Assembly (NCBI RefSeq): GCF_011065895.1
Contig: NZ_JAALCR010000007.1
Coordinates: 186,001 to 250,000, forward strand
Length of the DNA stretch: 64,000 bases
DNA from: Paludisphaera rhizosphaerae
GTDB lineage: Bacteria; Planctomycetota; Planctomycetia; Isosphaerales; Isosphaeraceae
Direction: 5' to 3'
Part shown: piece after piece, positions 1 to 64,000 of the stretch
Layout of the letters: each line of letters begins with the position of its first letter
Position numbering within the stretch: the stretch's first letter is position 1
Position numbers and translations under genes: made by a program
The notes under the pieces: model-generated
Told to the model about the DNA's origin: nothing
Database searches by the model: none
The model's input: only the letters and a program-made list of their open reading frames with translations

Positions 1-540
1 AACGTCGACCGCGACGCCGGACTTCAGGCGGCCGGCCCACTGGCGAGCCCCCTCGATCAGCCGCCGACGCACGTCGGGAGGGGCCTCGTCGCGGAATCGG
101 CGCAGGGCGTCGGTCTCGGCGACCAGCCACCGCAGCTCCGCGTCCGAACCGATCCGCAAGGGACGATCCAGCATGGCCAGCCGCAGATGGTAGCGCGTGC
201 CCATGAAGCCGATCAGCCGATCGGCCTCGTCCCCCAGATCGTCGAGCAACGCCGCGGCGAGATCGTCCCCCCGAATCCGGCCCCGGGCGAACTCCGCTCG
301 GTAGAAGTCCTCGGGCAGATAGGGATGGCGCCCGTAGATCTCCGCGCCCTTTTTGACGGCCGCGTCGAACGGCAGATCTTCAAAGGCGTGCAGGGTGTTG
401 TGATGGACGAAGACCGTGATCGGCCCCTGCGACGGCAGCAGATGCGCGGCGTGCTCGATGCAATGCTCGAGCCCCGCGGAAGATCCATGATCGTCGGGCT
501 GATTCGACCGCCCGACGCCTGGAGCCAGGGCGTCATGCAC
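1..540 (-). CDS. dabA: DabA-type inorganic carbon transporter subunit (UPF0753/DUF2309), N-terminal part
   Basis: Partial gene: its first 180 codons are visible and the rest lies beyond the left edge. The frame reads [12 protein letters not shown], then [19 protein letters not shown] and [12 protein letters not shown], which are conserved N-terminal blocks of the DUF2309/UPF0753 family. DabA is the cytoplasmic, zinc-containing, carbonic-anhydrase-like half of the DabAB bicarbonate/CO2 uptake system and normally works with a membrane partner, DabB. No ATG lies between the upstream stop and these blocks. I chose the GTG at 540 because GGGAG sits about 9 bases before it and it fits the usual family N-terminus. 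No dabB is visible upstream; it may lie beyond the edge. Family assignment is firm, the start less so. Confidence 0.82.
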
Positions 541-676
541 TTGGAGCCGCTCCCAGAAAGAGACGGCGATTACGTTGTCAGGGAGGTCGACGTCGACCTC
601 GGCTTATCTTAGGCCGCATGAGAGGCCTGTCAACAGGAGGCCCTGCGGCAAAAGCCCGGCGGCGTTCGCGCCAGGG

Positions 677-1378
677 TCACATGAAGAGGGGGTCGACCAG
701 GGCCCGCCGGCCGAAGTCCAGATGCGCTTCGACCCGTTGGGCGGCGAGTTCGGCGGGGCCCTGGATGATCGTCTCGGCGATGGCCAGGTGCTCCTGGAAG
801 CTCCCCTCGATCCGTCCCGGGTTCAGGGAGAAAACCCGATGGAAGATCCGGTGCGTCCGGTCCCGAAGCTTGGCCATCACGCGACAGATCTCGCGGTTGT
901 CCAGAAATTCGGAAAAGAGCGTATGGAAGTCCTCGTCGAGCCGGACGCAGTCGCCGATGTCGCGGCGGACGAAGTTCTCGCGCTGGGCTTCCAGGTTCGC
1001 CCGCACCCGCTCGACCTGAGACGAATTCAGTCGGCCGGCGATCCGACGGGCGACGAACGGCTCCAGAGCCATCCGGATCTCGTACAACTCGGCGATCTCG
1101 TGGAACGAGAAATCGCGGACGACGGCCCCCTGCTGCGGCGAGATGCTCAACAGCCCCTCGACCTCCAGACGCTGCAGCGCGGAGCGGACCGGAGTCGTGC
1201 TCATCCCCAGCTTCGCGGCCAGCGGCCGCTCGGCGATGAACTCCCCAGGAGCCAGCTCGCTGCTGAGGATCATCCGGCGAATCTCGTCGTAGGCCCGGCT
1301 CTTGAAAAGCCCTCGGGCGTTCCTCACGCCGGCGGCGCCGTTCGCGTCGACGTCGGCTGTGGATCGAAGACTCGACAT
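677..1378 (-). CDS. GntR-family transcriptional regulator, FadR/FCD subfamily
   Basis: The protein has 233 residues: an N-terminal winged helix-turn-helix (about 25-90, with RPLAAKLGMSTTPVRSALQR as recognition region) and an all-helical FCD ligand domain (about 97-225). The likely FCD metal or ligand residues are in DEDFH, EHLAI and EAHLDF. Such regulators usually bind a small organic acid and repress nearby metabolic genes. The start is ATG 1378, because GGGAGGAG lies 7 bases upstream; an in-frame upstream ATG at 1432 lacks this. A perfect palindrome lies 70-85 bases upstream of the ATG and may be its own operator. The next gene on the same strand is dabA, about 137 bases downstream, so control of carbon uptake is possible but only inferred from position. 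Confidence 0.9.
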   Translation of the reverse strand: MSSLRSTADVDANGAAGVRNARGLFKSRAYDEIRRMILSSELAPGEFIAERPLAAKLGMSTTPVRSALQRLEVEGLLSISPQQGAVVRDFSFHEIAELYEIRMALEPFVARRIAGRLNSSQVERVRANLEAQRENFVRRDIGDCVRLDEDFHTLFSEFLDNREICRVMAKLRDRTHRIFHRVFSLNPGRIEGSFQEHLAIAETIIQGPAELAAQRVEAHLDFGRRALVDPLFM

Positions 1379-1447
1379 CGTTCGACTCCTCCCAGGACCG
1401 CCAGCCTCCGACATGAATGAAGTCCAACCCAAGGCCTATTGAGATGT

Positions 1448-1463
1448 TACTGAGACCTCAGTA
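1448..1463. promoter_or_regulatory. Candidate operator palindrome of the GntR regulator
   Basis: A perfect inverted repeat (TACTGAG, 2-base spacer, CTCAGTA) lies upstream of the GntR-type gene starting at 1378. FCD-type GntR regulators typically bind short palindromes near their own promoters. It is too short for a terminator on its own and has no T-run. Confidence 0.45.
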
Positions 1464-1473
1464 GGATCGCAAC

Positions 1474-1510
1474 AAAAGGTTCTGAGATTTCGAGCCCGAA
1501 TCTCAGAACC
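1474..1510 (-). terminator. Rho-independent terminator after the 1574-2671 gene
   Basis: A perfect 12-bp stem (1478-1489 with 1499-1510, arm GGTTCTGAGATT) with a 9-base loop is followed on the minus strand by TTTTGTT. It lies 64 bases past the stop of the minus-strand gene ending at 1574 and separates it from the GntR gene. Confidence 0.85.
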
Positions 1511-1573
1511 CTCTGATGGCTCTTAAGTCAGGGAAGCGACCGACGGGTGATCACGCCTCGGGCGAAGGGAGGC

Positions 1574-2671
1574 TCATTCGAACTCGAGAGTCCAGTTCGA
1601 CTTGCCCTTCAGGAAGAGGCGGGCGACCCGGCCGGCGACGCGGTCGGATTCGCGCCCCTGGGCGTCATAGCCGACGACCTGGGGATACCATTCGGTGGCG
1701 TCCATGAGCTTGGTGGGTTTGGTCCAGGCCTGGGGGTCGTCCAGCCGGCCGTTGAAGGCGATGTACACGCCCGTCTGATCCCAGCCGTTGCCGGCCGCGC
1801 GGTTCATGAGCACCACGTACTCCTTCAGGTGCTCGTTCCAGTGGACCGAGGGCCCCCAGAGGGCGCGAGCTTCGGGGCTGTGCCAGTCGGCCTCGACGCT
1901 GAAGATTGGCGTGGCTCGACCGCCGAGGCCCGGTTCAGTCCAGCGGCCGTCGAACCACTTAAAGGCCTTGCCGACCGGGTTGTCGAGGTCGGACGCGGCC
2001 ATGCGGGCGATGGCGACGCCCTGCTCGCGGACCTCGCTGGGGTACGTGCTGAAGAGGAAGTAGAAGTAGGCCCCCTCGCGGTCGGGAACGACCGTGAAGT
2101 CGCCGACGCCGCCGCCGAAGTAGTTGTTCGCGGTGGTGGTGGAGAACGTGCTGGGGTCGGCTTCAAGGACGAACCCCTGGTCGTGCCAGTGCAGGCCGTC
2201 GTCGTTGGAGACCATCTGCCCGATGCGCGGGGCCGTCCGACCCGGCCGGTTCGGGATCACGCCGGGGGGCTCGTTGTGATACCACATGTACAGGCTCCCG
2301 TTCGGAGCCTTGTGGACCGACTCGATCCACCGCCCTCCCTGCTTCCATTCCGCCTCGTTGTCGATCGAGACCCGCCGAGGAGGGTTCTCAAGGTGGTTCA
2401 GATCCGAGCCGACGCTGCGGTAGGGGGTCTCATGCGACGAGAAGCAGTAAACCCGACCGCCGTCGCGGTACACCGGGTTGTTGCAGTCGAACCCGACAGG
2501 GCTTCCCGGCACGGGGGGAAGTTCCAGAGTCCTCGTCTCCCGCACCACGATGCGACGATTCCCCACCGAAACCCGCCCTGCGATGCGCTCGGGGCGTCCA
2601 AATGCCACATACCACCTGACCGGAGGCAGGATCAGCAAAACCCCCACGAACAGCGCAAGCAGAGGCTTCAT
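1574..2671 (-). CDS. Secreted or membrane-anchored beta-propeller-like protein (glycosidase-like, DUF4185 type)
   Basis: The protein has 365 residues. The N-terminus (MKPLLALFVGVLLILPPV) is a signal peptide or membrane anchor. The body has repeated blade-like segments such as VSNDDGLHWHDQG, GGGVGDFTVVPDREGAYFYF and LWGPSVHWNEHLKEYVVLMN, as in five-bladed propellers of the GH43/DUF4185 type that survey a sequence of strands ending in W. The exact substrate cannot be told from the sequence. I chose ATG 2671 over an ATG 63 bases upstream because it begins directly at the signal peptide. It appears to be a single-gene unit with its own terminator. Family membership is by fold impression only. Confidence 0.72.
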   Translation of the reverse strand: MKPLLALFVGVLLILPPVRWYVAFGRPERIAGRVSVGNRRIVVRETRTLELPPVPGSPVGFDCNNPVYRDGGRVYCFSSHETPYRSVGSDLNHLENPPRRVSIDNEAEWKQGGRWIESVHKAPNGSLYMWYHNEPPGVIPNRPGRTAPRIGQMVSNDDGLHWHDQGFVLEADPSTFSTTTANNYFGGGVGDFTVVPDREGAYFYFLFSTYPSEVREQGVAIARMAASDLDNPVGKAFKWFDGRWTEPGLGGRATPIFSVEADWHSPEARALWGPSVHWNEHLKEYVVLMNRAAGNGWDQTGVYIAFNGRLDDPQAWTKPTKLMDATEWYPQVVGYDAQGRESDRVAGRVARLFLKGKSNWTLEFE

Positions 2672-2890
2672 GAAAGAACCTTGCCCCCCGTAACGAAAGA
2701 GGAGACGGCGCGTCGTCGAACCCTCAGGCTCCACGACGGCCTGCCGCGACGTTGCGACGCGACTCAGGACCGGCGTCTCCCCGCCGCGTCCGGTCGCTCC
2801 TATCCCTTAAAGCGTCGGAGAAGCCGAGAGGGATCGGACATTCCGCCGATTTTTTCAGGACGCCTGCTTGAATGCAGCTACAGAGGCCGG

Positions 2891-5209
2891 CTAGCCCCGG
2901 GGTGACGTCGTGGGAGCGGCGCGGGGAGCGTCGTACTCGTCGCGGGGGAAGAGGTCGGTGTTGACGTCCTCGGAATGGTCGTCGACGGCGGGGTCCAGCA
3001 GATGGGCCGACGGGAGGGTGCGGAGGCAATCGCCGAGCACCTGAGGGCCGAGGTAGGCGGCCACCTCGGGCGATTCGAGCCGGCGTCGCCAGTCGTCGAG
3101 GTCGAGCTTGATCGGAGCGTCGCTGCCGATGAGGATGACGCCGTCGACCTCGAGCACGTAGGGGAAGACCCGGCGGAAGGTGTCGCGCGTCCGAGGGGTC
3201 GGCGACCACGAGCACATCAGGCCGCCCGGCGCCAACCTGCTGAGGCAGATCTTGAAGAACTCAATCGAGTAGAGGTTGCCGCTGTAGGCTCCGTTGGGGC
3301 GGATGGCGTCGGCCTCGATGAGGTCGTAGCGAACGTCTCCCCCCTCCAGCGCGGTCCGGCCGTCGGCCTCGATCACGGCGATGCGCGGATCGTTCAGGAA
3401 CGCGGAAAGCCGCGGCAGGTCGCTGGTCTCGTCGAGTCGTTTCAGCAGAACGCGTTCGCCGGCGATCACCTCGAACACCGACAGCGACTGGGTCTCGCGA
3501 CGGCAGCCGGCCGCCCAGGCGGTGTCGCCAGAGCCCAGGCCGATGACGGCGACCCGCTCCGGCGCGGGGTGCAGGGTCGCCGGCAACGCCCCCAGCTTGC
3601 TGTGGACGCCGCCGAACGGCAGGAAGCTCTGCCCCTTGCCGTTGACCGACATCCGCCAGCGGTCCTCTGAATCGGGGGCCAGCGCGGCGACCCCGGCCGG
3701 CCCCTCGGCGATCATCGTCCGGGCGTTAGCCGCGCCGTGGAGCCGGAGCCAGAGGGCCTCGCGCCCCGGCATCGCCGCGGCGACCGCCAGGAGCGCGGCC
3801 AGCAGCACCCCGGCGGGCCGAACGTCGCGCCGGGTCGTCACCGCGTGGGCCAGCCCGATCGCGGCCGGCAGCGCACCGGAGGCGACCATCAGTCGGAGGG
3901 TCGATTCCGTCCCCAGGGCGACGAACAACCAGAGCCCGACGACGAGCCCCCCCGCCACGCACCCGGCGATGTTCGCCGACTGCAAGACGCCGACCTTGTA
4001 CCCGCTCGTCTGGGCTTCGTCCTGCACCCCGCGCTGGAGCGCGGTGAACGCCAGCCCCATCAGAAGGGTCGGCGGCCCGAAAAGCAGGATCGGGAAGACG
4101 GCGTAGAGCGAGAGCGACGCCTCGAGATCCTCCCAACGCGGCGTGAGCGGCTCGTAAGAACCCCAGTACTGGAAGTACCAGCCCAGAACGTCGGGCGAGA
4201 GCCGGACCAGGGTCGCGATCGACAGGCCGGCGTACAGCAGGACTCCGCACTGGCAGGCGAGGAAGACGCCCAGCGGATCGCGCCATTGCTTCGCCAGCCG
4301 CGAGCCGATCAGCGAGCCCGCCGCCAGCCCCGCCAGGTAGATCGCCAGCACGGTGCCGAAGGTATACGCCGTCCCCTTCACGCCGACGTCGATGATGCGG
4401 AACCAGACGACCTCCAGGGCGATCGCATAGAACCCGCTCAGAAAGCAGAGGAACGCCCAGAGGCCGAATCGACTCTCGGCGGCGGTCTCCGGCGGGAGGT
4501 TCGTGGCCTCGTCGTCGACCTTTTCCTCCGTCGCGGGACCGCCGATCGCGACGACCCCGAGAGCGCCCAGGACGCGGCAGGCCGCCCCCAACCTCAGCGC
4601 CCCGACGAGGCCCAGGTTGGGAATCAGCCACCAGGGAGCAGCCAAGGCCCCGACCGCCGCTCCGACCACGTTCAGCCCGTACAGCAGGCCGATCCGACGG
4701 GCCGCCTCCGGAGCGTCGTGGACCAGGGCACGCACCAGCAGCGGCAGGGTCGTCCCCATCAGAATGGTCGGCGGCAGCAGCACGGCCAGATGCGCGAGGC
4801 CCATCCGCCAGGGCTCGCCCCGGAACCACGAGGGGTCGATCCCTGGGAGCCGATGATAGAACGGCCCGCTGAACCAGGAGAAGACGCCGAGCGCCAGTTC
4901 GACGGCCGCGAAGGCCCACAACGCCCCCCGGGGCGAGAGGCGGCGGCTCAGTCGCCCCCCGATCTGGCCGCCGATCCCCAGGCCGGCCATGAAGGCGCAC
5001 ACGATCAGGGTGACCGACACCGCCCCCACGCCGCTGTGCAGCGCCAGGATGCGTTCCCAGGCGACCTGCTCGATCAGGGCGGGAGCCCCGCTGAGACCGA
5101 AGAGGAGGCCGACCGCGGCGGCCGATCGACGGCCCCTGGGCCGGCGGCTGAGAGTCTCGTCCATATTGGCTCCGAAGGCGGCGAAAGTGCGAGGGCTCGC
5201 GGCGTTCAC
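2891..5209 (-). CDS. Fused membrane transporter-like / spermidine-synthase-like protein
   Basis: The protein has 772 residues. Residues about 27-490 form two blocks of hydrophobic helices like those in 'fused MFS/spermidine synthase' proteins (for example GLSGAPALIEQVAWERIL and GFYAIALEVVWFRI, a recurring signature of this family). Residues 551-772 form a Rossmann methyltransferase-like SpeE domain with VIGLGSGD (about 555-562) and DLIEADAIRP. The physiological product is unknown for most such fusions, so a polyamine role is not assured. A GTG start at 5209 overlaps the stop of the preceding gene (GTGA). An ATG at 5164 with GGAG 6 bases upstream is a real alternative. It is the last gene of the glycan-like operon. 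Confidence 0.85.
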   Translation of the reverse strand: MNAASPRTFAAFGANMDETLSRRPRGRRSAAAVGLLFGLSGAPALIEQVAWERILALHSGVGAVSVTLIVCAFMAGLGIGGQIGGRLSRRLSPRGALWAFAAVELALGVFSWFSGPFYHRLPGIDPSWFRGEPWRMGLAHLAVLLPPTILMGTTLPLLVRALVHDAPEAARRIGLLYGLNVVGAAVGALAAPWWLIPNLGLVGALRLGAACRVLGALGVVAIGGPATEEKVDDEATNLPPETAAESRFGLWAFLCFLSGFYAIALEVVWFRIIDVGVKGTAYTFGTVLAIYLAGLAAGSLIGSRLAKQWRDPLGVFLACQCGVLLYAGLSIATLVRLSPDVLGWYFQYWGSYEPLTPRWEDLEASLSLYAVFPILLFGPPTLLMGLAFTALQRGVQDEAQTSGYKVGVLQSANIAGCVAGGLVVGLWLFVALGTESTLRLMVASGALPAAIGLAHAVTTRRDVRPAGVLLAALLAVAAAMPGREALWLRLHGAANARTMIAEGPAGVAALAPDSEDRWRMSVNGKGQSFLPFGGVHSKLGALPATLHPAPERVAVIGLGSGDTAWAAGCRRETQSLSVFEVIAGERVLLKRLDETSDLPRLSAFLNDPRIAVIEADGRTALEGGDVRYDLIEADAIRPNGAYSGNLYSIEFFKICLSRLAPGGLMCSWSPTPRTRDTFRRVFPYVLEVDGVILIGSDAPIKLDLDDWRRRLESPEVAAYLGPQVLGDCLRTLPSAHLLDPAVDDHSEDVNTDLFPRDEYDAPRAAPTTSPRG

Positions 5210-7164
5210 CCGCCCCGGCTCTCCGATGCAATCGGCTCCGATCGCTCGGCGGGCTCCGCCTTCCTCCGCCAGATCTCGATCTTGCCGAATCGGGCCTCAG
5301 GTTCGTAGCGGCTGCGGACGATCGCTTCCAGTCCGGGCAACCGAACTCGGGGCTCGGGATTCACACCGGGGGTCCAGACCACCACGGCGTCGTCGGCTTT
5401 CTCCAACGCCTCGGCGAAGGGAGCCTCCAGCCCCGGAGCGGCGAACCGCAGCCAAAGGATCCCTCCAGGCGAGGGAAACAGCGGCAGCCGGCCGACCGGC
5501 GCGTTGACTGCCGGAAACGGGTTGTTGCGGAAGAACGCGCCGACCCGCGTCTGGGGCCCCGTTTGATTGCGAAGGTAATCGAGCGTGCGACTGTAGTCGT
5601 CCCAGACGAAGGGGGACGAGCCCACCGCGTCGAGGGCCCCCATGCACCCGGGAGGCCTCTGGATCGGCTGGCGACCCACGATCAGATCGCTCAGGGCGAC
5701 GACGCTGGCGCGAGGAATCCAATAATCCGTATGCCAGGGATGTGCGTGCAGGACGATGGTCGCGACCAGCAGCGCCCGAAACGTCGGGACGAGGCTTGGA
5801 GCGGTCCAGATCCAGCCGGTCACGGTCGCCAGGCCGATGCACCAGACGAGCGCCGCCGGGTGGTCCAGATAGAAGTGCGCCTGCGGGCTCAGCGGTTTGT
5901 AGAGCAGCACGCCGAGGAAGGCCAGCAGCCAGGTCAGCGCCAGGCGGCGGTGGGGACGATCTTTCACAGTCATGGCGAGCAGCCCCGCGAAGACGGCGAA
6001 CCCCGCGAAATTCTTCAGCGGGCCGAGAAACTCGCCGGACAGATTCCGCAAACCAGTCCCATGCTGATCGTAGCCGCTCCCGTACCAGGCGAACTTGAAC
6101 CAGTAGATGAAGTCGTCGGCCACGCCCGCGAGCACCACCGGCGCAACCGCCGCGATCAACCCCGCCCCCACGACGACCGACCACCACGCCGCCCCCCGCG
6201 CCGTACTCTTCCACGACCCGCCTTCCGGCCGCGCGTTTTCGTCGAGAGCGGCCAGCAGCGCCGGCGCCAGAACCACCGGGTAGGGCCGGATGCTCAACGC
6301 CAGCGCGAACAACAGGCCCGAACCGATCGAGACCCGCGGGCCGTTCCAGGTCTCCAGCATCAGCAGGGCGAAAACCACGAACAGCGGCGCATGCCAGTCG
6401 CGTTGGCCGACCATCGAGTAGTTCTGCGACATGTAATAGACGAGCACCGCGAGATACCCGACCAGGCCGGGCGTCGCCCCCCCGAAGTGCTTGCGGCTCC
6501 AGGCCGTCAGGACGAACCCCAACCCCACGATCAGGGCGGCGTCGAACGCCTGAAACGGCATCGTATGGCCCCAGCCGAACACTTTCCCCAGCATCCAGTG
6601 AAGGTACGTCGGGCCTGGGAAGTTGAAGTCGAAGAGGTCGCGATAGGGGAGGATGCCAGCCTCCCACGCCTGCGCCGTGAGGGCGAAATAGCCGGTGTCG
6701 GTCCACCAGGGCCAGACCAGGTAATGCGGCAGCCATCCCGCGAACAACACCACGGCCGTCGCCGTCAGAACGGCGGCCAGTCCGCCGCCCAACGCCCAGG
6801 ACGCGGCGCGGTCGAGATCGTTCCAGAGCTTGGCTGGAACCGTCCAGCGACCGACGTGCGTCGGCCGGCGCCGCAGCACGGGCGCCAGAGCCACGACCAC
6901 CAAGAACCAGGCGCTCGCCTGCAAGGGCAGACGAAACCAGGGAGGAAGCAGCAACATCAGCCAGCCGCGGACCAGTTCGGCCAGGTCCTGCCAGAGATAA
7001 ATCCCGAAGACGAGCCCCACCACGGCCGACGCGGTGAGGACGAGCTTGAGCAGGCTCGTCCTCGCCGCCTTGGGTTCTTCGACAAGGGGGGACGTCGCAG
7101 CGGGCGTTTCCATGCGGTCGTCCCTCCCCTGCGCGTCCATCTCGGTTGAGGTCGTTTGATTCAT
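5206..7164 (-). CDS. Multi-pass membrane glycosyltransferase-like protein (GT39/PMT-like)
   Basis: The protein has 652 residues with roughly ten to twelve hydrophobic helices. After the second helix pair comes WWTDTGYFALTAQAWEAG followed by LPYRDLFDFNFPGPTYLH. An acidic first periplasmic loop with D/Y/D residues like this is typical of GT-C enzymes that use polyprenyl-phosphate sugars. The C-terminal ~170 residues are soluble and probably periplasmic. I infer transfer of a sugar from a lipid carrier; donor and acceptor cannot be read. The ATG at 7164 overlaps the stop of the methyltransferase gene (ATGA), and its own stop overlaps the next start, so translation is probably coupled. Confidence 0.75.
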   Translation of the reverse strand: MNQTTSTEMDAQGRDDRMETPAATSPLVEEPKAARTSLLKLVLTASAVVGLVFGIYLWQDLAELVRGWLMLLLPPWFRLPLQASAWFLVVVALAPVLRRRPTHVGRWTVPAKLWNDLDRAASWALGGGLAAVLTATAVVLFAGWLPHYLVWPWWTDTGYFALTAQAWEAGILPYRDLFDFNFPGPTYLHWMLGKVFGWGHTMPFQAFDAALIVGLGFVLTAWSRKHFGGATPGLVGYLAVLVYYMSQNYSMVGQRDWHAPLFVVFALLMLETWNGPRVSIGSGLLFALALSIRPYPVVLAPALLAALDENARPEGGSWKSTARGAAWWSVVVGAGLIAAVAPVVLAGVADDFIYWFKFAWYGSGYDQHGTGLRNLSGEFLGPLKNFAGFAVFAGLLAMTVKDRPHRRLALTWLLAFLGVLLYKPLSPQAHFYLDHPAALVWCIGLATVTGWIWTAPSLVPTFRALLVATIVLHAHPWHTDYWIPRASVVALSDLIVGRQPIQRPPGCMGALDAVGSSPFVWDDYSRTLDYLRNQTGPQTRVGAFFRNNPFPAVNAPVGRLPLFPSPGGILWLRFAAPGLEAPFAEALEKADDAVVVWTPGVNPEPRVRLPGLEAIVRSRYEPEARFGKIEIWRRKAEPAERSEPIASESRGG

Positions 7165-7910
7165 GGCTTCACGGCGATGCAAAAGACTGAGAGTCCGAAC
7201 GGCAGCCGTCCCCCCCGCCGAATCCAGCGGTTCTCCAGGGAAAGCGGCAGCTTCAGGAGCCCGTTGACGGGCCCAGGCAGCGGGGCCACGTCGGAGGCCG
7301 GCTTCGCGTGCGAGGCCGAGCCCCGCTTGGCCAACCTCACCAGCGCGGCGATCGGGAAGAGCAAGGTGTTCCGGTACGTGAGCGTCCGGATCCGCAGGCC
7401 GGCGTCGGTCAACAGCCCCCGGAGCGACTCTCGGGTGAACCGGCGACGAACGTGGACCGCCTCGTCGTGGCTGCTGCGGAGCTTCGGATAGGCCGGCAGG
7501 TTGAGAACCAGCCAGCCCCCGGGCTTGAGCACCCTCGCCAGCTCGCGGAGGGCCTCGCCGTCGCCCGGCGGTTCGATGCAGCAAACGACGTCGGTCGAAA
7601 GCACCACGTCGAAGGACTGGTCGGGGAACGGGACGCGGCTGATCGAGGCCCGCGCCACGCCGTCGAGCCCTCGGCGGCGGAGGAACTCGAAGGCCGCCGG
7701 CGCCAGCTCCACGCCCAGGGCCTCCGTCCCCATCTTCCGGAGGGCGTCCAGGTGTTTCCCCGTGCCGCAGCCGGCGTCGAGAACGGCGACGGCTCCCCCC
7801 TGCTCCTTCGCCCGGGCCGCGACGAACGGCAGGACGAGGTCGCGCAGGCCCCAGTACCACCAGTGCGCGTCCTCGTTGCGGAACATCACGTCGTACTCAG
7901 CGGTCTCCAT
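7161..7910 (-). CDS. Class I SAM-dependent methyltransferase
   Basis: The protein has 249 residues. Motif I is LDAGCGTG (about 44-51), the acidic end of strand 2 is GVELAP, motif II is [15 protein letters not shown], and a post-motif region reads [18 protein letters not shown]. This is the Methyltransf_11 arrangement, fitting small-molecule, sugar or lipid O/N/C-methylation. It overlaps the aminotransferase gene by 14 bases and the membrane glycosyltransferase gene by 4. By context it probably modifies the sugar or lipid-linked glycan made by this operon; this is inference. Confidence 0.88.
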
Positions 7911-9030
7911 CGCCGGCCTCCTCTCGCACGGCGGCCGCGACGAACCGGGCTTCCGCGTCAGTCAACTCCGGGTAAAGCGGGAGCGAGACGACCTCGCGCG
8001 CCGCCCGCTCCGCGACGGGGAACCCGCCGGGCTCGCGGCCGAGGTCGCGGTAGGCCTCCTGCAGGTGGATCGGCAGCGGGTAGTGAACCGCCGTGGCCAC
8101 CCCGCGCGCCAGCAGCCGCTCGCGGAAGCGCTCTCGATCAGGACGCTGGAGCACGTAGAGGTGATAGCAGTGGCGGGCGTTCGCCGCCTCGTGCGGCGTC
8201 GTCAGGCCGGCCGCCGCCAGCTCCTCGTCGTAGAACCGCGCCAGCGACCGCCGGGCGGCGACCCAGCCGTCGAGGTACGGCAGCTTGGCCCGGAGGATCG
8301 CCGCCTGGATCTCGTCCAGCCGCGAGTTGACGCCGCGGATCCGGTTGCGATACTTCGACTCCTCGCCGTAGTTCCGCAGGCTGGCGACCCGCGCGGCGAT
8401 CTCCGGGTCGGCCGTCACGACCGCGCCGGCGTCGCCGCAGGCGCCGAGGTTCTTGGTCGGGTAGAAGCTGAAGCAGCCAGCGTCGCCGAGGGTCCCCACG
8501 GGCTTCCCCTCGTACAGAGCCCCGTGCCCCTGCGCGGCGTCCTCGACGACCTTCAGCCCGTGCTCACGGGCGAGGCGGAGGATCGGCCCCATTGGCGCGG
8601 GATGGCCGTACAGGTGCACCGGCACGACGGCCTTCGCCCGGCCGCCGACGCCCGTCTCAAGCTCCCTGCGGAGCGCCTGCGGGTCCAGGCAGAGCGTGAC
8701 CGGATCGACGTCGACGAGCCGAGGGACCGCCCCGGCGGCGACGATCGCGCAGACCGTGGGCGCCGCCGTGAAGGCCGCCGTGAGCACCACGTCGCCCGGC
8801 TCCACGCCGCAGGCCCGAAGCGCCAGGGTCAGGGCGTCGGTTCCGGAGTTCACGCCCACCGCGTGCGCCGCTCCGCAGGAGGCCGCGAACTCGCGCTCGA
8901 ACGCGGCGCATTCCTCGCCCAGCACATACCATCCCCGCGCCAGCACCCGGCTCGCGGCGGCGTCGACGTCCGCGCGGACCGCCCGGTACTGCCGCGCGAG
9001 GTCGAGGAATTCCACCCGACCAAAGCTCAC
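7897..9030 (-). CDS. DegT/DnrJ/EryC1-family PLP-dependent sugar aminotransferase
   Basis: The protein has 377 residues. It shows the family N-terminus ([16 protein letters not shown]), GVNSGTDAL for phosphate binding, [11 protein letters not shown] with the PLP-ring aspartate, and the Schiff-base lysine K193 in FYPTKNLGA. It converts a keto-sugar nucleotide to an amino sugar (FdtB/QdtB/WecE-type chemistry) using an amino-acid donor. A GTG start at 9030 overlaps the epimerase stop (GTGA). The neighbour upstream is a nucleotide-sugar epimerase/dehydratase, the usual source of the keto-sugar, which supports a role in making an amino sugar for a surface glycan. Confidence 0.92.
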
Positions 9031-10028
9031 CAGTAATGCTCCCGATGCTTGCGGTAGAAGTCGACCGTGCGCCGGACCCCCTCCTCCAGCCCGACCCGAG
9101 GCGTCCAGCCGACGATTCGGCGGATCTTCCGGACGTCCGAGCAGAAATCGCCCGGCTCCTGCGCGGCCCGCTCCGGCGAGAACGGGGCGAACTCCCAACT
9201 GCTCCCCGGCACGGCGTTCGTGATCGTCTCGGCCAGCTCGCGGAACGAGTACGCCCGGTTGTTCCCCACGTTGAGGACCTCGCCGTACGCCGCCTCGGTC
9301 ACGGCGCATCGGAGCATCGCGTCCACGGCGTCGCTGACGTACACGAAGTCGCGGAGGTACGAGCCGTCGCCGTAAACCCGGATCACCTCGCCGTCGAGGG
9401 CCTGCCGGACGAACCAGTTGGCCACCCCGAACCGGTTGTGCCGCATCTGCGCCCGCTCGCCGTAGATGTTCGTCAGCCGCAACGTCACCGACCGCACGCC
9501 CTGGATGTCGTGGTAGATCTGAAAAAGCTGCTGCGCCGTCAGGCTCGACAGCTCATAGATCCCCTTGGGCCGGACCGGCTGCTCCTCGTTGACCGGCAGC
9601 ATCACGGCCGATCCGTACTCTCCCCGCGTCCCGCTGTAAACCAGCCGCACGCCCGGGTTGTGGCGGCGGCAGGCCTCCAGCAGGTTGGCCGTTCCCTTGA
9701 TGTTGATGTCGATGTCGATGAACGGATTGGTCTGACTCAGGACGTGGTCGTTCTGCCCGGCGAGGTGAAAAATGAAATCTTGTCCTCGGATGAGGAATTT
9801 CAGGCTCGACTCGCCGCGGATGTCGCTGAAGTTGACAGTGACCTGATCTTTGACATCCCGGATGTTGAATAGATTGCCGCCGTGATCGTCGAGCATCGCG
9901 TCCAGAATCGTTACGCGGGCTCCGAGATCGACGAGACGGATCGCGAGGTTGCTGCCGAGAAATCCCAGTCCTCCCGTGACGAGGACGCTTCGGTCTCGGA
10001 ATTGATCGAGCCCCTGATCCTGATGCAT
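9027..10028 (-). CDS. NAD-dependent nucleotide-sugar epimerase/dehydratase (extended SDR)
   Basis: The protein has 333 residues. The nucleotide-binding motif is TGGLGFLG (about 18-25), followed by [23 protein letters not shown], and [13 protein letters not shown], all landmarks of extended SDR sugar epimerases/4,6-dehydratases. The expected catalytic YxxxK reads YELSS: the lysine is replaced by serine, checked at the DNA level (TAT GAG CTG TCG AGC). Activity may therefore be altered. The start ATG 10028 has GGAGGCGGAG just upstream. Its first 118 bases overlap the end of the preceding glycosyltransferase gene in another frame. Confidence 0.9.
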
Positions 10029-10957
10029 GGCTGCTCCGCCTCCTGAAGAACCTCGCGGACGACGAACTGGGGCGTCTGGTTCCCCGATAGGAACAGCCGC
10101 CCGATGTACTCGCCGACGACGCCGAGCATCATCAATTGCACGCCGGAGAACGTCAGCAGCGTGACCACGATCGACGCCCATCCCACGGGCGTTCCGGGCC
10201 GCAGAATCCACTCAATCGTCGTCGCCACGCCCAGCGCCACGCCCAACAGGCTGGCCACAAAGCCGGCGAACGTGCTCACCCGCAAGGGAAGCACGGAGAA
10301 GTTGACGAACATGTTGAGCCAAAGCGCTAACAGCTTGCGCAGCGTATAGTTGGATCGCCCCACCGTGCGCGGGTCGTGCCGCACCTGGAGGACGCCGATC
10401 CGCCGCGTGCAGCGCAGGATCAGGCCGTCGATGTACGGATACGGCCCGGTGTATCGCAGCACCTCGTTGACCGTGAACCGGTTCATGCACTTGAAGCTGG
10501 AGAGGTAAAGCCCTGGCGGCTTGTCCAGCAGAACCGTGGCCACCCGATCGTTGAACCGGCTCCCCAGGTTGCGAAACCAGTGGTGGTGCTTGCGTTCGTA
10601 GCGGGTGTAGACCACGTCGTAGTCGTGCCTGGCGGCGTGCGCGACGAGCCGGCGAACCTCCTCGGGAGGGTTCTGGAAGTCGTCGTCCATCACGACGACA
10701 TGCGATCCCGTGGTGTGCCGAAGACCCGCCATCACCGCGTTGTGCTCGCCGAAGTTCTTCGCCAGCTCAACGTAAACGACGTGCTCCGGATAACGCTCCT
10801 GAAGCGTCCGGCAGACCACGCCGCTGTGGTCTGGGCTGCCGTCGTTGACCAGCACGATCTGAAGTCCGTCGCGGTCGAGGACCTCCACCAGCCGAGTCAC
10901 CAGCGGACCGATCGTCTCGGCTCCGTTGTAAACTGGGATAACGATGCTGCAAGACAT
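9911..10957 (-). CDS. GT2 glycosyltransferase, polyprenyl-phosphate type (ArnC/DPM1-like)
   Basis: The protein has 348 residues. The N-terminal GT-A domain has SIVIPVYNG, LVNDGSPD and the metal-binding VVMDDDFQNPP (DDD at 91-93). Two C-terminal membrane helices follow at about 230-310. This is the architecture of enzymes that load a sugar onto undecaprenyl (or dolichyl) phosphate. The start ATG 10957 is preceded by GAAAGGACG; upstream in-frame codons do not look coding. The normal family C-terminus would be near QFVVREVL, but the frame continues about 40 polar residues into the epimerase gene. It is the first gene of the operon. Confidence 0.92.
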   Translation of the reverse strand: MSCSIVIPVYNGAETIGPLVTRLVEVLDRDGLQIVLVNDGSPDHSGVVCRTLQERYPEHVVYVELAKNFGEHNAVMAGLRHTTGSHVVVMDDDFQNPPEEVRRLVAHAARHDYDVVYTRYERKHHHWFRNLGSRFNDRVATVLLDKPPGLYLSSFKCMNRFTVNEVLRYTGPYPYIDGLILRCTRRIGVLQVRHDPRTVGRSNYTLRKLLALWLNMFVNFSVLPLRVSTFAGFVASLLGVALGVATTIEWILRPGTPVGWASIVVTLLTFSGVQLMMLGVVGEYIGRLFLSGNQTPQFVVREVLQEAEQPCIRIRGSINSETEASSSREDWDFSAATSRSVSSISEPA

Positions 10958-12222
10958 TGCCGTCACGTCCTTTCCATCAAATCGTCGCTCGTCGCTATTC
11001 TGCCCACCGGATAGCGCTCCCTCGATCAACGGTCCGCCGTCGGACCTTCGAGGACGCAGCGGTGACGCCGCCTTCGCTGAACAGCCGGCCCGTCTCCAGG
11101 CCGCAGCTTCTTGATGTTGGGAGCTGACAGAGGATGGGAAGCGGCGACGAGGTCGTCGTCACGACCCGCCTGAAGCGTCTGAGCGGTCGAGTACGACCGC
11201 CTCGAAGCGCGAGATCGCGCTCCGGCCCCGCCGAGGTCGGCGAGCAGACGCTGCAGATCCGTCAACAACGAGGGCGACAGAGCTCGATCGTGAGCGAAGT
11301 GAACATGACAGGCTGGCGGGCTGCGGGAGAGCCTATTCGCACAGCGTCCGGGGAGGACGCCGACGAATCGAGCAGGCGGACGCAATCGGCGAGGCCGAAC
11401 ATCAGACAGTCGAGCGGTCCCTTCGTCGGTGTGGCCTTGAAGGCGATGAAAAACGCCCGGCAACGGTCCGTGCGACCGCGACGCCCCGGCAGGTGAGAAG
11501 CCTCACCCGCCTTCGACGCCTTGATCCGACAAACCGCTGCTCCTCGCGACGCGCAGGCCGCGGGCCGCAGAACCGACGCGCCCGGATCCTGCTTCGTCGA
11601 CTGGGGCCCAGCCGCAACCGGCCGGAGCATCAAGCCCGGCACGATCGCGTGCGCCACAAACGACTGGGCGATCACGAGCCACACCACCAAACAGGCTTTA
11701 CGCTTGTGATTGCGGATCAAAACGAAAACCCTGGCCGCGGAGGGAGAGGCCGACGCCTTCAAAGCTTGGCGTGTAAGCACAACCAGCCCGAGGTGAAAAC
11801 CGCCATGCCCCTATTAGTGACTTACACGCCGCGCCGAGCAAGAAGAAAAGGGGCTTTCGGACTAGATTTCCGCATCTTAATATCCTAAGCACTACGGAGT
11901 TACGGCGACGCTAGCGAGTCATGCAACCGCGCATCGAAGCTGGCGAACCGGCCATTCTCGGCGAAAACCTGGGGCCCCCGCCCAGCCCTGAAGCACGAAA
12001 AAACGTCTCGGCCGCGCTTGTCCGGTTTAATCAGGAGGCGCGGCCGTATTCATGCGCAAAGGCGCTAAAACCCTGGAATCAGGATGAAGCCCCGGCTATC
12101 CTGAACCCGAAGCACGCTCAATGATCTGAAATTCATTCCCGCCTCTCGCTTGCTTGCTCGTGCATTCGTTGGTCAACGCCTACCGTCCGCCGCGGCCGAG
12201 TCCGCCGAACAGGGGTCTGCGC
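10958..12222. other. Long intergenic region between divergent operons
   Basis: About 1.27 kb lies between the minus-strand glycan operon and the plus-strand DUF1501 gene. It must hold both promoters. I see no convincing coding region. An inverted repeat (GGCGTGTAAG at 11768-11777 with CTTACACGCC at 11821-11830) and a locally AT-richer stretch at about 11865-11895 are the only notable features. A 172-codon minus-strand frame at 11262-11780 has a GTG start and one hydrophobic stretch but no family resemblance or ribosome-binding site, and I leave it uncalled. Confidence 0.5.
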
Positions 12223-13599
12223 ATGCTCAAGCTCACCGGCGAAGGCCGCACCACGACCTGCGACGGCGCGACCCGTCGCGACTTCCTCCAGGCCGGCGCC
12301 CTGGGGGCGATCGGTTTCGGCCTGCCACAATGGTTCGCGGCGAAGGCCGCCGGGGCGGTCAAGCCCGGGGCCGAGGACCGCTCCTGCATCATGATCTTCA
12401 ACCTGGGAGCCCCCAGCAACACGGACCTCTGGGACATGAAGCCGGACGCCCCCGCCGAGATCCGCGGGCCGTTCAAGCCGATCGCCAGCAAGGCCCCGGC
12501 GATCCAGTTCTCTGAGATCCTCCCCCGCCACGCCGCGATCGCCGACAAGATTTCGCTGGTCCGATCCTGCCATCACACCGGCGCGGCGGTGCACGACGCC
12601 GGCTGGCAGGTCATGCAGACGGGCCGGATCTTCTCCGGCGGCGTCAACACGCCCCACATCGGCTCGGTCGTCGGCCGCCTCAAGGGCCGCAAGACCGACC
12701 TGCCGCCGTTCGTCGTCCTGCCCGAGTTGATGGGCCGGGGCGGCGGCAACCTCCCCAACGGCCAATCGGGCGGGTTCCTGGGGAAGGCCTACGACCCGTT
12801 CGTCCTGAACGCCGACCCCTCCAAGCCCGGCTTCCGCGCCCCCGACCTGCTCCCCACGCCGGAGATGGGGAGCGTCCGGCTGGACCGCCGTCGCAAGATC
12901 CGCGAGCTGGTGGACGACGCCGTCTCGACCTTCGAGGCCTCAGAGGACGCCGCCCTGCTCGGCGAGGACTTCCAGTCCGCCTTCCGCCTGATGAGCAGCC
13001 CCGAGGCCCGCGAGGCGTTCGACCTGGGCCGTGAGCCCTCCGAGGTCCGCGAGCGCTACGGGATGACCCGGCTCGGCCAGTCCTGCCTGCTGGCCCGCCG
13101 TCTGGTGGAGGCGGGCGTCCGGTTCGTCACCGTCAACGCATTCCTGACCGTCTTCGACGAGATCACCTGGGACATCCACGGCTCGAAGCCGTTCACCTCG
13201 ATCGAGGGGATGCGCGACATCGTCTGCCCGATGTACGACCAGGCGTACTCCGCCCTGATCGAGGACCTGGACCGCCGCGGGATGCTCGATTCGACGCTCG
13301 TCTGCAACCTCGCCGAGTTCGGCCGGACGCCCCGGATCAACCCGGCGGGGGGTCGCGACCACTGGCCGCTTTGCTACACGGTGGGGTTCGCCGGCGGCGG
13401 CGTGCAAGGAGGCCGCGTCGTCGGCGCCAGCGACCCGATCGGCGCCGTGCCGGCCGACCGGCCGACCTCGCCGGGGGACGTGGCGGCGACCATCTTCCAC
13501 TGCCTCGGCCTGGACCTGGAAGCCACCCTCCCCGGCCCCGCCGGCCGGCCCTTCCCGCTCGTCGACTTCGGCTGCCGAGAGATCCGCGAACTGTTCTGA
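12223..13599 (+). CDS. DUF1501 domain protein with twin-arginine signal
   Basis: The protein has 458 residues. A twin-arginine signal, TRRDFLQAGALG (RR at 18-19), leads into a sulfatase/alkaline-phosphatase-like fold typical of DUF1501. Family landmarks are FNLGAPSNTDLWDMKPDAP, ARRLVEAGVRFVTVN, CNLAEFGRTPRIN, GRDHWPLCYTVGFAGGGVQGG. These are exported proteins of unknown reaction, almost always encoded next to DUF1549/DUF1553 cytochrome-like genes in planctomycetes, as here. I chose ATG 12223 (AGGGG about 8 bases upstream) because it places the Tat motif near the N-terminus. Confidence 0.9.
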   Translation: MLKLTGEGRTTTCDGATRRDFLQAGALGAIGFGLPQWFAAKAAGAVKPGAEDRSCIMIFNLGAPSNTDLWDMKPDAPAEIRGPFKPIASKAPAIQFSEILPRHAAIADKISLVRSCHHTGAAVHDAGWQVMQTGRIFSGGVNTPHIGSVVGRLKGRKTDLPPFVVLPELMGRGGGNLPNGQSGGFLGKAYDPFVLNADPSKPGFRAPDLLPTPEMGSVRLDRRRKIRELVDDAVSTFEASEDAALLGEDFQSAFRLMSSPEAREAFDLGREPSEVRERYGMTRLGQSCLLARRLVEAGVRFVTVNAFLTVFDEITWDIHGSKPFTSIEGMRDIVCPMYDQAYSALIEDLDRRGMLDSTLVCNLAEFGRTPRINPAGGRDHWPLCYTVGFAGGGVQGGRVVGASDPIGAVPADRPTSPGDVAATIFHCLGLDLEATLPGPAGRPFPLVDFGCREIRELF

Positions 13600-13666
13600 T
13601 AACACCCGAGGCGCTCCGACCATGATGCCTGATCGTTACGCCTTTTGGGGAACCTTGCCGAAAACC

Positions 13667-13822
13667 GTCTTCCCCCCTGGAGGGGGAAGACAGACCGCGA
13701 AGCGGTCAGATGAGGGGGACGACCGCCGTGGGATTGATGATCCTCGCCGGTGCCAGGTCCAACGCCGATCGTCCCCCTCATCCGGCCCTTCGGGCCACCT
13801 TCCCCCTCCAGGGGGGAAGGCC
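13667..13822. repeat. Inverted pair of palindromic REP-like units (family 1)
   Basis: Two copies of one element face each other: 13667-13738 and 13767-13822 (reverse orientation). Each has a first hairpin (arm like CTTCCCCC), a second short hairpin around GCGAAGC or CCGAAGG, and a tail like GATGAGGGGG. Stem bases differ between copies in a compensated way: GTCTTCCCCC pairs with GGGGGAAGAC in one, CCTTCCCCC with GGGGGAAGG in the other. The same element occurs at 41426-41590. This is REPIN/BIME architecture; no RAYT transposase is in the window. Confidence 0.8.
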
Positions 13823-13825
13823 GTT

Positions 13826-16345
13826 ATGGCGGCTCCCTCAAGATCCTTGACGGTGAAGTCGCTTATCGCCGCCTTCACCTTCGTTTCCGCCGCCCTCGCG
13901 CGGGCCGAGACTCCGCCGCCGATCGCGGCGCTCCCAGCCGAGGTCGCGCTGAGCACGCCCGCGAGCCGCCAGCGGCTGATCGTCCAGGAGTCGGCCCGCG
14001 GCGAGACCGGCGGCCAGATCGTCGAGGGGGTCTCCTGGTCGTCCAGCGACCCGGCCGTGGCCCAGGTCAAGGACGGCGTCGTGGAGCCCGTCGGGGACGG
14101 AGCCGCGACGATCACGGCCCGCGTCGGCGACCGTTCGGCCGACGTTAAGGTGACAGTCTCCGGAATGTCCCGCCCCTTCGAATGGTCCTTCCGCGGCCAC
14201 GTCCAGCCGGTGCTGGCGAAACAGGGGTGCAACTCGGGGGCCTGCCACGGGGCGCTCGCGGGCAAGGGAGGCTTCCGGCTCTCTCTGCAGGGGTACGACC
14301 CCGACGCCGACTTCTTCAACATCGTCAAGCAGGATCGCGGACGCCGCGTCGAGTTGAGCGACCCCGGCCGCAGCCTGTTCCTGGCCAAGCCCACCGGCGC
14401 GATCCCCCACAAGGGAGGAGTGAAGTTCGCGACCGACTCGCTCGAATACCGCATCCTCTCCGAGTGGATCGCCGCCGGCGCGCCGACCCCCTCCGAGACC
14501 GACCCGCGCGTCGAGCGCCTGGAAGTCGCCCCGTCGCGGTCGATCCAGAATGTCGGCCGGTCGCAGCAGGTTCTCGTCCGGGCCGTCTACACGGACGGTC
14601 GCACCGAGGACGTCACCCGTTGGGTCAAATGGTCGTCGGCCGACGAGTCCGTCTGCCGGATCGACGACCAGGGGAAGGTGCAGGTCGTCGGCCCCGGCGA
14701 GGGCGCCGTGGTCGCCTGGTTCGCCAGCAAGCTGGCGATCGCCCGCGTCACGGTCCCCTACAAGGGGGAGCCCGCCTCTTCCGGCGAGGTCGTCGACAAT
14801 CGCAAGCCCCGGAACTTCATCGACGAGAAGATCGACGAGCAGCTCGCCAGGCTGGCTCTGCCGGCCTCGCCCGCCTGCACCGACGCCGAGTTCCTTCGCC
14901 GCGCGTTCATCGACGCCGTCGGCCGGACGCCGACCGCCGACGAGGTCCGCGCGTTTCTGGCCGACCCCTCGGAAGATCGCCGCGACGCCCTCGTCGACCG
15001 CCTGCTCGCCTCGCCGGAGTTCGTCGACTACTGGACCTACAAGTGGTGCGACGTCCTGACCCTCAACGGCACGCGGCTCCGCCCCGCGGCGCTCAAGGCG
15101 TACTACCAGTGGGTCCGCAAGCAGGTGGCCGACAACGTCCCCTGGGACCGCTTCGTCCGCGAGATCGTCACCTCCGCCGGCGAGAGCGTGGAGAACGGGG
15201 CGACCAATTTCTACGCCCTCAGCCAGTCGCCCGAGGACATGACCGAGAACGTCAGCCAGGCGTTTTTGGGCCTCTCGATCGGCTGCGCCAAGTGCCACAA
15301 TCACCCGCTCGAAAAATGGACCAACGACCAGTACTACGGCATGGCCAGCCTGTTCGCCCGGGTCCGCGCCAAGGGCTGGGGCGGCGAGGGTCGCAACGGC
15401 GACGGCCTCCGCACGCTGTACGTGGCGGAGTCCGGTGAACTCGTCCAGCCCCGAACCGGCAAGCCCCAGCCGCCGACGCCGCTCGACGGCGGGTCGCTGG
15501 CCTTCGACGATCCGGCCGACCGCCGCGTCGCGCTGGCGAAATGGCTCACGGCCCCGGAGAACCCGTACTTCGCCCGGTCGATCGCCAACCGGGTCTGGGC
15601 GAACTACTTCGGCGTCGGCCTGGTTGAGCAGGTCGACGACATGAGGGCGACGAACCCGGCCAGCAACGAGGCGTTGCTCTCGGCGACGGCGGCGTTCGTG
15701 GTCGAGAAGAAGTTCGACCTCAAGGCGCTGATGAGGGAGATCCTCCGGTCGAACGCCTACCAGCGATCGAGCAAGCCGCTGGCCGGCAATGAGCCCGAGC
15801 ATCGATTCTACTCGCGCTACTACCCCCGGCGGATGATGGCCGAGGTCCTGCACGACGCGATCGTCCAGGCGACCGACGCGCCGACGAAGTTCGAGTTCAT
15901 CGGCTTCCCCGGCGGCGATAAGGAAAAGACCGACTTCTACCCGCCCGGCACCCGGGCGATCCAGCTTTACGACGCGGCCGTGGAGAACCCGTTCCTCCAG
16001 TCGTTCGGCCGCAACCCGCGGCGGATCGTCTGCGAGTGCGAACGCTCCGACGAGCCGACGATGGCCCAGGTGCTGCACCTGTCCAACGGCACGACCCTCA
16101 ACGAGAAGCTCCACGTCAAGGAGGGCCGGATCCATCGCCTGATCCGCCTCCGCCGAACGGGGATGTCGGACGCGGCGCTGATCGACGAGTTGTACCTCTG
16201 GTCCCTCGCCCGCTTCCCAACTGCCGCCGAACGCACGAAGCTCCAGGACCTCCTCCCCCCGCCCAACGACCCGACCGAAGTCGAGGTGGTCGAGGATCTG
16301 GCCTGGGGGCTGATGAGCAGCCGGGAGTTCTTGTTCAATCACTGA
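13826..16345 (+). CDS. DUF1549/DUF1553 (PSCyt) protein with Ig-like domain
   Basis: The protein has 839 residues. A signal peptide (1-27) is followed by a bacterial Ig-like (Big_2) domain at about 30-112, a cytochrome-like motif CNSGACH (135-141), a second Big_2-like segment, the DUF1549 domain, a canonical heme motif GCAKCHNHP (C487, C490, H491), and the DUF1553 domain (ANRVWANYFGVGLVEQVDD). These exported planctomycete proteins are thought to be c-type cytochromes acting with DUF1501 proteins; the reaction is unknown. The start ATG 13826 begins right at the signal peptide; the frame upstream runs through a repeat. Its only ribosome-binding site lies in the repeat's hairpin arm. Confidence 0.9.
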   Translation: MAAPSRSLTVKSLIAAFTFVSAALARAETPPPIAALPAEVALSTPASRQRLIVQESARGETGGQIVEGVSWSSSDPAVAQVKDGVVEPVGDGAATITARVGDRSADVKVTVSGMSRPFEWSFRGHVQPVLAKQGCNSGACHGALAGKGGFRLSLQGYDPDADFFNIVKQDRGRRVELSDPGRSLFLAKPTGAIPHKGGVKFATDSLEYRILSEWIAAGAPTPSETDPRVERLEVAPSRSIQNVGRSQQVLVRAVYTDGRTEDVTRWVKWSSADESVCRIDDQGKVQVVGPGEGAVVAWFASKLAIARVTVPYKGEPASSGEVVDNRKPRNFIDEKIDEQLARLALPASPACTDAEFLRRAFIDAVGRTPTADEVRAFLADPSEDRRDALVDRLLASPEFVDYWTYKWCDVLTLNGTRLRPAALKAYYQWVRKQVADNVPWDRFVREIVTSAGESVENGATNFYALSQSPEDMTENVSQAFLGLSIGCAKCHNHPLEKWTNDQYYGMASLFARVRAKGWGGEGRNGDGLRTLYVAESGELVQPRTGKPQPPTPLDGGSLAFDDPADRRVALAKWLTAPENPYFARSIANRVWANYFGVGLVEQVDDMRATNPASNEALLSATAAFVVEKKFDLKALMREILRSNAYQRSSKPLAGNEPEHRFYSRYYPRRMMAEVLHDAIVQATDAPTKFEFIGFPGGDKEKTDFYPPGTRAIQLYDAAVENPFLQSFGRNPRRIVCECERSDEPTMAQVLHLSNGTTLNEKLHVKEGRIHRLIRLRRTGMSDAALIDELYLWSLARFPTAAERTKLQDLLPPPNDPTEVEVVEDLAWGLMSSREFLFNH

Positions 16346-16359
16346 TCTATCAACGACGA

Positions 16360-16380
16360 CGGCCTTCCCCCCTCGCGGGG
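16360..16380. repeat. Half of a family-1 REP-like hairpin
   Basis: The segment CCTTCCCCCCTCGCGGGGG matches the first hairpin of the element at 41426 but lacks the second hairpin and tail. It lies in the 74-base gap between the DUF1549 and cytochrome-WD40 genes and is probably a decayed copy. Confidence 0.5.
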
Positions 16381-16419
16381 GTGTATGGTCCCGGAACACC
16401 ACCTGTCGACCAAGGGCCG

Positions 16420-19377
16420 ATGACCATGCCGCTCCACCTCCTCGCGGCGACGCTGATCGCCATCGCCCCGACGCCCGACTACAAGGACGGGGTCGCGCCC
16501 GTCCTCAAGAAGTACTGCGCCGGCTGCCATGACGCCGAGGAGCCCGAGGGCGACTTCTCGGTCGCCACCTACGCCGCGCTGCGAAAGGGAGGGAGCCGAG
16601 GGGCCGCGGTCGTCGCGGGCGATCCCAAGAAGAGCCTGATGATGCGGCTCATGACGGGGGGCGGCAAGCCGGTCATGCCCCCCAAGAACGAGCCCAAACC
16701 GTCGGCCGATGAGATCACCCTGATCGAGGCGTGGATCGCCGCCGGCGCGCAGGGGCCGGTCGGCGAGGAGCCTCCCCGTCTGGCATTGGCCGTCCCCAAG
16801 GTCCCCTCGCACGCGAAGGTCCGGCCGGTCGCCGCGCTCGACGTCTCGCGCGACGGCCGCCTGACCGCCGTGGCCCGCGACGCCGAGGTGACGCTCGTCG
16901 AGGGGACCGACGCATCGAAGGGCCGGACGATCGGCAAGCACCCGGGACAGGTCACCGCGGTCCACTTCACGGCGGACGGCCAGCGCCTGGTGACGGCCTC
17001 GGGAGTGGCCGGGCTGGGGGGCTTCGCGGCGATCTGGAACACGGCCGACGGCTCGCTCGTCCGCTCGTTCGAGGGCCACCACGACATCCTCTACGACGCC
17101 GAGCTTTCCCCTGACGGCCGCCGCCTGGCCACCTGCAGCTACGACAAGAACATCGAGATCCGCGACGCCGCGACCGGCGCCCTGCTCCACACGCTGGAGG
17201 GCCACACCGGGGCCGTCTACGACCTGGCGTTCAGCCCCGACGGCCGCTTCCTCGTCACGGCCAGCGCCGACGACACCTGCAAGGTCTGGCGCGTCGAGGA
17301 CGGCACGCGGATGGACACGCTTCCTCAACCCCTGAAGGCCGAATTCTGCTGCACCTTCACCCCGGACGGACGCTCGATCGTCGCCGGCGGCGGCGACGGC
17401 AACATCCGCGTCTGGCGGTTCGACTCGCGCGAGAAGCCCGGCCTCAACCCGATGACCTTCGCCAAGTTCGCCCACGAGGGGACCATCATCCACCTCACCT
17501 TCTCGCCTGACGGCGCCACCCTGGTCACCACGGCCGAGGACCGGACCGTCAAGGTCTGGCGGGCCTCCGACTACAGTGAGATCCACTCCTGGCCCGACCA
17601 GCCCGACGTCCCCTCCGCCCTCGCCTTCGCGAGCGCATCGCGGATCGACGTCGGCCGGATGGACGGCTCGCTGGCGACGTTCACGGTCCCGCGCAACGCC
17701 ACGGCCGACGCCGCCCCGGCGCAACCCGCGCCGGCCGTCCTCGCCGTTTCAGAGTCCGAGGAGTCCGTCCAGCAGGGCGAGGAACACGAGCCCAACAACC
17801 AGCCCGAGCAGGCGCTGGCGATCCGCATCCCCGCCCGTATCACGGGCAAGATCGCCGACGGCCCGGCTGCGGGGGGAGACGTCGACTACTACCGCTTCTC
17901 GGCGAAGGCCGGAGAGCAGTTCATCTTCGAGATCGACGCCGCCCGGTCCGCCCCGAAGCCGCCCCCCAAACCGGCCGCGAAACCAGCGGCGAAGGCCGCC
18001 GCAAAGGCCGAGACCAAAGCCGTCGCAAAGCCTGCCCCGAAGGCCGCCGCCAAGCCTGACGCCATGGCCATGGCCGAAGCCGAACCGGCCTCGAAGCTGG
18101 ACTCGTTCATCGAGGTGCTCAACGCCAAGGGAGAGCGAATCCCTCGCGTCGTCCTGCAGGCCGTTCGCGAGTCGTACTTCACCTTCCGCGGGAAGGACGG
18201 AAACCAGTTCAACGATTTCCGGATCTTCAACTGGGAAGAAATGTCGATCGACGAATATCTTTACGCGAACGGCGAGGTCGCCAAACTGTGGCTGGCCCCG
18301 CGCGGGGCGGATTCCGGCTTCCTCGTCTATCCCGGCCGTGCGGGCCGGTGGGGGTACTTCGACACGACCCCCCTGGCCCACGCCCTGAACGAGCCCTGTT
18401 ACATCGTTCAGCCGCATCCGCCGGGGACGAAGATCGCCCAGAACCGCCTGCCGGTCTTCACGATCCACTATGAGAACGACGACGACTCCCTCCGCGAGTT
18501 GGGCAAAGACTCCAAACTGACCTTCACCGCCCCGGCCGACGGCGAGTACCTGGTGAAGGTCCGCGACGTCCGCGGCCTCCAGGGGCCCGACCACGGTTAC
18601 ACCCTCATCGCCCGCCCGCGCCGGCCGGACTTCTCCGTGACGACCGCCGTGGTCGGCAAGACGCCCAAGATCCCCCCGGGAGGCGGCCGCGAGTTCCGCG
18701 TCTCCGCGCGTCGGATCGACGGCTACGACGGGCCGATCCGCGTCGACCTGGAGGGCCTGCCGCAAGGCTTCCACGCCTCCACCCCCGTTGTGATCGAGGC
18801 CGGTCAGGTCGATGCCGAGGGCGTGATCTTCGCCGACCCCGGCGCGACCGCTCCCGAGGAGGCTGAGGCCAAGCTCGGGAAATTCGTCGCGACGGCCCAG
18901 ATCGACGGCCGCTCCGTGACCCACGAGGCCGGCGCCCTGGGGGCGATCTCGATCGATGCGGAGTCGAAGCTGAAAGTCGCCATCGCCGTGGCGACGGATG
19001 GAGCGCAGCCCGTCGCGGCGACGGGCGACGGCCCGCTCGAATTCGTCGTCGAGGCCGGCAAGACGATCACGCTCAAGCTCGTCGTCGAGCGCAACGGCTT
19101 CGACGGCCCGATCCCGTTCGGCACCGAGGGCGCCGGGAGAAACCTCCCCTACGGCGCCTTCGTCGACAACCTGGGGCTCAACGGCCTGCTTGTCGTCGCC
19201 GGCCAGAACGAGCGGACCTTCTTCGTCACCGCCGGCCCGACTGTCGGCGAGCAGGTCCGGCCGCTCCACCTGACGACGGCCGCCGGCGGCGGTGCGTCGA
19301 GCCGACCCGTCCTTCTCCGCGTGGTCAAGCCCGCTCCGGGAAGCCCGCAGGTCGCGGGAACGGCCTCCACCCGCTGA
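16420..19377 (+). CDS. Planctomycete cytochrome c / WD40 / PPC-domain secreted protein
   Basis: The protein has 985 residues. After a signal peptide (1-16) comes a planctomycete-type cytochrome c domain with YCAGCHD (C33, C36, H37). WD40 repeats follow at about 130-430, with tags such as SPDGRRLATCSYDKNIEI and SPDGRFLVTASADDTCKVW. Then there are pre-peptidase C-terminal (PPC)-like beta domains (DVDYYRFSAKAGEQFIFEID). An Ala/Lys/Pro-rich insert of about 40 residues interrupts the first PPC domain. The likely role is in extracytoplasmic electron transfer or scaffolding next to DUF1501/DUF1549 partners. The start ATG 16420 is chosen from a nearby pair (16420, 16426). The next gene begins 11 bases downstream. 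Confidence 0.88.
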   Translation: MTMPLHLLAATLIAIAPTPDYKDGVAPVLKKYCAGCHDAEEPEGDFSVATYAALRKGGSRGAAVVAGDPKKSLMMRLMTGGGKPVMPPKNEPKPSADEITLIEAWIAAGAQGPVGEEPPRLALAVPKVPSHAKVRPVAALDVSRDGRLTAVARDAEVTLVEGTDASKGRTIGKHPGQVTAVHFTADGQRLVTASGVAGLGGFAAIWNTADGSLVRSFEGHHDILYDAELSPDGRRLATCSYDKNIEIRDAATGALLHTLEGHTGAVYDLAFSPDGRFLVTASADDTCKVWRVEDGTRMDTLPQPLKAEFCCTFTPDGRSIVAGGGDGNIRVWRFDSREKPGLNPMTFAKFAHEGTIIHLTFSPDGATLVTTAEDRTVKVWRASDYSEIHSWPDQPDVPSALAFASASRIDVGRMDGSLATFTVPRNATADAAPAQPAPAVLAVSESEESVQQGEEHEPNNQPEQALAIRIPARITGKIADGPAAGGDVDYYRFSAKAGEQFIFEIDAARSAPKPPPKPAAKPAAKAAAKAETKAVAKPAPKAAAKPDAMAMAEAEPASKLDSFIEVLNAKGERIPRVVLQAVRESYFTFRGKDGNQFNDFRIFNWEEMSIDEYLYANGEVAKLWLAPRGADSGFLVYPGRAGRWGYFDTTPLAHALNEPCYIVQPHPPGTKIAQNRLPVFTIHYENDDDSLRELGKDSKLTFTAPADGEYLVKVRDVRGLQGPDHGYTLIARPRRPDFSVTTAVVGKTPKIPPGGGREFRVSARRIDGYDGPIRVDLEGLPQGFHASTPVVIEAGQVDAEGVIFADPGATAPEEAEAKLGKFVATAQIDGRSVTHEAGALGAISIDAESKLKVAIAVATDGAQPVAATGDGPLEFVVEAGKTITLKLVVERNGFDGPIPFGTEGAGRNLPYGAFVDNLGLNGLLVVAGQNERTFFVTAGPTVGEQVRPLHLTTAAGGGASSRPVLLRVVKPAPGSPQVAGTASTR

Positions 19378-19387
19378 AAGGCGTCGC

Positions 19388-20677
19388 ATGAACCGTCGGA
19401 CCTGGCTGCAACTCAGCGCCTCGGCCGCGATCGCGCCGCGATTCGCGAACGCTGCGACGGCGCGATCGGCCGCCGAGGGCGTTGAACAGGCGCGTGGGGA
19501 GATCCGTCGGCGGTTCCTCGACCGCCACGGCGTCATGGTCGACTTCACGGGCCTGGACGGCTCCGTCGACCTCCCCACGCCCGACGAGTGCCGCGCCGGC
19601 AAGCCGAACGCCCTGGGCTGGTTCCAGCCGATCGAGAACGGCTCGATGTTCAACGGCCTGTACATGGACGCCGCCGTCAACGCCTGGCGACGCTCGCGGA
19701 CCGAGGCCGACGCCGCCGAGGCCCGGCGTCTGATGGAGGGCCTGCTCCTCCTCAACAGCGTCAGCGACCAAGCCCCCGGCTTCGTGGCGCGGGGCGTCTC
19801 GACCGACGGCCGCTCGCACTTCCCCATGGGCTCGAACGACCAGACGGGGCCGTGGTTTTACGGGCTCTGGCGCTACTGGCGCGACGGGCCGGCGACCGAC
19901 GAGGAGCGGCGGCGGATCGTCTCCCATTTCCTCGCCACGGCCGAGGCCGTCATCCGGCTCGGCTGGAAGATGCCCGCCGAACCTCCCTACCCGACGCGCG
20001 GGACGTTCGCCGGCTTCGGCTTCGACGACGCCCCCCGCCCGCTCTTCGTCCTCCGCGCCCTCCACGCGATGACCGGCGACGCGGCCTGGGAACGTCGCTG
20101 CCGGGAGATGCTCGACGAGCGCGGGCCCGAGGGCCGCACCCGGCGCGAGGTCTGCGAGCGGGGCATGGTCTACACCTACGCGCCGACCCACGCCTGGACG
20201 TCGTGCGTCTCCGTCGCCGCGCTCCGGGGCCTGTGGGAGATGGAGGACGACCCAGCCGCCAGGGCCGCCTTCGCCCGCGGCCTGGCCGCCAGCGCCCGGC
20301 TGGCCGCCGGAGGTCTCCCCGTCTATGCCAGGTTCGACCCCGCCGACCGCTCGCCGTTCACCACCGACTGGCGACAGTCGATGATGCCCCTGTGGAAGCC
20401 CCAGGCCGACGAGCGCGAGGCCCAGGCGTTGGCCCAGGCCCAGGTCCGCGAGTTCGAGAAGGCCTCTCCCCGGCGTCGGCTGGAGAACGCCTTCATCCGC
20501 GAACCCACCGCCGCGGCCTGGATCGTCTCACTCGCCCCCGACGCCGACCTCGTGCGGTCCCTCGCGACGGAGATCGCCCGCATCGCCGCGCACTACGACT
20601 ACTCAAAGCTTCATTACTGCACGTTTTTCTGGATCGTCGACGCCTGGCTTCGGACAGAGGTCCTGAAGGCGGAGTGA
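19388..20677 (+). CDS. Exported protein, probably all-helical barrel (function unknown)
   Basis: The protein has 429 residues. The N-terminus MNRRTWLQLSASAAIAP is a twin-arginine-like signal. The rest is mostly helical with conserved-looking aromatic and glycine motifs (GPWFYGLWRYWRDG, RGMVYTYAPTHAWTSC, LHYCTFFWIVDAWL), suggesting an (alpha/alpha) barrel like those of some carbohydrate-active enzymes. I do not recognise a named family. It follows the cytochrome-WD40 gene by 11 bases and likely shares its transcript. It ends 8 bases from the convergent TolC-like gene. Confidence 0.8.
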   Translation: MNRRTWLQLSASAAIAPRFANAATARSAAEGVEQARGEIRRRFLDRHGVMVDFTGLDGSVDLPTPDECRAGKPNALGWFQPIENGSMFNGLYMDAAVNAWRRSRTEADAAEARRLMEGLLLLNSVSDQAPGFVARGVSTDGRSHFPMGSNDQTGPWFYGLWRYWRDGPATDEERRRIVSHFLATAEAVIRLGWKMPAEPPYPTRGTFAGFGFDDAPRPLFVLRALHAMTGDAAWERRCREMLDERGPEGRTRREVCERGMVYTYAPTHAWTSCVSVAALRGLWEMEDDPAARAAFARGLAASARLAAGGLPVYARFDPADRSPFTTDWRQSMMPLWKPQADEREAQALAQAQVREFEKASPRRRLENAFIREPTAAAWIVSLAPDADLVRSLATEIARIAAHYDYSKLHYCTFFWIVDAWLRTEVLKAE

Positions 20678-20684
20678 CGCCGCC

Positions 20685-22538
20685 TCAGGGCTTCGCGCCG
20701 TAGGGCGAGTTGGATTCATAGGGGGGGCGCGACAGCGACGACGGCGGGCCGAAGAGACCGGGTTCGCCCGACGGTTGACCGCTGCGCGGGGGGATCGTCG
20801 GCGATGGAATCGACGGAGCCGGCTCGGTCGACGGCAGGGCGAAGCTCGGCGCGTTCGGCAGGTTCGGCAACGAACCGCCAGGACGAGCGCGGAACGGGGA
20901 CTCGCCCGACGGCGGCCCCGGCGTGCGGTCGGGACCGGCCTCAACGGGCGCGGCGGCCGGGAGTTGCTCGGCCGAAATTGGCAGCGGCCCGCCCACGGCG
21001 TACTCCAGCCGCGCCAGGGCCCGCTGGTACTGATAGAAGGCCGAGTTGAACGTCTGCTCGGACTTCGTCTCCGACGCCCGCGCCTCGACGACCTCGGCCG
21101 GCGTGGCGTCGCCCGCCTGGTAACGGCTGCCGACCAGTCGGTGGTTCTCCACCGCCTGGAGGTACACGGCGCGGGCGGCGTCGATCCGCGATCGGGCGTC
21201 CTCGAAGGATCGGAACGCCTCGTTGACCTCGAAGGCGATCAGGTCGCAGACCTGTTGCGCCTGGGCCTCCGCCCCGCGCAGGCCGGCCTCCGCCGAGCGG
21301 AGCTGGCCCCGCCGCTTGCCGCCGGCGTAAAGGTCCTGCGTCAGAAAGATGCCACCGGCGCCGACGTTCGCATTCTGCACGCCGGTTCCCGTGACGTTCG
21401 AGTAGCCGGCCTGAACCGACACGCTGGGGAGGAACTCAGCGCGGGCGAAATCGACCCCTTCCCGCGCAATGGCGATCCCTCGCAAAACCACGGGGATTTC
21501 CCGCCGGTTCGCCACCGAGATCTCCAGCGCCCCCTTCAACTCCAGGTCGAGTCGGGGGGCGTCGCGACGCTCAGCGACCCTCGTGGGGGCGTTGACGTTG
21601 ATCCCCATCGTCTGGTTCAGCGCGGCGACCGCCACCTCTTCCTCGCTCCTGGCGTCGGATTGGGCCTGGCGCACGCTGGCGAGATCGGCCTCCACGCGCA
21701 GGGCCTGTTCCCGGGTGATGGAGCCTCGCTGCAGGAGGTCGCCGGCCTCGCGACGGTAAGCCTCGGCGCGCTCGACGGCCCGGTCGGCGATCTTCCGGGC
21801 CGATTCGGCTTCCAGAACCTGGAAGTACGTCCGCGCCACCTGATAGGCGACGGTCTGGCAGGCGCGGTCGGCCTCCAGCCGGGCGACCTCGGTCTTGAAC
21901 CGGGCCTGGCGGTCCTTGGAGAGGAGCCGGCCGAACTGGAAGATGGTCCACTTCATCTGGACTTCGCTGACGTGGAAGTCCTGCGCTCCGGGACCAAACC
22001 CACGCACCGGCAGAACGGGAAATCGGCCGCGCGTGCCAACGAACCCCACGTCCGACGAGAACGCCTGGTAGCCGTAGTTCCCCTGAAAGGCCGGCTTGAA
22101 CGCGGCGTCGACGACTTCCAGATCGCCCATCGAGGCGTCGACGGCCGCCCGGGCGGCCCTCAGCACGGGGCTGTAGCGCATGGCCAGTTCGCGGGCTCGC
22201 TCCAGCGACAACTCCTCGGCCAGGGCTTCGGCTTCCGCCTCGCCTTCCCTGGGCTTCTCGCCGACGGCGGCCTCCTCGGGCCGGGAGCCGGCCGGCTTCG
22301 CGTCGGGCAAAGGCTCGCGAGAAGGCTCGGCCCGCGACTCCTGCTGCGCGCCGGAGGTTTTCACGACGCCGGCGTCGACCGTCGCGGCCCCCTTCGCGGC
22401 TTCGAGCCCCTCGCCGTTGATCCGGCGAACCAGGTCGGCCCGCTCGTACGTGGCGGGTTGATGGACGCAGCCGAGTTCGCCTGCCACGGCGCAGACGGAG
22501 GCAAGTCCCAAGACCTTCAATCGTCCATGAATTCGCAT
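20685..22538 (-). CDS. TolC-family outer membrane efflux protein
   Basis: The protein has 617 residues. The N-terminus is a signal with a possible lipidation cysteine (C24 in AGELGCVHQ, a weak lipobox). A Pro/Glu-rich linker leads into two outer-membrane-efflux repeats with long coiled-coil helices (for example RTYFQVLEAESARKIADRAVE and LIAFEVNEAFRSFEDARSRI). The C-terminal ~90 residues are Pro/Ser-rich. It would form the outer-membrane channel of a type I export or RND/MFS tripartite pump. No inner-membrane partner is adjacent; the nearest HlyD-like gene is at 47582. Confidence 0.88.
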   Translation of the reverse strand: MRIHGRLKVLGLASVCAVAGELGCVHQPATYERADLVRRINGEGLEAAKGAATVDAGVVKTSGAQQESRAEPSREPLPDAKPAGSRPEEAAVGEKPREGEAEAEALAEELSLERARELAMRYSPVLRAARAAVDASMGDLEVVDAAFKPAFQGNYGYQAFSSDVGFVGTRGRFPVLPVRGFGPGAQDFHVSEVQMKWTIFQFGRLLSKDRQARFKTEVARLEADRACQTVAYQVARTYFQVLEAESARKIADRAVERAEAYRREAGDLLQRGSITREQALRVEADLASVRQAQSDARSEEEVAVAALNQTMGINVNAPTRVAERRDAPRLDLELKGALEISVANRREIPVVLRGIAIAREGVDFARAEFLPSVSVQAGYSNVTGTGVQNANVGAGGIFLTQDLYAGGKRRGQLRSAEAGLRGAEAQAQQVCDLIAFEVNEAFRSFEDARSRIDAARAVYLQAVENHRLVGSRYQAGDATPAEVVEARASETKSEQTFNSAFYQYQRALARLEYAVGGPLPISAEQLPAAAPVEAGPDRTPGPPSGESPFRARPGGSLPNLPNAPSFALPSTEPAPSIPSPTIPPRSGQPSGEPGLFGPPSSLSRPPYESNSPYGAKP

Positions 22539-22750
22539 GCGACGAGTCGCCCCAGCGATCGTTTCAGCCGTGCATCCTTGCGCGGCGAGGGCCGAGGTGG
22601 AGACGTGGGCCCGCCCTGTTCTGCGTCAAATCGCCGCCGGGGTCAAGGTCGATCAATCCATCGCGGGGCTTGATCCATCGGTTACGATGAAGCCGGAACG
22701 GGACGGGGTCCCCACACTCCGAAGTCAACCCTCCGAGCATCCACAGCACC

Positions 22751-23989
22751 ATGACCACCCCCCGCCGACATGCCCCGATCGGGCTTGCCTTCTCCCTTCT
22801 CGTCCTGTCCACGGCCGCGGCTCCGCCGGAGGCGACCGTCTGGACGCCTGGCCCGCTGGAAGTGGCCGTGGCCTTGCCCCAGCCCGTCGATGCGTCGACG
22901 GCCGCCGCGCTGGCGGGGCGGACGATCGCGTATTACGAGGACGGCGAGGGGATGCCGGGTCCATCGGCCGAACCCCTCGGCGCGCTGAAGATCGCCGGTG
23001 TGAAGGTCGAGGACGGAGGCCGGCTGCTGGTGCTGGCGACCGACCCGCACCCTCGGCAGGCTCGCTACGTCCTGCCGCTCGACGGCCTGGCCGCGAAAAC
23101 GGTCTACGGCCTCAACGGCGTGGAGGCGTCGTGGTTCGAGGGCGCCGAGCCCGGCCCCGAGCCTTCGTGGAAAGGATGGCTGCCGGGACTCGACCCCCGC
23201 GCCTCGCGACGGGCCGCCGACCTCCGCAAGGTCGGCAGGCTCCGGCTGGACGCCATGGTGAAGCTCCCCGCCGCCGGCAAGGTCGAGGCGACGATCGAAT
23301 CCCCCGCGCCGGTCGTCGAGTGCTTCTTCGGCGACGGCGAGCCCGAGGGAGGGCCGAAGTCCCGCATGACCTTCACCATCGCCGACGCCTCGCAGCCGGT
23401 CTTCCTTTCGCTGACGATCCGGACCGGCCCCGACGCGACCCCCGGCCCGATCAAGCTCTCGTGGACGCCCAACGAGTCCGCCGCCCCGGCGAAGTTCCTG
23501 CTCCCCTGGGCCACCCCCGCTCCGACCGCCGCCGCCCCTGAGCCCCTGGAGATCCCCAACCTGGCCGGCGGCGACCCGTCGCGCGGCGAAGCGGCCTTTT
23601 TCAGCAAGGAAGCGCTCTGCTCGCAGTGCCACATCGCCGCCGGCAAGGGGAACAACGTCGGTCCCGACCTCACGAAGATCGGCCGCAAGGGAGCGGATTA
23701 CATCTTCCGCAGCATCGCCCTGCCGAATGAGACGGTCGCACCCGACTTCGTCTCGTACACGGTTTCGATGAAGGACGGCCGCGTCGCCTCGGGCGTCGTC
23801 CGCGCCCAGGGGCCGGACGAAATCCGGATCATCGACGCCGAAGCCAAGCCCACCATCATCCGCCGCGACGAGATCGAGGAGTTCCGCCCCGCCTCCACCT
23901 CCCTCATGCCCCCCGGTCTGGTCCCCGTGCTGGGCGAGGCCCGGCTCCGCGACATCGTCGCCTACCTCATGAAGACGGCCGCCGAATAA
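22751..23989 (+). CDS. Secreted c-type cytochrome with planctomycete heme-binding domain
   Basis: The protein has 412 residues. A signal peptide (1-24) precedes a beta-rich region that includes a PPC-like segment. The C-terminal cytochrome domain (about 275-412) has LCSQCHIAAG (C290, C293, H294), NVGPDLTKIGRKG, and NETVAPDFVSYTVSMKDGR, the signature of the 'putative heme-binding' domain common in Planctomycetes. It is probably periplasmic. It lies 87 bases before a DUF1501 gene on the same strand, repeating the cytochrome/DUF1501 pairing seen at 12223. Confidence 0.88.
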   Translation: MTTPRRHAPIGLAFSLLVLSTAAAPPEATVWTPGPLEVAVALPQPVDASTAAALAGRTIAYYEDGEGMPGPSAEPLGALKIAGVKVEDGGRLLVLATDPHPRQARYVLPLDGLAAKTVYGLNGVEASWFEGAEPGPEPSWKGWLPGLDPRASRRAADLRKVGRLRLDAMVKLPAAGKVEATIESPAPVVECFFGDGEPEGGPKSRMTFTIADASQPVFLSLTIRTGPDATPGPIKLSWTPNESAAPAKFLLPWATPAPTAAAPEPLEIPNLAGGDPSRGEAAFFSKEALCSQCHIAAGKGNNVGPDLTKIGRKGADYIFRSIALPNETVAPDFVSYTVSMKDGRVASGVVRAQGPDEIRIIDAEAKPTIIRRDEIEEFRPASTSLMPPGLVPVLGEARLRDIVAYLMKTAAE

Positions 23990-24076
23990 CCCGCGTTGAC
24001 ATTCATCGATCCCTCCGATTGCGCTGGCCTGCATCACGGCGGTTCGGGTAAGCTCACGACACGGAGGATCGTGCCG

Positions 24077-25459
24077 ATGAACGCGAATCACGCCCACGCG
24101 CGCGGGTTCGTCCGCCGCGAGGTCCTGCAGGTCGGCTTCTCGGGATTCCTGGGGATGAGCCTTCCCCAGGTCATGGCCGCGACGGCACCGTCTGAGCGGT
24201 CGCCGAAGGCCGCTGCGCCTCGGGCGAAGGCGATGATCCTGGCGTTCATGTCGGGCGGGCTCAGCCACATCGACTCGGTCGACATGAAGCCCGACGCCCC
24301 CGAGGGGATCCGCGGCGAGTTCCAGCCGATCGAGACCTCCGTCCCCGGCATTCGGTTCTGCGAGCACCTGCCGCTGCTGGCCCAGCGCGCGGGGGACCTC
24401 GCGGTGGTGCGATCGCTCTCGCACAAGTACACGAACCACCTGAACGCCACCCACGAGATCCTCACCGGGCACTCGCAGCCGGGTGCTTTCTTTGACAAGA
24501 TCGCCTCGCGCGACGACTACCCGTGCTATTCCTCGGGCCTGGACTACCTCCGCCCCCGGACCGACGGCGTCCCCACGGGGGTCATGCTGCCGACGTTCCT
24601 GATGGAAGGCCCCCTCACCTGGCCGGGCCAGCACGCGGGATTCCTGGGCCCCCGGCACGACCCCTGGCAGATCCGCCAGGACCCCAACAAACCGGGCTTC
24701 CGCGTCGAGAGCCTGGCGCTCCCCGTCGGCTTCAGCGTCGAGCGGCTGGAGCGTCGGCAGGCCCTGCTGGATCGCGTCAATGCTGAGATGCTCGCCCGCA
24801 CCGACGTCGGCCGCGATCCCATGAGCGACCAGCGAGCGCGGGCGATGTCGCTGCTCCTCTCCGGACGGGTTTCCGCGGCGTTCGACCTCGACCAGGAAGA
24901 CGCAATCACCCGCGACCGCTACGGCCGCCACATGTTCGGCCAGTCGCTCTTGCTGGCTCGCCGGTTGGTTGAGGCCGGCGTGCCGATCGTCCAGGTGAAC
25001 CTCGGCCGGGTGCAGCAGTGGGACACGCACTCGGCCAATTTCAAAAACCTCAAGAACAACCTCCTGCCTCCGACCGACCGGGGGATGTCCGCCCTGCTGG
25101 ACGACCTCAAGGCCCGCGGCCTGCTCGACCAGACGCTCGTCGTCCTGGCGGGCGAGTTCGGCCGGACGCCCCGGATCGGCGCCAGCACCGGCAACAACAA
25201 CACGCCGGACGGCCGCGACCACTGGTCGGCCGTCTTCTCGGCGGTCTTCGCCGGCGGCGGCGTGCAGGGGGGCCAGACCATCGGCGCCTCCGACCGCATC
25301 GGCGCCTATCCCGCCAGTCCCCCCTACTCTCCCGGCGACTTCGCCGCGACCATCTACCACGCCCTGGGCGTCGACCCTTCGTCCGAGATCCGCGACCGTC
25401 TCGGCCGCCCCCTCCGTCTCTGCGAGGGGAGTCCCATCGCTCCCCTCTTCGGAGCATGA
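24077..25459 (+). CDS. DUF1501 domain protein (second copy)
   Basis: The protein has 460 residues. The signal is twin-arginine-like (FVRREVLQVGFSGFLGM). Landmarks match the copy at 12223: FMSGGLSHIDSVDMKPDAP, ARRLVEAGVPIVQVNLG, LAGEFGRTPRIG, GRDHWSAVFSAVFAGGG, but the two are clearly divergent paralogues. Start ATG 24077 has GGAGG 9 bases upstream. The role is exported and unknown, presumably with the preceding heme-binding protein. Confidence 0.9.
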   Translation: MNANHAHARGFVRREVLQVGFSGFLGMSLPQVMAATAPSERSPKAAAPRAKAMILAFMSGGLSHIDSVDMKPDAPEGIRGEFQPIETSVPGIRFCEHLPLLAQRAGDLAVVRSLSHKYTNHLNATHEILTGHSQPGAFFDKIASRDDYPCYSSGLDYLRPRTDGVPTGVMLPTFLMEGPLTWPGQHAGFLGPRHDPWQIRQDPNKPGFRVESLALPVGFSVERLERRQALLDRVNAEMLARTDVGRDPMSDQRARAMSLLLSGRVSAAFDLDQEDAITRDRYGRHMFGQSLLLARRLVEAGVPIVQVNLGRVQQWDTHSANFKNLKNNLLPPTDRGMSALLDDLKARGLLDQTLVVLAGEFGRTPRIGASTGNNNTPDGRDHWSAVFSAVFAGGGVQGGQTIGASDRIGAYPASPPYSPGDFAATIYHALGVDPSSEIRDRLGRPLRLCEGSPIAPLFGA

Positions 25460-25519
25460 GCGTGAAGCGGCGGACGTGGTGATGATTCACGGGTTTGCGA
25501 ATGTCGAAATGAAACTCGA

Positions 25520-25549
25520 TTGACCGCGACCGCTCCGGACCACTATGAT
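25520..25549 (+). promoter_or_regulatory. Candidate sigma70-type promoter for the lipoprotein-DUF1559 cassette
   Basis: TTGACC (25520-25525) and TATGAT (25544-25549) are spaced by 18 bases. They lie about 200 bases upstream of the small lipoprotein gene at 25756, with no gene between. Confidence 0.5.
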
Positions 25550-25755
25550 CGTGTTCCGCGCTGGGATGACTCTCCCCCCGGCTCTGCCTGACGCCCCGGG
25601 ATTCCTTCCTCACCCACCCGCTGGCGACGAGGTTTGTCAATCCCCTGCATCGACCGGCGATTCATCACCAAATCACCGATCGATCTCAACATTCAAGGGA
25701 CCGGGGCTCGCGGCCGGCGTTCGGCCTGCGCTGTCACGGAAACGAAACGAGCCTC

Positions 25756-25956
25756 ATGAAACGCCTCCCGTTCCCCTCGCTGCGTCGCCGGCTTCCTCTG
25801 GTTTCGCTCGTCGTCGTCGGTCTCGCCTTCGGCTCCGGCTGCGGGGGGGACGACACCGTTCGAGGGGCCGGGTCGATCGACGTCCCCGTCGAGATGTTGA
25901 AATTCCAGCCCACGGTCAAGGGCTCGAAGGCATCCAAGGCCGCGCAGCATCCCTGA
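25756..25956 (+). CDS. Small lipoprotein (GAGSIDVP type) paired with DUF1559
   Basis: The protein has 66 residues: basic N-terminus, hydrophobic stretch (LPLVSLVVVGLAFGSG), then C29 as probable lipidation site, then DDTVRGAGSIDVPVEML. The motif TVRGAGSIDVPV recurs in the gene at 27180. The function is unknown. It sits 91 bases before a DUF1559 gene on the same strand; such pairs occur twice more in this window. Confidence 0.75.
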   Translation: MKRLPFPSLRRRLPLVSLVVVGLAFGSGCGGDDTVRGAGSIDVPVEMLKFQPTVKGSKASKAAQHP

Positions 25957-26047
25957 TCTTGTTTCACCCCACGTCCCAGACCGGCGCGCCGTCTCTCGAC
26001 GACGTTCCGCCGCCGGCGAGTCTTCTCAACCCACTCAGGAACCGGAA

Positions 26048-27079
26048 ATGGAAACGATCCGCCTTCCGCGACGGGCTTTCACCCTGATCGAACTGCTCGT
26101 GGTGATCGCCATCATCGCCGTCCTCATCGCGCTCTTGCTGCCGGCCGTGCAGGCCGCCCGCGAAGCCGCCCGCCGCGCCCAGTGCACGAACAACCTCAAG
26201 CAGATTGCTCTCGGCGCCGTCAATTACGAGTCGGCCAACAGCGTCTTCCCGCCGTCGGTGCTTACTCAGGGAACCAACCCGACGCTCATCGGCTTTTCGT
26301 CGCTGCTGCGGATTTGCCCGTTCATTGAGCAGAACGCCCCGTTCAATGCGGCGAATTTCTCGCAGGCGTTCTTCGGTGAAGCTAACTGGACGGTTCCGGG
26401 CATCGTCATCTCGACGTTCAACTGCCCGAGTGACCCCACCGCGATGAAAACCGAGGCGATCCAGTTCGGTCCGCCGACGTTCAAACAGGCCCACTCGCAC
26501 TACTCGGGAGTCGTCGGCCCCTGGAACGCCTTCGGCGGGACCTACGGCGCGACCGGCCTGGTCCTCGACCCGGCGATCCCCCAGTACGCCAAGGGCGCCA
26601 TCATCGCCGGCCCGGTCTCAATCGCCTCGATCACCGACGGCACCAGCAACACGATGATGTATTCGGAGAACGGCCACGGCGTCTTCAGCTCCACGACCCA
26701 GCCGCTTATCCACATCTGGAGCGGCTCCGACCCCACCTCGACCGCGCTCGAGACCCGGTTCGCCCCCAACTGGGGCCGCAAGTACTCTGACCCCGCCAAC
26801 GATCCCGGCAACAACGCCCTGCAGAAATTCGCCATCCTCGACGCCATGAGCTTCCACCCCGGCGGCGTGAACGTGGCCCTCTGCGACGGCTCGGTCCGCT
26901 TCTTGAAGGACTCGATCGGCTCCTGGACGATCGCCACGCCGCAGATCAACGGCCTTCCCCCCGGCGCGACCAACGCCAGCCCGTACGGCATGACCCTGCC
27001 CGCCGGCGTCGGCTTCGGCATCTACCAGGCCCTCTCCACCCGCAACGGCGGCGAGGTCCTCAGCGCAGACCAGTATTGA
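26048..27079 (+). CDS. DUF1559 protein with pilin-like N-methylation signal
   Basis: The protein has 343 residues. A short leader and [20 protein letters not shown] form a type IV pilin/pseudopilin prepilin-peptidase signal and helix, followed by [20 protein letters not shown]. The C-terminal block (MSFHPGGVNVALCDGSVRFL) is the H-X9-DG motif typical of DUF1559. These very abundant planctomycete proteins probably are surface-exposed pseudopilin-like proteins; their function is unknown. It lies between two related small lipoproteins. Confidence 0.93.
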   Translation: METIRLPRRAFTLIELLVVIAIIAVLIALLLPAVQAAREAARRAQCTNNLKQIALGAVNYESANSVFPPSVLTQGTNPTLIGFSSLLRICPFIEQNAPFNAANFSQAFFGEANWTVPGIVISTFNCPSDPTAMKTEAIQFGPPTFKQAHSHYSGVVGPWNAFGGTYGATGLVLDPAIPQYAKGAIIAGPVSIASITDGTSNTMMYSENGHGVFSSTTQPLIHIWSGSDPTSTALETRFAPNWGRKYSDPANDPGNNALQKFAILDAMSFHPGGVNVALCDGSVRFLKDSIGSWTIATPQINGLPPGATNASPYGMTLPAGVGFGIYQALSTRNGGEVLSADQY

Positions 27080-27179
27080 TCTCCGGCGCCTCCACCCGGC
27101 CGGCCCCGCGCTCCGCGCGAGGGTCGGCCGGTTCCGTGACGCCAACGTCGATCCTCCTGGAATCTCAAGACGCCACGCC

Positions 27180-27431
27180 ATGAACCGTTCGATGCTCTCC
27201 ACGCCGCTTCGCCGGCCTGCACTCGTCCTCCTCATCGTCGGCCTCGTCTTCGGCTCCGGTTGCGAGGAACCGGACGAAACCGTCCGAGGCGCTGGGTCGA
27301 TCGACGTCCCAGTTCAGGAGCTGGGCTTCCAACTTTCGGACGCCCCCGCGCCGACGCCCCCCCTGGAGGATTACCCCCAGAACCCGAACCTGAACCTCGG
27401 CGACGAGGCCGTCAGCACGGGTCGAAACTGA
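27180..27431 (+). CDS. Small lipoprotein (GAGSIDVP type), paralogue of 25756
   Basis: The protein has 83 residues. A hydrophobic signal (ALVLLIVGLVFGSG) is followed by C28, then DETVRGAGSIDVPVQEL, matching the lipoprotein at 25756, with a longer Pro/Asn-rich tail. It follows the DUF1559 gene by 100 bases and is followed by a terminator-like hairpin, so the three genes may be one transcript. Confidence 0.75.
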   Translation: MNRSMLSTPLRRPALVLLIVGLVFGSGCEEPDETVRGAGSIDVPVQELGFQLSDAPAPTPPLEDYPQNPNLNLGDEAVSTGRN

Positions 27432-27460
27432 CGCGATCTCCGAGCGCCTCGCTCAACCAC

Positions 27461-27498
27461 CGGCCGGTCTCGCGCAGCTTTGCGGAGACCGGCCGTTT
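27461..27498 (+). terminator. Terminator hairpin after the lipoprotein-DUF1559-lipoprotein cassette
   Basis: An 11-bp perfect stem (CGGCCGGTCTC at 27461-27471 with its complement at 27485-27495) is followed by TTT. It lies 30 bases past the stop at 27431. The short T-run makes it only moderately convincing. Confidence 0.55.
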
Positions 27499-27535
27499 CG
27501 CTGCGCCAGAGCCGTGAGCGCGGCCCTCGGCGCGA

Positions 27536-27946
27536 TCACGGAGCGACGGACGACGAGTTCCTCGCCTTGTAAAAGAGGTCGCGCCGACGCCTCAGCCATT
27601 CGGCCACCTGGGCGTGACCGGCCTCCGTATGGCGGACGACGAGGGCCGCTGAAGTCGGGAAGGGCGAAACCGATCGCGTCCCCAGCCACCAGACGTCCGG
27701 CGTGATCGAGGACTTCAACAGGTCGGCCTCGCCGTTCAGAGTCGCCAGGGCCTGGGGCGAGATCACGCCCGGCCGCGTCGCCGCGGGCGGGATCTCCGCC
27801 AGGTCGCCCACGTAGTACGTATGTACGACTCCCTGGCGTAGATACCGCCAATAAACCCACCGACCGACCCCCAGCGCGACGGCCAGCAGGGCGATCAAGA
27901 TCAGCATCCGGCGGATCGTGAATCGGTTCACCGCTCGAATCGGCAT
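27536..27946 (-). CDS. Small single-pass membrane protein, unknown function
   Basis: The protein has 136 residues: a short basic start, one hydrophobic helix (RRMLILIALLAVALGVGRW), then a soluble domain with YYVGDLAEIPP, VISPQALATLNGEADLLKSS and AGHAQVAEWLRRRRD. The start ATG 27946 has GGAG 8 bases upstream. I do not recognise the family; the tail resembles short planctomycete proteins with a 'secretin-like' or PilQ-derived segment, but that is a guess. Confidence 0.65.
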   Translation of the reverse strand: MPIRAVNRFTIRRMLILIALLAVALGVGRWVYWRYLRQGVVHTYYVGDLAEIPPAATRPGVISPQALATLNGEADLLKSSITPDVWWLGTRSVSPFPTSAALVVRHTEAGHAQVAEWLRRRRDLFYKARNSSSVAP

Positions 27947-28113
27947 GTCGCGACGAACTCCTTGCAGCCTTCGCCCTCGGCGACCTCTTGCCGCGGTTCG
28001 GCGGTCGCCGTCCGCGGCTCTGCCCCTGTCAGGAGTATTGGAGTCCAGTCTGGCGGGGCTGTCCACGGAATTCGCCTCCCCTGGATGGCCTGCCGCAAGT
28101 CCGATCAGGCCGC

Positions 28114-28142
28114 TTGAGCCCCCCTCGCCGCCCGGTTACGAT
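28114..28142 (+). promoter_or_regulatory. Candidate promoter of the DUF1080 gene
   Basis: TTGAGC (28114-28119) and TACGAT (28137-28142) are spaced by 17 bases, about 48 bases upstream of the ATG at 28191. Confidence 0.5.
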
Positions 28143-28190
28143 GCCGTCCGGTTGACACATCCGAATCCCTCCGCTCCCCAGGAGTGGTCC

Positions 28191-28796
28191 ATGAAAGCGC
28201 AGCTCTCCCTCGCCGCCCTGCTGACCATTGCACTCGTCGCCCCCGTCCGCGACGACGACTGGCGGCCCGACGCCGGTTTCCGCAGCCTCTTCAACGGTCA
28301 CGACCTGACCGGCTGGTGCTTCCGCGCCAAGGTCGACGGCAAGGCGCCGAAGGTCGGCGAGGTGACCGAGAAGTTCGACGGCAAGACCGCCTCCAGCGAC
28401 GACGGCCGCTACTCGGCCCGCGACGGCGTCCTCACCGTGAACTTCCCCAAGGGGAAGGAGCGGCTCATCTCCGCGATGTACACGGTGGAGGAGTTCCCCG
28501 GCGACTTCACTCTCAAGCTGGAGTTCCGCGCCAGCGTCAACGCGGACAGCGGCGTCTTCATCCGCAAGCCGCAGCTCCAGTGCCGCGACTACCTCGTCGC
28601 CGGGCCGTACAAGGAGCTCAAGAGCTACAAGCCCCAGGAGTGGAACCTGATCGAGGTCGTCGCCAAAAACGGCGTCGCCCGCTGTACCTGCAACGGCGAG
28701 GTCCTCGAAGCCGAATTCAAGCTCCCCGAGACCGGCCCCATCGGTCTGGAAGGCGACCGCGGCCAGATGGAGTATCGTCACATCCAGATCAAGTGA
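28191..28796 (+). CDS. DUF1080 (3-keto-disaccharide hydrolase-like) secreted protein
   Basis: The protein has 201 residues. The signal peptide covers about 1-18. The DUF1080 concanavalin-like beta-sandwich shows FRSLFNGHDLTGWCF, YTVEEFPGDFTLKLEFRA, SGVFIRKPQ and GPIGLEGDRGQMEYRHIQIK, the standard C-terminal signature. DUF1080 proteins are linked to 3-keto-glycoside hydrolysis and are numerous in Planctomycetes. The start ATG 28191 follows AGGAG by 6 bases. It stands alone with its own promoter. Confidence 0.92.
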   Translation: MKAQLSLAALLTIALVAPVRDDDWRPDAGFRSLFNGHDLTGWCFRAKVDGKAPKVGEVTEKFDGKTASSDDGRYSARDGVLTVNFPKGKERLISAMYTVEEFPGDFTLKLEFRASVNADSGVFIRKPQLQCRDYLVAGPYKELKSYKPQEWNLIEVVAKNGVARCTCNGEVLEAEFKLPETGPIGLEGDRGQMEYRHIQIK

Positions 28797-28836
28797 TCGG
28801 TCCCTTGACCCAATCTCGTCGGATCGCTTGAACATG

Positions 28837-28865
28837 GGTGCCATGGCCACGCTTGCGTGGCCATG
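28837..28865. repeat. Palindromic REP-like unit (family 2), copy 1
   Basis: The core 28842-28865 is a perfect palindrome of 11-bp arms (CATGGCCACGC) around TT, preceded by GGTGC. Further copies are at 43872-43966 and 44198-44227. The sequence after it, ending GCCGGTTCATGG near 28909, resembles the spacer and start of a decayed second unit. Confidence 0.75.
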
Positions 28866-29008
28866 CGATCAGCGACCGTCGTGCTGTCGTCCCTCGCCGG
28901 TTCATGGATCGACAAAAGCGCAGCTGACCTCGGCCCTGCCGTCTCGGTAAAATAAGACCTGCAGGGATAGGCGGACTGAGAAAGCCGCAACCGGGACGGA
29001 CCGACGCG

Positions 29009-29947
29009 ATGATCACGGAGCGCATCAAGGCGATGCTGGAGGCGTGCGAGACCGGCCGGCCGGTCTTCCCGCCTTCGGTCCTGTTCAACGAGGGCTGGCT
29101 GCTGCGGCTGGTTCTCGATTGGTTCGCGCGCCACGGCGGCGACCGCTACCCGCTCTCGCCGAAGCCGGAGGCCCGCTGGTTCTCCGAGCCCTGGCTCCCC
29201 TCCGCGTTCCTGCCGCGTTATCGAGGCGACCGGCTGGCCGAGGCCCGGTCGCACGCCGACGGGGTCGTCGGCCATTTCACCGTCGGCGATCCGGGCACGG
29301 CGGGCCTGGCCCTCCAGCGCGACGCATCCCAGCTTGTAGTCGTCGAGGCCAAGCTTTACGCCCGGCTCTCAACCGGCGTGAAGAACGCGCCCTACTTCGA
29401 TCAGGCTGCGCGAACCGTCGCCTGCATGGCCGAGATCCTCCGCCGCGCCGAGCGGCCTGCCGAGGAGATGGACGACCTCGCCCTGGTGATCCTCGCCCCC
29501 CAGGCCCGCATCGACGACGGCGTCTTCGCCTGGGACGCCGCCCCCGAGGCCGTCCTGCGGAAGGTCCGCCGCCGCGTCGAGGACTACGCCGGCGAGCGCG
29601 ACGCCTGGTTCCACGACTGGTTCGAACCCACCTGGCGACGCGTCGAGATCCGCTGCCTGAGCTGGGAGGAGATCATCGAGGTGATCGCCTTCCACCGCCC
29701 CGAGGAGGGCCAGGTCCTCGACAGCTTCTACGGCCGCAGCCTCCACCACAACCGCCCCCAAATCCGCGCCGCGTTCCCCGGCGCCCGCACCGGCGCTTCG
29801 GGCGATCGCGCCTTCCCCCACGCCGTCGCCGAAGGCGAACCCAAGTCCAACGGCAACGGCAACGGCAACGGGCGAGCGGATCGGGGCGTCAGTAGTACTT
29901 CACGGTCAGCCACCCGTTCGACCCCGACAGCAACTGCAATTTCGTGA
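29009..29947 (+). CDS. PD-(D/E)XK nuclease-fold-like protein, unknown function
   Basis: The protein has 312 residues. The N-terminal helix contains FNEGWLLRLVLDW (E28). An acidic residue, D84 or D105, precedes the strand LVVVEAKLYARLS, giving an E113-x-K115 motif, and PYFDQAARTVACMAEIL follows. This order fits the catalytic core of the PD-(D/E)XK superfamily, although no conventional restriction enzyme family is recognisable. The last ~40 residues are Asn/Gly- and Ser/Thr-rich and overlap the 3' end of the convergent gene by 59 bases, so the native C-terminus may once have been shorter. A palindromic repeat lies upstream. Confidence 0.72.
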   Translation: MITERIKAMLEACETGRPVFPPSVLFNEGWLLRLVLDWFARHGGDRYPLSPKPEARWFSEPWLPSAFLPRYRGDRLAEARSHADGVVGHFTVGDPGTAGLALQRDASQLVVVEAKLYARLSTGVKNAPYFDQAARTVACMAEILRRAERPAEEMDDLALVILAPQARIDDGVFAWDAAPEAVLRKVRRRVEDYAGERDAWFHDWFEPTWRRVEIRCLSWEEIIEVIAFHRPEEGQVLDSFYGRSLHHNRPQIRAAFPGARTGASGDRAFPHAVAEGEPKSNGNGNGNGRADRGVSSTSRSATRSTPTATAIS

Positions 29948-32084
29948 CCCCCGTGGCGTAGATCGCGTTCAGGAGCGACTGCGTGGGGAACGGGCCGGGG
30001 CTGAGGAAGGGATCGGGCAGGCCGTTCTTGTCGTGGATCACAACCACGGATTCATAGTTCGTGTTGTTGTTCACCTTCTGGTTTTGCAGAACGAGATAGG
30101 CGTACGAGGGAGCGGCCGGCGCGAGGTAATAGGGGACCTTCCCCTTGTAGGCCGCGATGTCCCATTTCAGCGGCATGAAGGTCTGGAAGAAATACTTGTC
30201 GAACGCCTGATCGGTCGTCGCGGCGATCTTCGACACAGTGGCGTAGTCCCACGAGAGGCTGCCGTTGTGGACGCCCAGACCGATCGTGGCGAGCCGGCCC
30301 CAGTCCGAGAGGATGGCGTTCTCGTACTCGCCGTTCTTCGTGTTCGCCGTCGTGTAGAGGGTGTCCAACTGATCGAGGAGTTTCACCTCGGTCGTGTCGA
30401 TCGCGGTCGTGGCGTTGGGGTTGGCGTCGCCCGAGATCGTGGAGACCCACGAGCCGAATCCCGACGCGATCGCCGACGCGGCGACCGCCGCCCCCGCGGG
30501 GAGGCCCGCCGCCGCCACCGCCCAGAGTTCCGCCTCGGCCATCGCTTCCAGGAACAACTGCACGCCCTCGGATTGGTTCGAGGTCGAAAGCTGGACCTGC
30601 GTCGCGACGCTCGTCACCTCGTTCGAGGCCACCGTCGCGATCTGCTGCGTCAGGGCGTTGATCTGGTCGAACAACGCGAAAACGTAGCCGACGTACGTGG
30701 TCTCCGTGTAAAGCTGCGTCTTCATGGAGTTCCAGTCGGCCGTCGAGACCTTGTCGGGAGGCGTGTCCATCGCCTCGATCAGCGCCGGCCAGTCGGGGAT
30801 CGAATTCTGATACAGGGCGTCGGTGTAGACCGAGCGGATGCCCCCCGGCGCCGTGACCCCCAGCGCCGTGCTGATGGCCTGGTAAGCCTTGGTTTCGCCG
30901 TCGTCCATCGCGGGGAAGCCCGTCGCCGGCTGGTCGGCCACGCCGTAGGTCAGCAGCTCCAGGTACTGCTCGCCGATGACCGCGTTCAGCCGATACTGGG
31001 AAATCCCCGAGATCGCGTTGATCGTCCCGGGCAGGGTCTGGCCCGTCACCTCGCTCCAGGCCCCGACGCCCTGCGGCCGGCTGTATAGCGTCCCGTTCGC
31101 CACCGCCCAGGCCGTGCCGTCGGCCGTGGCGCTGATCATCGCAACCGCGCCGATCGAGTCGAAATAGGGGTCGGCCTGAAAGACTCCATTCACGAGGCGG
31201 AAGGCCTGCGCGTTACCGCCGCCGACGGTTCCGATGGCCCAGATGTTCCCCGCGTAGCCGACGCTGATCGCCGTCAGCTTGGCTCCGCCGTTCGACGCGG
31301 CCGTCCACGAGCCGGACCCGCTCGAAAAGACGTAGGGCGTCCCCGACGTCCCGACGGCCCAGGTCGTCCCGTCCGAGCCCGCCGAGATCTGCGCGAACTT
31401 GTCGCCGCCCGGAAGCGACGGCGCGGCGGTGGTGCTCGCCTTGCCGTTCACGTACTGGAAGGCGAACGCCTGGCCCGTGGACATGACCACCCAGGCCTTC
31501 GTCGACGAGACGGCGGCCACCGACGTGATCCCCCCCTCCGTCGTCCAGACCGTCGTATAGGTCGCCGTCGACGGGTTGTAAGTCGTCAGCCACGACCTGA
31601 TCCCGATGAACCCAAAGGTCTGCCAGACGGTCCCGCCGGCGCTCGTCGAGACCGACAGGGCCGTCCAGGGGACGGGGGACGCCGCCATCTGCGTCCATCG
31701 CGTCCCGATGTCCCACTGGCCCCCCATCGGCAGGCCGGCCGGGTGGACGTCGACGGACGTCCCGCCGCTGGACGCCACCTCGGCAAGCCGCGCGGCCCTG
31801 GAATGGCGGGCTCGCAGCATGGCCCCGGGCCTCGGCGTGGTGAGCGGCAAGGGCGCCCGACGGGCCTCCACGACCGTCCCCGACCAGTCGGACAGGCCGT
31901 GCGCCCGCGTCTGACGCACGGGGGCCTCCTCGGCCGCGGCGTGCCGCATGCCGGCCAGTGCCAGCGACGAGAGGAGCGTGCGAATCTCCAGCCCATCGAA
32001 CGCGGGCCTGTATCGACGGCCGCAAGCGACCCGAATCCCGGACGACCTCGACATCGCCACCACCCGATCGGTCAAGGACTGCAT
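29889..32084 (-). CDS. Large secreted protein with LExRxLLS motif and beta-propeller repeats
   Basis: The protein has 731 residues. Near the N-terminus is RRYRPAFDGLEIRTLLSS, the LExRxLLS motif found near the start of many large planctomycete surface proteins. Residues about 110-390 contain tectonin/propeller-like repeats (SAGSDGTTWAVGTSGTPYVF, ISVGYAGNIWAIGTVG, ISATADGTAWAVANGTLY). The C-terminal half is helical (VGYVFALFDQINALTQQIA) and ends with beta strands. The substrate or partner is unknown. ATG 32084 and ATG 32054 both precede the motif and neither has a clear ribosome-binding site. Confidence 0.78.
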   Translation of the reverse strand: MQSLTDRVVAMSRSSGIRVACGRRYRPAFDGLEIRTLLSSLALAGMRHAAAEEAPVRQTRAHGLSDWSGTVVEARRAPLPLTTPRPGAMLRARHSRAARLAEVASSGGTSVDVHPAGLPMGGQWDIGTRWTQMAASPVPWTALSVSTSAGGTVWQTFGFIGIRSWLTTYNPSTATYTTVWTTEGGITSVAAVSSTKAWVVMSTGQAFAFQYVNGKASTTAAPSLPGGDKFAQISAGSDGTTWAVGTSGTPYVFSSGSGSWTAASNGGAKLTAISVGYAGNIWAIGTVGGGNAQAFRLVNGVFQADPYFDSIGAVAMISATADGTAWAVANGTLYSRPQGVGAWSEVTGQTLPGTINAISGISQYRLNAVIGEQYLELLTYGVADQPATGFPAMDDGETKAYQAISTALGVTAPGGIRSVYTDALYQNSIPDWPALIEAMDTPPDKVSTADWNSMKTQLYTETTYVGYVFALFDQINALTQQIATVASNEVTSVATQVQLSTSNQSEGVQLFLEAMAEAELWAVAAAGLPAGAAVAASAIASGFGSWVSTISGDANPNATTAIDTTEVKLLDQLDTLYTTANTKNGEYENAILSDWGRLATIGLGVHNGSLSWDYATVSKIAATTDQAFDKYFFQTFMPLKWDIAAYKGKVPYYLAPAAPSYAYLVLQNQKVNNNTNYESVVVIHDKNGLPDPFLSPGPFPTQSLLNAIYATGVTKLQLLSGSNGWLTVKYY

Positions 32085-32276
32085 CGCCCACCACCGCCAT
32101 GGCCGGCCACGATGCCGCCCAAACGCATGCCAGGTTGGATCAACGCATTGTAAGGGGCGTTCGCTGGGTCGATCCAGATGGTGGCGGAATCGCATCCCTA
32201 TCGCGCACGATCGTCATCATGGCTCTGTTGCCGGGCGCAGGCTTTCGGGCCGTCCTGTCGCTGTGGCTCGCTCTCA

Positions 32277-35200
32277 TCAGAGCTTCTGCAGGCGAAGCGA
32301 ACCCAGGTCGACAGGCTGCTTCGGATCGCCGACGGTCGGCGGCGGCACGGTGAACGGAACGTCGAGGAGACGCATCCTCGGCGCCCGGCTGACCTCGACG
32401 CGCAGCCGGTATTCGCCCGGCGGCGCGTCGTCGATGCGGAAGCGACCCTCGCCGTCCACGGTGGCCGACAGGAAGGGCCCGCGGGCCGCGTTCTCGGGAC
32501 GGCTCGGCGAGGCGTGGAGGATCGCGAAGTTCCAGCGGACGCCCTTCTCAAGCCCTTCCGGCGGCTCGAGCCGCCCGGCGACGGCCCGGCCGGTCCCTCC
32601 CAGGGCGACGCGGATCGTCTCATTCTCCGGGAATCGCATCGGGACCATGCACGACGACGTCGGCTCCACGGAGCCCTCATTCACGGTGAGCATGATCCGG
32701 CGGCCGATCGAGCCTTCGCCGGGGATCACCCGATCGAAGACGAACCGGCCCCCCGGCCCCGTGGTGGCGTCATAGTGCGTGAAGATGCTGGGTACCTCGG
32801 GACCATAGGAATGCGGACGGGAGGCGTTGATGGTGATGGGCGCCCCTTCGACGGGCTTTCCACCGACCTGGAACGTCCCTTCGACGCGGCACCACGGCTC
32901 CAGCTTGATGACCCGCGACGGCTCCCAGGCGCTCGTGGCGGTGATGTGTGCAAAGCCCGCTGGGTGTGCGATCACGAGCTGAAACGCCCCGTTCGGAGGA
33001 GGGAACTGAAAACGTCCGGCGGCGTCGGTCACGGCCCTCGCGGCGTAGGTCATGCCGTCGTCCACGTCGCCGTTCTTGATGTTGATCTGCGAACCGGCGA
33101 CCCCCAGGGCGATCCGGGCGCCGGCCGCCGGCTCGCCGCTCGCGGTTTTGACCTCCGCGGAGAGGTCCGTGCCCCGTCCCATCTTGAAGTCGACGACGAC
33201 GCTCCCCTCGTCGCTCTTGATCTCGCGCGAGACCGCCAACTGATAGCCGTCGGCCTCGATCAATAGCAGATGCGCGAGGTAGCCGCGATCCGGGAGGTAC
33301 TCGAATCGACCGTCGGTCGCCTCGAAGCTGCTGTTTCGATCCCAGTTCATGTGATCCGGCGTGGATCGGATTCCGGGGACCACGCGGAACCGCGGGATCG
33401 GCTTCCCGGTCGTCGCGTCGGTCACGCGACCCGTGATGGCCAGCGGCGCGGGAGCGCGGACGACGTACTCCTCATCGCGGGCGATGAACGGCTGAAGCAG
33501 CATCTGAACGCCGTTGGGAGGGCAGACGTCGGCCTGGAACTCGTCCACGGGGGCCTCATGCCAGACCCACACGCCGTTCTCGTCGGCTCGCTGTCCAACG
33601 TGGTCGAACTCGAAATACTGGAACGGCCCCCGCCAGCGCTGAAAGAAGATCCGCGTCCGGGGGATCGGCTCGCCCTGGGCGTTCAGGACGCGGATCCGTA
33701 CGGTTCGCCCGGGCTTCATCGCGAAGTCGACGGGCGCCATTCCCGGGGCGATGTCCACTTCTTTCATGTCGATCGCTCGGCCCCGCGCGGACGCCACGAT
33801 GCGGGCGGCGCCGAATTCGCAGCCCAGCAACGTGTAGGCCCCGTCGGCACCGGTCCTGGCCTCGCGGATGTCGTTGAGGAACTTCGTCCGGACCAGGGCG
33901 TCCGCGATCGGAGCGCCGGCCTCGTCGGTGATCTTGCCCGTGACCGATAAGCCCGCGTCGAGCGTGATGGCGGCGGTCGGCTTCACCCCTGGCGCCAGCC
34001 CGAAGCGAGCCCAGGTTAAGGACGGTCGATTCGGTCGATAGTTCGGGTGGTTGATCTCCACGTGGACTTCATTCAGACCGCCCGGCACCTTGTCGAACCG
34101 CCATGCGCCGGTCGCATCGGTCGTGACCGTCTGGCCGAGGAGGACGACCGCGGGATTGTCCGGGCTCGTCTTGTACTGGACGCTGGGCCGGACGCTCGCC
34201 CCCTCGATCGGTTTTCCCGCGGCGTCGACGATCACCCCGCCGACGATCCAGGCCCGATCCAGTGACGCGGTCAGCCGAGGCGGAATGGCCTCCGCGCGAC
34301 GCCAACCGGCCCAGAATGGACCGTAGTTCGGGATATCCACGAAGACGTCGAACCGCTCGACCTTCGCGGGAAGCTCCAGGGCGACGCGGCCCTCGGCGTC
34401 GGCTTTCACGAAGAGGTCGTATCGCTGTTCCTTGACGAATGTCCCGCGGCGGATGCGATCGGCCGGGGAACGAGGATTCATCCGCAGTTGGACCTCAGCC
34501 TCCGGGATCGGCTTGCCGTCCGGCCCCAGGACGGTCAATTCGAAGTCCCGACCCTCACGGCCGTCCGCCGGCGGCGCGGTCTGTCGAGGCTGATCGCCGG
34601 CCGGGGTGCTGAGCGAGGTTGTGACCGCCATCACAACAACCTCGGACTTCTCCTTGGCCGGCGCGGCCTGTGGAGGCTCATCGGAGGTTCGAGAGCGGGG
34701 AGCTGAGGCGACCATCATCGTGGTCGCCTGGGATCTCCAGATCACCCCGGGCCATCGGCCGTCCTCGGTCGTCGGCGCGGGCTGTCGAGGGTCCCCGGAG
34801 GCGCGGAGGTAGGGCACGACGACGATCGCCAGCAAGACCAGCGCGGCGATCGGGAGCGGGCCGAAACGGACACGGAGCGGACGGTCGACGTCGAGCAGCC
34901 TGCGGGCGCGTCGGAGGGTGGAGCTTCGCGCGTCCAGCCCGAAGACGCCGAGCCCCCCGTCCAGGGCCCCTCGCGAGCGTCCGGCGATCCTGAGGATCCG
35001 CACGAAGGCCTCGCCCGACTCCACGGGGCAGCCGTCGCCCTGCGCCAGCGCGACGTCGTCGCAACGGTACTCGCGCAACTGGTTGAGCATCCGGTTGGCG
35101 ACCCAGATCGTCGGGTTGAAGAAATGAACGATGGCGGCGACCCGCTGCAACGCGACGACGATCAAGTCGCGACGCCGGACGTGGGCCAGCTCGTGGAGCA

Positions 35201-35957
35201 GAACCCAGCGGAGTTGTTGGGCCGAGAACGACGCCGCGAAGCCGCGCGGGAGGAGAATCGTCGGCCGGAAAACGCCGCAGACCGAAGGGGCCTTCACGCC
35301 GTCACCCTCTCGAAGGCGGACGCCCCCGCGCACGCCGGCCCGTTCGCACAACTCTTTCAGATCGACCCCCAAGCCGGATTCTTCGAGCGGCGTCAGGCCT
35401 CGGAAGGCACGCCGGAATCGAGCCTGCTCTCGCGCGAAACGGACCGCCAGGAAGAGCACGCCGATCAGCCAGGCGGCCATGAGGATCACCGGGAGCGACG
35501 GACTCGGGATCGCGAGGCTGGGAGCCGTCGCGGGCCCGTCGATCGCCGGCTCGGCCCCCTCCGTCCTGGCGGAAGGTTTCGCGGGAACCTCCCTGAATTC
35601 GGGGGCCTCGGCGCTCGCTGGGGTGACAGGCCTCTCGACCAGGGACGACGGCGATGTGATCCGAGCATCGGAGGGCGCGACCGTCGCCGGAGCATCGTTG
35701 AATCGCGATGCGACGAGCGCTGAGGGAGTCCAGCGGGCCAGGCCGGCCGGCGCCTCGACGAACACGGGGACCAGCAGCTTCAGGGGGACGAGCAGGAACA
35801 GGCCGTAGCCGACCTGCGGCGAGACGTGACGGCGGATCGCCAGCCAGGACGCCCCGACCAGGGCGAGCAGGACGGCCGAATCGAGTGATGCGGCGAGCAT
35901 CCAGGACGCCCAGCGAGTCGCCGCGGAATCGACGAGGACGGTCATCGAATTCAACAT
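32277..35957 (-). CDS. M56 (BlaR1-like) membrane metalloprotease with carboxypeptidase-regulatory-like repeats
   Basis: The protein has 1226 residues. The N-terminal membrane domain has helices at about 18-40, 52-68 and 154-173. The M56 protease core carries the zinc motif HELAH (255-259) and the later REYRCDD with E296 as probable third ligand. A further helix lies near 365. The long C-terminal region contains several carboxypeptidase-regulatory-like beta domains (for example VTGKITDEAGAPIADALV, ITGRVTDATTGKPIPRFRV), probably extracytoplasmic. In BlaR1/MecR1 the sensor is a penicillin-binding domain, absent here. It starts 31 bases after the stop of the BlaI-like gene, so the pair is one operon. 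Confidence 0.9.
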   Translation of the reverse strand: MLNSMTVLVDSAATRWASWMLAASLDSAVLLALVGASWLAIRRHVSPQVGYGLFLLVPLKLLVPVFVEAPAGLARWTPSALVASRFNDAPATVAPSDARITSPSSLVERPVTPASAEAPEFREVPAKPSARTEGAEPAIDGPATAPSLAIPSPSLPVILMAAWLIGVLFLAVRFAREQARFRRAFRGLTPLEESGLGVDLKELCERAGVRGGVRLREGDGVKAPSVCGVFRPTILLPRGFAASFSAQQLRWVLLHELAHVRRRDLIVVALQRVAAIVHFFNPTIWVANRMLNQLREYRCDDVALAQGDGCPVESGEAFVRILRIAGRSRGALDGGLGVFGLDARSSTLRRARRLLDVDRPLRVRFGPLPIAALVLLAIVVVPYLRASGDPRQPAPTTEDGRWPGVIWRSQATTMMVASAPRSRTSDEPPQAAPAKEKSEVVVMAVTTSLSTPAGDQPRQTAPPADGREGRDFELTVLGPDGKPIPEAEVQLRMNPRSPADRIRRGTFVKEQRYDLFVKADAEGRVALELPAKVERFDVFVDIPNYGPFWAGWRRAEAIPPRLTASLDRAWIVGGVIVDAAGKPIEGASVRPSVQYKTSPDNPAVVLLGQTVTTDATGAWRFDKVPGGLNEVHVEINHPNYRPNRPSLTWARFGLAPGVKPTAAITLDAGLSVTGKITDEAGAPIADALVRTKFLNDIREARTGADGAYTLLGCEFGAARIVASARGRAIDMKEVDIAPGMAPVDFAMKPGRTVRIRVLNAQGEPIPRTRIFFQRWRGPFQYFEFDHVGQRADENGVWVWHEAPVDEFQADVCPPNGVQMLLQPFIARDEEYVVRAPAPLAITGRVTDATTGKPIPRFRVVPGIRSTPDHMNWDRNSSFEATDGRFEYLPDRGYLAHLLLIEADGYQLAVSREIKSDEGSVVVDFKMGRGTDLSAEVKTASGEPAAGARIALGVAGSQINIKNGDVDDGMTYAARAVTDAAGRFQFPPPNGAFQLVIAHPAGFAHITATSAWEPSRVIKLEPWCRVEGTFQVGGKPVEGAPITINASRPHSYGPEVPSIFTHYDATTGPGGRFVFDRVIPGEGSIGRRIMLTVNEGSVEPTSSCMVPMRFPENETIRVALGGTGRAVAGRLEPPEGLEKGVRWNFAILHASPSRPENAARGPFLSATVDGEGRFRIDDAPPGEYRLRVEVSRAPRMRLLDVPFTVPPPTVGDPKQPVDLGSLRLQKL

Positions 35958-35988
35958 CGCAGATCCTCCGTAGACGTGTTCAACGGCC

Positions 35989-36390
35989 TCACCGCTCCCG
36001 CTTCTTCAACGACCGCTTCTTGGCGTCGATCAGCTTCTGGAGCGAGTCCAGGTCGGCCTCGCTCAACGGAGATTGCTCGACCATATGGACCAGCAGCGGC
36101 CCGGTCGCCTCGTCGACGGCGTTCATCAGCAGGGCGTCCGCGGCCGACTGCAAGGTCGCCAGCGCGGGGCTCGTGGGCCGGTAGACGAACCCGTTGCCCA
36201 CGGGAGTCGCCGACAGGTACCCCTTCTCAACCAGCCTCCTGAGCAGCGTCTTCACCGTCGGCGCCGCCCACGAATGCTCCTCGCCGGCGATCGTGTAGAT
36301 CTCGCGGGCCATCGCCTTGCGAAGCCGCCAGACGATCCTCATCACCTTCCACTCCGCCCGCGACAGCTCCTTCCGTTCCTCCTCGCTCAT
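35989..36390 (-). CDS. BlaI/MecI-family transcriptional repressor
   Basis: The protein has 133 residues. The winged helix shows LSRAEWKVMRIVWRLRKAM, then WAAPTVKTLLRRLVEKGYL, then NGFVYRPTSPA, and a C-terminal dimerisation helix. BlaI repressors are cleaved after activation of the neighbouring M56 protease. The start ATG 36390 has GGAGGG 8 bases upstream. The promoter region (36443-36471) is shared with a second, divergent BlaI-M56 unit. Confidence 0.93.
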   Translation of the reverse strand: MSEEERKELSRAEWKVMRIVWRLRKAMAREIYTIAGEEHSWAAPTVKTLLRRLVEKGYLSATPVGNGFVYRPTSPALATLQSAADALLMNAVDEATGPLLVHMVEQSPLSEADLDSLQKLIDAKKRSLKKRER

Positions 36391-36442
36391 CGCCGGCCCT
36401 CCGAATTCGACCTTCTGGATCGTGCACCCCTGAGATGATTTT

Positions 36443-36471
36443 CTTGTAGTCGAATCGATTACGTTTGTCAA
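36443..36471 (-). promoter_or_regulatory. Promoter of the minus-strand blaI-M56 operon
   Basis: TTGACA (36471-36466 on the minus strand) and TACAAG (36448-36443) are spaced by exactly 17 bases, about 53 bases upstream of the BlaI start at 36390. Confidence 0.6.
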
Positions 36472-36536
36472 CAGTCTGAATTCGTCGTCGCGGCGAAGCG
36501 CTTTCGGCCGGAGGCGGCCTTCTCGCTTGACGCCTC

Positions 36537-36562
36537 GATTCTATTTTTATAGAAACAGAATC
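36537..36562. promoter_or_regulatory. Nested palindromes: candidate operator of the plus-strand blaI-M56 operon
   Basis: TTCTAT, 4 bases, ATAGAA (36539-36554) is a perfect palindrome, nested inside GATTCT (36537-36542) and AGAATC (36557-36562). A possible -10 (TATAGA at 36548) with TTGACG at 36527 overlaps it. AT-rich DNA is rare here, which makes the site stand out. BlaI repressors bind palindromes overlapping promoters. Confidence 0.5.
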
Positions 36563-36619
36563 ACCGCCGGGGCGGAGAGCCTCGGATCATGGAACGACCC
36601 CGAGAGAGGAGGCCCGGGA

Positions 36620-37048
36620 ATGGCGAGGAGGCCGAGCGGCCAGCCGACCGACGCGGAACTGGCGATCCTGACGGTGCTATGGGAGCACGGACCGGCGGGG
36701 CTGGGGAAGGTCCACGAGGAGTTGCAGACCACACGCTCGGTCGCGCTGACGACCGTGGCGACGACCCTCAACGTGATGCTGGGCAAGGCCCTGGTGAAGC
36801 GAGCCGACGGGCCGAAGGGCTACGTCTGGTCGGCCGCCGCGACGCGATCGGCGACGGCCTCCGGGCTGCTGGGGAAGGTCGTCCGGCATGTCTTCGACGG
36901 CTCGGCGCGGGGGTTGGTCGCCCACCTGATCGAGGAGGGCGAGCTCGACGAGCGCGACCGCCAGGCCATCCGCGACCTGCTCGACCGGGCCGACGGCGAG
37001 AAGCCCGACGAAGCCACCTCGCGAAAGCGGAAAGGAGGCCGATCGTGA
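36620..37048 (+). CDS. BlaI/MecI-family transcriptional repressor (second)
   Basis: The protein has 142 residues. The winged-helix domain has PTDAELAILTVLWEHGPAG, VALTTVATTLNVMLGKALV and GPKGYVWSAAATR, followed by a dimerisation region (FDGSARGLVAHLIEEGELDE). It is not a close copy of the BlaI at 35989. The start ATG 36620 is preceded by GGAGG. Its stop overlaps the GTG start of the M56 gene, so production of repressor and protease is probably coupled. Confidence 0.92.
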   Translation: MARRPSGQPTDAELAILTVLWEHGPAGLGKVHEELQTTRSVALTTVATTLNVMLGKALVKRADGPKGYVWSAAATRSATASGLLGKVVRHVFDGSARGLVAHLIEEGELDERDRQAIRDLLDRADGEKPDEATSRKRKGGRS

Positions 37049-40000
37049 ATATCAACACGTCTTCGGCGGTCTGGACGGCGCTGGGGTGGACGTTCCTGCA
37101 CGTCGGCTGGATCGGCGTGATCGTCGGCCTGGCCGCCTCGCTAGTCCGACGCTCGCTCCGCCGGGCCCCGGCCGAGGTTCGCCACGCCGCGGCGCTCGTC
37201 TCCCTGTTGTCTTTAGCGGCCTCGCCGTTCATCGCCTTCGCCGTCGTGTACGAGCCGGCGCACGCGCCGATCTCGCCGCCGACCGCGACGATCACGCAGC
37301 CCGACTCCAGCCCTCAGGCCAGGGCCGTCGTCGTCAACGAACGCCCGTCGATCCGTCCGACGCTCCCGACGGAACCCACAATCGCATCCCGATGGTTCGA
37401 ACCGTGGATCGACGTTCTACCAGGCGTCTGGCTGGCGGGAACGCTGATGATCCTCGTGCGGACGACGATCGGACTGGCGGGAGTGGAACGGCTTCGGCGC
37501 ACGTCGACGCCGCTGCGGGACGGCCCTGTCGCCGAGCTTTGTCACGAGTTGGCGCGGTCGTTGGGGATCGCCCGCGAGGTCGGCCTGGCCGTATGCGACC
37601 GCATCGCCGGACCGTTGCTGATCGGCGTGATCCGGCCGACGATCCTGCTGCCGGCCGCCGCGCTGAGCGGTTGGGCGCCCGACCAGTTGGAGATGGCCCT
37701 GCTGCACGAGCTGGCCCATCTCCGCCGCCGCGACAACCTGGTCTGCCTTTTCCAGCAACTTGTGGAAGCGCTTTTATTCTTCCACCCGACGACGTGGTGG
37801 CTCTCGGCCTGGCTCCGGCTGGAGCGCGAGACCTGTTGCGACCAGCGGGTCGTCGCCCGGACGGGCCGTCCCCGCGCCTACGCCGAGCTGCTGGCCACCC
37901 TCGCCGGCGCCGGCTCTTCCACTCCCCCCTGCCCCGCGATGACCGAACGCCCGATCGCGACGAGGATCCGTCGCATCCTGTTCAAGGAGGACCGCCCGAT
38001 GCCCCTGAAGCCGACCGTCCCCGAAACCCTCGCCCTCGCCGCCGCAACCCTGCTCGCCGCCGCGCTGGCAATCCCCACCCGCGCCGAGGCGCCCAAACTG
38101 AAGGCCGACGCCGCCGCCGACCTGAAGCGGATCGCCGCGTCCCTTGCCGCCTTGCCTCCGACCCCCGGAGTCGACGCCGACGGCGAGCCCGACCCACGAA
38201 CCATGGCCCTGCTGATGATCGCCGAGCGCCAGAACACCCAGGGCGACCGCGCGGGCGCGCTTGAGACTCTCAAGCATGTAAAAATCGATCCGCCCAACGA
38301 TCGGGATCTCTGGCGAGATCGCAAGGCGCTGTTCGGTTGCGAACTTCTCATGATGCTCGCCACGGAACGCTACAACGCGGGCGAGGTCGCCGAGGCTCGG
38401 GGCGACTTCCGCCGCCTGATCGAGGTCGTCACCCGTCCCAACCCGGCCGACGCGAAGTTGTTGAACCAGATGGCGCGGGTTTTCCGGATCATCATCGAGA
38501 AGAAGAGCGGATCGCCCGACGGTCCGACCGGGACCATCGACGAAGCCGTCCGTCTGGCCGCCGCGAGTGGAGAAGACGTCCCCCAGGGCGATATGGAAGT
38601 TTTCTTCGGGCGGCTCGAAATGCCCATCGCCTTCCTCTCGGCGTTGGCGAAGCTCCGCGAGGTCGATTTGATGAACTCAGTCGCCGCGTCGATCGACGGA
38701 TGGCTCGAACTCTCGGACGACTCCGTCCTGGCCGCCACCATAAAGGGCCACGTCGGCGTCGCTTATATCCAGGCGGGCGAGGATCGGCGAGGCCGCGAGT
38801 ATCTTGCGGACGCTCGGAAGCGGATCGACGCCATGCCGGCCGGACCAGTCCGGGAAGGAGTCGCCCAACTCATGGTCGGAACGACTGCCGAGGCCGACCT
38901 CGACGCCGCCCTGAACCTGCTGCCGACGCTCCCCTCGGCCCGGCGCAACCACGTCCTGAGAGACGTCCTCCAACGAGGCGTTCTATCGACGATCACCCCC
39001 ACGCCCTGGGAGGACCCGGCCGGGATCAAGATCACGATCGGCGACCCCGACCTGGCACCGACGGAGCAGGCCCGTCTTCTCCTGCCACGCTTCGTCGCTC
39101 TGGCGAGAACGATCGAAGAAGCTCCGTTGCGAGCCCGGACGCTCGCGGTGCTGGCCCATCTTCAGGTCCAGGGAGGCGACCCGACGGGTGCGATGGCGAC
39201 GGCCGAGGCGATCCCCGACATCCACCGACCCGAAGCCCCCGTCGACGGCTTCCACGACAGCGTCAAGCCGGCGACCTTCGCCCTGATCGGCTGGCGGCTC
39301 GCCAAGGCCGGCGACCCGAAGGCCGCCGACGCCGCGTTCGCCCGCTCCCGCGACCTGGCCCGCGCCGTGCCCAGCGACCCGGAACGCGTCATCGCCTGGA
39401 TCGTCCTGGCCGAGAAGCTCGAAGCCACGGGCCGCCGCGACCAGGCGAACGCCGTGCTGGCCGACGCGATCCCCCTGGCGAAGACACAGCCCGAACCCCG
39501 TCGCTCACGAATGCTAAGCATGCTCTCCCGGACGCAGTTGAAGACGGCCGGCGTCGATGCCGCGACGACGACCATCGACGCGATCCGCGACGAGCCAGGC
39601 GTGGAGAAGGGGTACGCCCTGAACTCCCTCGCTCACACTCTGCACACCCAGGGGGACGATGAGGCCGCGAGCCGCGTCGCCCGCCGAGCCCTCGCCTGCC
39701 TCGAACCGAAGCCGTCCGACCCCAAGCCCGTCCCGAACGACCAGAGGGCCGTATCTCGGATCAGCTTCATCGACTACGACCAGGAGACTCCGGCGTCGTG
39801 GCTCGCGATGCAACGCGCCAATCCCCAGGCCGCCCTCCGCAAGCTGGCCGGCGACCCAACGCCGCCTCCGGCCGGCCCTCCCTGGCAGCAGCAGATGCAA
39901 CGGTCCGCGGACGTCGCCGACGCCTTCCATCGCGGCGGCCTCGACGAGGCTCTGAGGACCGTCGAGGCCCTGGACTCCCCGACCTCCAAGGCGTCCGCCC

Positions 40001-40050
40001 TACAGCGCCTGGCCTACGAGGTCGCCAGCGAGGAGAAGTTGAGGAAGTAA
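37045..40050 (+). CDS. M56 (BlaR1-like) membrane metalloprotease with helical-repeat C-terminal domain
   Basis: The protein has 1001 residues. Membrane helices lie at about 10-32, 45-68 and 123-143, and near 335-352. The protease core has HELAH (221-225) and RETCCDQ with a glutamate as probable third zinc ligand. After the last helix, about 640 residues form a TPR-like array (for example ADLKRIAASLAALPP, GWRLAKAGDPKAADAAFARS, HTLHTQGDDEAASRVARRAL). No penicillin-binding sensor is present. The GTG start at 37045 overlaps the BlaI stop (GTGA) and has AAAGGAGG upstream. By analogy it senses an extracytoplasmic signal and inactivates its partner BlaI. Confidence 0.9.
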   Translation: MNINTSSAVWTALGWTFLHVGWIGVIVGLAASLVRRSLRRAPAEVRHAAALVSLLSLAASPFIAFAVVYEPAHAPISPPTATITQPDSSPQARAVVVNERPSIRPTLPTEPTIASRWFEPWIDVLPGVWLAGTLMILVRTTIGLAGVERLRRTSTPLRDGPVAELCHELARSLGIAREVGLAVCDRIAGPLLIGVIRPTILLPAAALSGWAPDQLEMALLHELAHLRRRDNLVCLFQQLVEALLFFHPTTWWLSAWLRLERETCCDQRVVARTGRPRAYAELLATLAGAGSSTPPCPAMTERPIATRIRRILFKEDRPMPLKPTVPETLALAAATLLAAALAIPTRAEAPKLKADAAADLKRIAASLAALPPTPGVDADGEPDPRTMALLMIAERQNTQGDRAGALETLKHVKIDPPNDRDLWRDRKALFGCELLMMLATERYNAGEVAEARGDFRRLIEVVTRPNPADAKLLNQMARVFRIIIEKKSGSPDGPTGTIDEAVRLAAASGEDVPQGDMEVFFGRLEMPIAFLSALAKLREVDLMNSVAASIDGWLELSDDSVLAATIKGHVGVAYIQAGEDRRGREYLADARKRIDAMPAGPVREGVAQLMVGTTAEADLDAALNLLPTLPSARRNHVLRDVLQRGVLSTITPTPWEDPAGIKITIGDPDLAPTEQARLLLPRFVALARTIEEAPLRARTLAVLAHLQVQGGDPTGAMATAEAIPDIHRPEAPVDGFHDSVKPATFALIGWRLAKAGDPKAADAAFARSRDLARAVPSDPERVIAWIVLAEKLEATGRRDQANAVLADAIPLAKTQPEPRRSRMLSMLSRTQLKTAGVDAATTTIDAIRDEPGVEKGYALNSLAHTLHTQGDDEAASRVARRALACLEPKPSDPKPVPNDQRAVSRISFIDYDQETPASWLAMQRANPQAALRKLAGDPTPPPAGPPWQQQMQRSADVADAFHRGGLDEALRTVEALDSPTSKASALQRLAYEVASEEKLRK

Positions 40051-40363
40051 GGTTCACGGATCTGGATATCGGCAACAACCGACTTCCCCCCTCGCTAGGA
40101 AACGACCGTACACACGAACCCCGTGATTTCGGAATTTCCCGGATCGACGGAAACCACCGTCGATCCAACTGCGTAGAATGAAGAGTAGCTCGGTCGCCCG
40201 ACGGCCGGTCTTCCGCTCTCGTTGTGGAGCCCGGCTCGTCGAGCGACCTCGGTCGGCCGGGGATGCTGTGGAGTTTGTATCGGGCCGGCCTGGAAGGATG
40301 GAGGTCGATCGAGCGTCGTCCAGGAAGCTCGCCGCCCGATCCCGAATGCGGAGGGCGACTCCC
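40051..40363. other. Intergenic region before the alcohol dehydrogenase
   Basis: It contains a decayed half of a family-1 REP-like unit near 40083 (CTTCCCCCCTCGCTAGG) and otherwise nothing I can name. A TAGAAT at 40174-40179 could be a -10 element but has no clear -35. Confidence 0.4.
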
Positions 40364-41389
40364 ATGGCGTGGAAGATGAAAGCGGCGGTCGTGAGGGAGT
40401 TCGGGGCGCCCCTGACGATCGAGGACGTTCCCGTGCCGACGCCCGGCCCGGGTCAGGTGCTCGTGAAGGTGAAGGCGTGCGGCGTCTGTCATTCGGACGT
40501 GCACGCCGCCGACGGCGACTGGCCGGTGAAACCGAAACTCCCCTTCATCCCCGGTCACGAAGGGATGGGGATCGTGGCCGAGATCGGCGCCGGCGTGGGC
40601 CGCGTCCACGAAGGCGATCCCGTCTGCGTTCCCTGGCTCCACAGCGCCTGCGGATGTTGCGAATACTGCGTCACCGGCTGGGAGACGCTCTGCCCTTGCC
40701 AGACGAACACCGGCTACAGCGTCGACGGCGGCTACGCCGAGTACGTGCTGGCCGACGCCCGGTACGTCGGCCTGCTCCCCCCGAAGCCAGACTTCGTCAC
40801 CCTGGCGCCGATCACCTGCGCCGGCGTGACGACCCTGAAAGGGATCAAGGAGACCGAGGCCAGGCCCGGCGAGTGGCTCGTCGTCTCCGGCGTCGGCGGC
40901 TTGGGGCACGTCGCCGTCCAGTACGCCCGGGCGAGGGCCCTGCGCGTCATCGCGATCGACGTGGCCGACGACAAGCTGGAACTCGCCCGCTCCCTGGGCG
41001 CTGAGTTCACGGTGAATGCGACCGCCGAGAACGTCGTCGCGAAGGTGGTCGAGCAGACGGGCGGCGGCGCGCACGGCGTCCTGGTGACGGCCGTCTCCAC
41101 CCCCGCCTTCACCCAGGCCGTCGCGATGACCCGGCCGCGAGGCACCGTGGCCCTCTGCGGACTCCCCGCCGGTTCGTTCCCAACCCCGATCTTCGACGTC
41201 GTCCTGAAACGGATCACCATCCGAGGCTCAGTCGTCGGCAACCGCCAGGACCTCGCCGAAGCCATCGCCATCGCCGCCTCAGGCCAGGTCAAACCCACCG
41301 TCCACACCGCCCCCCTGGAAGACGTCAACGACGTCTTCGCCCGCCTCAAGGCAGGCCGAATCGACGGCCGGGTGGTTCTGACTCTGTGA
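40364..41389 (+). CDS. adhP: Zinc-dependent alcohol dehydrogenase (AdhP type)
   Basis: The protein has 341 residues, typical for medium-chain ADH. Catalytic zinc ligands are C42 (ACGVCHSDVH), H65 (GHEGMG) and a cysteine near 150 (ITCAGVT). The structural zinc site is C96, C99, C102, C110. The NAD-binding motif is SGVGGLGHVAVQYA. It oxidises primary alcohols or reduces aldehydes with NAD(H) in the cytoplasm. The start ATG 40364 has GGAGGG 9 bases upstream; ATG 40376 is an alternative. No linked metabolic genes are visible. Confidence 0.93.
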   Translation: MAWKMKAAVVREFGAPLTIEDVPVPTPGPGQVLVKVKACGVCHSDVHAADGDWPVKPKLPFIPGHEGMGIVAEIGAGVGRVHEGDPVCVPWLHSACGCCEYCVTGWETLCPCQTNTGYSVDGGYAEYVLADARYVGLLPPKPDFVTLAPITCAGVTTLKGIKETEARPGEWLVVSGVGGLGHVAVQYARARALRVIAIDVADDKLELARSLGAEFTVNATAENVVAKVVEQTGGGAHGVLVTAVSTPAFTQAVAMTRPRGTVALCGLPAGSFPTPIFDVVLKRITIRGSVVGNRQDLAEAIAIAASGQVKPTVHTAPLEDVNDVFARLKAGRIDGRVVLTL

Positions 41390-41425
41390 GAGGCTGTCTC
41401 ATCGAACGCCAAGCAAGGCTGCAAA

Positions 41426-41590
41426 CGGCCTTCCCCCCTCGCGGGGGAAGGTGGCCGCGAAGCGGCCGGATGAGGGGGCGACCGGCATAGGGTGCGCGTC
41501 TGGCACGTCATCCTCGGTCCGACGGCGGTCGTCCCTTCATCGCATTGCTTCGCGACCTGTCTTCCCTCATGAGGGAGGAAAGATCGTCGG
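41426..41590. repeat. Inverted pair of family-1 REP-like units
   Basis: The left unit (41426-41487) has hairpins CCTTCCCC..GGGGAAGG and GGCCGC GAA GCGGCC, then GATGAGGGGG. The right unit (about 41518-41590) is inverted and more degenerate (GTCGTCCCTTCATCGC and TCTTCCCTCATGAGGGAGGAAAGA). The pair has the same layout as at 13667-13822 and fills the gap between adhP and the convergent DUF4041 gene. Confidence 0.75.
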
Positions 41591-41613
41591 TTCGCGACCC
41601 CGTGGTCCTCAGC

Positions 41614-43410
41614 CTACGCCTCGACCTCCTCCAACTCCTGATCCGCGTCCTCAAGCGATTCGTCGTCGAATCGGAACGTCGCCTGCTCTTCCATCCACTT
41701 GCGCCTGAGGCCCGCGTCCGACTGCATGGCCTGTTCGAGAGCCAACGTCTCGCGATACTGGGCGGCCTCGGCCTCGATCGTCCAGACAGCCTCGGCACCC
41801 ATCTCTTCGACCGCGTCCCGGAGTTCCTGGAGCCCGGCCCGGAAGAATTCCCTGCGTCGGTTGATCTTGTTAACCTGCCGTTCCACGAACCGCCTGTGGA
41901 GCGCTGTTTCGAGCGCCGGGGCGTCTTCCGACGAAATCATGGCGTGGACGTCGAAGGGGAACGGCACGCTGGCGTCGCCCAGTTCCCTGACCCGTTCGGT
42001 GGGGTCCAACCGACGCGTCATCCCAACCTTGTAGACGCCCTCGCCGAAGGAACCGATGTTCGAGATGATGTAGACGTTTCCCTTCTTCGTCTGCTGGGCC
42101 ATTGAGATCGCCCGCCGGCCTTTCTCTTCGGCCTCGGTGAGCTTGGCGCCCAGTTCCTGGAGTTCCGCCTCGAACCGGGCCTTCTCGGCGCCGCTCGCCT
42201 CCTCGAATTGCTTCCTGACCTTCGCGATCGCCTTGTTGACGAGTTCTTCCTCGCGCTCGGCCTGCTTGATGGCCTTGGCGATCTCCTTCTTGGCTCGCTC
42301 TTCCTCGCGGATCTGCTCTCGGATCGCCCGCTGCTCTTCTCTGGCCTTCTCCTTGATCTTCTGGACGGCTGCGCCCCACTTCACCTCTTCGAGCCGCGAG
42401 TCGAGGTACTCAGGCTGAATCCGGGCGTTCTTGTAGACCTCGCCGTCCTTGTTCACCAGGGCGTAGGCGTCCTTGATCTCCTGCGTCAACTTCCCCTGGT
42501 TCCCGGCCTTCAGCCGGGAAAGGATGGTGTCGACCTTGCCGTTGAATGTTCCGAGAACGAACTTGAGAGCGTGCTCCTTCTTCCAACCTTCGGTGTAGCC
42601 GCAGGAGGCGGCCGTCCCATTCGCCTGCATGAGCCGGGTTCGCTCGCGGGCGAGCTTCAGCTTCTCGCCGGCCTTGCTGAAGCCGAACTCTTCGGCGAGT
42701 TCGTCGAGCACGTGCGCCGCCGGGACTGGATAAACGCCCTCGTACTTCTCAATCCTGTTCTGCAGGGCCTGGGCCACAGCTTGAAGGTCCTTGACCTTGC
42801 CCCGGGCGTCGTACGCTTCCCCCGCAATCGCGCGGGCCTCCTCGTCTGCCTTCAGGCGGATGGAGAGCGCATACCGCGTCGCCTGTTCCAGAGCCGACTC
42901 CGTTTTCTCCCGCTTCTCCTTGGAATCCTTGCGCGTCTTGGACGCCAGTTCTCTGGCTTCCTTCTCGGCCTCGTCGAGCAACTGCTTCGCCTGCTCGTTG
43001 GCCAACCTCAACGCTCGCTGGGCGTCGGCCTTCAGAATGCCTGCGTCGGCCTCCAGCCCGCGCGCGACGAGGCGGGCGGCTTCCAGTTCCCGCTCGCCGT
43101 CGGCTCGCAACTTCCGCCCCTGCTCCTGGGCCTCCACGACGGCCCGCTGAATGATCTCATCCGCCCGTTTCTGGGCGTCGGCCAATCTCGCCTCGACATC
43201 GCTCTTGGTTCGTCTGGCGCGGTCGATGATGTCCGGAATGTGCCGGATCATATCCAGCTTGGCGAGTTCCTCGATGTACCCGCCCTCTTTCTCCTCCCAG
43301 ATCTCTCCGGATCGCCGAAGGCGCGAATCCAAGTCCCGCGACTTGAAGAAGTAGAAGAGCGCAACGCCCGCCAGAGCGAAGGTTATAAGGCACAAGCCGA
43401 TGTTGAACAT
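41614..43410 (-). CDS. DUF4041 / T5orf172 (GIY-YIG-like) coiled-coil protein
   Basis: The protein has 598 residues. It begins with a membrane helix (LCLITFALAGVALFYFF). Long charged coiled coils follow at about 55-220 and 340-440, with a DUF4041 domain around 225-335 (YPVPAAHVLDELAEEFGFSK). The C-terminal T5orf172/MUG113 domain begins at 445 (NVYIISNIG, then VYKVGMTRR and ALHRRFVERQVNKIN), the GIY-YIG-related nuclease fold. Related DUF4041 proteins occur on phages, plasmids and in accessory islands; their function is not established. It stands alone with repeats on both sides, suggesting an acquired gene. Its lysine/glutamate-rich composition differs from its neighbours. Confidence 0.88.
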   Translation of the reverse strand: MFNIGLCLITFALAGVALFYFFKSRDLDSRLRRSGEIWEEKEGGYIEELAKLDMIRHIPDIIDRARRTKSDVEARLADAQKRADEIIQRAVVEAQEQGRKLRADGERELEAARLVARGLEADAGILKADAQRALRLANEQAKQLLDEAEKEARELASKTRKDSKEKREKTESALEQATRYALSIRLKADEEARAIAGEAYDARGKVKDLQAVAQALQNRIEKYEGVYPVPAAHVLDELAEEFGFSKAGEKLKLARERTRLMQANGTAASCGYTEGWKKEHALKFVLGTFNGKVDTILSRLKAGNQGKLTQEIKDAYALVNKDGEVYKNARIQPEYLDSRLEEVKWGAAVQKIKEKAREEQRAIREQIREEERAKKEIAKAIKQAEREEELVNKAIAKVRKQFEEASGAEKARFEAELQELGAKLTEAEEKGRRAISMAQQTKKGNVYIISNIGSFGEGVYKVGMTRRLDPTERVRELGDASVPFPFDVHAMISSEDAPALETALHRRFVERQVNKINRRREFFRAGLQELRDAVEEMGAEAVWTIEAEAAQYRETLALEQAMQSDAGLRRKWMEEQATFRFDDESLEDADQELEEVEA

Positions 43411-43871
43411 GGTGCACTCTCAAAGCGACAGCGATCAGGCCGCCGACATTATGAGCGGCCTACGAAAGCCGATCAACGCCCTCCCGCATTCCGCCACCCT
43501 CACACACATCAACGTGCAAAGTATCCCCCTACTAAACTTCGCCGCATGGATTCCACGCCACAGCCAAGCTGCGGCTTACGACGAATCAACCGGTTGCAAG
43601 GCCCCACGATCAAGATAGGGATCTGGTCGTACACTATCTACTTGAGAGGAGCCTCGCGGACGGCGAGGCCGCAAGGGTCGGCGGGACCTGGTGGAAGTGG
43701 TGCGGTGATGAAGCTTCTTCGATTACGCCCGGATGCGTCTGCAGACGGCTCCTGGCCGAGCGTCTGGATGATCGGGGAATGGCTCGAGGGCCGTTCGACC
43801 GACCCGAGGGTGTCGACGACGTCGCCATGTCGACACCCCTCACACAACACTACTGAGGAAAGCCAAGGCTG

Positions 43872-43966
43872 GGTGCCATGGCCATGCTTGCGTGGCCATG
43901 AACCGGCGTCGGCGACCGCACGACCGGCGGCCATCGCATGGCCACGCAAGCGTGGCCATGGCACCC
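43872..43966. repeat. Inverted pair of family-2 palindromic units (REPIN-like)
   Basis: The left unit is 43872-43900 (GGTGCCATGGCCATGC...), with one mismatch in the stem. The right unit is 43937-43966 and inverted, with a perfect 11-bp stem and GGCACCC at its outer end. The 36-base spacer starts AACCGGCGTCGGCGACCG. Parts of this spacer recur next to copy 1 (28866 on) and copy 4 (before 44198). Confidence 0.8.
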
Positions 43967-44197
43967 GTTCTGAACCCTCGATCCAGAAATGGCTTCCGGC
44001 GTGTGCTGGTGAAATCGAGCGAAGAGTGACGCGAAATCGGTCGATCGAAGCCGATTTTAACGCGGACCAGTTCAACGCAACCAATTACCAAATATCCTGT
44101 TGCGAACCAACCAACGCACCGCGACGGTCGACGAGCGAACCCGATCGGACCCACTCTTCGCGATCAGCGAGGGTTTCCATTTCGTCCGTCGCCGGTT

Positions 44198-44227
44198 CAT
44201 GGCCACACCAGTGTGGCCATGGCACCC
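44198..44227. repeat. Family-2 palindromic unit, copy 4
   Basis: The core has arms CATGGCCACAC and GTGTGGCCATG around CA, followed by GCACCC. Relative to the other copies the stem carries a compensated change (GC to AC on one arm, GC to GT on the other), so pairing is kept. It is preceded by CGTCCGTCGCCGGTT, the spacer sequence of the paired element. Confidence 0.75.
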
Positions 44228-44534
44228 AGAACGAGCCCTTGGGGCGGCTGCGTGGGGTGAAAGGCGTCTCGAAAATGGTCGATCGAAGCCAAACTCCGAG
44301 GGCGGATTTCGCAGGGCAATCTGTTGTCCGAAACGAGTTTGCGTCCGACGGCTTCGGTCGTCGGGCGGGGATAACGAAGCCATTTCGGCGGGACGGCCTA
44401 TCGGCTGGGGAGGCGTTGGGCTTGAGGAAATCCGGGTTCCCGGGATTGGGGAGTCGGGCTACCATGCCGCGCCCCGGTTGGGGATGGTCCGCGCACGAGG
44501 CGCGGGGGTTGGGGCACGACATGGAGGCGGACTC

Positions 44535-45722
44535 ATGACGATCTACGACGGGATCATGGCGGCCGTGCTGATCGCCGGGATGATCCGGGGCGCGTGGCGG
44601 GGGATCACCTGGCAGCTCGCGAGCCTGGGGTCGCTGGTGCTGGGGTATCTGTTCTCATACCCGATCTCGGCCGTGATCGCGCCGAAGCTCCCGGGGACGC
44701 CCGAGGCCGCGCGGGCCATGTCGATGGCCGCGGCGTATGTGGTGGTCTCTTGCGCGGTGTTCGCCGCGGCGTGGATGGTCCGCAACGTCCTCAGCCGGAT
44801 GAAGTTCGAGGCCTACGACCGCCACCTGGGGATGATGCTCGGCGGCGCGGAGGGGATCGCCGTGGGCATCCTGGGGACCATGCTGGTGACCAGCGTCGCC
44901 CCGACGACTCGCGACCCCATCTTCGCCAGCACCAGCGGCAAGATCGTCACCGCCGTCGTCGGCGTCGTCGGCCCAATCCTGCCGGCCGAGGTCCGCACGG
45001 CGCTCGCCCCGTACTGGCAAGGGGGCGGCTCGTCGACCCCGGCCGTGGCCGAAGCCGACGCTGCGACCAGCGCCGAAGCCGGTGCCGACGCCCCCGCCTC
45101 GACCCCGGCCCCCGATGCGACGATCGCCTCGCGGGCGGCGGCGCTGGTGGACGGCCAGGTCGGCAAGGCCGGCAAGGTGGACGCGGCCTCGGCCACGACC
45201 CCTGCCCCGGCTGACGCCGCCGCTCCGCTCCCGAGCGCCCGAGAGGTCATGGACCAGTTCGTCGAGCGCGGCCGGCAGAAGGCCGAGCAGGTCCTGACGG
45301 AATCGCTGGACTCCGACCCGAACGCCAAGGCGGCGTCGATCCGCGAACTGTACGAGAAGGACAAGAACCGCCTCAAGGACGCCGTCCTCGGGACGGTCGA
45401 CCAGACCAAGCAGAACGTCGCCGGCCAGCTTCAGGGCGCCGTCGACCAGACCAAGCGCGACCTGAGCCAGCAGATCCAGAACCGCACCGGGAACCTGCAA
45501 GGCCAGGCGGCCGACGCCCAGAAGCGGATGGAGGAGTATCGGGCGCGGGTCGCCCGGGCTCAGCAAGGCATCAACCGCGCCCGCCAGCAACTGCAGCAAG
45601 GGGCCGACGGCGCTGTGAACGCGGGCCGCAAGAAGCTGGAGGAGTCCCTCTCCGACGCCATCGACAAGGGCCTGGACAAGCTGGGCCTCCCCGACGCGCC
45701 TCCCCCGGCGACCCCCAAATGA
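44535..45722 (+). CDS. CvpA-family membrane protein with long helical C-terminus
   Basis: The protein has 395 residues. The N-terminal CvpA domain has about four hydrophobic helices (GIMAAVLIAGMIRGAWRG, ASLGSLVLGYLFSYPIS, AYVVVSCAVFAAAWMVR, GGAEGIAVGILGTMLVTSV). An Ala/Pro-rich linker and a long Gln/Lys-rich helical tail (about 245-375) follow, which is much longer than in typical CvpA proteins (about 160 residues). CvpA proteins are linked to colicin V production and envelope integrity. The start ATG 44535 has GGAGGCGG upstream. Its stop overlaps the next start (ATGA). Confidence 0.85.
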   Translation: MTIYDGIMAAVLIAGMIRGAWRGITWQLASLGSLVLGYLFSYPISAVIAPKLPGTPEAARAMSMAAAYVVVSCAVFAAAWMVRNVLSRMKFEAYDRHLGMMLGGAEGIAVGILGTMLVTSVAPTTRDPIFASTSGKIVTAVVGVVGPILPAEVRTALAPYWQGGGSSTPAVAEADAATSAEAGADAPASTPAPDATIASRAAALVDGQVGKAGKVDAASATTPAPADAAAPLPSAREVMDQFVERGRQKAEQVLTESLDSDPNAKAASIRELYEKDKNRLKDAVLGTVDQTKQNVAGQLQGAVDQTKRDLSQQIQNRTGNLQGQAADAQKRMEEYRARVARAQQGINRARQQLQQGADGAVNAGRKKLEESLSDAIDKGLDKLGLPDAPPPATPK

Positions 45723-45949
45723 GCGACGCCTATGAGATCCGTCTGGAGGTCGGCGACCGGCCGATCAACCTGATCCAGGTCCTCAAGCTGGCCAACGTGG
45801 CGGCCACCGGCGGCGAGGCCAAGAACCTCGTCGCCGACGGCCTCGTCCGCGTCAACGGCGAGCCCGAGGACCGCAAGCGCCGGCAGATGGCCCGCGGCGA
45901 CGTCGTCGAGATCGACCTCGAAGGCGCGCCGCGGATCGTCCTGGAGTAA
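45719..45949 (+). CDS. S4-domain RNA-binding protein (YbcJ-like)
   Basis: The protein has 76 residues, essentially one S4 domain: INLIQVLKLANVAATGGEAK, then LVADGLVRVNGEPEDRKRRQ and RGDVVEIDLEG. Such small proteins bind structured RNA, probably rRNA. The ATGA overlap with the cvpA-like gene indicates translational coupling. It ends 8 bases from the convergent MFS gene. Confidence 0.92.
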   Translation: MSDAYEIRLEVGDRPINLIQVLKLANVAATGGEAKNLVADGLVRVNGEPEDRKRRQMARGDVVEIDLEGAPRIVLE

Positions 45950-45956
45950 CTCCGCC

Positions 45957-47585
45957 TCAGCCCCGGCTCGGGCCGGAAGCGTGGGGCGGAAGCGGCCTCA
46001 ACAGGAAAGCGAGGATCAGGGCTCCGAACATCACCAGGGCGATCATCTGGAGCACTGATTGATAAGCATAGACTGTTGCATAATCCTTCGTATATCGGCC
46101 CAGCAGCCGCGCGGCCTGGCTGGCGGCCTCGCTCGGGTCCAGGCCGTGGAGCGTGAAGTAATCGATCAGGTCGCGGCGGACGTCGTCGACCGGCGGCCGG
46201 TTCGGAATCATGCTCTGACGCATCGAGTCGAAGTGAGCGTCGCTCCGACGCTCGATGAAGATCGAAACGACATTGCCCCCGATGAACGCCGGCAGCACCA
46301 GCATCATGTTCTTGATCCCCGCCGACGAGGCGATCTGCGGCGGCGTCATCTCCTCCTGCGAAATGCAGATCAAGGGCGACGCCACCACCCCGGCCGACGA
46401 CGCCCAGAGCATCACGTAACAGGCGATCCAGAACTTATCCGTGTATAAGTCGATCGATGAGAGGAGCCACGTCCCCAGGATCAACCCCGCGACGCCCGCG
46501 AGCAACCGGGCCTTGCGGTCGGACCGCCTCCCCAGCCACGACGTCAGCGCCAGGGCCGTGGACATCGCGACGACCCCCGGCAGCAGGGTCAGCCCCGTGT
46601 TCCAGCGCTCGTAGTCGCGGGTCACCGCCATGTACGTCACCAGCAGCGACAGCACGCTGAAGAACGTCATGTCGCACATGGCCTTGATCGCCACCGCCAG
46701 GGTGAACCGCGGAAGCTTGAACAGCCGGAGATCCAGCAACGGATGAGAACACGTCCACTCGTGATAGAGGAACCACGACAGCAGCCAGGCCCCCGCCGTC
46801 GAGACCGCCCAGAACTCGTTGGACATCTGCCAGCCCCACTTCTGGAACCGGAAGAGCCCCATCTCAAGGCAGATCACAAAGCCCACGAGCAGGATCAGGC
46901 CCTCCCAGTCGAAGGGCTCCAAGGCCTCGTCGCGGGGCTCGTCGTCCTGGAGAAGGTGGTAGTTGAGCACCGCGGCGACGCCGGCGACCGGCCCGTTGAA
47001 GTAGAAGATCGACCGCCACGAGATCGTGTTGATCAGGTAGCCGGCGAAGCTCGGCGCGAAGATCCGGCCGAAGTAGAGGCCCAGCACGTAGGCCGCGATG
47101 GCGCCGTCGCGGTGGTCGGGGAACTCGCGCCAGAGGATCGCCAGGACGGTCGTGACGACCAGGCCGTTGCCCACGCTCTGAATGAACCGCGCCGCCCCCA
47201 GCATCTCCACGTTGAGAGTCAGGCCGCAGGCCAGGCTGCCGACCGTGAAGACGACCAGGCCGGCGACGAACGTGTTCTTCAGGCCGAAGTGGTTGCGGCA
47301 CCAGGGCATCACGGCCATGCCGATCACCGACCCCAGCAGCGTGCAGCCGGGCACCCACTGGTAGCGGTAGCGGTCCGAGGACAGCTCGCTCATGGCGAAG
47401 GGTCGGGCCAGGTCGGTGAACGTGGAGTTCATCCCGCAGAGCAAGAGCGCCGGCATCATCGCCAGGAAAGCCAGGTCGCGGCGCTGGAAGCCGTGCCACG
47501 ATCGGACGTCCGGCAGGATCGGGTCGAGCGAGTGCGAGACGCCCTGCGGCGGCCGCGCCGGCTTGATCGGAGTCGAGCCGCTCAC
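45957..47585 (-). CDS. MFS drug efflux transporter, EmrB/QacA (DHA2) type
   Basis: The protein has 542 residues with about 14 hydrophobic helices. The family motif region FIQSVGNGLVVTTVLAILW and the segment YVLGLYFGRIFAPSFAGYL fit the DHA2 proton antiporters. It would export toxic compounds together with the HlyD/EmrA-like protein encoded just upstream. The GTG start at 47585 overlaps that gene's stop (GTGA) and follows GGGAGGACG. No TolC gene is adjacent. Confidence 0.9.
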   Translation of the reverse strand: MSGSTPIKPARPPQGVSHSLDPILPDVRSWHGFQRRDLAFLAMMPALLLCGMNSTFTDLARPFAMSELSSDRYRYQWVPGCTLLGSVIGMAVMPWCRNHFGLKNTFVAGLVVFTVGSLACGLTLNVEMLGAARFIQSVGNGLVVTTVLAILWREFPDHRDGAIAAYVLGLYFGRIFAPSFAGYLINTISWRSIFYFNGPVAGVAAVLNYHLLQDDEPRDEALEPFDWEGLILLVGFVICLEMGLFRFQKWGWQMSNEFWAVSTAGAWLLSWFLYHEWTCSHPLLDLRLFKLPRFTLAVAIKAMCDMTFFSVLSLLVTYMAVTRDYERWNTGLTLLPGVVAMSTALALTSWLGRRSDRKARLLAGVAGLILGTWLLSSIDLYTDKFWIACYVMLWASSAGVVASPLICISQEEMTPPQIASSAGIKNMMLVLPAFIGGNVVSIFIERRSDAHFDSMRQSMIPNRPPVDDVRRDLIDYFTLHGLDPSEAASQAARLLGRYTKDYATVYAYQSVLQMIALVMFGALILAFLLRPLPPHASGPSRG

Positions 47586-49108
47586 GGGCGTCCTCCCTCC
47601 GTGGGGGTCGCCGGGGAAGGGTCTGCGAAGGTCTCGGGGACCGACGTCGGGCTGACGCCGATCTCGCCGCGAGCGCGTTCGCGCTCGGCCTCGGCCTTCG
47701 CCCAGGCGGCGTCGCCGGGGACGTGCGAGATGGCCGCCGTGACCGACAACCCCGGCCGAAGCTGCCCCCACCGGGGCCCGCGTTCAACGGCGATCCGCAC
47801 CGGCACGCGCTGGGTGACCTTGGTGAACTCGCCGGCGGTGATGTCGCGCGGCAGGAGCGAGAAGTTGGCGCCCGTCGCCTGGCCGATCCAGACGACCCTC
47901 CCCTTCAGCTCGTCCGGGAAGGCGTCCACCCAAAGGCTCACGTCGTTGCCGGGCGCAACGCCCTCCAGGCGGTCCTCCTCCAGATAGGCCGTGACGTAGA
48001 CCAGCTCGGGGTCGTACATCGACAGGACCGGCGAGCCCAGCGGCGCGTGGTCGCCCGGGTTGCGATAGCGGCGGACGACCACGCCGTCGAACGGGGCGAC
48101 GATCCGGCCGTTCTGGCGCTTGGTCCTGGCCGTCGCCTCAACCCGCGCCGCCTGGTCGACCTCCTCAGCCCGAAGCGCGACCTGCCGCTTCTGGACCGTG
48201 ATCTCCAGGTCGCCCAGCTCGGCCAGGCGGAGGGATTCGGCGGCCTTCTCACGAGCGCGGACCTTCTGGTCGAGCGAGCGGCGGGCGATCTCCACCTGGG
48301 CGCGGTCGGCCTCGGCGCGCTCGACCTTCGCCTGCGCGGCCTCGACCTTCGCCTGGGCGGCGCGCAGCTCGCGGGTGGCGACCTGGAAGGTGCGTTCGGG
48401 GGTGGACTGGGCCTTGAACAGTTGGGACTGGCGGTCGTACTCCTCCTGGGCGTTGACGAGCGCGGCCTGCAGAGCCGCCGTGTCAGCCTTGGCCTCGTTC
48501 ACCGCCTTGTCCACGTCGACGGCCGTCATCTTGAGGAGGGCTTCGGACTCGGCGACGGCCGCATCGGCGGAGGCCAGCTCCTTCTGCGCGACGGCGACCC
48601 GACGCGGGTGCTCTTGCTCCAGGCGGTCGAGCGTGGCCTTCTCGTACTCCAGCATGGCCTCGGCCGCCTTGCGCTTGGCGACGGCCTCGTCGACCTCGCG
48701 GGTCAGCGGGACCAGGTCGATCTCGGCGAGGACCTGGCCGGCCTTGACCTCGTCGTGTTCCTCCACGAGCACCTTGGTCACCACGCCCCCCTCCTGGAAG
48801 GCCAGGTGGACGATGTGCGACTCGAAGAAGGCGTCGTTGGTCATCGACATCGTGAAGCGGTAGTAGGCGAACTGGCCCAGAACCACCGCGCCGACCGCCA
48901 CGCCGACCGCCCCCACGAGCCAGACGCCCCAGCGCGCCAGGCGACGGTGGTCGGCGGCGACCCGCCGCATCCGGGGCCACATGTCCACAAGCTCGGCGGC
49001 GGACTCGTCGTCGACGTCCAACCTCGGGGGAGCCTCGGCGGCGACCGCCGGGACGGAGGGTTTCGCGGGCTCGGGCGATTCACCGCCGGTCCCGTCCTCG
49101 ATGCTCAT
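47582..49108 (-). CDS. HlyD/EmrA-family membrane fusion protein
   Basis: The protein has 508 residues. One membrane helix (about 62-82, GVWLVGAVGVAVGAVVLGQF) is followed by a biotinyl-lipoyl-like half (GGVVTKVLVEEHDEVKAGQV), a long alpha hairpin (about 155-330, rich in Ala/Glu/Lys), the second lipoyl half (NGRIVAPFDGVVVRRYRNPG) and beta-barrel domains. It bridges the inner-membrane EmrB-like pump to an outer-membrane channel. It is the first gene of a two-gene efflux operon. Confidence 0.92.
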   Translation of the reverse strand: MSIEDGTGGESPEPAKPSVPAVAAEAPPRLDVDDESAAELVDMWPRMRRVAADHRRLARWGVWLVGAVGVAVGAVVLGQFAYYRFTMSMTNDAFFESHIVHLAFQEGGVVTKVLVEEHDEVKAGQVLAEIDLVPLTREVDEAVAKRKAAEAMLEYEKATLDRLEQEHPRRVAVAQKELASADAAVAESEALLKMTAVDVDKAVNEAKADTAALQAALVNAQEEYDRQSQLFKAQSTPERTFQVATRELRAAQAKVEAAQAKVERAEADRAQVEIARRSLDQKVRAREKAAESLRLAELGDLEITVQKRQVALRAEEVDQAARVEATARTKRQNGRIVAPFDGVVVRRYRNPGDHAPLGSPVLSMYDPELVYVTAYLEEDRLEGVAPGNDVSLWVDAFPDELKGRVVWIGQATGANFSLLPRDITAGEFTKVTQRVPVRIAVERGPRWGQLRPGLSVTAAISHVPGDAAWAKAEAERERARGEIGVSPTSVPETFADPSPATPTEGGRP

Positions 49109-49470
49109 CGATCATCACTCCGGATTCGCCCACGCCCCGGCGCGAGTCGCGGCGGCCATCGCCGCGGCCTGGCGGGAATCTTCTCTCCCCTCGGGTCATC
49201 TTACCCGCGGTCCGCCTCGGAAACGGGCGCCTCGCGCCATTCGTCGGCGGCGAATCAGGCCCGGAGGGGATTGAAGGTGGGAGTCGCCGACCTTGTGGAT
49301 CGGCCTCGAGGCACCTCAGAGCGAATGCCGCGCCAAACGCCGTCGCCCCTGGCGGACGACCGGGCGCGGGGATAGGATGCGGGTCGAGCAGCCTCGCTCC
49401 GCAGCCCCCCAACACGCCTCGCCCCGACGCCCGCCGCGACGCCGCGGCCCTCCCCGTCAGGAGTCGAACC
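49109..49470. other. Divergent intergenic region, no recognised element
   Basis: It separates the efflux operon (minus) from the glycoside hydrolase gene (plus) and must contain both promoters. I see no convincing hexamers, hairpins or small gene in it. Confidence 0.4.
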
Positions 49471-52248
49471 GTGAAACCGGCCCGCCCAACGTGCCTCGCC
49501 GTCCTCATCGCTCTCGCCGCTCCCTGTCTCGCCGAGGAGCCGACCCCCGCGCGCTTCGCGGACCCGCCGCGATCGACGCGGATCCTCAAGATCATCCACA
49601 ACTGGCCCGACCGCGACGCCGATCAGGACGCCCTGATCGCCCGCCTCAAGGGCCAGGGGTTCGGCGGGGTCGTCTCAAATGTGGCGTTCGACGGCTACCT
49701 CGAAAGCGAGCCGAAGTGGGCCGCCTTCCGCCGAGGCGTCGCGCAAGCCCGCGAGGCCGGTTTCACGCAGTGGCTTTACGACGAGAAGGGATACCCCTCG
49801 GCGAACGCCGGCGGCCTCGTCCTGCGCGGTCGGCCGGAGTGGGAAGCGAGCGGCCTCTTGATCGCCGACGCCCGTAGCGAGGGTCCGGCCGTCGCGCTGG
49901 CCTCGCCGCCGGGCGACCTCTACCTGGCCGCCGCCTTCCCCGAGCGCGACGGCCTCATCGACCTGGCCGGTCGGGTCGACCTGTCGGACGTCGTTCGCGA
50001 AGGCCGGCTCAAATGGACGCCACCGGCGAGTCCGAAAGCCTGGCGGGTCTTGCTGGTCACGCGGAGCCGGCTGTTCCAGGGGACCCACGCCGACAACAAC
50101 GTCTTCAGCCACATCCCCTACCCCAACCTGCTCATGGCCGAGCCCATCGAGCGGTTCGTCGAGTTGACGCACCAGGCCTACGCCGCGCGCCTGGGCCCCG
50201 AGCTGCCGAGGACCTTCCAGGCGACGTTCACCGATGAGCCGTCGCTGATGAGCTACTTCCTCAAGCCGATGCCGTACCGGGTCCTCCCCTGGTCGCCGAC
50301 GTTCGCCGATGAGTTCCAGAAGCGTCGAGGGTACGACCCAACGCCCATCGTCCCCGCCCTGGTCCTCGACGCCGGCCCCGAAGGCGCCCGCCGTCGCCGC
50401 GACTTCTGGCGGACGGTCGCCGAGCTGGTCTCGGAGAACTACTTCGGCCGCCTCCAGGCGTGGGGACGCGCCCGGGGCGTTCCCTCGGGCGGGCACCTGC
50501 TCCTGGAGGAGCCGCTCGCCTCGCACGTGCCGAACTACGGGGACATGCTCGCCTGCCTGCGCCGGATGGACGCCCCGGGGATCGACTGCCTCACCAGCCT
50601 CCCCGGCCAGGCGCCGTGGTTCGTCGCCCGGCTCGCCGCCAGCGCGGCCGAGTTGGAGGGGCGCGAGTTGGTGATGTCGGAGACGTCCGACTTCGTCCAG
50701 CGCCACCGGGCCGAGGGGGACAAGCGTCCCCGTCGCATCGTGACCGAGGCCGAGATCCGCGGCACGATCAACCGCCTGGCGCTCGGCGGCGTGAACTGCA
50801 TCACCAGCTACTACAGCTTCGAGGGCCTGGACGACGACGCCCTGCGGCGGCTGAACGCGCACGTCGGCCGGTTGGGGATGATGATCCGGGGCGGGTCGCA
50901 GGTCGCCGACGTCGCCGTCGTGTACCCGATCGAGTCGCTCTGGGGCCGGTTCGAGCCGTCGCGGCACACGACCAACGACGCCCCCGCCGCCGAGCGGATC
51001 GAGGCCCTCTACCGCCGCACGCTCGACTCGCTCTTCGAGGCTCGCCGCGACCCGACCATCGTCGACGCCCGCGCACTGGCCGAGGCGAAGGTCGAGGGCG
51101 ATTCCCTCGTCCACGGCCGCTTGCGGTGGCGGGTGGTCGTTCTGCCGGGCGTCGACGCTCTGCCGGCCGCGGCCTGGGCGAACCTCGACCGCTTCGCGGC
51201 GGCCGGCGGCGTGGTCGTAACGATCGGCGATCGCCCCCGGTTCGACTCCAGCGCTCAGCCCGACGACGCGGTCGTGGCCGCGATCGCCGCGCGGCTGTTC
51301 GGCACCGAGGCGGCGGCCGACAGCGGCCCACGGACGACCTCGAACGCCTCGGGGGGAGGCGGCGTCTTCCTCCCCGACGGATCGGCCGGCTTACTGCCGG
51401 CGGCGATCGACGCCGTGCTCGCCCCCGACGTCGCCGCCGCGCCAAGGTCGCCGTTGCGGCAGACCCATCGACGGATCGACGCCCATGACGTCTACCTGAT
51501 CGCCAACGACTCCGACCGGCCCGTCGCCGACTCCATCAGCCTGCCGCTGCCCCCCGGCGCGGCCGTCGAGTCGTGGGATCCCGCGACGGGCGAGGTCCGA
51601 TCAATCACAGTCGCCCCCCAGAACGCCGTCCCCGTCGCGCTGGAGCCGTATGGAGCCGTTCTGGTCCGCGTCGCGAGCGTCGCTCCGCGCGCCCGGCGAC
51701 CGCTCGTCGCGGGGGGACTGCCGACGGTTCGGGTTTCACCCCTGAGCCTTCCCGAGCCGACCGTCGGCCGCGGCGAGTTCGTGAGGGAGACCGTTGAAAA
51801 GGCCGACGGCTCGTGGACCTTCCGGGGCCTGGTGACGAGGTCGAACGTGGACGTCCACCTCTTCGCCGCATTCCGTTTGCCAGGGCCGCTGGACCTCTCC
51901 GCGACCGAGGGCCTGGCCGTCGACGCGGCCGTCCCGCCCGATCAGCGGACGTCGACGCGGATGCTGGTGATCGTCCGGACCGACGACGGCGGCGAGTACC
52001 TGGCCTCGACCTCGCGGTCGCTGGCCGCTCCCGGCGCCGACCGGACGTTCGTCCCCTGGTCGAGCTTCGAACACGCCCCCTGGTCCAAGGCCGGCTCCTC
52101 CGATCTGAATCCAGCGCGCGTGGCCGGCCTGAGCATCGGCTGGGGAGGCTACTTCGGGACCGAGGGCGAAACCGTCTCCTTCCGGCTCAACGGCGTGGGA
52201 TCCGTGACGATCGGCTCGGGCTCGGGGCCGCCCTCCACGATCCGGTAG
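49471..52248 (+). CDS. Secreted glycoside hydrolase-like protein (GH106/rhamnosidase-like) with CIA30-type C-terminal domain
   Basis: The protein has 925 residues. The signal peptide is about 1-21. A TIM-barrel region follows with NWPDRDADQDALIARLKGQG, EAGFTQWLYDEKGYPS, TFTDEPSLMSYF and VMSETSDFVQRH; carboxylates in the last two could be catalytic, as in GH106-like rhamnosidases. A Rossmann-like segment (about 480-620) and beta domains follow. The C-terminal ~150 residues resemble the CIA30/galactose-binding fold. The final 100 bases overlap the convergent gene, so the last ~30 residues may be non-native. A related tail (52071-52201) occurs at 57590-57720. Confidence 0.8.
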   Translation: MKPARPTCLAVLIALAAPCLAEEPTPARFADPPRSTRILKIIHNWPDRDADQDALIARLKGQGFGGVVSNVAFDGYLESEPKWAAFRRGVAQAREAGFTQWLYDEKGYPSANAGGLVLRGRPEWEASGLLIADARSEGPAVALASPPGDLYLAAAFPERDGLIDLAGRVDLSDVVREGRLKWTPPASPKAWRVLLVTRSRLFQGTHADNNVFSHIPYPNLLMAEPIERFVELTHQAYAARLGPELPRTFQATFTDEPSLMSYFLKPMPYRVLPWSPTFADEFQKRRGYDPTPIVPALVLDAGPEGARRRRDFWRTVAELVSENYFGRLQAWGRARGVPSGGHLLLEEPLASHVPNYGDMLACLRRMDAPGIDCLTSLPGQAPWFVARLAASAAELEGRELVMSETSDFVQRHRAEGDKRPRRIVTEAEIRGTINRLALGGVNCITSYYSFEGLDDDALRRLNAHVGRLGMMIRGGSQVADVAVVYPIESLWGRFEPSRHTTNDAPAAERIEALYRRTLDSLFEARRDPTIVDARALAEAKVEGDSLVHGRLRWRVVVLPGVDALPAAAWANLDRFAAAGGVVVTIGDRPRFDSSAQPDDAVVAAIAARLFGTEAAADSGPRTTSNASGGGGVFLPDGSAGLLPAAIDAVLAPDVAAAPRSPLRQTHRRIDAHDVYLIANDSDRPVADSISLPLPPGAAVESWDPATGEVRSITVAPQNAVPVALEPYGAVLVRVASVAPRARRPLVAGGLPTVRVSPLSLPEPTVGRGEFVRETVEKADGSWTFRGLVTRSNVDVHLFAAFRLPGPLDLSATEGLAVDAAVPPDQRTSTRMLVIVRTDDGGEYLASTSRSLAAPGADRTFVPWSSFEHAPWSKAGSSDLNPARVAGLSIGWGGYFGTEGETVSFRLNGVGSVTIGSGSGPPSTIR

Positions 52249-55088
52249 GTCCGGCCGGCTTCGAGATTGGCGAACGTCTCGCGACGGCCGGACGGCCAGT
52301 GGACCTCCACGCGGTCGACCCGAGCGGCCGCGCCCAGACCGAAGTGGACGCGCGGCGATGAGGCCGATTGGTAGCTGCCGCCGCCGAACCGAAAGCCCGA
52401 CTGCCGCCGGCCGCCGGCCTCAACCACGACCCGAGCGCCGACGGCGTCGCGGTTGGATCGGGTCCCGACGAGTTGGAAGGCGATCCAGCGGCCGGGCGAG
52501 GTCGCCTGGTGCAGGCAGGCCAGCGGGGCGCCGTCGGCCGTGACCAGGACCTCGGGACGGCCGTCGTCGTCGAGGTCGCCCACAGCCAGGCCGCGGCCGA
52601 CGCGGGGGGTCGTCCAGGCGGGCCCGGCGGCGACGGAGACGTCGCGGAGCCGGCCCCGGTCGTCGCCCAGGAAGAGCTGAGCGGGCATGGCGTAGGCGCT
52701 CGCCGGCGTGTAGTCGTTGACGTGGCCGTTGGCCTGGGCGAGGTCGAGCCGGCCGTCGCCGTCGGCGTCGAGCGCCGCCAGCCCGAAGCCCAGGACGTAC
52801 CGGGTGGCCGCGGCCAGTCCGGAGGCCGCCGAGCGATCGCTGAACAGGCCGCCGCCGTGGTTGTGGTAGAGAGTGGTGGACTCGCCGTAGAAGTTGGTCA
52901 CGGCCAGGTCGACCAGGCCGTCGCCGTCGAGGTCGCCGCAGGCCACGCCCATGCCGGCCATGAAGCCGCCGCCGGCCGACGCCGCCAGCCCCGCGGCGGT
53001 CGCCTCCTCGGAGAACTTCATCCCGCCCAGGTTGCGGAAGAACAGGTTGGAGGTCGTGTCGTTGGCGACGAAGAGGTCCACCCGGCCGTCGCCGTCGAGG
53101 TCGGTCGCGACGACGCCCAGGCCGCGGCCGTCGGGGTCGACGATCCCCGCCTCGGCCGTCACGTCCACGAACCGGCCGTTGTCGTTGCGATAGAGCCGGT
53201 CGCCGATGGACGGCGAGAGCCGGGGGTCGCAATACGAGGAACCCTTGCCGGACGGGTCCGGGCAAGGGGGCGGGTTCGCCTCGTCCCAGCGAACGTAGTG
53301 GCAGACGTAGAGGTCCAGGTCGCCGTCGTCGTCGAGGTCGGCAAAAGCGGCCGAGGTGGGCCAGTCGCGGTCGCCCCCCAGGCCGGCGGCTTCGGTGGCG
53401 TCGGTGAACGTCCCATCCCCCCGGTTGCGGTAAAGGGCGTAGCGCCTCCAGCGGGTGACGAAGAGGTCGGGACGGCCGTCGCCGTCGTAGTCGCCCACCG
53501 CGACGCCGTGGCCGTAGCCGCCGGGGAGCTTCGCCAGGCCGGCGGCTTCGGTGGCGTCCTCAAACATCCCGCCGCCCCGGTTGCGGAAGAGTCGGTCGCC
53601 GAACGGGGCGGCGGCCGGAGGCGGGAACGCGCCCCCCTGCACGGCGTAGACGTCCAGCCGGCCGTCGCCGTCGTAATCGAGCACGCCGACGCCCCCGCTC
53701 ATCGTCTCGGGAAGTTGCCGCGCGGCGCTCCGGCCGTTGTCGAAGGTGAACCGCAGGCCGCGAGTCTCGGCGTCGTCGACGTACCTCGGGACCTCACCGG
53801 CCGTCGTTGAAGGACTCCCCGCCGCCATTCGCTCCAGATCGGGGCCGAGCCAGACGGCGACGGTCAGTGAAGGGTCGAGACGTTCTTCGGCCGACTCCGA
53901 TTCGAGGGCCCGGACGCGGGCTTCGGCCTCGCCGCGAGCAGTCGAGTCGGAGGCGCGGAAGGCGGCCAGCCGCCACCAGAGGCGGGCCTCGTCGAGTACG
54001 CCGGCGACCTCGGAGGCGCGGGCGACCTCGGAGGCGCGGGCGGCCGGGTCGGGAGCGGAGAGCAGCTCGCGCCGGCGTTCACGGGCGGCCTCGACCTCGG
54101 CCTTGCGGCGGTGCAGCTCGGCGGCGCGGTCGTGGCGGCCGGCGTCGGCCTCCAGTCCGGCCAGGCGGTCGAGCGCCGACAGGGCGGCGGGCTCGCGGGC
54201 CAACCAGGCCTCCATCGCGGCGCGGGCGGCCTCGCGGTCGCCCCCGCGCGAGGCCAGCCAGGCCCGGAGCGACAGCCGTTCGGAGGTCGTCAGCATCGCC
54301 GCGGGAACGATCCCGACGACCTTCGCGGCGACGTCGGGACGGTCGGCGGCCTGGGCCCAGAGCAACCGCGACCGCGCCGCAAGCGGGTCGCCCGGCGCGG
54401 CGGCCTCGCAGGTCTTGAGACGTCGGTCGGCCTCGTCCAGCGACCCGGCTCGGAGGGCCAGGTTGGCGCGGGCCAACTCCAGGCGGTCGTCGTCGGGGGC
54501 CTTCGCGGCCAGGTCGGCCAGCGCCCGGCCGACGCCGTCAACGGGAAAGGCGACGCCGTCCATCGCCCAGAGCGAAACCAGCTGAGCGGTCGGGTTGTTG
54601 GTCCGATCGGCCCAGCGAAGCAGCAAGCGACGCCGCTCCGGAACGCGGCCGGAGAGTTCGTAGAGCGTCCCGAGGGCGTCCTCAGCGCGCTCAACGATCG
54701 GCCCGCCCCCCTTCGCGGCCCGGTCGAGATCGTCCTCGGCCGGTCGGAGGCGGCCCATTTCGATTTCCAGACGCCCCAGGGCCAGCGCGGCGTCGCGCGC
54801 CAGGGGATCGTCGACCGGGACGCGCCGGAATGAAGAGACGGCTGCGTCGGCCTCGCCGGCCTCGTGCTGGGCGGTCCCCAGCCAAAAGGCGGCGTCGCCG
54901 CGGTCGGGCCGCCGCGCGGCGATGGGCGCAAGGAGGTCGCGAGCCGCGGACGCCCGACGGGACGCCAGATCCTGGCGCGCCTGGAGAACGGCCGAGTCAA
55001 CGCTCGCATCGTCGAACAGTCTGAGCGCGAACCAGCCGGACGCACCAAGAACGACGACCGCAGCCAGGATCCCGATCCAACGTCTCAT
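52149..55088 (-). CDS. TPR / FG-GAP (VCBS) protein with ASPIC/UnbV domain (CRTAC1-like)
   Basis: The protein has 979 residues. An N-terminal membrane helix (IGILAAVVVLGASGWFAL) is followed by TPR-like repeats (about 30-330), then at least six FG-GAP/VCBS repeats with calcium-binding loops such as DYDGDGRLD, DLDGDGRVD and DADGDGRLD (about 470-850), and a C-terminal ASPIC/UnbV domain (RVDRVEVHWPSGRRETFANL). It is likely an extracytoplasmic beta-propeller; the function is unknown. A tandem duplication encodes RASEVARASEVA. The 3' end overlaps the convergent hydrolase gene by 100 bases. Confidence 0.9.
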   Translation of the reverse strand: MRRWIGILAAVVVLGASGWFALRLFDDASVDSAVLQARQDLASRRASAARDLLAPIAARRPDRGDAAFWLGTAQHEAGEADAAVSSFRRVPVDDPLARDAALALGRLEIEMGRLRPAEDDLDRAAKGGGPIVERAEDALGTLYELSGRVPERRRLLLRWADRTNNPTAQLVSLWAMDGVAFPVDGVGRALADLAAKAPDDDRLELARANLALRAGSLDEADRRLKTCEAAAPGDPLAARSRLLWAQAADRPDVAAKVVGIVPAAMLTTSERLSLRAWLASRGGDREAARAAMEAWLAREPAALSALDRLAGLEADAGRHDRAAELHRRKAEVEAARERRRELLSAPDPAARASEVARASEVAGVLDEARLWWRLAAFRASDSTARGEAEARVRALESESAEERLDPSLTVAVWLGPDLERMAAGSPSTTAGEVPRYVDDAETRGLRFTFDNGRSAARQLPETMSGGVGVLDYDGDGRLDVYAVQGGAFPPPAAAPFGDRLFRNRGGGMFEDATEAAGLAKLPGGYGHGVAVGDYDGDGRPDLFVTRWRRYALYRNRGDGTFTDATEAAGLGGDRDWPTSAAFADLDDDGDLDLYVCHYVRWDEANPPPCPDPSGKGSSYCDPRLSPSIGDRLYRNDNGRFVDVTAEAGIVDPDGRGLGVVATDLDGDGRVDLFVANDTTSNLFFRNLGGMKFSEEATAAGLAASAGGGFMAGMGVACGDLDGDGLVDLAVTNFYGESTTLYHNHGGGLFSDRSAASGLAAATRYVLGFGLAALDADGDGRLDLAQANGHVNDYTPASAYAMPAQLFLGDDRGRLRDVSVAAGPAWTTPRVGRGLAVGDLDDDGRPEVLVTADGAPLACLHQATSPGRWIAFQLVGTRSNRDAVGARVVVEAGGRRQSGFRFGGGSYQSASSPRVHFGLGAAARVDRVEVHWPSGRRETFANLEAGRTYRIVEGGPEPEPIVTDPTPLSRKETVSPSVPK

Positions 55089-55114
55089 GACGGCCCAGTT
55101 CGTCTGGTCAACGA

Positions 55115-55147
55115 AGACCCGGCCGGGCGTGGGGCTCGGCCGGGTCT
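55115..55147 (-). terminator. Hairpin between DUF1559 and CRTAC1-like genes
   Basis: An 11-bp perfect stem (AGACCCGGCCG at 55115-55125 with its complement at 55137-55147) lies about 77 bases past the stop of the minus-strand DUF1559 gene. It has no T-run (TCGTTGACC follows), so it is a possible but unproven terminator. Confidence 0.4.
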
Positions 55148-55223
55148 CGGGGTTTGCACAAGCCGATCGGATCAGATCAGGGGAGGGTCAGGTCGATTCG
55201 TTCCCGATCCGAAGGTCGCCGGC

Positions 55224-56393
55224 TCAGTACGCGTCGGAGCTAATGACTTCGCCGCCGGCCCTGGTGCCCAAAGCCATCCAGGTCCGCATGTTGATCGAGT
55301 CCTTGACGAACTTGACCGAGCCGTCGGAGAACAGGACGTTCACGCCGCCGGAGTGGTAGCTCTGGGCGTTGGAGTAGGCGGAGTCGTCCGGGCCGCAGCC
55401 GCCGCAGTCGGGCCGGCAGGCGTTCCACGCGTGCTGCTTGGAGTTGGGCGGGACGATGGTGTTGAACAGGGTCATCGTCATGGCGCCCCAGCCCCAGCGG
55501 TTGCCGGTGGCGTTGCTGATGTTGGTGTTGCCGTTGGTCATGCCGGCCTTATAAGCGGTCGTGCAGGCCTGGAGCGAGGTCTGGATCAACTGGTCGGACA
55601 GCGACGAGGCGTCCTGCATGAGATTGGTCGCGCCGGTGACGCCGGTGACCGCGTTGTTGGGGCGGCCGACCGAGACGGCGGCAGGGTCGCCGACGAGCGA
55701 CTCGGCGAAGGCGATGGTGTTGGAGGAGCCGTCGGTGATGTCGCGGATGCCGTTGACGGCGTAGTACATGAAGACGCCGCTGGAGTAGGGGTTGCAGTTG
55801 GGAGGGCTGCCGAAGAACGGGTCGGGCCGACAGCTGGAGTAGCCGGGCCACTGCTCCCACCGGGACGACGTGGTGCCGATGCTGCCGCGATAGCTGTTGG
55901 TGTTGGGCTGGCCGGTGCCCGCCGACACCGTGCCCTTGCCGTTGTTGCCGTCGGAGGGGCACATGAAGACCGAAAGGAGCGCCGTCCAGCCGGTCTTGTT
56001 GATCTGCTGGCCGGCGTCATAGCCGCCGCAGAAGGAGAAATTAATGGCGCTGTAGAGCGTTCCCTGCTCCAGGTAGGGGAGCATCATGGCATGGGCGCTC
56101 CACTCGGTCCAGCCGGCATATCCCCCGGAGTAGCCGATGAGATGGGCGGAGACCGTCTGCCCCGGCGGGAACGACCCGATCGACGAGTGGTAGTTGTGCA
56201 TGCCCAACCCGATCTGCTTCAGGTTGTTCACGCACTGGGAACGACGTGCCGCCTCGCGGGCCGCCTGAACGGCCGGCAAGAGCAGGGCTATCAACACCGC
56301 GATGATGGCGATCACGACCAGGAGTTCAATCAGTGTGAACCCCTGGCGCTTACGCACGGAACCTTGACACGAGTCCATTGGGCACGACTCCAT
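55224..56393 (-). CDS. DUF1559 protein with pilin-like N-methylation signal (second)
   Basis: The protein has 389 residues. The leader ends in G and is followed by [19 protein letters not shown] and [17 protein letters not shown], the pseudopilin-type signal. The C-terminal block [19 protein letters not shown] is the H-X9-DG motif. The middle is Asn/Ser/Gly-rich and divergent from the copies at 26048 and 57809. Start may be 56393 or 56378. It lies 111 bases after a small lipoprotein gene on the same strand. Confidence 0.92.
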
Positions 56394-56504
56394 GGGCCTT
56401 GTGAAAGGATGGGAGGAAAGAGCGAAACCGATCGGTACGTCGCAACGCGCGACCCCGCAGGCCCTGCAAGGATGGGCCGGCGGGGTCGGCGTCGGTGGGA
56501 TTGA

Positions 56505-56771
56505 TCAGTGGGACTTCTCGGCGGTGCCCCCGGTGTGCGCCGCCTTGGCGGCGGCCTTGCCGGGATTGCGGCCGACGGGCACGCCGGATTTGCCGTACGC
56601 GGCCTGACGAGCCGCCTGTTCGTCGGCCTGCCGTTTCTGGATTTCCGCGTCGGACTCGACCGGGGCCGTCCCCGAGCTGTTGTCGCTGCAACCGGTGAAT
56701 AAGGCCGATGCGGCGACAAGCAACGCGGCCAGGAGACCCCGATACTCACGGCGGACTTGCGGATTGTGCAT
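56505..56771 (-). CDS. Small lipoprotein paired with DUF1559
   Basis: The protein has 88 residues. The lipoprotein signal (LLAALLVAASALFTGC) has a good lipobox ending at C25. The mature part is short, charged and Ala/Lys-rich (AEIQKRQADEQAARQAAYGK). The GAGSIDVP motif of the 25756/27180 pair is not present. The start ATG 56771 directly precedes the signal. It has a good promoter about 160 bases upstream and leads into the DUF1559 gene. Confidence 0.78.
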   Translation of the reverse strand: MHNPQVRREYRGLLAALLVAASALFTGCSDNSSGTAPVESDAEIQKRQADEQAARQAAYGKSGVPVGRNPGKAAAKAAHTGGTAEKSH

Positions 56772-57184
56772 CGAAATGAATCCGATGTTAAGCGACGCTC
56801 CGACGGCGCAGCACCGCGCCTTCGGTCGGTAGAAGGGACCGCGAAACAATCAGAACGTCGGCACGACTATGAGATTCGGACGTCAAAGCGATTGGGCCCC
56901 CCGCAAGTATCCACAGGGGGTTTGGCTGCCCGTCATTATCCTTCAACATTCATACCTGTCAATGTACCACTGGCGCCTTCTCGACTTTGTTGTCAACCCT
57001 ATTTGATTAGTTTTTGCTCACCGACCATACATAAACGAGCTTCGCGAAAGAGCTCAAGCCCACAGGCTGGTCGCGCAGACGAGGCATGGATACGGCCGAC
57101 CTCGACGCGACCCCTGGCCCGGCCTCGTCTTGCGACGACCGACGGGCGGTCGGCCTCCCGAATCGCACGGAAGGGGACGCCAGG
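56772..57184. other. Divergent intergenic region with duplication edge
   Basis: It holds the promoter of the lipoprotein-DUF1559 unit (minus) and an AT-rich stretch near 56985-57040. From 57167 on it is identical to the sequence upstream of the ExbB-like gene at 60215. Confidence 0.5.
56935..56962 (-). promoter_or_regulatory. Promoter of the lipoprotein/DUF1559 pair
   Basis: On the minus strand TTGACA (56962-56957) and GATAAT (56940-56935) are spaced by 16 bases, close to consensus. The leader to the lipoprotein ATG at 56771 would be about 155 bases. A TTGACAGG element at 59658-59651 lies at a similar place upstream of the third pair. Confidence 0.6.
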
Positions 57185-57589
57185 ATGGCGAAGGGCGCGA
57201 CCGATTCACCGAAGGCGGCGTACGTCGCCGCGTCGGCCATGCTGGGGCTGGCGTTCCTGTTCCCGATCGGCCTGATGATCTTCGACCCCACGCTCATGTT
57301 CGAGCGTGGGTGGGAGCAGTACGTCGGGACCGGCATCTACTTCTGGGCCGTGCTGACCCTGGCCTCTGAACTGCGCCGACTCTGGCGCGACGAACGGGCC
57401 TTCGAGGAAGCCCCAGCGTTGCTGAAATACCTCGGTGCGATGCTCCAAAGCAACGCCGCCCCGGCCGACGCCCGCGCCACGGCGATTGCTGCCGACGGTC
57501 GGACGCTCCCGGCGCGGGTGCGACAGTTGGCCGGCTTCGCCCGGGAGGCCCGCTCGGCTCCGGCCGAGCAACTGATGGAGGTCAACCGC
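57167..57589 (+). repeat. 423-bp exact duplicate of 60197-60619
   Basis: Compared base by base, 57167-57589 equals 60197-60619 with a constant offset of 3030 and no difference that I can find. It includes 18 bases before the ATG (with the ribosome-binding site) and the first 135 codons of the ExbB-like gene. Identity stops abruptly at GTCAACCGC on the right and at ACGGAAGGGG on the left. Confidence 0.95.
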
Positions 57590-57760
57590 CACGCCCCCTG
57601 GTCCAAGGCCGGTGCCTCCGATCTGAATCCGGCGCGCGTGGCCGGCCTGAGCATCGGCTGGGGAGGCTACTTCGGGACCGAAGGCGAAACCGTCTCCTTC
57701 CGGCTCAAGGGCGTCGGAACCGTGACGGTTGAAGTCCATGAAAAAGCCCCGGAGGAGTGA
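57185..57760 (+). pseudogene. Chimeric ORF: ExbB-like N-terminus fused to CIA30-type tail
   Basis: The open frame has 191 codons. Residues 1-135 are identical to the start of the MotA/TolQ/ExbB-like protein at 60215, including its first two membrane helices. At codon 136 the sequence switches in frame to HAPWSKAGASDLNPARVAG and onward, closely related to the last part of the hydrolase at 49471 (52071-52201) but with several differences, so the tail comes from a paralogue. The frame ends inside the stem of the terminator belonging to the convergent DUF1559 gene. The proton-channel core (GTVEGIS region) is missing, so I treat it as a non-functional fusion, although it keeps a start, ribosome-binding site and open frame. 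Confidence 0.8.
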
Positions 57761-57774
57761 ATCTCCTCCGGGGC
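57741..57774 (-). terminator. Rho-independent terminator of the DUF1559 gene at 57809
   Basis: A perfect 12-bp GC-rich stem (57746-57757 with 57763-57774) and a 5-base loop are followed on the minus strand by TTTTT (57745-57741). It lies 35 bases past the DUF1559 stop. Confidence 0.9.
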
Positions 57775-57808
57775 CTGCGATGGCTCGCTGTTGCGGGAGA
57801 CGAGACGG

Positions 57809-58906
57809 TCAGAACGCGTCGGAGCTGACGATCTCGCCGCCGTTGCGGGTGCCGAGAGACCAAATGACGTTCTGGGCGACCGAGGACTTCAGGAAGCGCA
57901 CCGAGCCGTCGCCGAAGGCGGCGTTGGCCCCGCCGGAGTGATAGCTGCTCATGCCGACCGAGCCCCAGGCGCCGTCATTGTCACCGCCCCAGTTGACGAT
58001 GATGCAATTCGGGTAGTTGGGGTTCGGGGCCACGAGCATGTTCCCCAGGGTCCGGCCGAGGAGCGCCTGGCACCACATCTGGCCGATGAAGCTGCGATGG
58101 GCCGTCGGGTTCGTCCGGGCGAACGCACCGCAGGCCTGGAGCCAGGGGACGAACGCCGCGGCGCCGTAAGGCATGTTGCAGCCGGGCTGGTTCCAGTCGG
58201 CGACGTTCTGGGGCGTCGAGGTGTAGACGACCATGTCCTGCGGGTTGTTGAACACGTTGTTGTTGTTGTCCCCGGAGCGCCACTCCGAGAAGACGATAGT
58301 GTTCGCGGAGCCGTCGACGATGTCGCGGATGCCGTAGGCCGTGCCGCCCACTTCGAAGACGCCGTTGGGGCGAGAGTTGCCGTTGTAGTAGAACTGGTTC
58401 ATGCTCGCGCCGAGCGAGGCGAAGTAGTTCGTGTAAGGCGACGGCCGGCCCGACAGCCAGTTCCCCGGATAGGGGGGCGACGACGGGCAGGTGAAGGCGT
58501 TGATCAGCGTGGTCGTGGCCGAGGTGTTCTGGTATTGACCGGTCGTGTCTTCGCTGGCGTTGGGCAGGTTGAAATTGATGGCCGCGAAGATCGCCGACTG
58601 CTCCAGGTAAGGCAGCAGCATCGAGTGGGCGCTCCAGTTGCCCCACCCCGTTCGCACGCTGCCATTGACGATCACCGAGCCGCCGCCCATGGGGAAGCTG
58701 CCGATGGCCGAATGATAGTTGTGCATGGCCAGGCCGATCTGCTTCAGATTGTTCACGCACTGGGCGCGACGGGCGGCCTCGCGCGCGGCCTGCACGGCGG
58801 GCAGGAGCAGCGCGATCAGGACGGCGATGATCGCAATCACCACCAAAAGCTCGATCAGTGTGAATCCGCGTGATCCACGAGAGTATGAGATTGATGAGCT
58901 GCGCAC
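57809..58906 (-). CDS. DUF1559 protein with pilin-like N-methylation signal (third)
   Basis: The protein has 365 residues. After a short leader ([13 protein letters not shown]) comes [19 protein letters not shown] and [17 protein letters not shown]. The C-terminal block [20 protein letters not shown] is the H-X9-DG motif. The middle is Asn-rich ([14 protein letters not shown]). The GTG start at 58906 has GGGAG upstream; upstream codons do not resemble a leader. A strong terminator follows, and a small lipoprotein gene lies upstream on the same strand. Confidence 0.92.
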
Positions 58907-59167
58907 GACATTTCTCCCTCGAATTGGATAAAGCCTCGCTCCTGGTCTCTCGATCCCGGACGACGGATGGTTTCCGTTGGAAACCACCAGACGGCCGTCC
59001 TGGAACGACGATCCCTTCTTCTCCCGTGCTGGCCGGGCGACCCTCCGGCAACGACCTGCAGGTCGTACGCAACCCGAGTTGGGCGCGCGCAACGGGATAA
59101 CGACAATCAGCCCCAGGCGTGACGACGAGTCGTCCTCGAAGCGTCAGTCGGGATTTCAGCCAAGGAA

Positions 59168-59362
59168 TTATTGAGGCAAGACGGAAGGGCTGACGCCTGG
59201 CGGCGTCTTGAGCTTGGATCGATCCTGCGCCGGCTGCGGGAGGGCTCCTTCGACCTTGGCCAGCGGGATCTCCTGCTGGCCGCCGCAGCCTAATGCGCCT
59301 ACCAAAAGAAACAACGGCCCCACAACGGCCGTGACCATCAACGTCGGCTTGCAAAGCTTCAT
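59168..59362 (-). CDS. Small lipoprotein paired with DUF1559 (third pair)
   Basis: The protein has 64 residues. The signal (LMVTAVVGPLFLLVGALGC) ends in a good lipobox at about C26. The mature part is short and Pro/Gln-rich (GGQQEIPLAKVEGALPQP). The function is unknown. The DUF1559 gene begins 261 bases downstream, a wider gap than in the other two pairs. Confidence 0.75.
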   Translation of the reverse strand: MKLCKPTLMVTAVVGPLFLLVGALGCGGQQEIPLAKVEGALPQPAQDRSKLKTPPGVSPSVLPQ

Positions 59363-60214
59363 GTGGATTGGACTCCTGACTCGCCGTCGACCTGGCGTCC
59401 CCAGGATCTTGGACCGACGAGGGTGGTCATCGAGAGCATTTCTCCGAGGTCGCCAGGCCGGGGCGTGGCAGCAACCAAGGAGAATGCAGCGCGCACCACC
59501 ACCCCATTTCGTCCTTGGGGGCAGAGTTCCAGGTTACAGAGGAGAGACTCTCTGGAAGGAATGATCGTACCCGAGCCCCCGACCCAGGGACCGACGACGG
59601 CACCCGTGCTAATCCAGTTGAACTCTTGAAACCTACGATTCGACGGGCATCCTGTCAATGATGCACACCGCTTGCTACGTTAGAATTTAGGTTGCAACCG
59701 AGGCGTCGTCACCCAGGTGCTCGGCAGCCTTCCTGACCGCCGCAAATCAGCCGGGTCGAAACGATCGAGGAAAGGGGATCGTTCCTTCCTCTGGCTCCGA
59801 AGTTCGTAGTCGATCGGAGGCCTCAGGGCGACCGCTCCTTTCGCAACCGAGCGACGACTCTTGCCGGACCAGGTTCGATCGCCCCAATCGGCATCACTGC
59901 AATGCCTTGGGCCATACCGGCCGAAACTCACGACGCCTCCCGCGGCTCCGGTTCGCGCCGCGACTCCGAGAGCCTGCCACAAGTCTTAACCTTTTGGGCT
60001 TTCGGGCGTGATTGGTCGGCGTCGGTTCCTGGAATGAACTGAAGCCGGAGGGCCAGTTGCGCCGATAGGGCGAAGGATAGGAATCGCGATGGATCGCGGG
60101 GGATGCCGATGGAGTCGGCCGACTGAACGCGGATACCGGCCCGCGCTTCGCTCTTCAGCGACCCGCGCGGAGCCGGCCTCTGATCACGGTCACAGTACGG
60201 AAGGGGACGCCAGG
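59363..60214. other. Long divergent intergenic region
   Basis: About 850 bases lie between the third lipoprotein (minus) and the ExbB-like gene (plus). On the minus strand TTGACA at 59658-59653 with a weak TAGGTT 17 bases on could drive the lipoprotein. The last 18 bases belong to the duplicated block. I see no gene. Confidence 0.45.
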
Positions 60215-61561
60215 ATGGCGAAGGGCGCGACCGATTCACCGAAGGCGGCGTACGTCGCCGCGTCGGCCATGCTGGGGCTGGCGTTCCTGTTCCCGATCGG
60301 CCTGATGATCTTCGACCCCACGCTCATGTTCGAGCGTGGGTGGGAGCAGTACGTCGGGACCGGCATCTACTTCTGGGCCGTGCTGACCCTGGCCTCTGAA
60401 CTGCGCCGACTCTGGCGCGACGAACGGGCCTTCGAGGAAGCCCCAGCGTTGCTGAAATACCTCGGTGCGATGCTCCAAAGCAACGCCGCCCCGGCCGACG
60501 CCCGCGCCACGGCGATTGCTGCCGACGGTCGGACGCTCCCGGCGCGGGTGCGACAGTTGGCCGGCTTCGCCCGGGAGGCCCGCTCGGCTCCGGCCGAGCA
60601 ACTGATGGAGGTCAACCGCGAGGCCTCCGGGCTCGACCAGGAGCACACGGCCGGCCGGTTCACGCTCACCCGCTACATCCTTTACCTCCTGCCGGTCATC
60701 GGCTTCATCGGTACGGTCGAGGGCATCTCCAAGGCCCTCATGAGGATCAGCCAGGTGCTGCCGCTGGTGAAGGACCTTGACGCCTTCCTGGGGAACCTGA
60801 CGGGCGTGACCTCGGCCTTGCAGATCGCCTTCGACAGCACGTTGCTGGCCCTCTTCCTGAGCGCCGCGCTGATGCTGGTGCAGACCCTCGTCTTCCGCCT
60901 GGCCGAGCGCCACCTGGCGCGGGTGGATCGCTGGGTGGTCGAGCACGTGCTCCCCGGCGTGGGCGCCCGCGACGCCGCCGCCGACCGGATCGCCGATGTC
61001 ATCGCCCCGCACGTCGAACGCCTCCGCGCCGAGCTGGCGACCCTGCTGGAGCCCGCCGCTCGCGCCTTGCAGGGTGAGGCCGAGAAGATCGGCCGCAGCC
61101 TGGAAGCCCCGGTCGACCGGCTGGCGACGGCCGTCGACGGATTGCCCTCCTCGCTGGCCTCCTTCCGCCAGGGGGCCGACGCCATCGCCCGCGTCGGCGG
61201 CGAGTTCGAGGTGCTGGAAGCCTTCGGCGAATCCTCGCGGCGGTCGGCCGCCTCGCTGGCCCGGATCGAGGACTCGCTGGCCCAGGCTCCAGAGCCCGAC
61301 CCGCAGTTGCTGGAGATCAAGCGGGCGCTCGACCGCAACACGGCGGCCGTCGAGGGGATGGCCGCGGCCTGGGCCTCCGCCTACGAGAAGTCGAGCCGGA
61401 CGACCCAGGAACAGCTCGCCAAGACGATGAACAACCTCAAGGACGCGCTCGACCTGATCAACGTCAGCATCGAGCAGGCCAACTCGCTCTATCGCAACAT
61501 CGTCAAGCGGATGTTCGACGACCGCGGCCGCTCCGGCGGCGGCGACTCCCGCGCGGCCTGA
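60215..61561 (+). CDS. MotA/TolQ/ExbB-family membrane protein with long cytoplasmic tail
   Basis: The protein has 448 residues. Membrane helices lie at about 13-33, 48-62, 148-170 and 205-232. The third carries the family signature GFIGTVEGISKAL and the fourth DSTLLALFLSAALMLV, matching the proton-conducting core of MotA/TolQ/ExbB/ZorA proteins. About 210 C-terminal residues form a helical, coiled-coil-like tail (for example IEDSLAQAPEPDPQLLEIKRAL, TMNNLKDALDLINVSIEQAN), longer than in TolQ/ExbB. It would form the pentameric half of a stator-like complex. The next gene starts 30 bases downstream and is the likely partner. Confidence 0.88.
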   Translation: MAKGATDSPKAAYVAASAMLGLAFLFPIGLMIFDPTLMFERGWEQYVGTGIYFWAVLTLASELRRLWRDERAFEEAPALLKYLGAMLQSNAAPADARATAIAADGRTLPARVRQLAGFAREARSAPAEQLMEVNREASGLDQEHTAGRFTLTRYILYLLPVIGFIGTVEGISKALMRISQVLPLVKDLDAFLGNLTGVTSALQIAFDSTLLALFLSAALMLVQTLVFRLAERHLARVDRWVVEHVLPGVGARDAAADRIADVIAPHVERLRAELATLLEPAARALQGEAEKIGRSLEAPVDRLATAVDGLPSSLASFRQGADAIARVGGEFEVLEAFGESSRRSAASLARIEDSLAQAPEPDPQLLEIKRALDRNTAAVEGMAAAWASAYEKSSRTTQEQLAKTMNNLKDALDLINVSIEQANSLYRNIVKRMFDDRGRSGGGDSRAA

Positions 61562-61591
61562 CCCCGGCGACTCCAGGAGGTTCGAGAAGCC

Positions 61592-62374
61592 ATGCGACGG
61601 AATCGGCGAGGGGGCGGCGGTGGCGGCCTGGAGTTCGGCGGCTCGGGCGAGGATTCGTTCGTCGCGGTCGTCGTGACCAAGCTCACCGGGGCGCTCCTCT
61701 TCATCCTGTTGTTGACGATGGTCATCATGGCCTTGCTGCCCAAGGCGATGGACGTGGCCCCCGGTTCTCCCCGAGAGCAGGCCGAGGCCCGGCCGCTCAA
61801 GATCGCCACGCCGCCGGAGCTTCCCGAGGCCATCGCCGGCCGGCCCTACCACGTCGCGCTGGCGGCCGAAGGGGGCCGCGGCCCCTTGCGGTGGTCGCTC
61901 GACGGCGAACTCCCCGACGGCCTGACCTTCGACGCCGCTTCGGGACTCCTCTCCGGCACCCCGACGAAGGGGACGCCCCAGCCTAAGGAGCTGGCCCTGC
62001 GCGTGGGCGACGGCGAGTCGTTCGCGGCCGGTCCGCTGCGGCTGACGGTCTACCAGAGCGACGTCCCGCTGAGCACGCCCTCGTGGTGGAAGCCGGGGAT
62101 TCCGCCGGTCCCCTGGCGGGCCTGGCTCGACGACGGGGTCGGCTTCCTGATCCTTTGGCTGATCCATCTGGTGGGGATGTCCACCCTGGCGAACTTCGAG
62201 CGCCAGGCCGCCGCCATGACCCTGGCGACCGAAGGAGGCGCAACCATCCCCGCCGGCGAGACCTCGCCCGACCTCGCCCCGCGCCGATTCGCCCTGTATC
62301 GTGCGGTCGTCCGCCTCAGCACGCTCTCGGCCATGATCGGCCTGGCGGCCTGGCTCTGGTCGGCACGCCCCTGA
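61592..62374 (+). CDS. Membrane protein with Ig-like domain, putative stator partner
   Basis: The protein has 260 residues. A Gly/Arg-rich start is followed by DSFVAVVVTKLTGALLFILLLTM, one membrane helix at about 23-46 placed as in MotB/ExbD/ZorB partners. An Ig-like He_PIG domain follows at about 73-155 (GGRGPLRWSLDGELPDGLTF, ASGLLSGTPTKG). Two more helices lie near 182-205 and 235-255. The acidic residue usual in MotB/ExbD helices is not evident; a Lys-Leu-Thr stretch is there instead. It has no peptidoglycan-binding domain. Position suggests that it works with the ExbB-like protein; this is inference. Confidence 0.72.
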   Translation: MRRNRRGGGGGGLEFGGSGEDSFVAVVVTKLTGALLFILLLTMVIMALLPKAMDVAPGSPREQAEARPLKIATPPELPEAIAGRPYHVALAAEGGRGPLRWSLDGELPDGLTFDAASGLLSGTPTKGTPQPKELALRVGDGESFAAGPLRLTVYQSDVPLSTPSWWKPGIPPVPWRAWLDDGVGFLILWLIHLVGMSTLANFERQAAAMTLATEGGATIPAGETSPDLAPRRFALYRAVVRLSTLSAMIGLAAWLWSARP

Positions 62375-62562
62375 CGAACGTCGACTGCGCCGAAACGCAA
62401 ACGATGAAGAACGATTCCGCAAGGCTCCTGCAATAACTGAGGCCATCCGGCGGCCGAAAGCCGCTATGATGAGGAAACGGCCCCGGCCTCTTGGGACGAC
62501 GATCGTCCGTCCTGCGCCGGCGGCAGGGCTCAGCTTGCTGCATTTCTTGAAGGAGCATCGAC

Positions 62563-64000
62563 ATGACGCGACGACGTCTCGGCGTGATCGCGGGGGGGAT
62601 CGCGGTCCTGTTCGCGGTCACCTCCGTCGCCATGGCGCAGGATGACGGGGGTGGAGGAGGCGGCCGTAGAGGCGGCGGCCGAGGCGGATTCGGCGGCGGT
62701 CCCGGCGGTGGCGGTCCCGGCGGCGGAGGCCCCGGCGGCGGAGGCCCTGGCGGCGGCGGTGGACCCGGCGGATTCGGTGGCGGTTTCGGCGGCGGCCGAG
62801 GCGGATTCGGCGGCCCCGGCGGATTCGGCGGCACGTCGCTTCTGAACCTCGCCTCCAACGCCGCCGTTCAGACGGACCTGCAGGTCACGGACGAGCAGAA
62901 GGCCAAAATCGAGAAGCTCGCCCAGGAATCCCGCGCCAAGCGTGACAAGGCCATGCAGGACATGCGAGCCCGCATGGGCAACGGCGGCGGTCCCGGCGGT
63001 TTCGGCGGCGGCGGTCCCGGCGGCGGGAACAACGGCGGTGGGAACAACGGCGGCGGTCGCGGCGGGAACAACAACAACGGCGGCGGCCGTACTCGTGGCG
63101 GGAACAACAACCAGGGCTCGACCCTCCCCGCGACGACCGGCGTGATCCAGCGCGTTTCTTACCAGCCCCAGGACGGCGGCGTCGGCGGCTACGGGGCCGG
63201 GTTCGGCGGCGGAGCCGGCGGCTTCGGCGGCAACCCCTACACGGGGGCTCAGGAGGGCGTCGACCCGGCCGTCCAGCAGCAAATGATGCAGCAGCAGCAA
63301 CAGATGCGGCAGAACCAGCGCAACCAAATGCAGCAGCAGCGCGGGTTCGACCAGATGCGTCAGGCCATGGATAAGCTGAACAAGGACGATGAATCGGCGC
63401 TCGCCAAGATCCTCAAGCCCGATCAGATGAAGCGGCTGAGGGAGATCGAGCTTCAAGCGGAAGGCCCCTTCGCCATCGTCCACAACCAGCCCCTGGCCCA
63501 GAAGCTCAGCGTCACCGACGAGCAGTACGCCGAAATCCAGCAGCTCGAACAGGACTCCCGCCAGCAGGGGAGCGGCACCCGCGACCAGATGCGATCGCTG
63601 ATGGAAAAAGTTCGCGCCAGCATGCCCCAGGACGCCAACGCCAACAATAACAATGGCGGCGGCAACGGCAACAATGGCGGCGGCAACGGTGGTGGACCGG
63701 GTGGACGGGGCAATCGCGGCAACTTCAACCCCGAAGCGTTCCGCGCGGCCATGGAAAAGCCTGAGATCCAGGCCGAGATGACCAAGATCCGCGAAGCCGA
63801 GAGCGCCCAGCGCGATCAGAACTTCTCCAAGGTCTTCAAGGCCCTCGACCGTCGTCAGGCCAGCATGTACAAGACCTTGCTCGGCACGAAGGTCGAGGAC
63901 ATCAACGCCATGCTTCGGGGCGGATTCGGCGGACCTGGTGGCCCGGGAGGCCCCGGCGGTCCGGGAGGCCCCGGAGGTCCTGGCGGTCCGGGAGGCCCGG
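62563..64000 (+). CDS. Gly-rich secreted protein with repeated helical segments, 3' truncated by window
   Basis: The frame runs 479 codons to the right edge with no stop. A signal peptide (MTRRRLGVIAGGIAVLFAVTSVAMA) precedes a Gly/Pro/Arg-rich stretch (about 27-85). Two homologous helical segments follow, with LQVTDEQKAKIEKLAQESR and LSVTDEQYAEIQQLEQDSR, separated by Gly/Asn- and Gln-rich stretches. Collagen-like GGP triplets close the visible part. Similar planctomycete proteins are annotated only as hypothetical. The start ATG 62563 has AAGGAG 8 bases upstream. Strand-biased, glycine-coding repeats make the other frames look open. Confidence 0.82.
   Translation, partial: MTRRRLGVIAGGIAVLFAVTSVAMAQDDGGGGGGRRGGGRGGFGGGPGGGGPGGGGPGGGGPGGGGGPGGFGGGFGGGRGGFGGPGGFGGTSLLNLASNAAVQTDLQVTDEQKAKIEKLAQESRAKRDKAMQDMRARMGNGGGPGGFGGGGPGGGNNGGGNNGGGRGGNNNNGGGRTRGGNNNQGSTLPATTGVIQRVSYQPQDGGVGGYGAGFGGGAGGFGGNPYTGAQEGVDPAVQQQMMQQQQQMRQNQRNQMQQQRGFDQMRQAMDKLNKDDESALAKILKPDQMKRLREIELQAEGPFAIVHNQPLAQKLSVTDEQYAEIQQLEQDSRQQGSGTRDQMRSLMEKVRASMPQDANANNNNGGGNGNNGGGNGGGPGGRGNRGNFNPEAFRAAMEKPEIQAEMTKIREAESAQRDQNFSKVFKALDRRQASMYKTLLGTKVEDINAMLRGGFGGPGGPGGPGGPGGPGGPGGPGGP

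Follow-up and report, generated by a model that had tools for sequence, protein, structure and literature searches.

The window analysed here, a stretch of 64,000 nucleotides of Paludisphaera rhizosphaerae DNA, contains on its plus strand an open reading frame of 191 codons (57185-57760) that combines the beginning of an ExbB-like gene with the end of a GH106 hydrolase gene and is in frame with both parents. The first part of this chimera belongs to a repeat, R, whose left copy (57167-57589, plus strand) joins codons 1-135 of the ExbB-like gene to a ribosome-binding-like stretch ahead of them, and whose right copy (60197-60619, plus strand) consists of the same letters and forms the beginning of the intact ExbB-like gene (60215-61561, plus strand, 448 amino acids). 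In a letter-by-letter comparison the two copies showed 0 differences over 423 bp, and identity stopped at both borders (C/T on the left and C/G on the right). At the right border of the left copy the frame continues into a tail of 138 bp (57590-57727, plus strand), of which 131 bases (94.9%) are shared with positions 52072-52209 (plus strand) inside the hydrolase gene (49471-52248). The fusion is thus sharply bordered, with each side of the frame matching one parent located elsewhere, and by eye the sequences share no microhomology at the 57589/57590 joint. These results bear out the first-pass annotation with respect to the exact repeat, the 191-codon open frame and the identity of the chimera and its two parents; for the tail it had named the right parent with a few differences, placed at 52071-52201, while the matching segment is slightly longer and carries 7 differences.

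An in-frame ATG at 57086 would yield 224 codons; the start that the chimera has in common with the relatives is not this upstream ATG, however, but 57185. Of the two membrane helices proposed earlier, one is clear from hydropathy analysis (windows within residues 10-40, peak 2.2), while the second hydrophobic stretch, at residues of approximately 46-62, stays under the cut-off of 1.4. The chimera had no match in Pfam (to E 0.1) or NCBIfam (to E 0.01). Its break lies just before the core conserved in the ExbB-like family: the MotA/TolQ/ExbB channel domain comprises residues 125-236 of the intact protein, and the chimera, which keeps 135 residues, is left without the channel core. The earlier ExbB label is valid for the intact gene, since its product reaches Pfam MotA_ExbB with 24.3 bits against a cut-off of 22.9; NCBIfam returned only WXG100, below its cut-off, and a search for sequence relatives of the family in the PDB gave nothing beyond coiled-coil or marginal matches. 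Downstream of the intact gene, whose product combines the channel domain with a long C-terminal part, lies a gene encoding a protein with a putative Ig domain (He_PIG, Pfam; 60215-62374 for both genes). Both genes were matched in all five genus relatives, and their products may form an uncharacterised membrane complex.

The tail encodes the end of the C-terminal sandwich domain of the GH106 hydrolase. In a structure comparison, the model of this domain (mean pLDDT 91.8, 181 residues, 11 strands) matched CBM11 (best E 1.1e-6, TM-score 0.63-0.67) as well as complex I assembly intermediates, one of them titled with NDUFAF1, so that the earlier CIA30-like label is valid for the C-terminal domain of the hydrolase, with Pfam giving GH106 alone for the hydrolase protein. 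Of the 181-residue model the tail covers the part from residue 124 onwards, with only the strands at 140-151 and 157-171; instead of a complete CBM11/CIA30-type beta-sandwich it retains the last two strands. Among the 7 differences between tail and hydrolase, 4 are synonymous and 3 nonsynonymous. The tail and the hydrolase are equally far from three relatives (46/46, 48/45 and 37/39 differences for tail/hydrolase), which mildly favours an origin of the tail from a functioning allele, as such equal distances would be unexpected under long drift of a dead copy, although 138 bases decide little.

The first-pass annotation had proposed a genome-wide search for the true donor of the tail. In the protein search of the own genome (all 10 candidates scored) the tail matched these two places and, in addition, one sequence at E 0.34. 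Likewise, the ExbB N-terminus was found in two places, and the protein search (23 of 23 candidates scored) detected no copy in the own assembly beyond these. A DNA search of the genome, in which 40 of 224 candidates were scored, agreed in finding no further copy of either part, and a further genomic donor of the tail was rejected on the basis of these protein and DNA searches. R has a native look, with 83.5% identity to the genus relative G002 compared to 87.0% for the remainder of the ExbB-like gene.

Three genus relatives (G002, G003 and G004) are collinear and carry the GH106 hydrolase, an ASPIC-like gene, a DUF1559 gene, a leader and the ExbB-like gene in this order. G005, whose contig ends inside the ASPIC-like gene, shows the same order from that point on, and G001 retains the ExbB-like gene and its downstream neighbour. 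The fusion is absent from relatives that keep the parents, the hydrolase tail being present in G002, G003 and G004 and a single ExbB N-terminus in each of the five genus relatives. Across the family the ExbB N-terminus was matched in 43 of 45 genomes, and two full-length copies occurred in the own genome alone (1 of 45); in G044 two rows represent adjoining parts of the N-terminus within a single contig, and the two partial matches of G020, which overlap in part (query 9-70 and 26-135), come from different contigs. A small open reading frame at 56505-56849 had a DNA match only in G002 and G004 of the five relatives. The gene at 52149-55088, which we take to be ASPIC-like from its repeats as judged by eye, gave weak TPR-type matches below cut-off in NCBIfam. 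The hydrolase and the minus-strand ASPIC-like frame overlap at their 3' ends in the window (52149-52248), whereas the matching parts are approximately 390 bases apart in G002 and 320 bases in G003, with no such gap in G004. In G002 (locus L019) the DUF1559 gene of the window (55224-56393) is matched in tandem (8623-9732 and 10667-11813), and DUF1559-type matches are numerous across genomes among the matches listed; this abundance may aid local rearrangement.

Relative to the gene order of the relatives, the window contains an extra block of 3030 bases (approximately 3.03 kb, from spacing), composed, in this order, of the hydrolase tail, a hairpin terminator, a minus-strand DUF1559 gene, a lipoprotein-like gene, approximately 670 bases, a second ExbB leader and a renewed ExbB start. 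It begins with hydrolase and ends with ExbB sequence, as in the parent locus. The terminator-like hairpin with its U-run (57741-57776, minus strand) lies downstream of the DUF1559 gene and holds the stop codon of the chimera in its loop. It folds with -30.9 kcal/mol (z -6.2) and was unlisted in a terminator consensus scan; a similar hairpin can be recognised by eye after the P. soli homologue. The DUF1559/prepilin-like gene (57809-59092, minus strand; Pfam PF07596 and N_methyl) has an 84% DNA match in G003. Its neighbour (59168-59362, minus strand) encodes a 64-amino-acid protein that appears by eye to be a lipoprotein, has no Pfam match and is patchily distributed (two of six genus genomes at E 0.001 and six of 45 family genomes at E 0.01, the own genome counted in both). 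The DUF1559/lipoprotein pair is located elsewhere in P. soli, beside a gene that looks TPM-type by eye; the genes flanking this pair (L075, approximately 7431-10609) match C4:78704-81893 of the own genome, where the DNA match ends before the pair. A copy of a surviving locus was rejected as the origin of the extra block, the lipoprotein being found in one genomic place (19 of 19 candidates scored). For 59363-60196, a search that scored as many as 40 candidates in each of the six genus genomes gave nothing below E 0.0106 besides the segment itself, and no known RNA family reached gathering scores in 52000-61600.

Both copies of R are preceded by a leader with a promoter-like element, which resembles the sigma-28 (FliA) consensus. 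The element of leader A (57054-57080, plus strand) has two mismatches, both in the -10 part, while that of leader B (60040-60066, plus strand), which precedes the intact ExbB-like gene, has a single mismatch in the -35 part; the -10 part is therefore intact in B and damaged in A. The two leaders differ at 22 of 82 aligned sites and by gaps (approximately 27%; 60 identities; z 6.5 in a shuffle test). Resemblance to the G002 leader exceeded that of all 200 shuffles for both A (z 23.2; 68 identities, 11 mismatches) and B (z 10.4; 96 identities, 34 mismatches). It was weak between B and three further relatives (shuffles reaching the score: G003 1/200, G004 2/200, G005 11/200), and weak or at chance level for A with G005 (4/200) and G001 (59/200). 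In 25 ExbB loci (26 less L062, which has too little upstream sequence), the 300 bases ahead of the ExbB-like match were scanned for the element TCAAG-N14/17-GCCGAT: 11 loci have it without a mismatch, and the number rises to 17 when one mismatch is allowed; two of the one-mismatch sites lie 254 and 298 bases upstream. The background of 2 matches in 496132 bases applies to the exact pattern. The exact elements (TCAAG-N15/16-GCCGAT) lie approximately 100-200 bases upstream (L041, L042, L044, L045, L047-L049, L052-L054 and L059) and belong to Paludisphaera, Singulisphaera, Planctomycetales or Isosphaeraceae records, distant loci being mostly without the element. A FliA-family sigma factor exceeding the curated cut-off is present in the genome, and a stricter FliA-like pattern had one match in the own genome. 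The element suggests co-expression of this MotA/ExbB-type protein with the flagellar regulon. Since leader B keeps the -10 part and leader A does not, the intact gene would be served by B, and the chimera is probably a relic.

The hybrid gene is most likely the seam of a local duplication that was then reworked. In three relatives the interval lies between the 3' end of the hydrolase and the 5' end of the ExbB-like gene; in the window both ends are found twice in tandem, with the parents on one strand and ordered as at a duplication joint. A unit that begins at the 3' end of the hydrolase and stops at codon 135 of the ExbB-like gene would have been repeated, so that the end of the first unit (the ExbB start) abutted the beginning of the second (the hydrolase tail) and created the chimera. 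The second unit would since have come to carry a different DUF1559/lipoprotein pair and a diverged leader, reading into the intact ExbB-like gene, and the 423-bp copies of R would have been homogenised by gene conversion. The anatomy of the joint is plain from these alignments, and we regard the history of a remodelled tandem duplication as probable, with the order of events deduced from matching ends that are short. A plain tandem duplication of the whole interval does not agree with the data: correspondence is confined to tail, leader and R, and the central part of the second unit does not replicate that of the first, the ASPIC-like gene being absent and a different DUF1559/lipoprotein pair present. 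Hence a remodelled duplication at most is compatible with the window, and at least one further event is needed. Moreover, the uneven divergence between the copies (0% in R, 5% in the tail and approximately 27% in the leaders) counts against even this best explanation, and so does the fact that leader A is nearer to the G002 leader (11 mismatches) than to leader B (22 mismatches). At the rate of the tail, approximately 21 differences would be expected in R, provided that tail and R separated together and evolved alike, compared to the 0 observed. Because the leaders are approximately 27% apart, the perfect repeat is more readily attributed to gene conversion or to a one-sided import. Of the origins suggested earlier for a perfect copy, gene conversion thus stands, while the diverged leaders speak against a simple recent copy and against a duplicated-contig artefact. 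The identity of R is best explained by conversion between both copies; either the duplication would predate the apparent age of R, which gene conversion then homogenised, or leader B would come from another lineage. The first-pass annotation had also regarded an in-frame switch between unrelated families as rare. This does not make the present joint remarkable: with both parents on one strand and arranged as a duplication joint requires, the frame would be kept at one in three joints of this type.

A one-sided import would account for several of these features at once. DNA of a related strain, bringing a diverged hydrolase tail, the DUF1559/lipoprotein genes and leader B, would have entered by homologous recombination where the ExbB-like gene starts and by an illegitimate join at codon 135, in which case both copies of R would be recipient sequence and hence identical. 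One event would then cover the R copies without differences, the 5% different tail and the unusual leader B, and it would be in keeping with a joint without shared bases by eye and with a tail as distant as the hydrolase from three relatives. In addition, transformation-induced tandem duplication has been shown in Streptococcus pneumoniae, where it is reported to proceed through repeats (PMC3784515). However, a single donor is awkward when the tail differs by 5% and leader B by approximately 27% from the resident copies, and among the candidates scored the five genus relatives contained no donor for the DUF1559 region or for 59363-60196, so that we judge this import unlikely. A misjoin caused by repeat handling in the draft assembly appears still less likely, even though the assembly consists of 110 contigs and a perfect 423-bp repeat exceeds the length of a typical short read. 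Each copy of R has its own ExbB-like leader and the tail carries 7 differences, so that the block is not a copy of assembled sequence; and as both block ends join R, we reason that any other layout would call for a circle of its own, additional repeats of the unit or another false join.

Could the chimera nevertheless act as a small membrane protein, for example as a modulator of the ExbB-like complex? It has kept an open frame together with a ribosome-binding-like stretch and a single membrane segment, and 4 of the 7 tail differences are synonymous. On the other hand, it lacks any Pfam or NCBIfam match, retains two strands of an 11-strand sandwich and follows a damaged -10 element. The other ExbB N-terminus matches in the family lie in frames of at least 416 codons, except for those of 340 (G020) and 137 codons (G044), and none of 34 loci retrieved with the whole chimera, a set that may omit records of the own genome, matched the N-terminus together with the tail as far as its GWGGYFG part. 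A function of this kind is very improbable, and we would give barely any credence to the bolder idea that import from a sister lineage arranged in tandem two haplotypes of the same chromosomal interval, yielding a novel membrane protein in competition with the ExbB-like subunit during assembly. To return to the remodelled duplication, a left copy without the MotA/ExbB core and with a damaged promoter-like element would be a relic, most likely non-functional, and the open frame of R would be intact because it is identical to that of a functional gene.

In summary, a fusion frame that resembles a new domain combination can be explained by the gene order of relatives, which makes the locus a worked example of an ordinary process and a warning against reading such frames as new proteins. 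It also shows, within a small space, how far apart the apparent ages of adjacent parts of a single rearrangement can be (0%, 5% and approximately 27%). With the MotA/TolQ/ExbB proton-channel family the locus shares the intact neighbour (60215-61561), which reaches the Pfam cut-off, whereas the domain is missing from the chimera. Similarly, the transformation-induced merodiploidy described in Streptococcus pneumoniae resembles the proposed history as a tandem duplication arising through recombination, but it is reported to occur through repeats and to span 107 kb or more (PMC3784515), while here the joint has no shared bases, the unit measures a few kb and there is no sign of transformation. 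Joints of bacterial tandem duplications can yield gene fusions, and although the present case differs from these in that the central part of the second unit is no copy and one part is identical while others have diverged, it agrees with them in its same-strand parents, in its combination of the start of the downstream gene with the end of the upstream gene, and in a joint that lies inside both.
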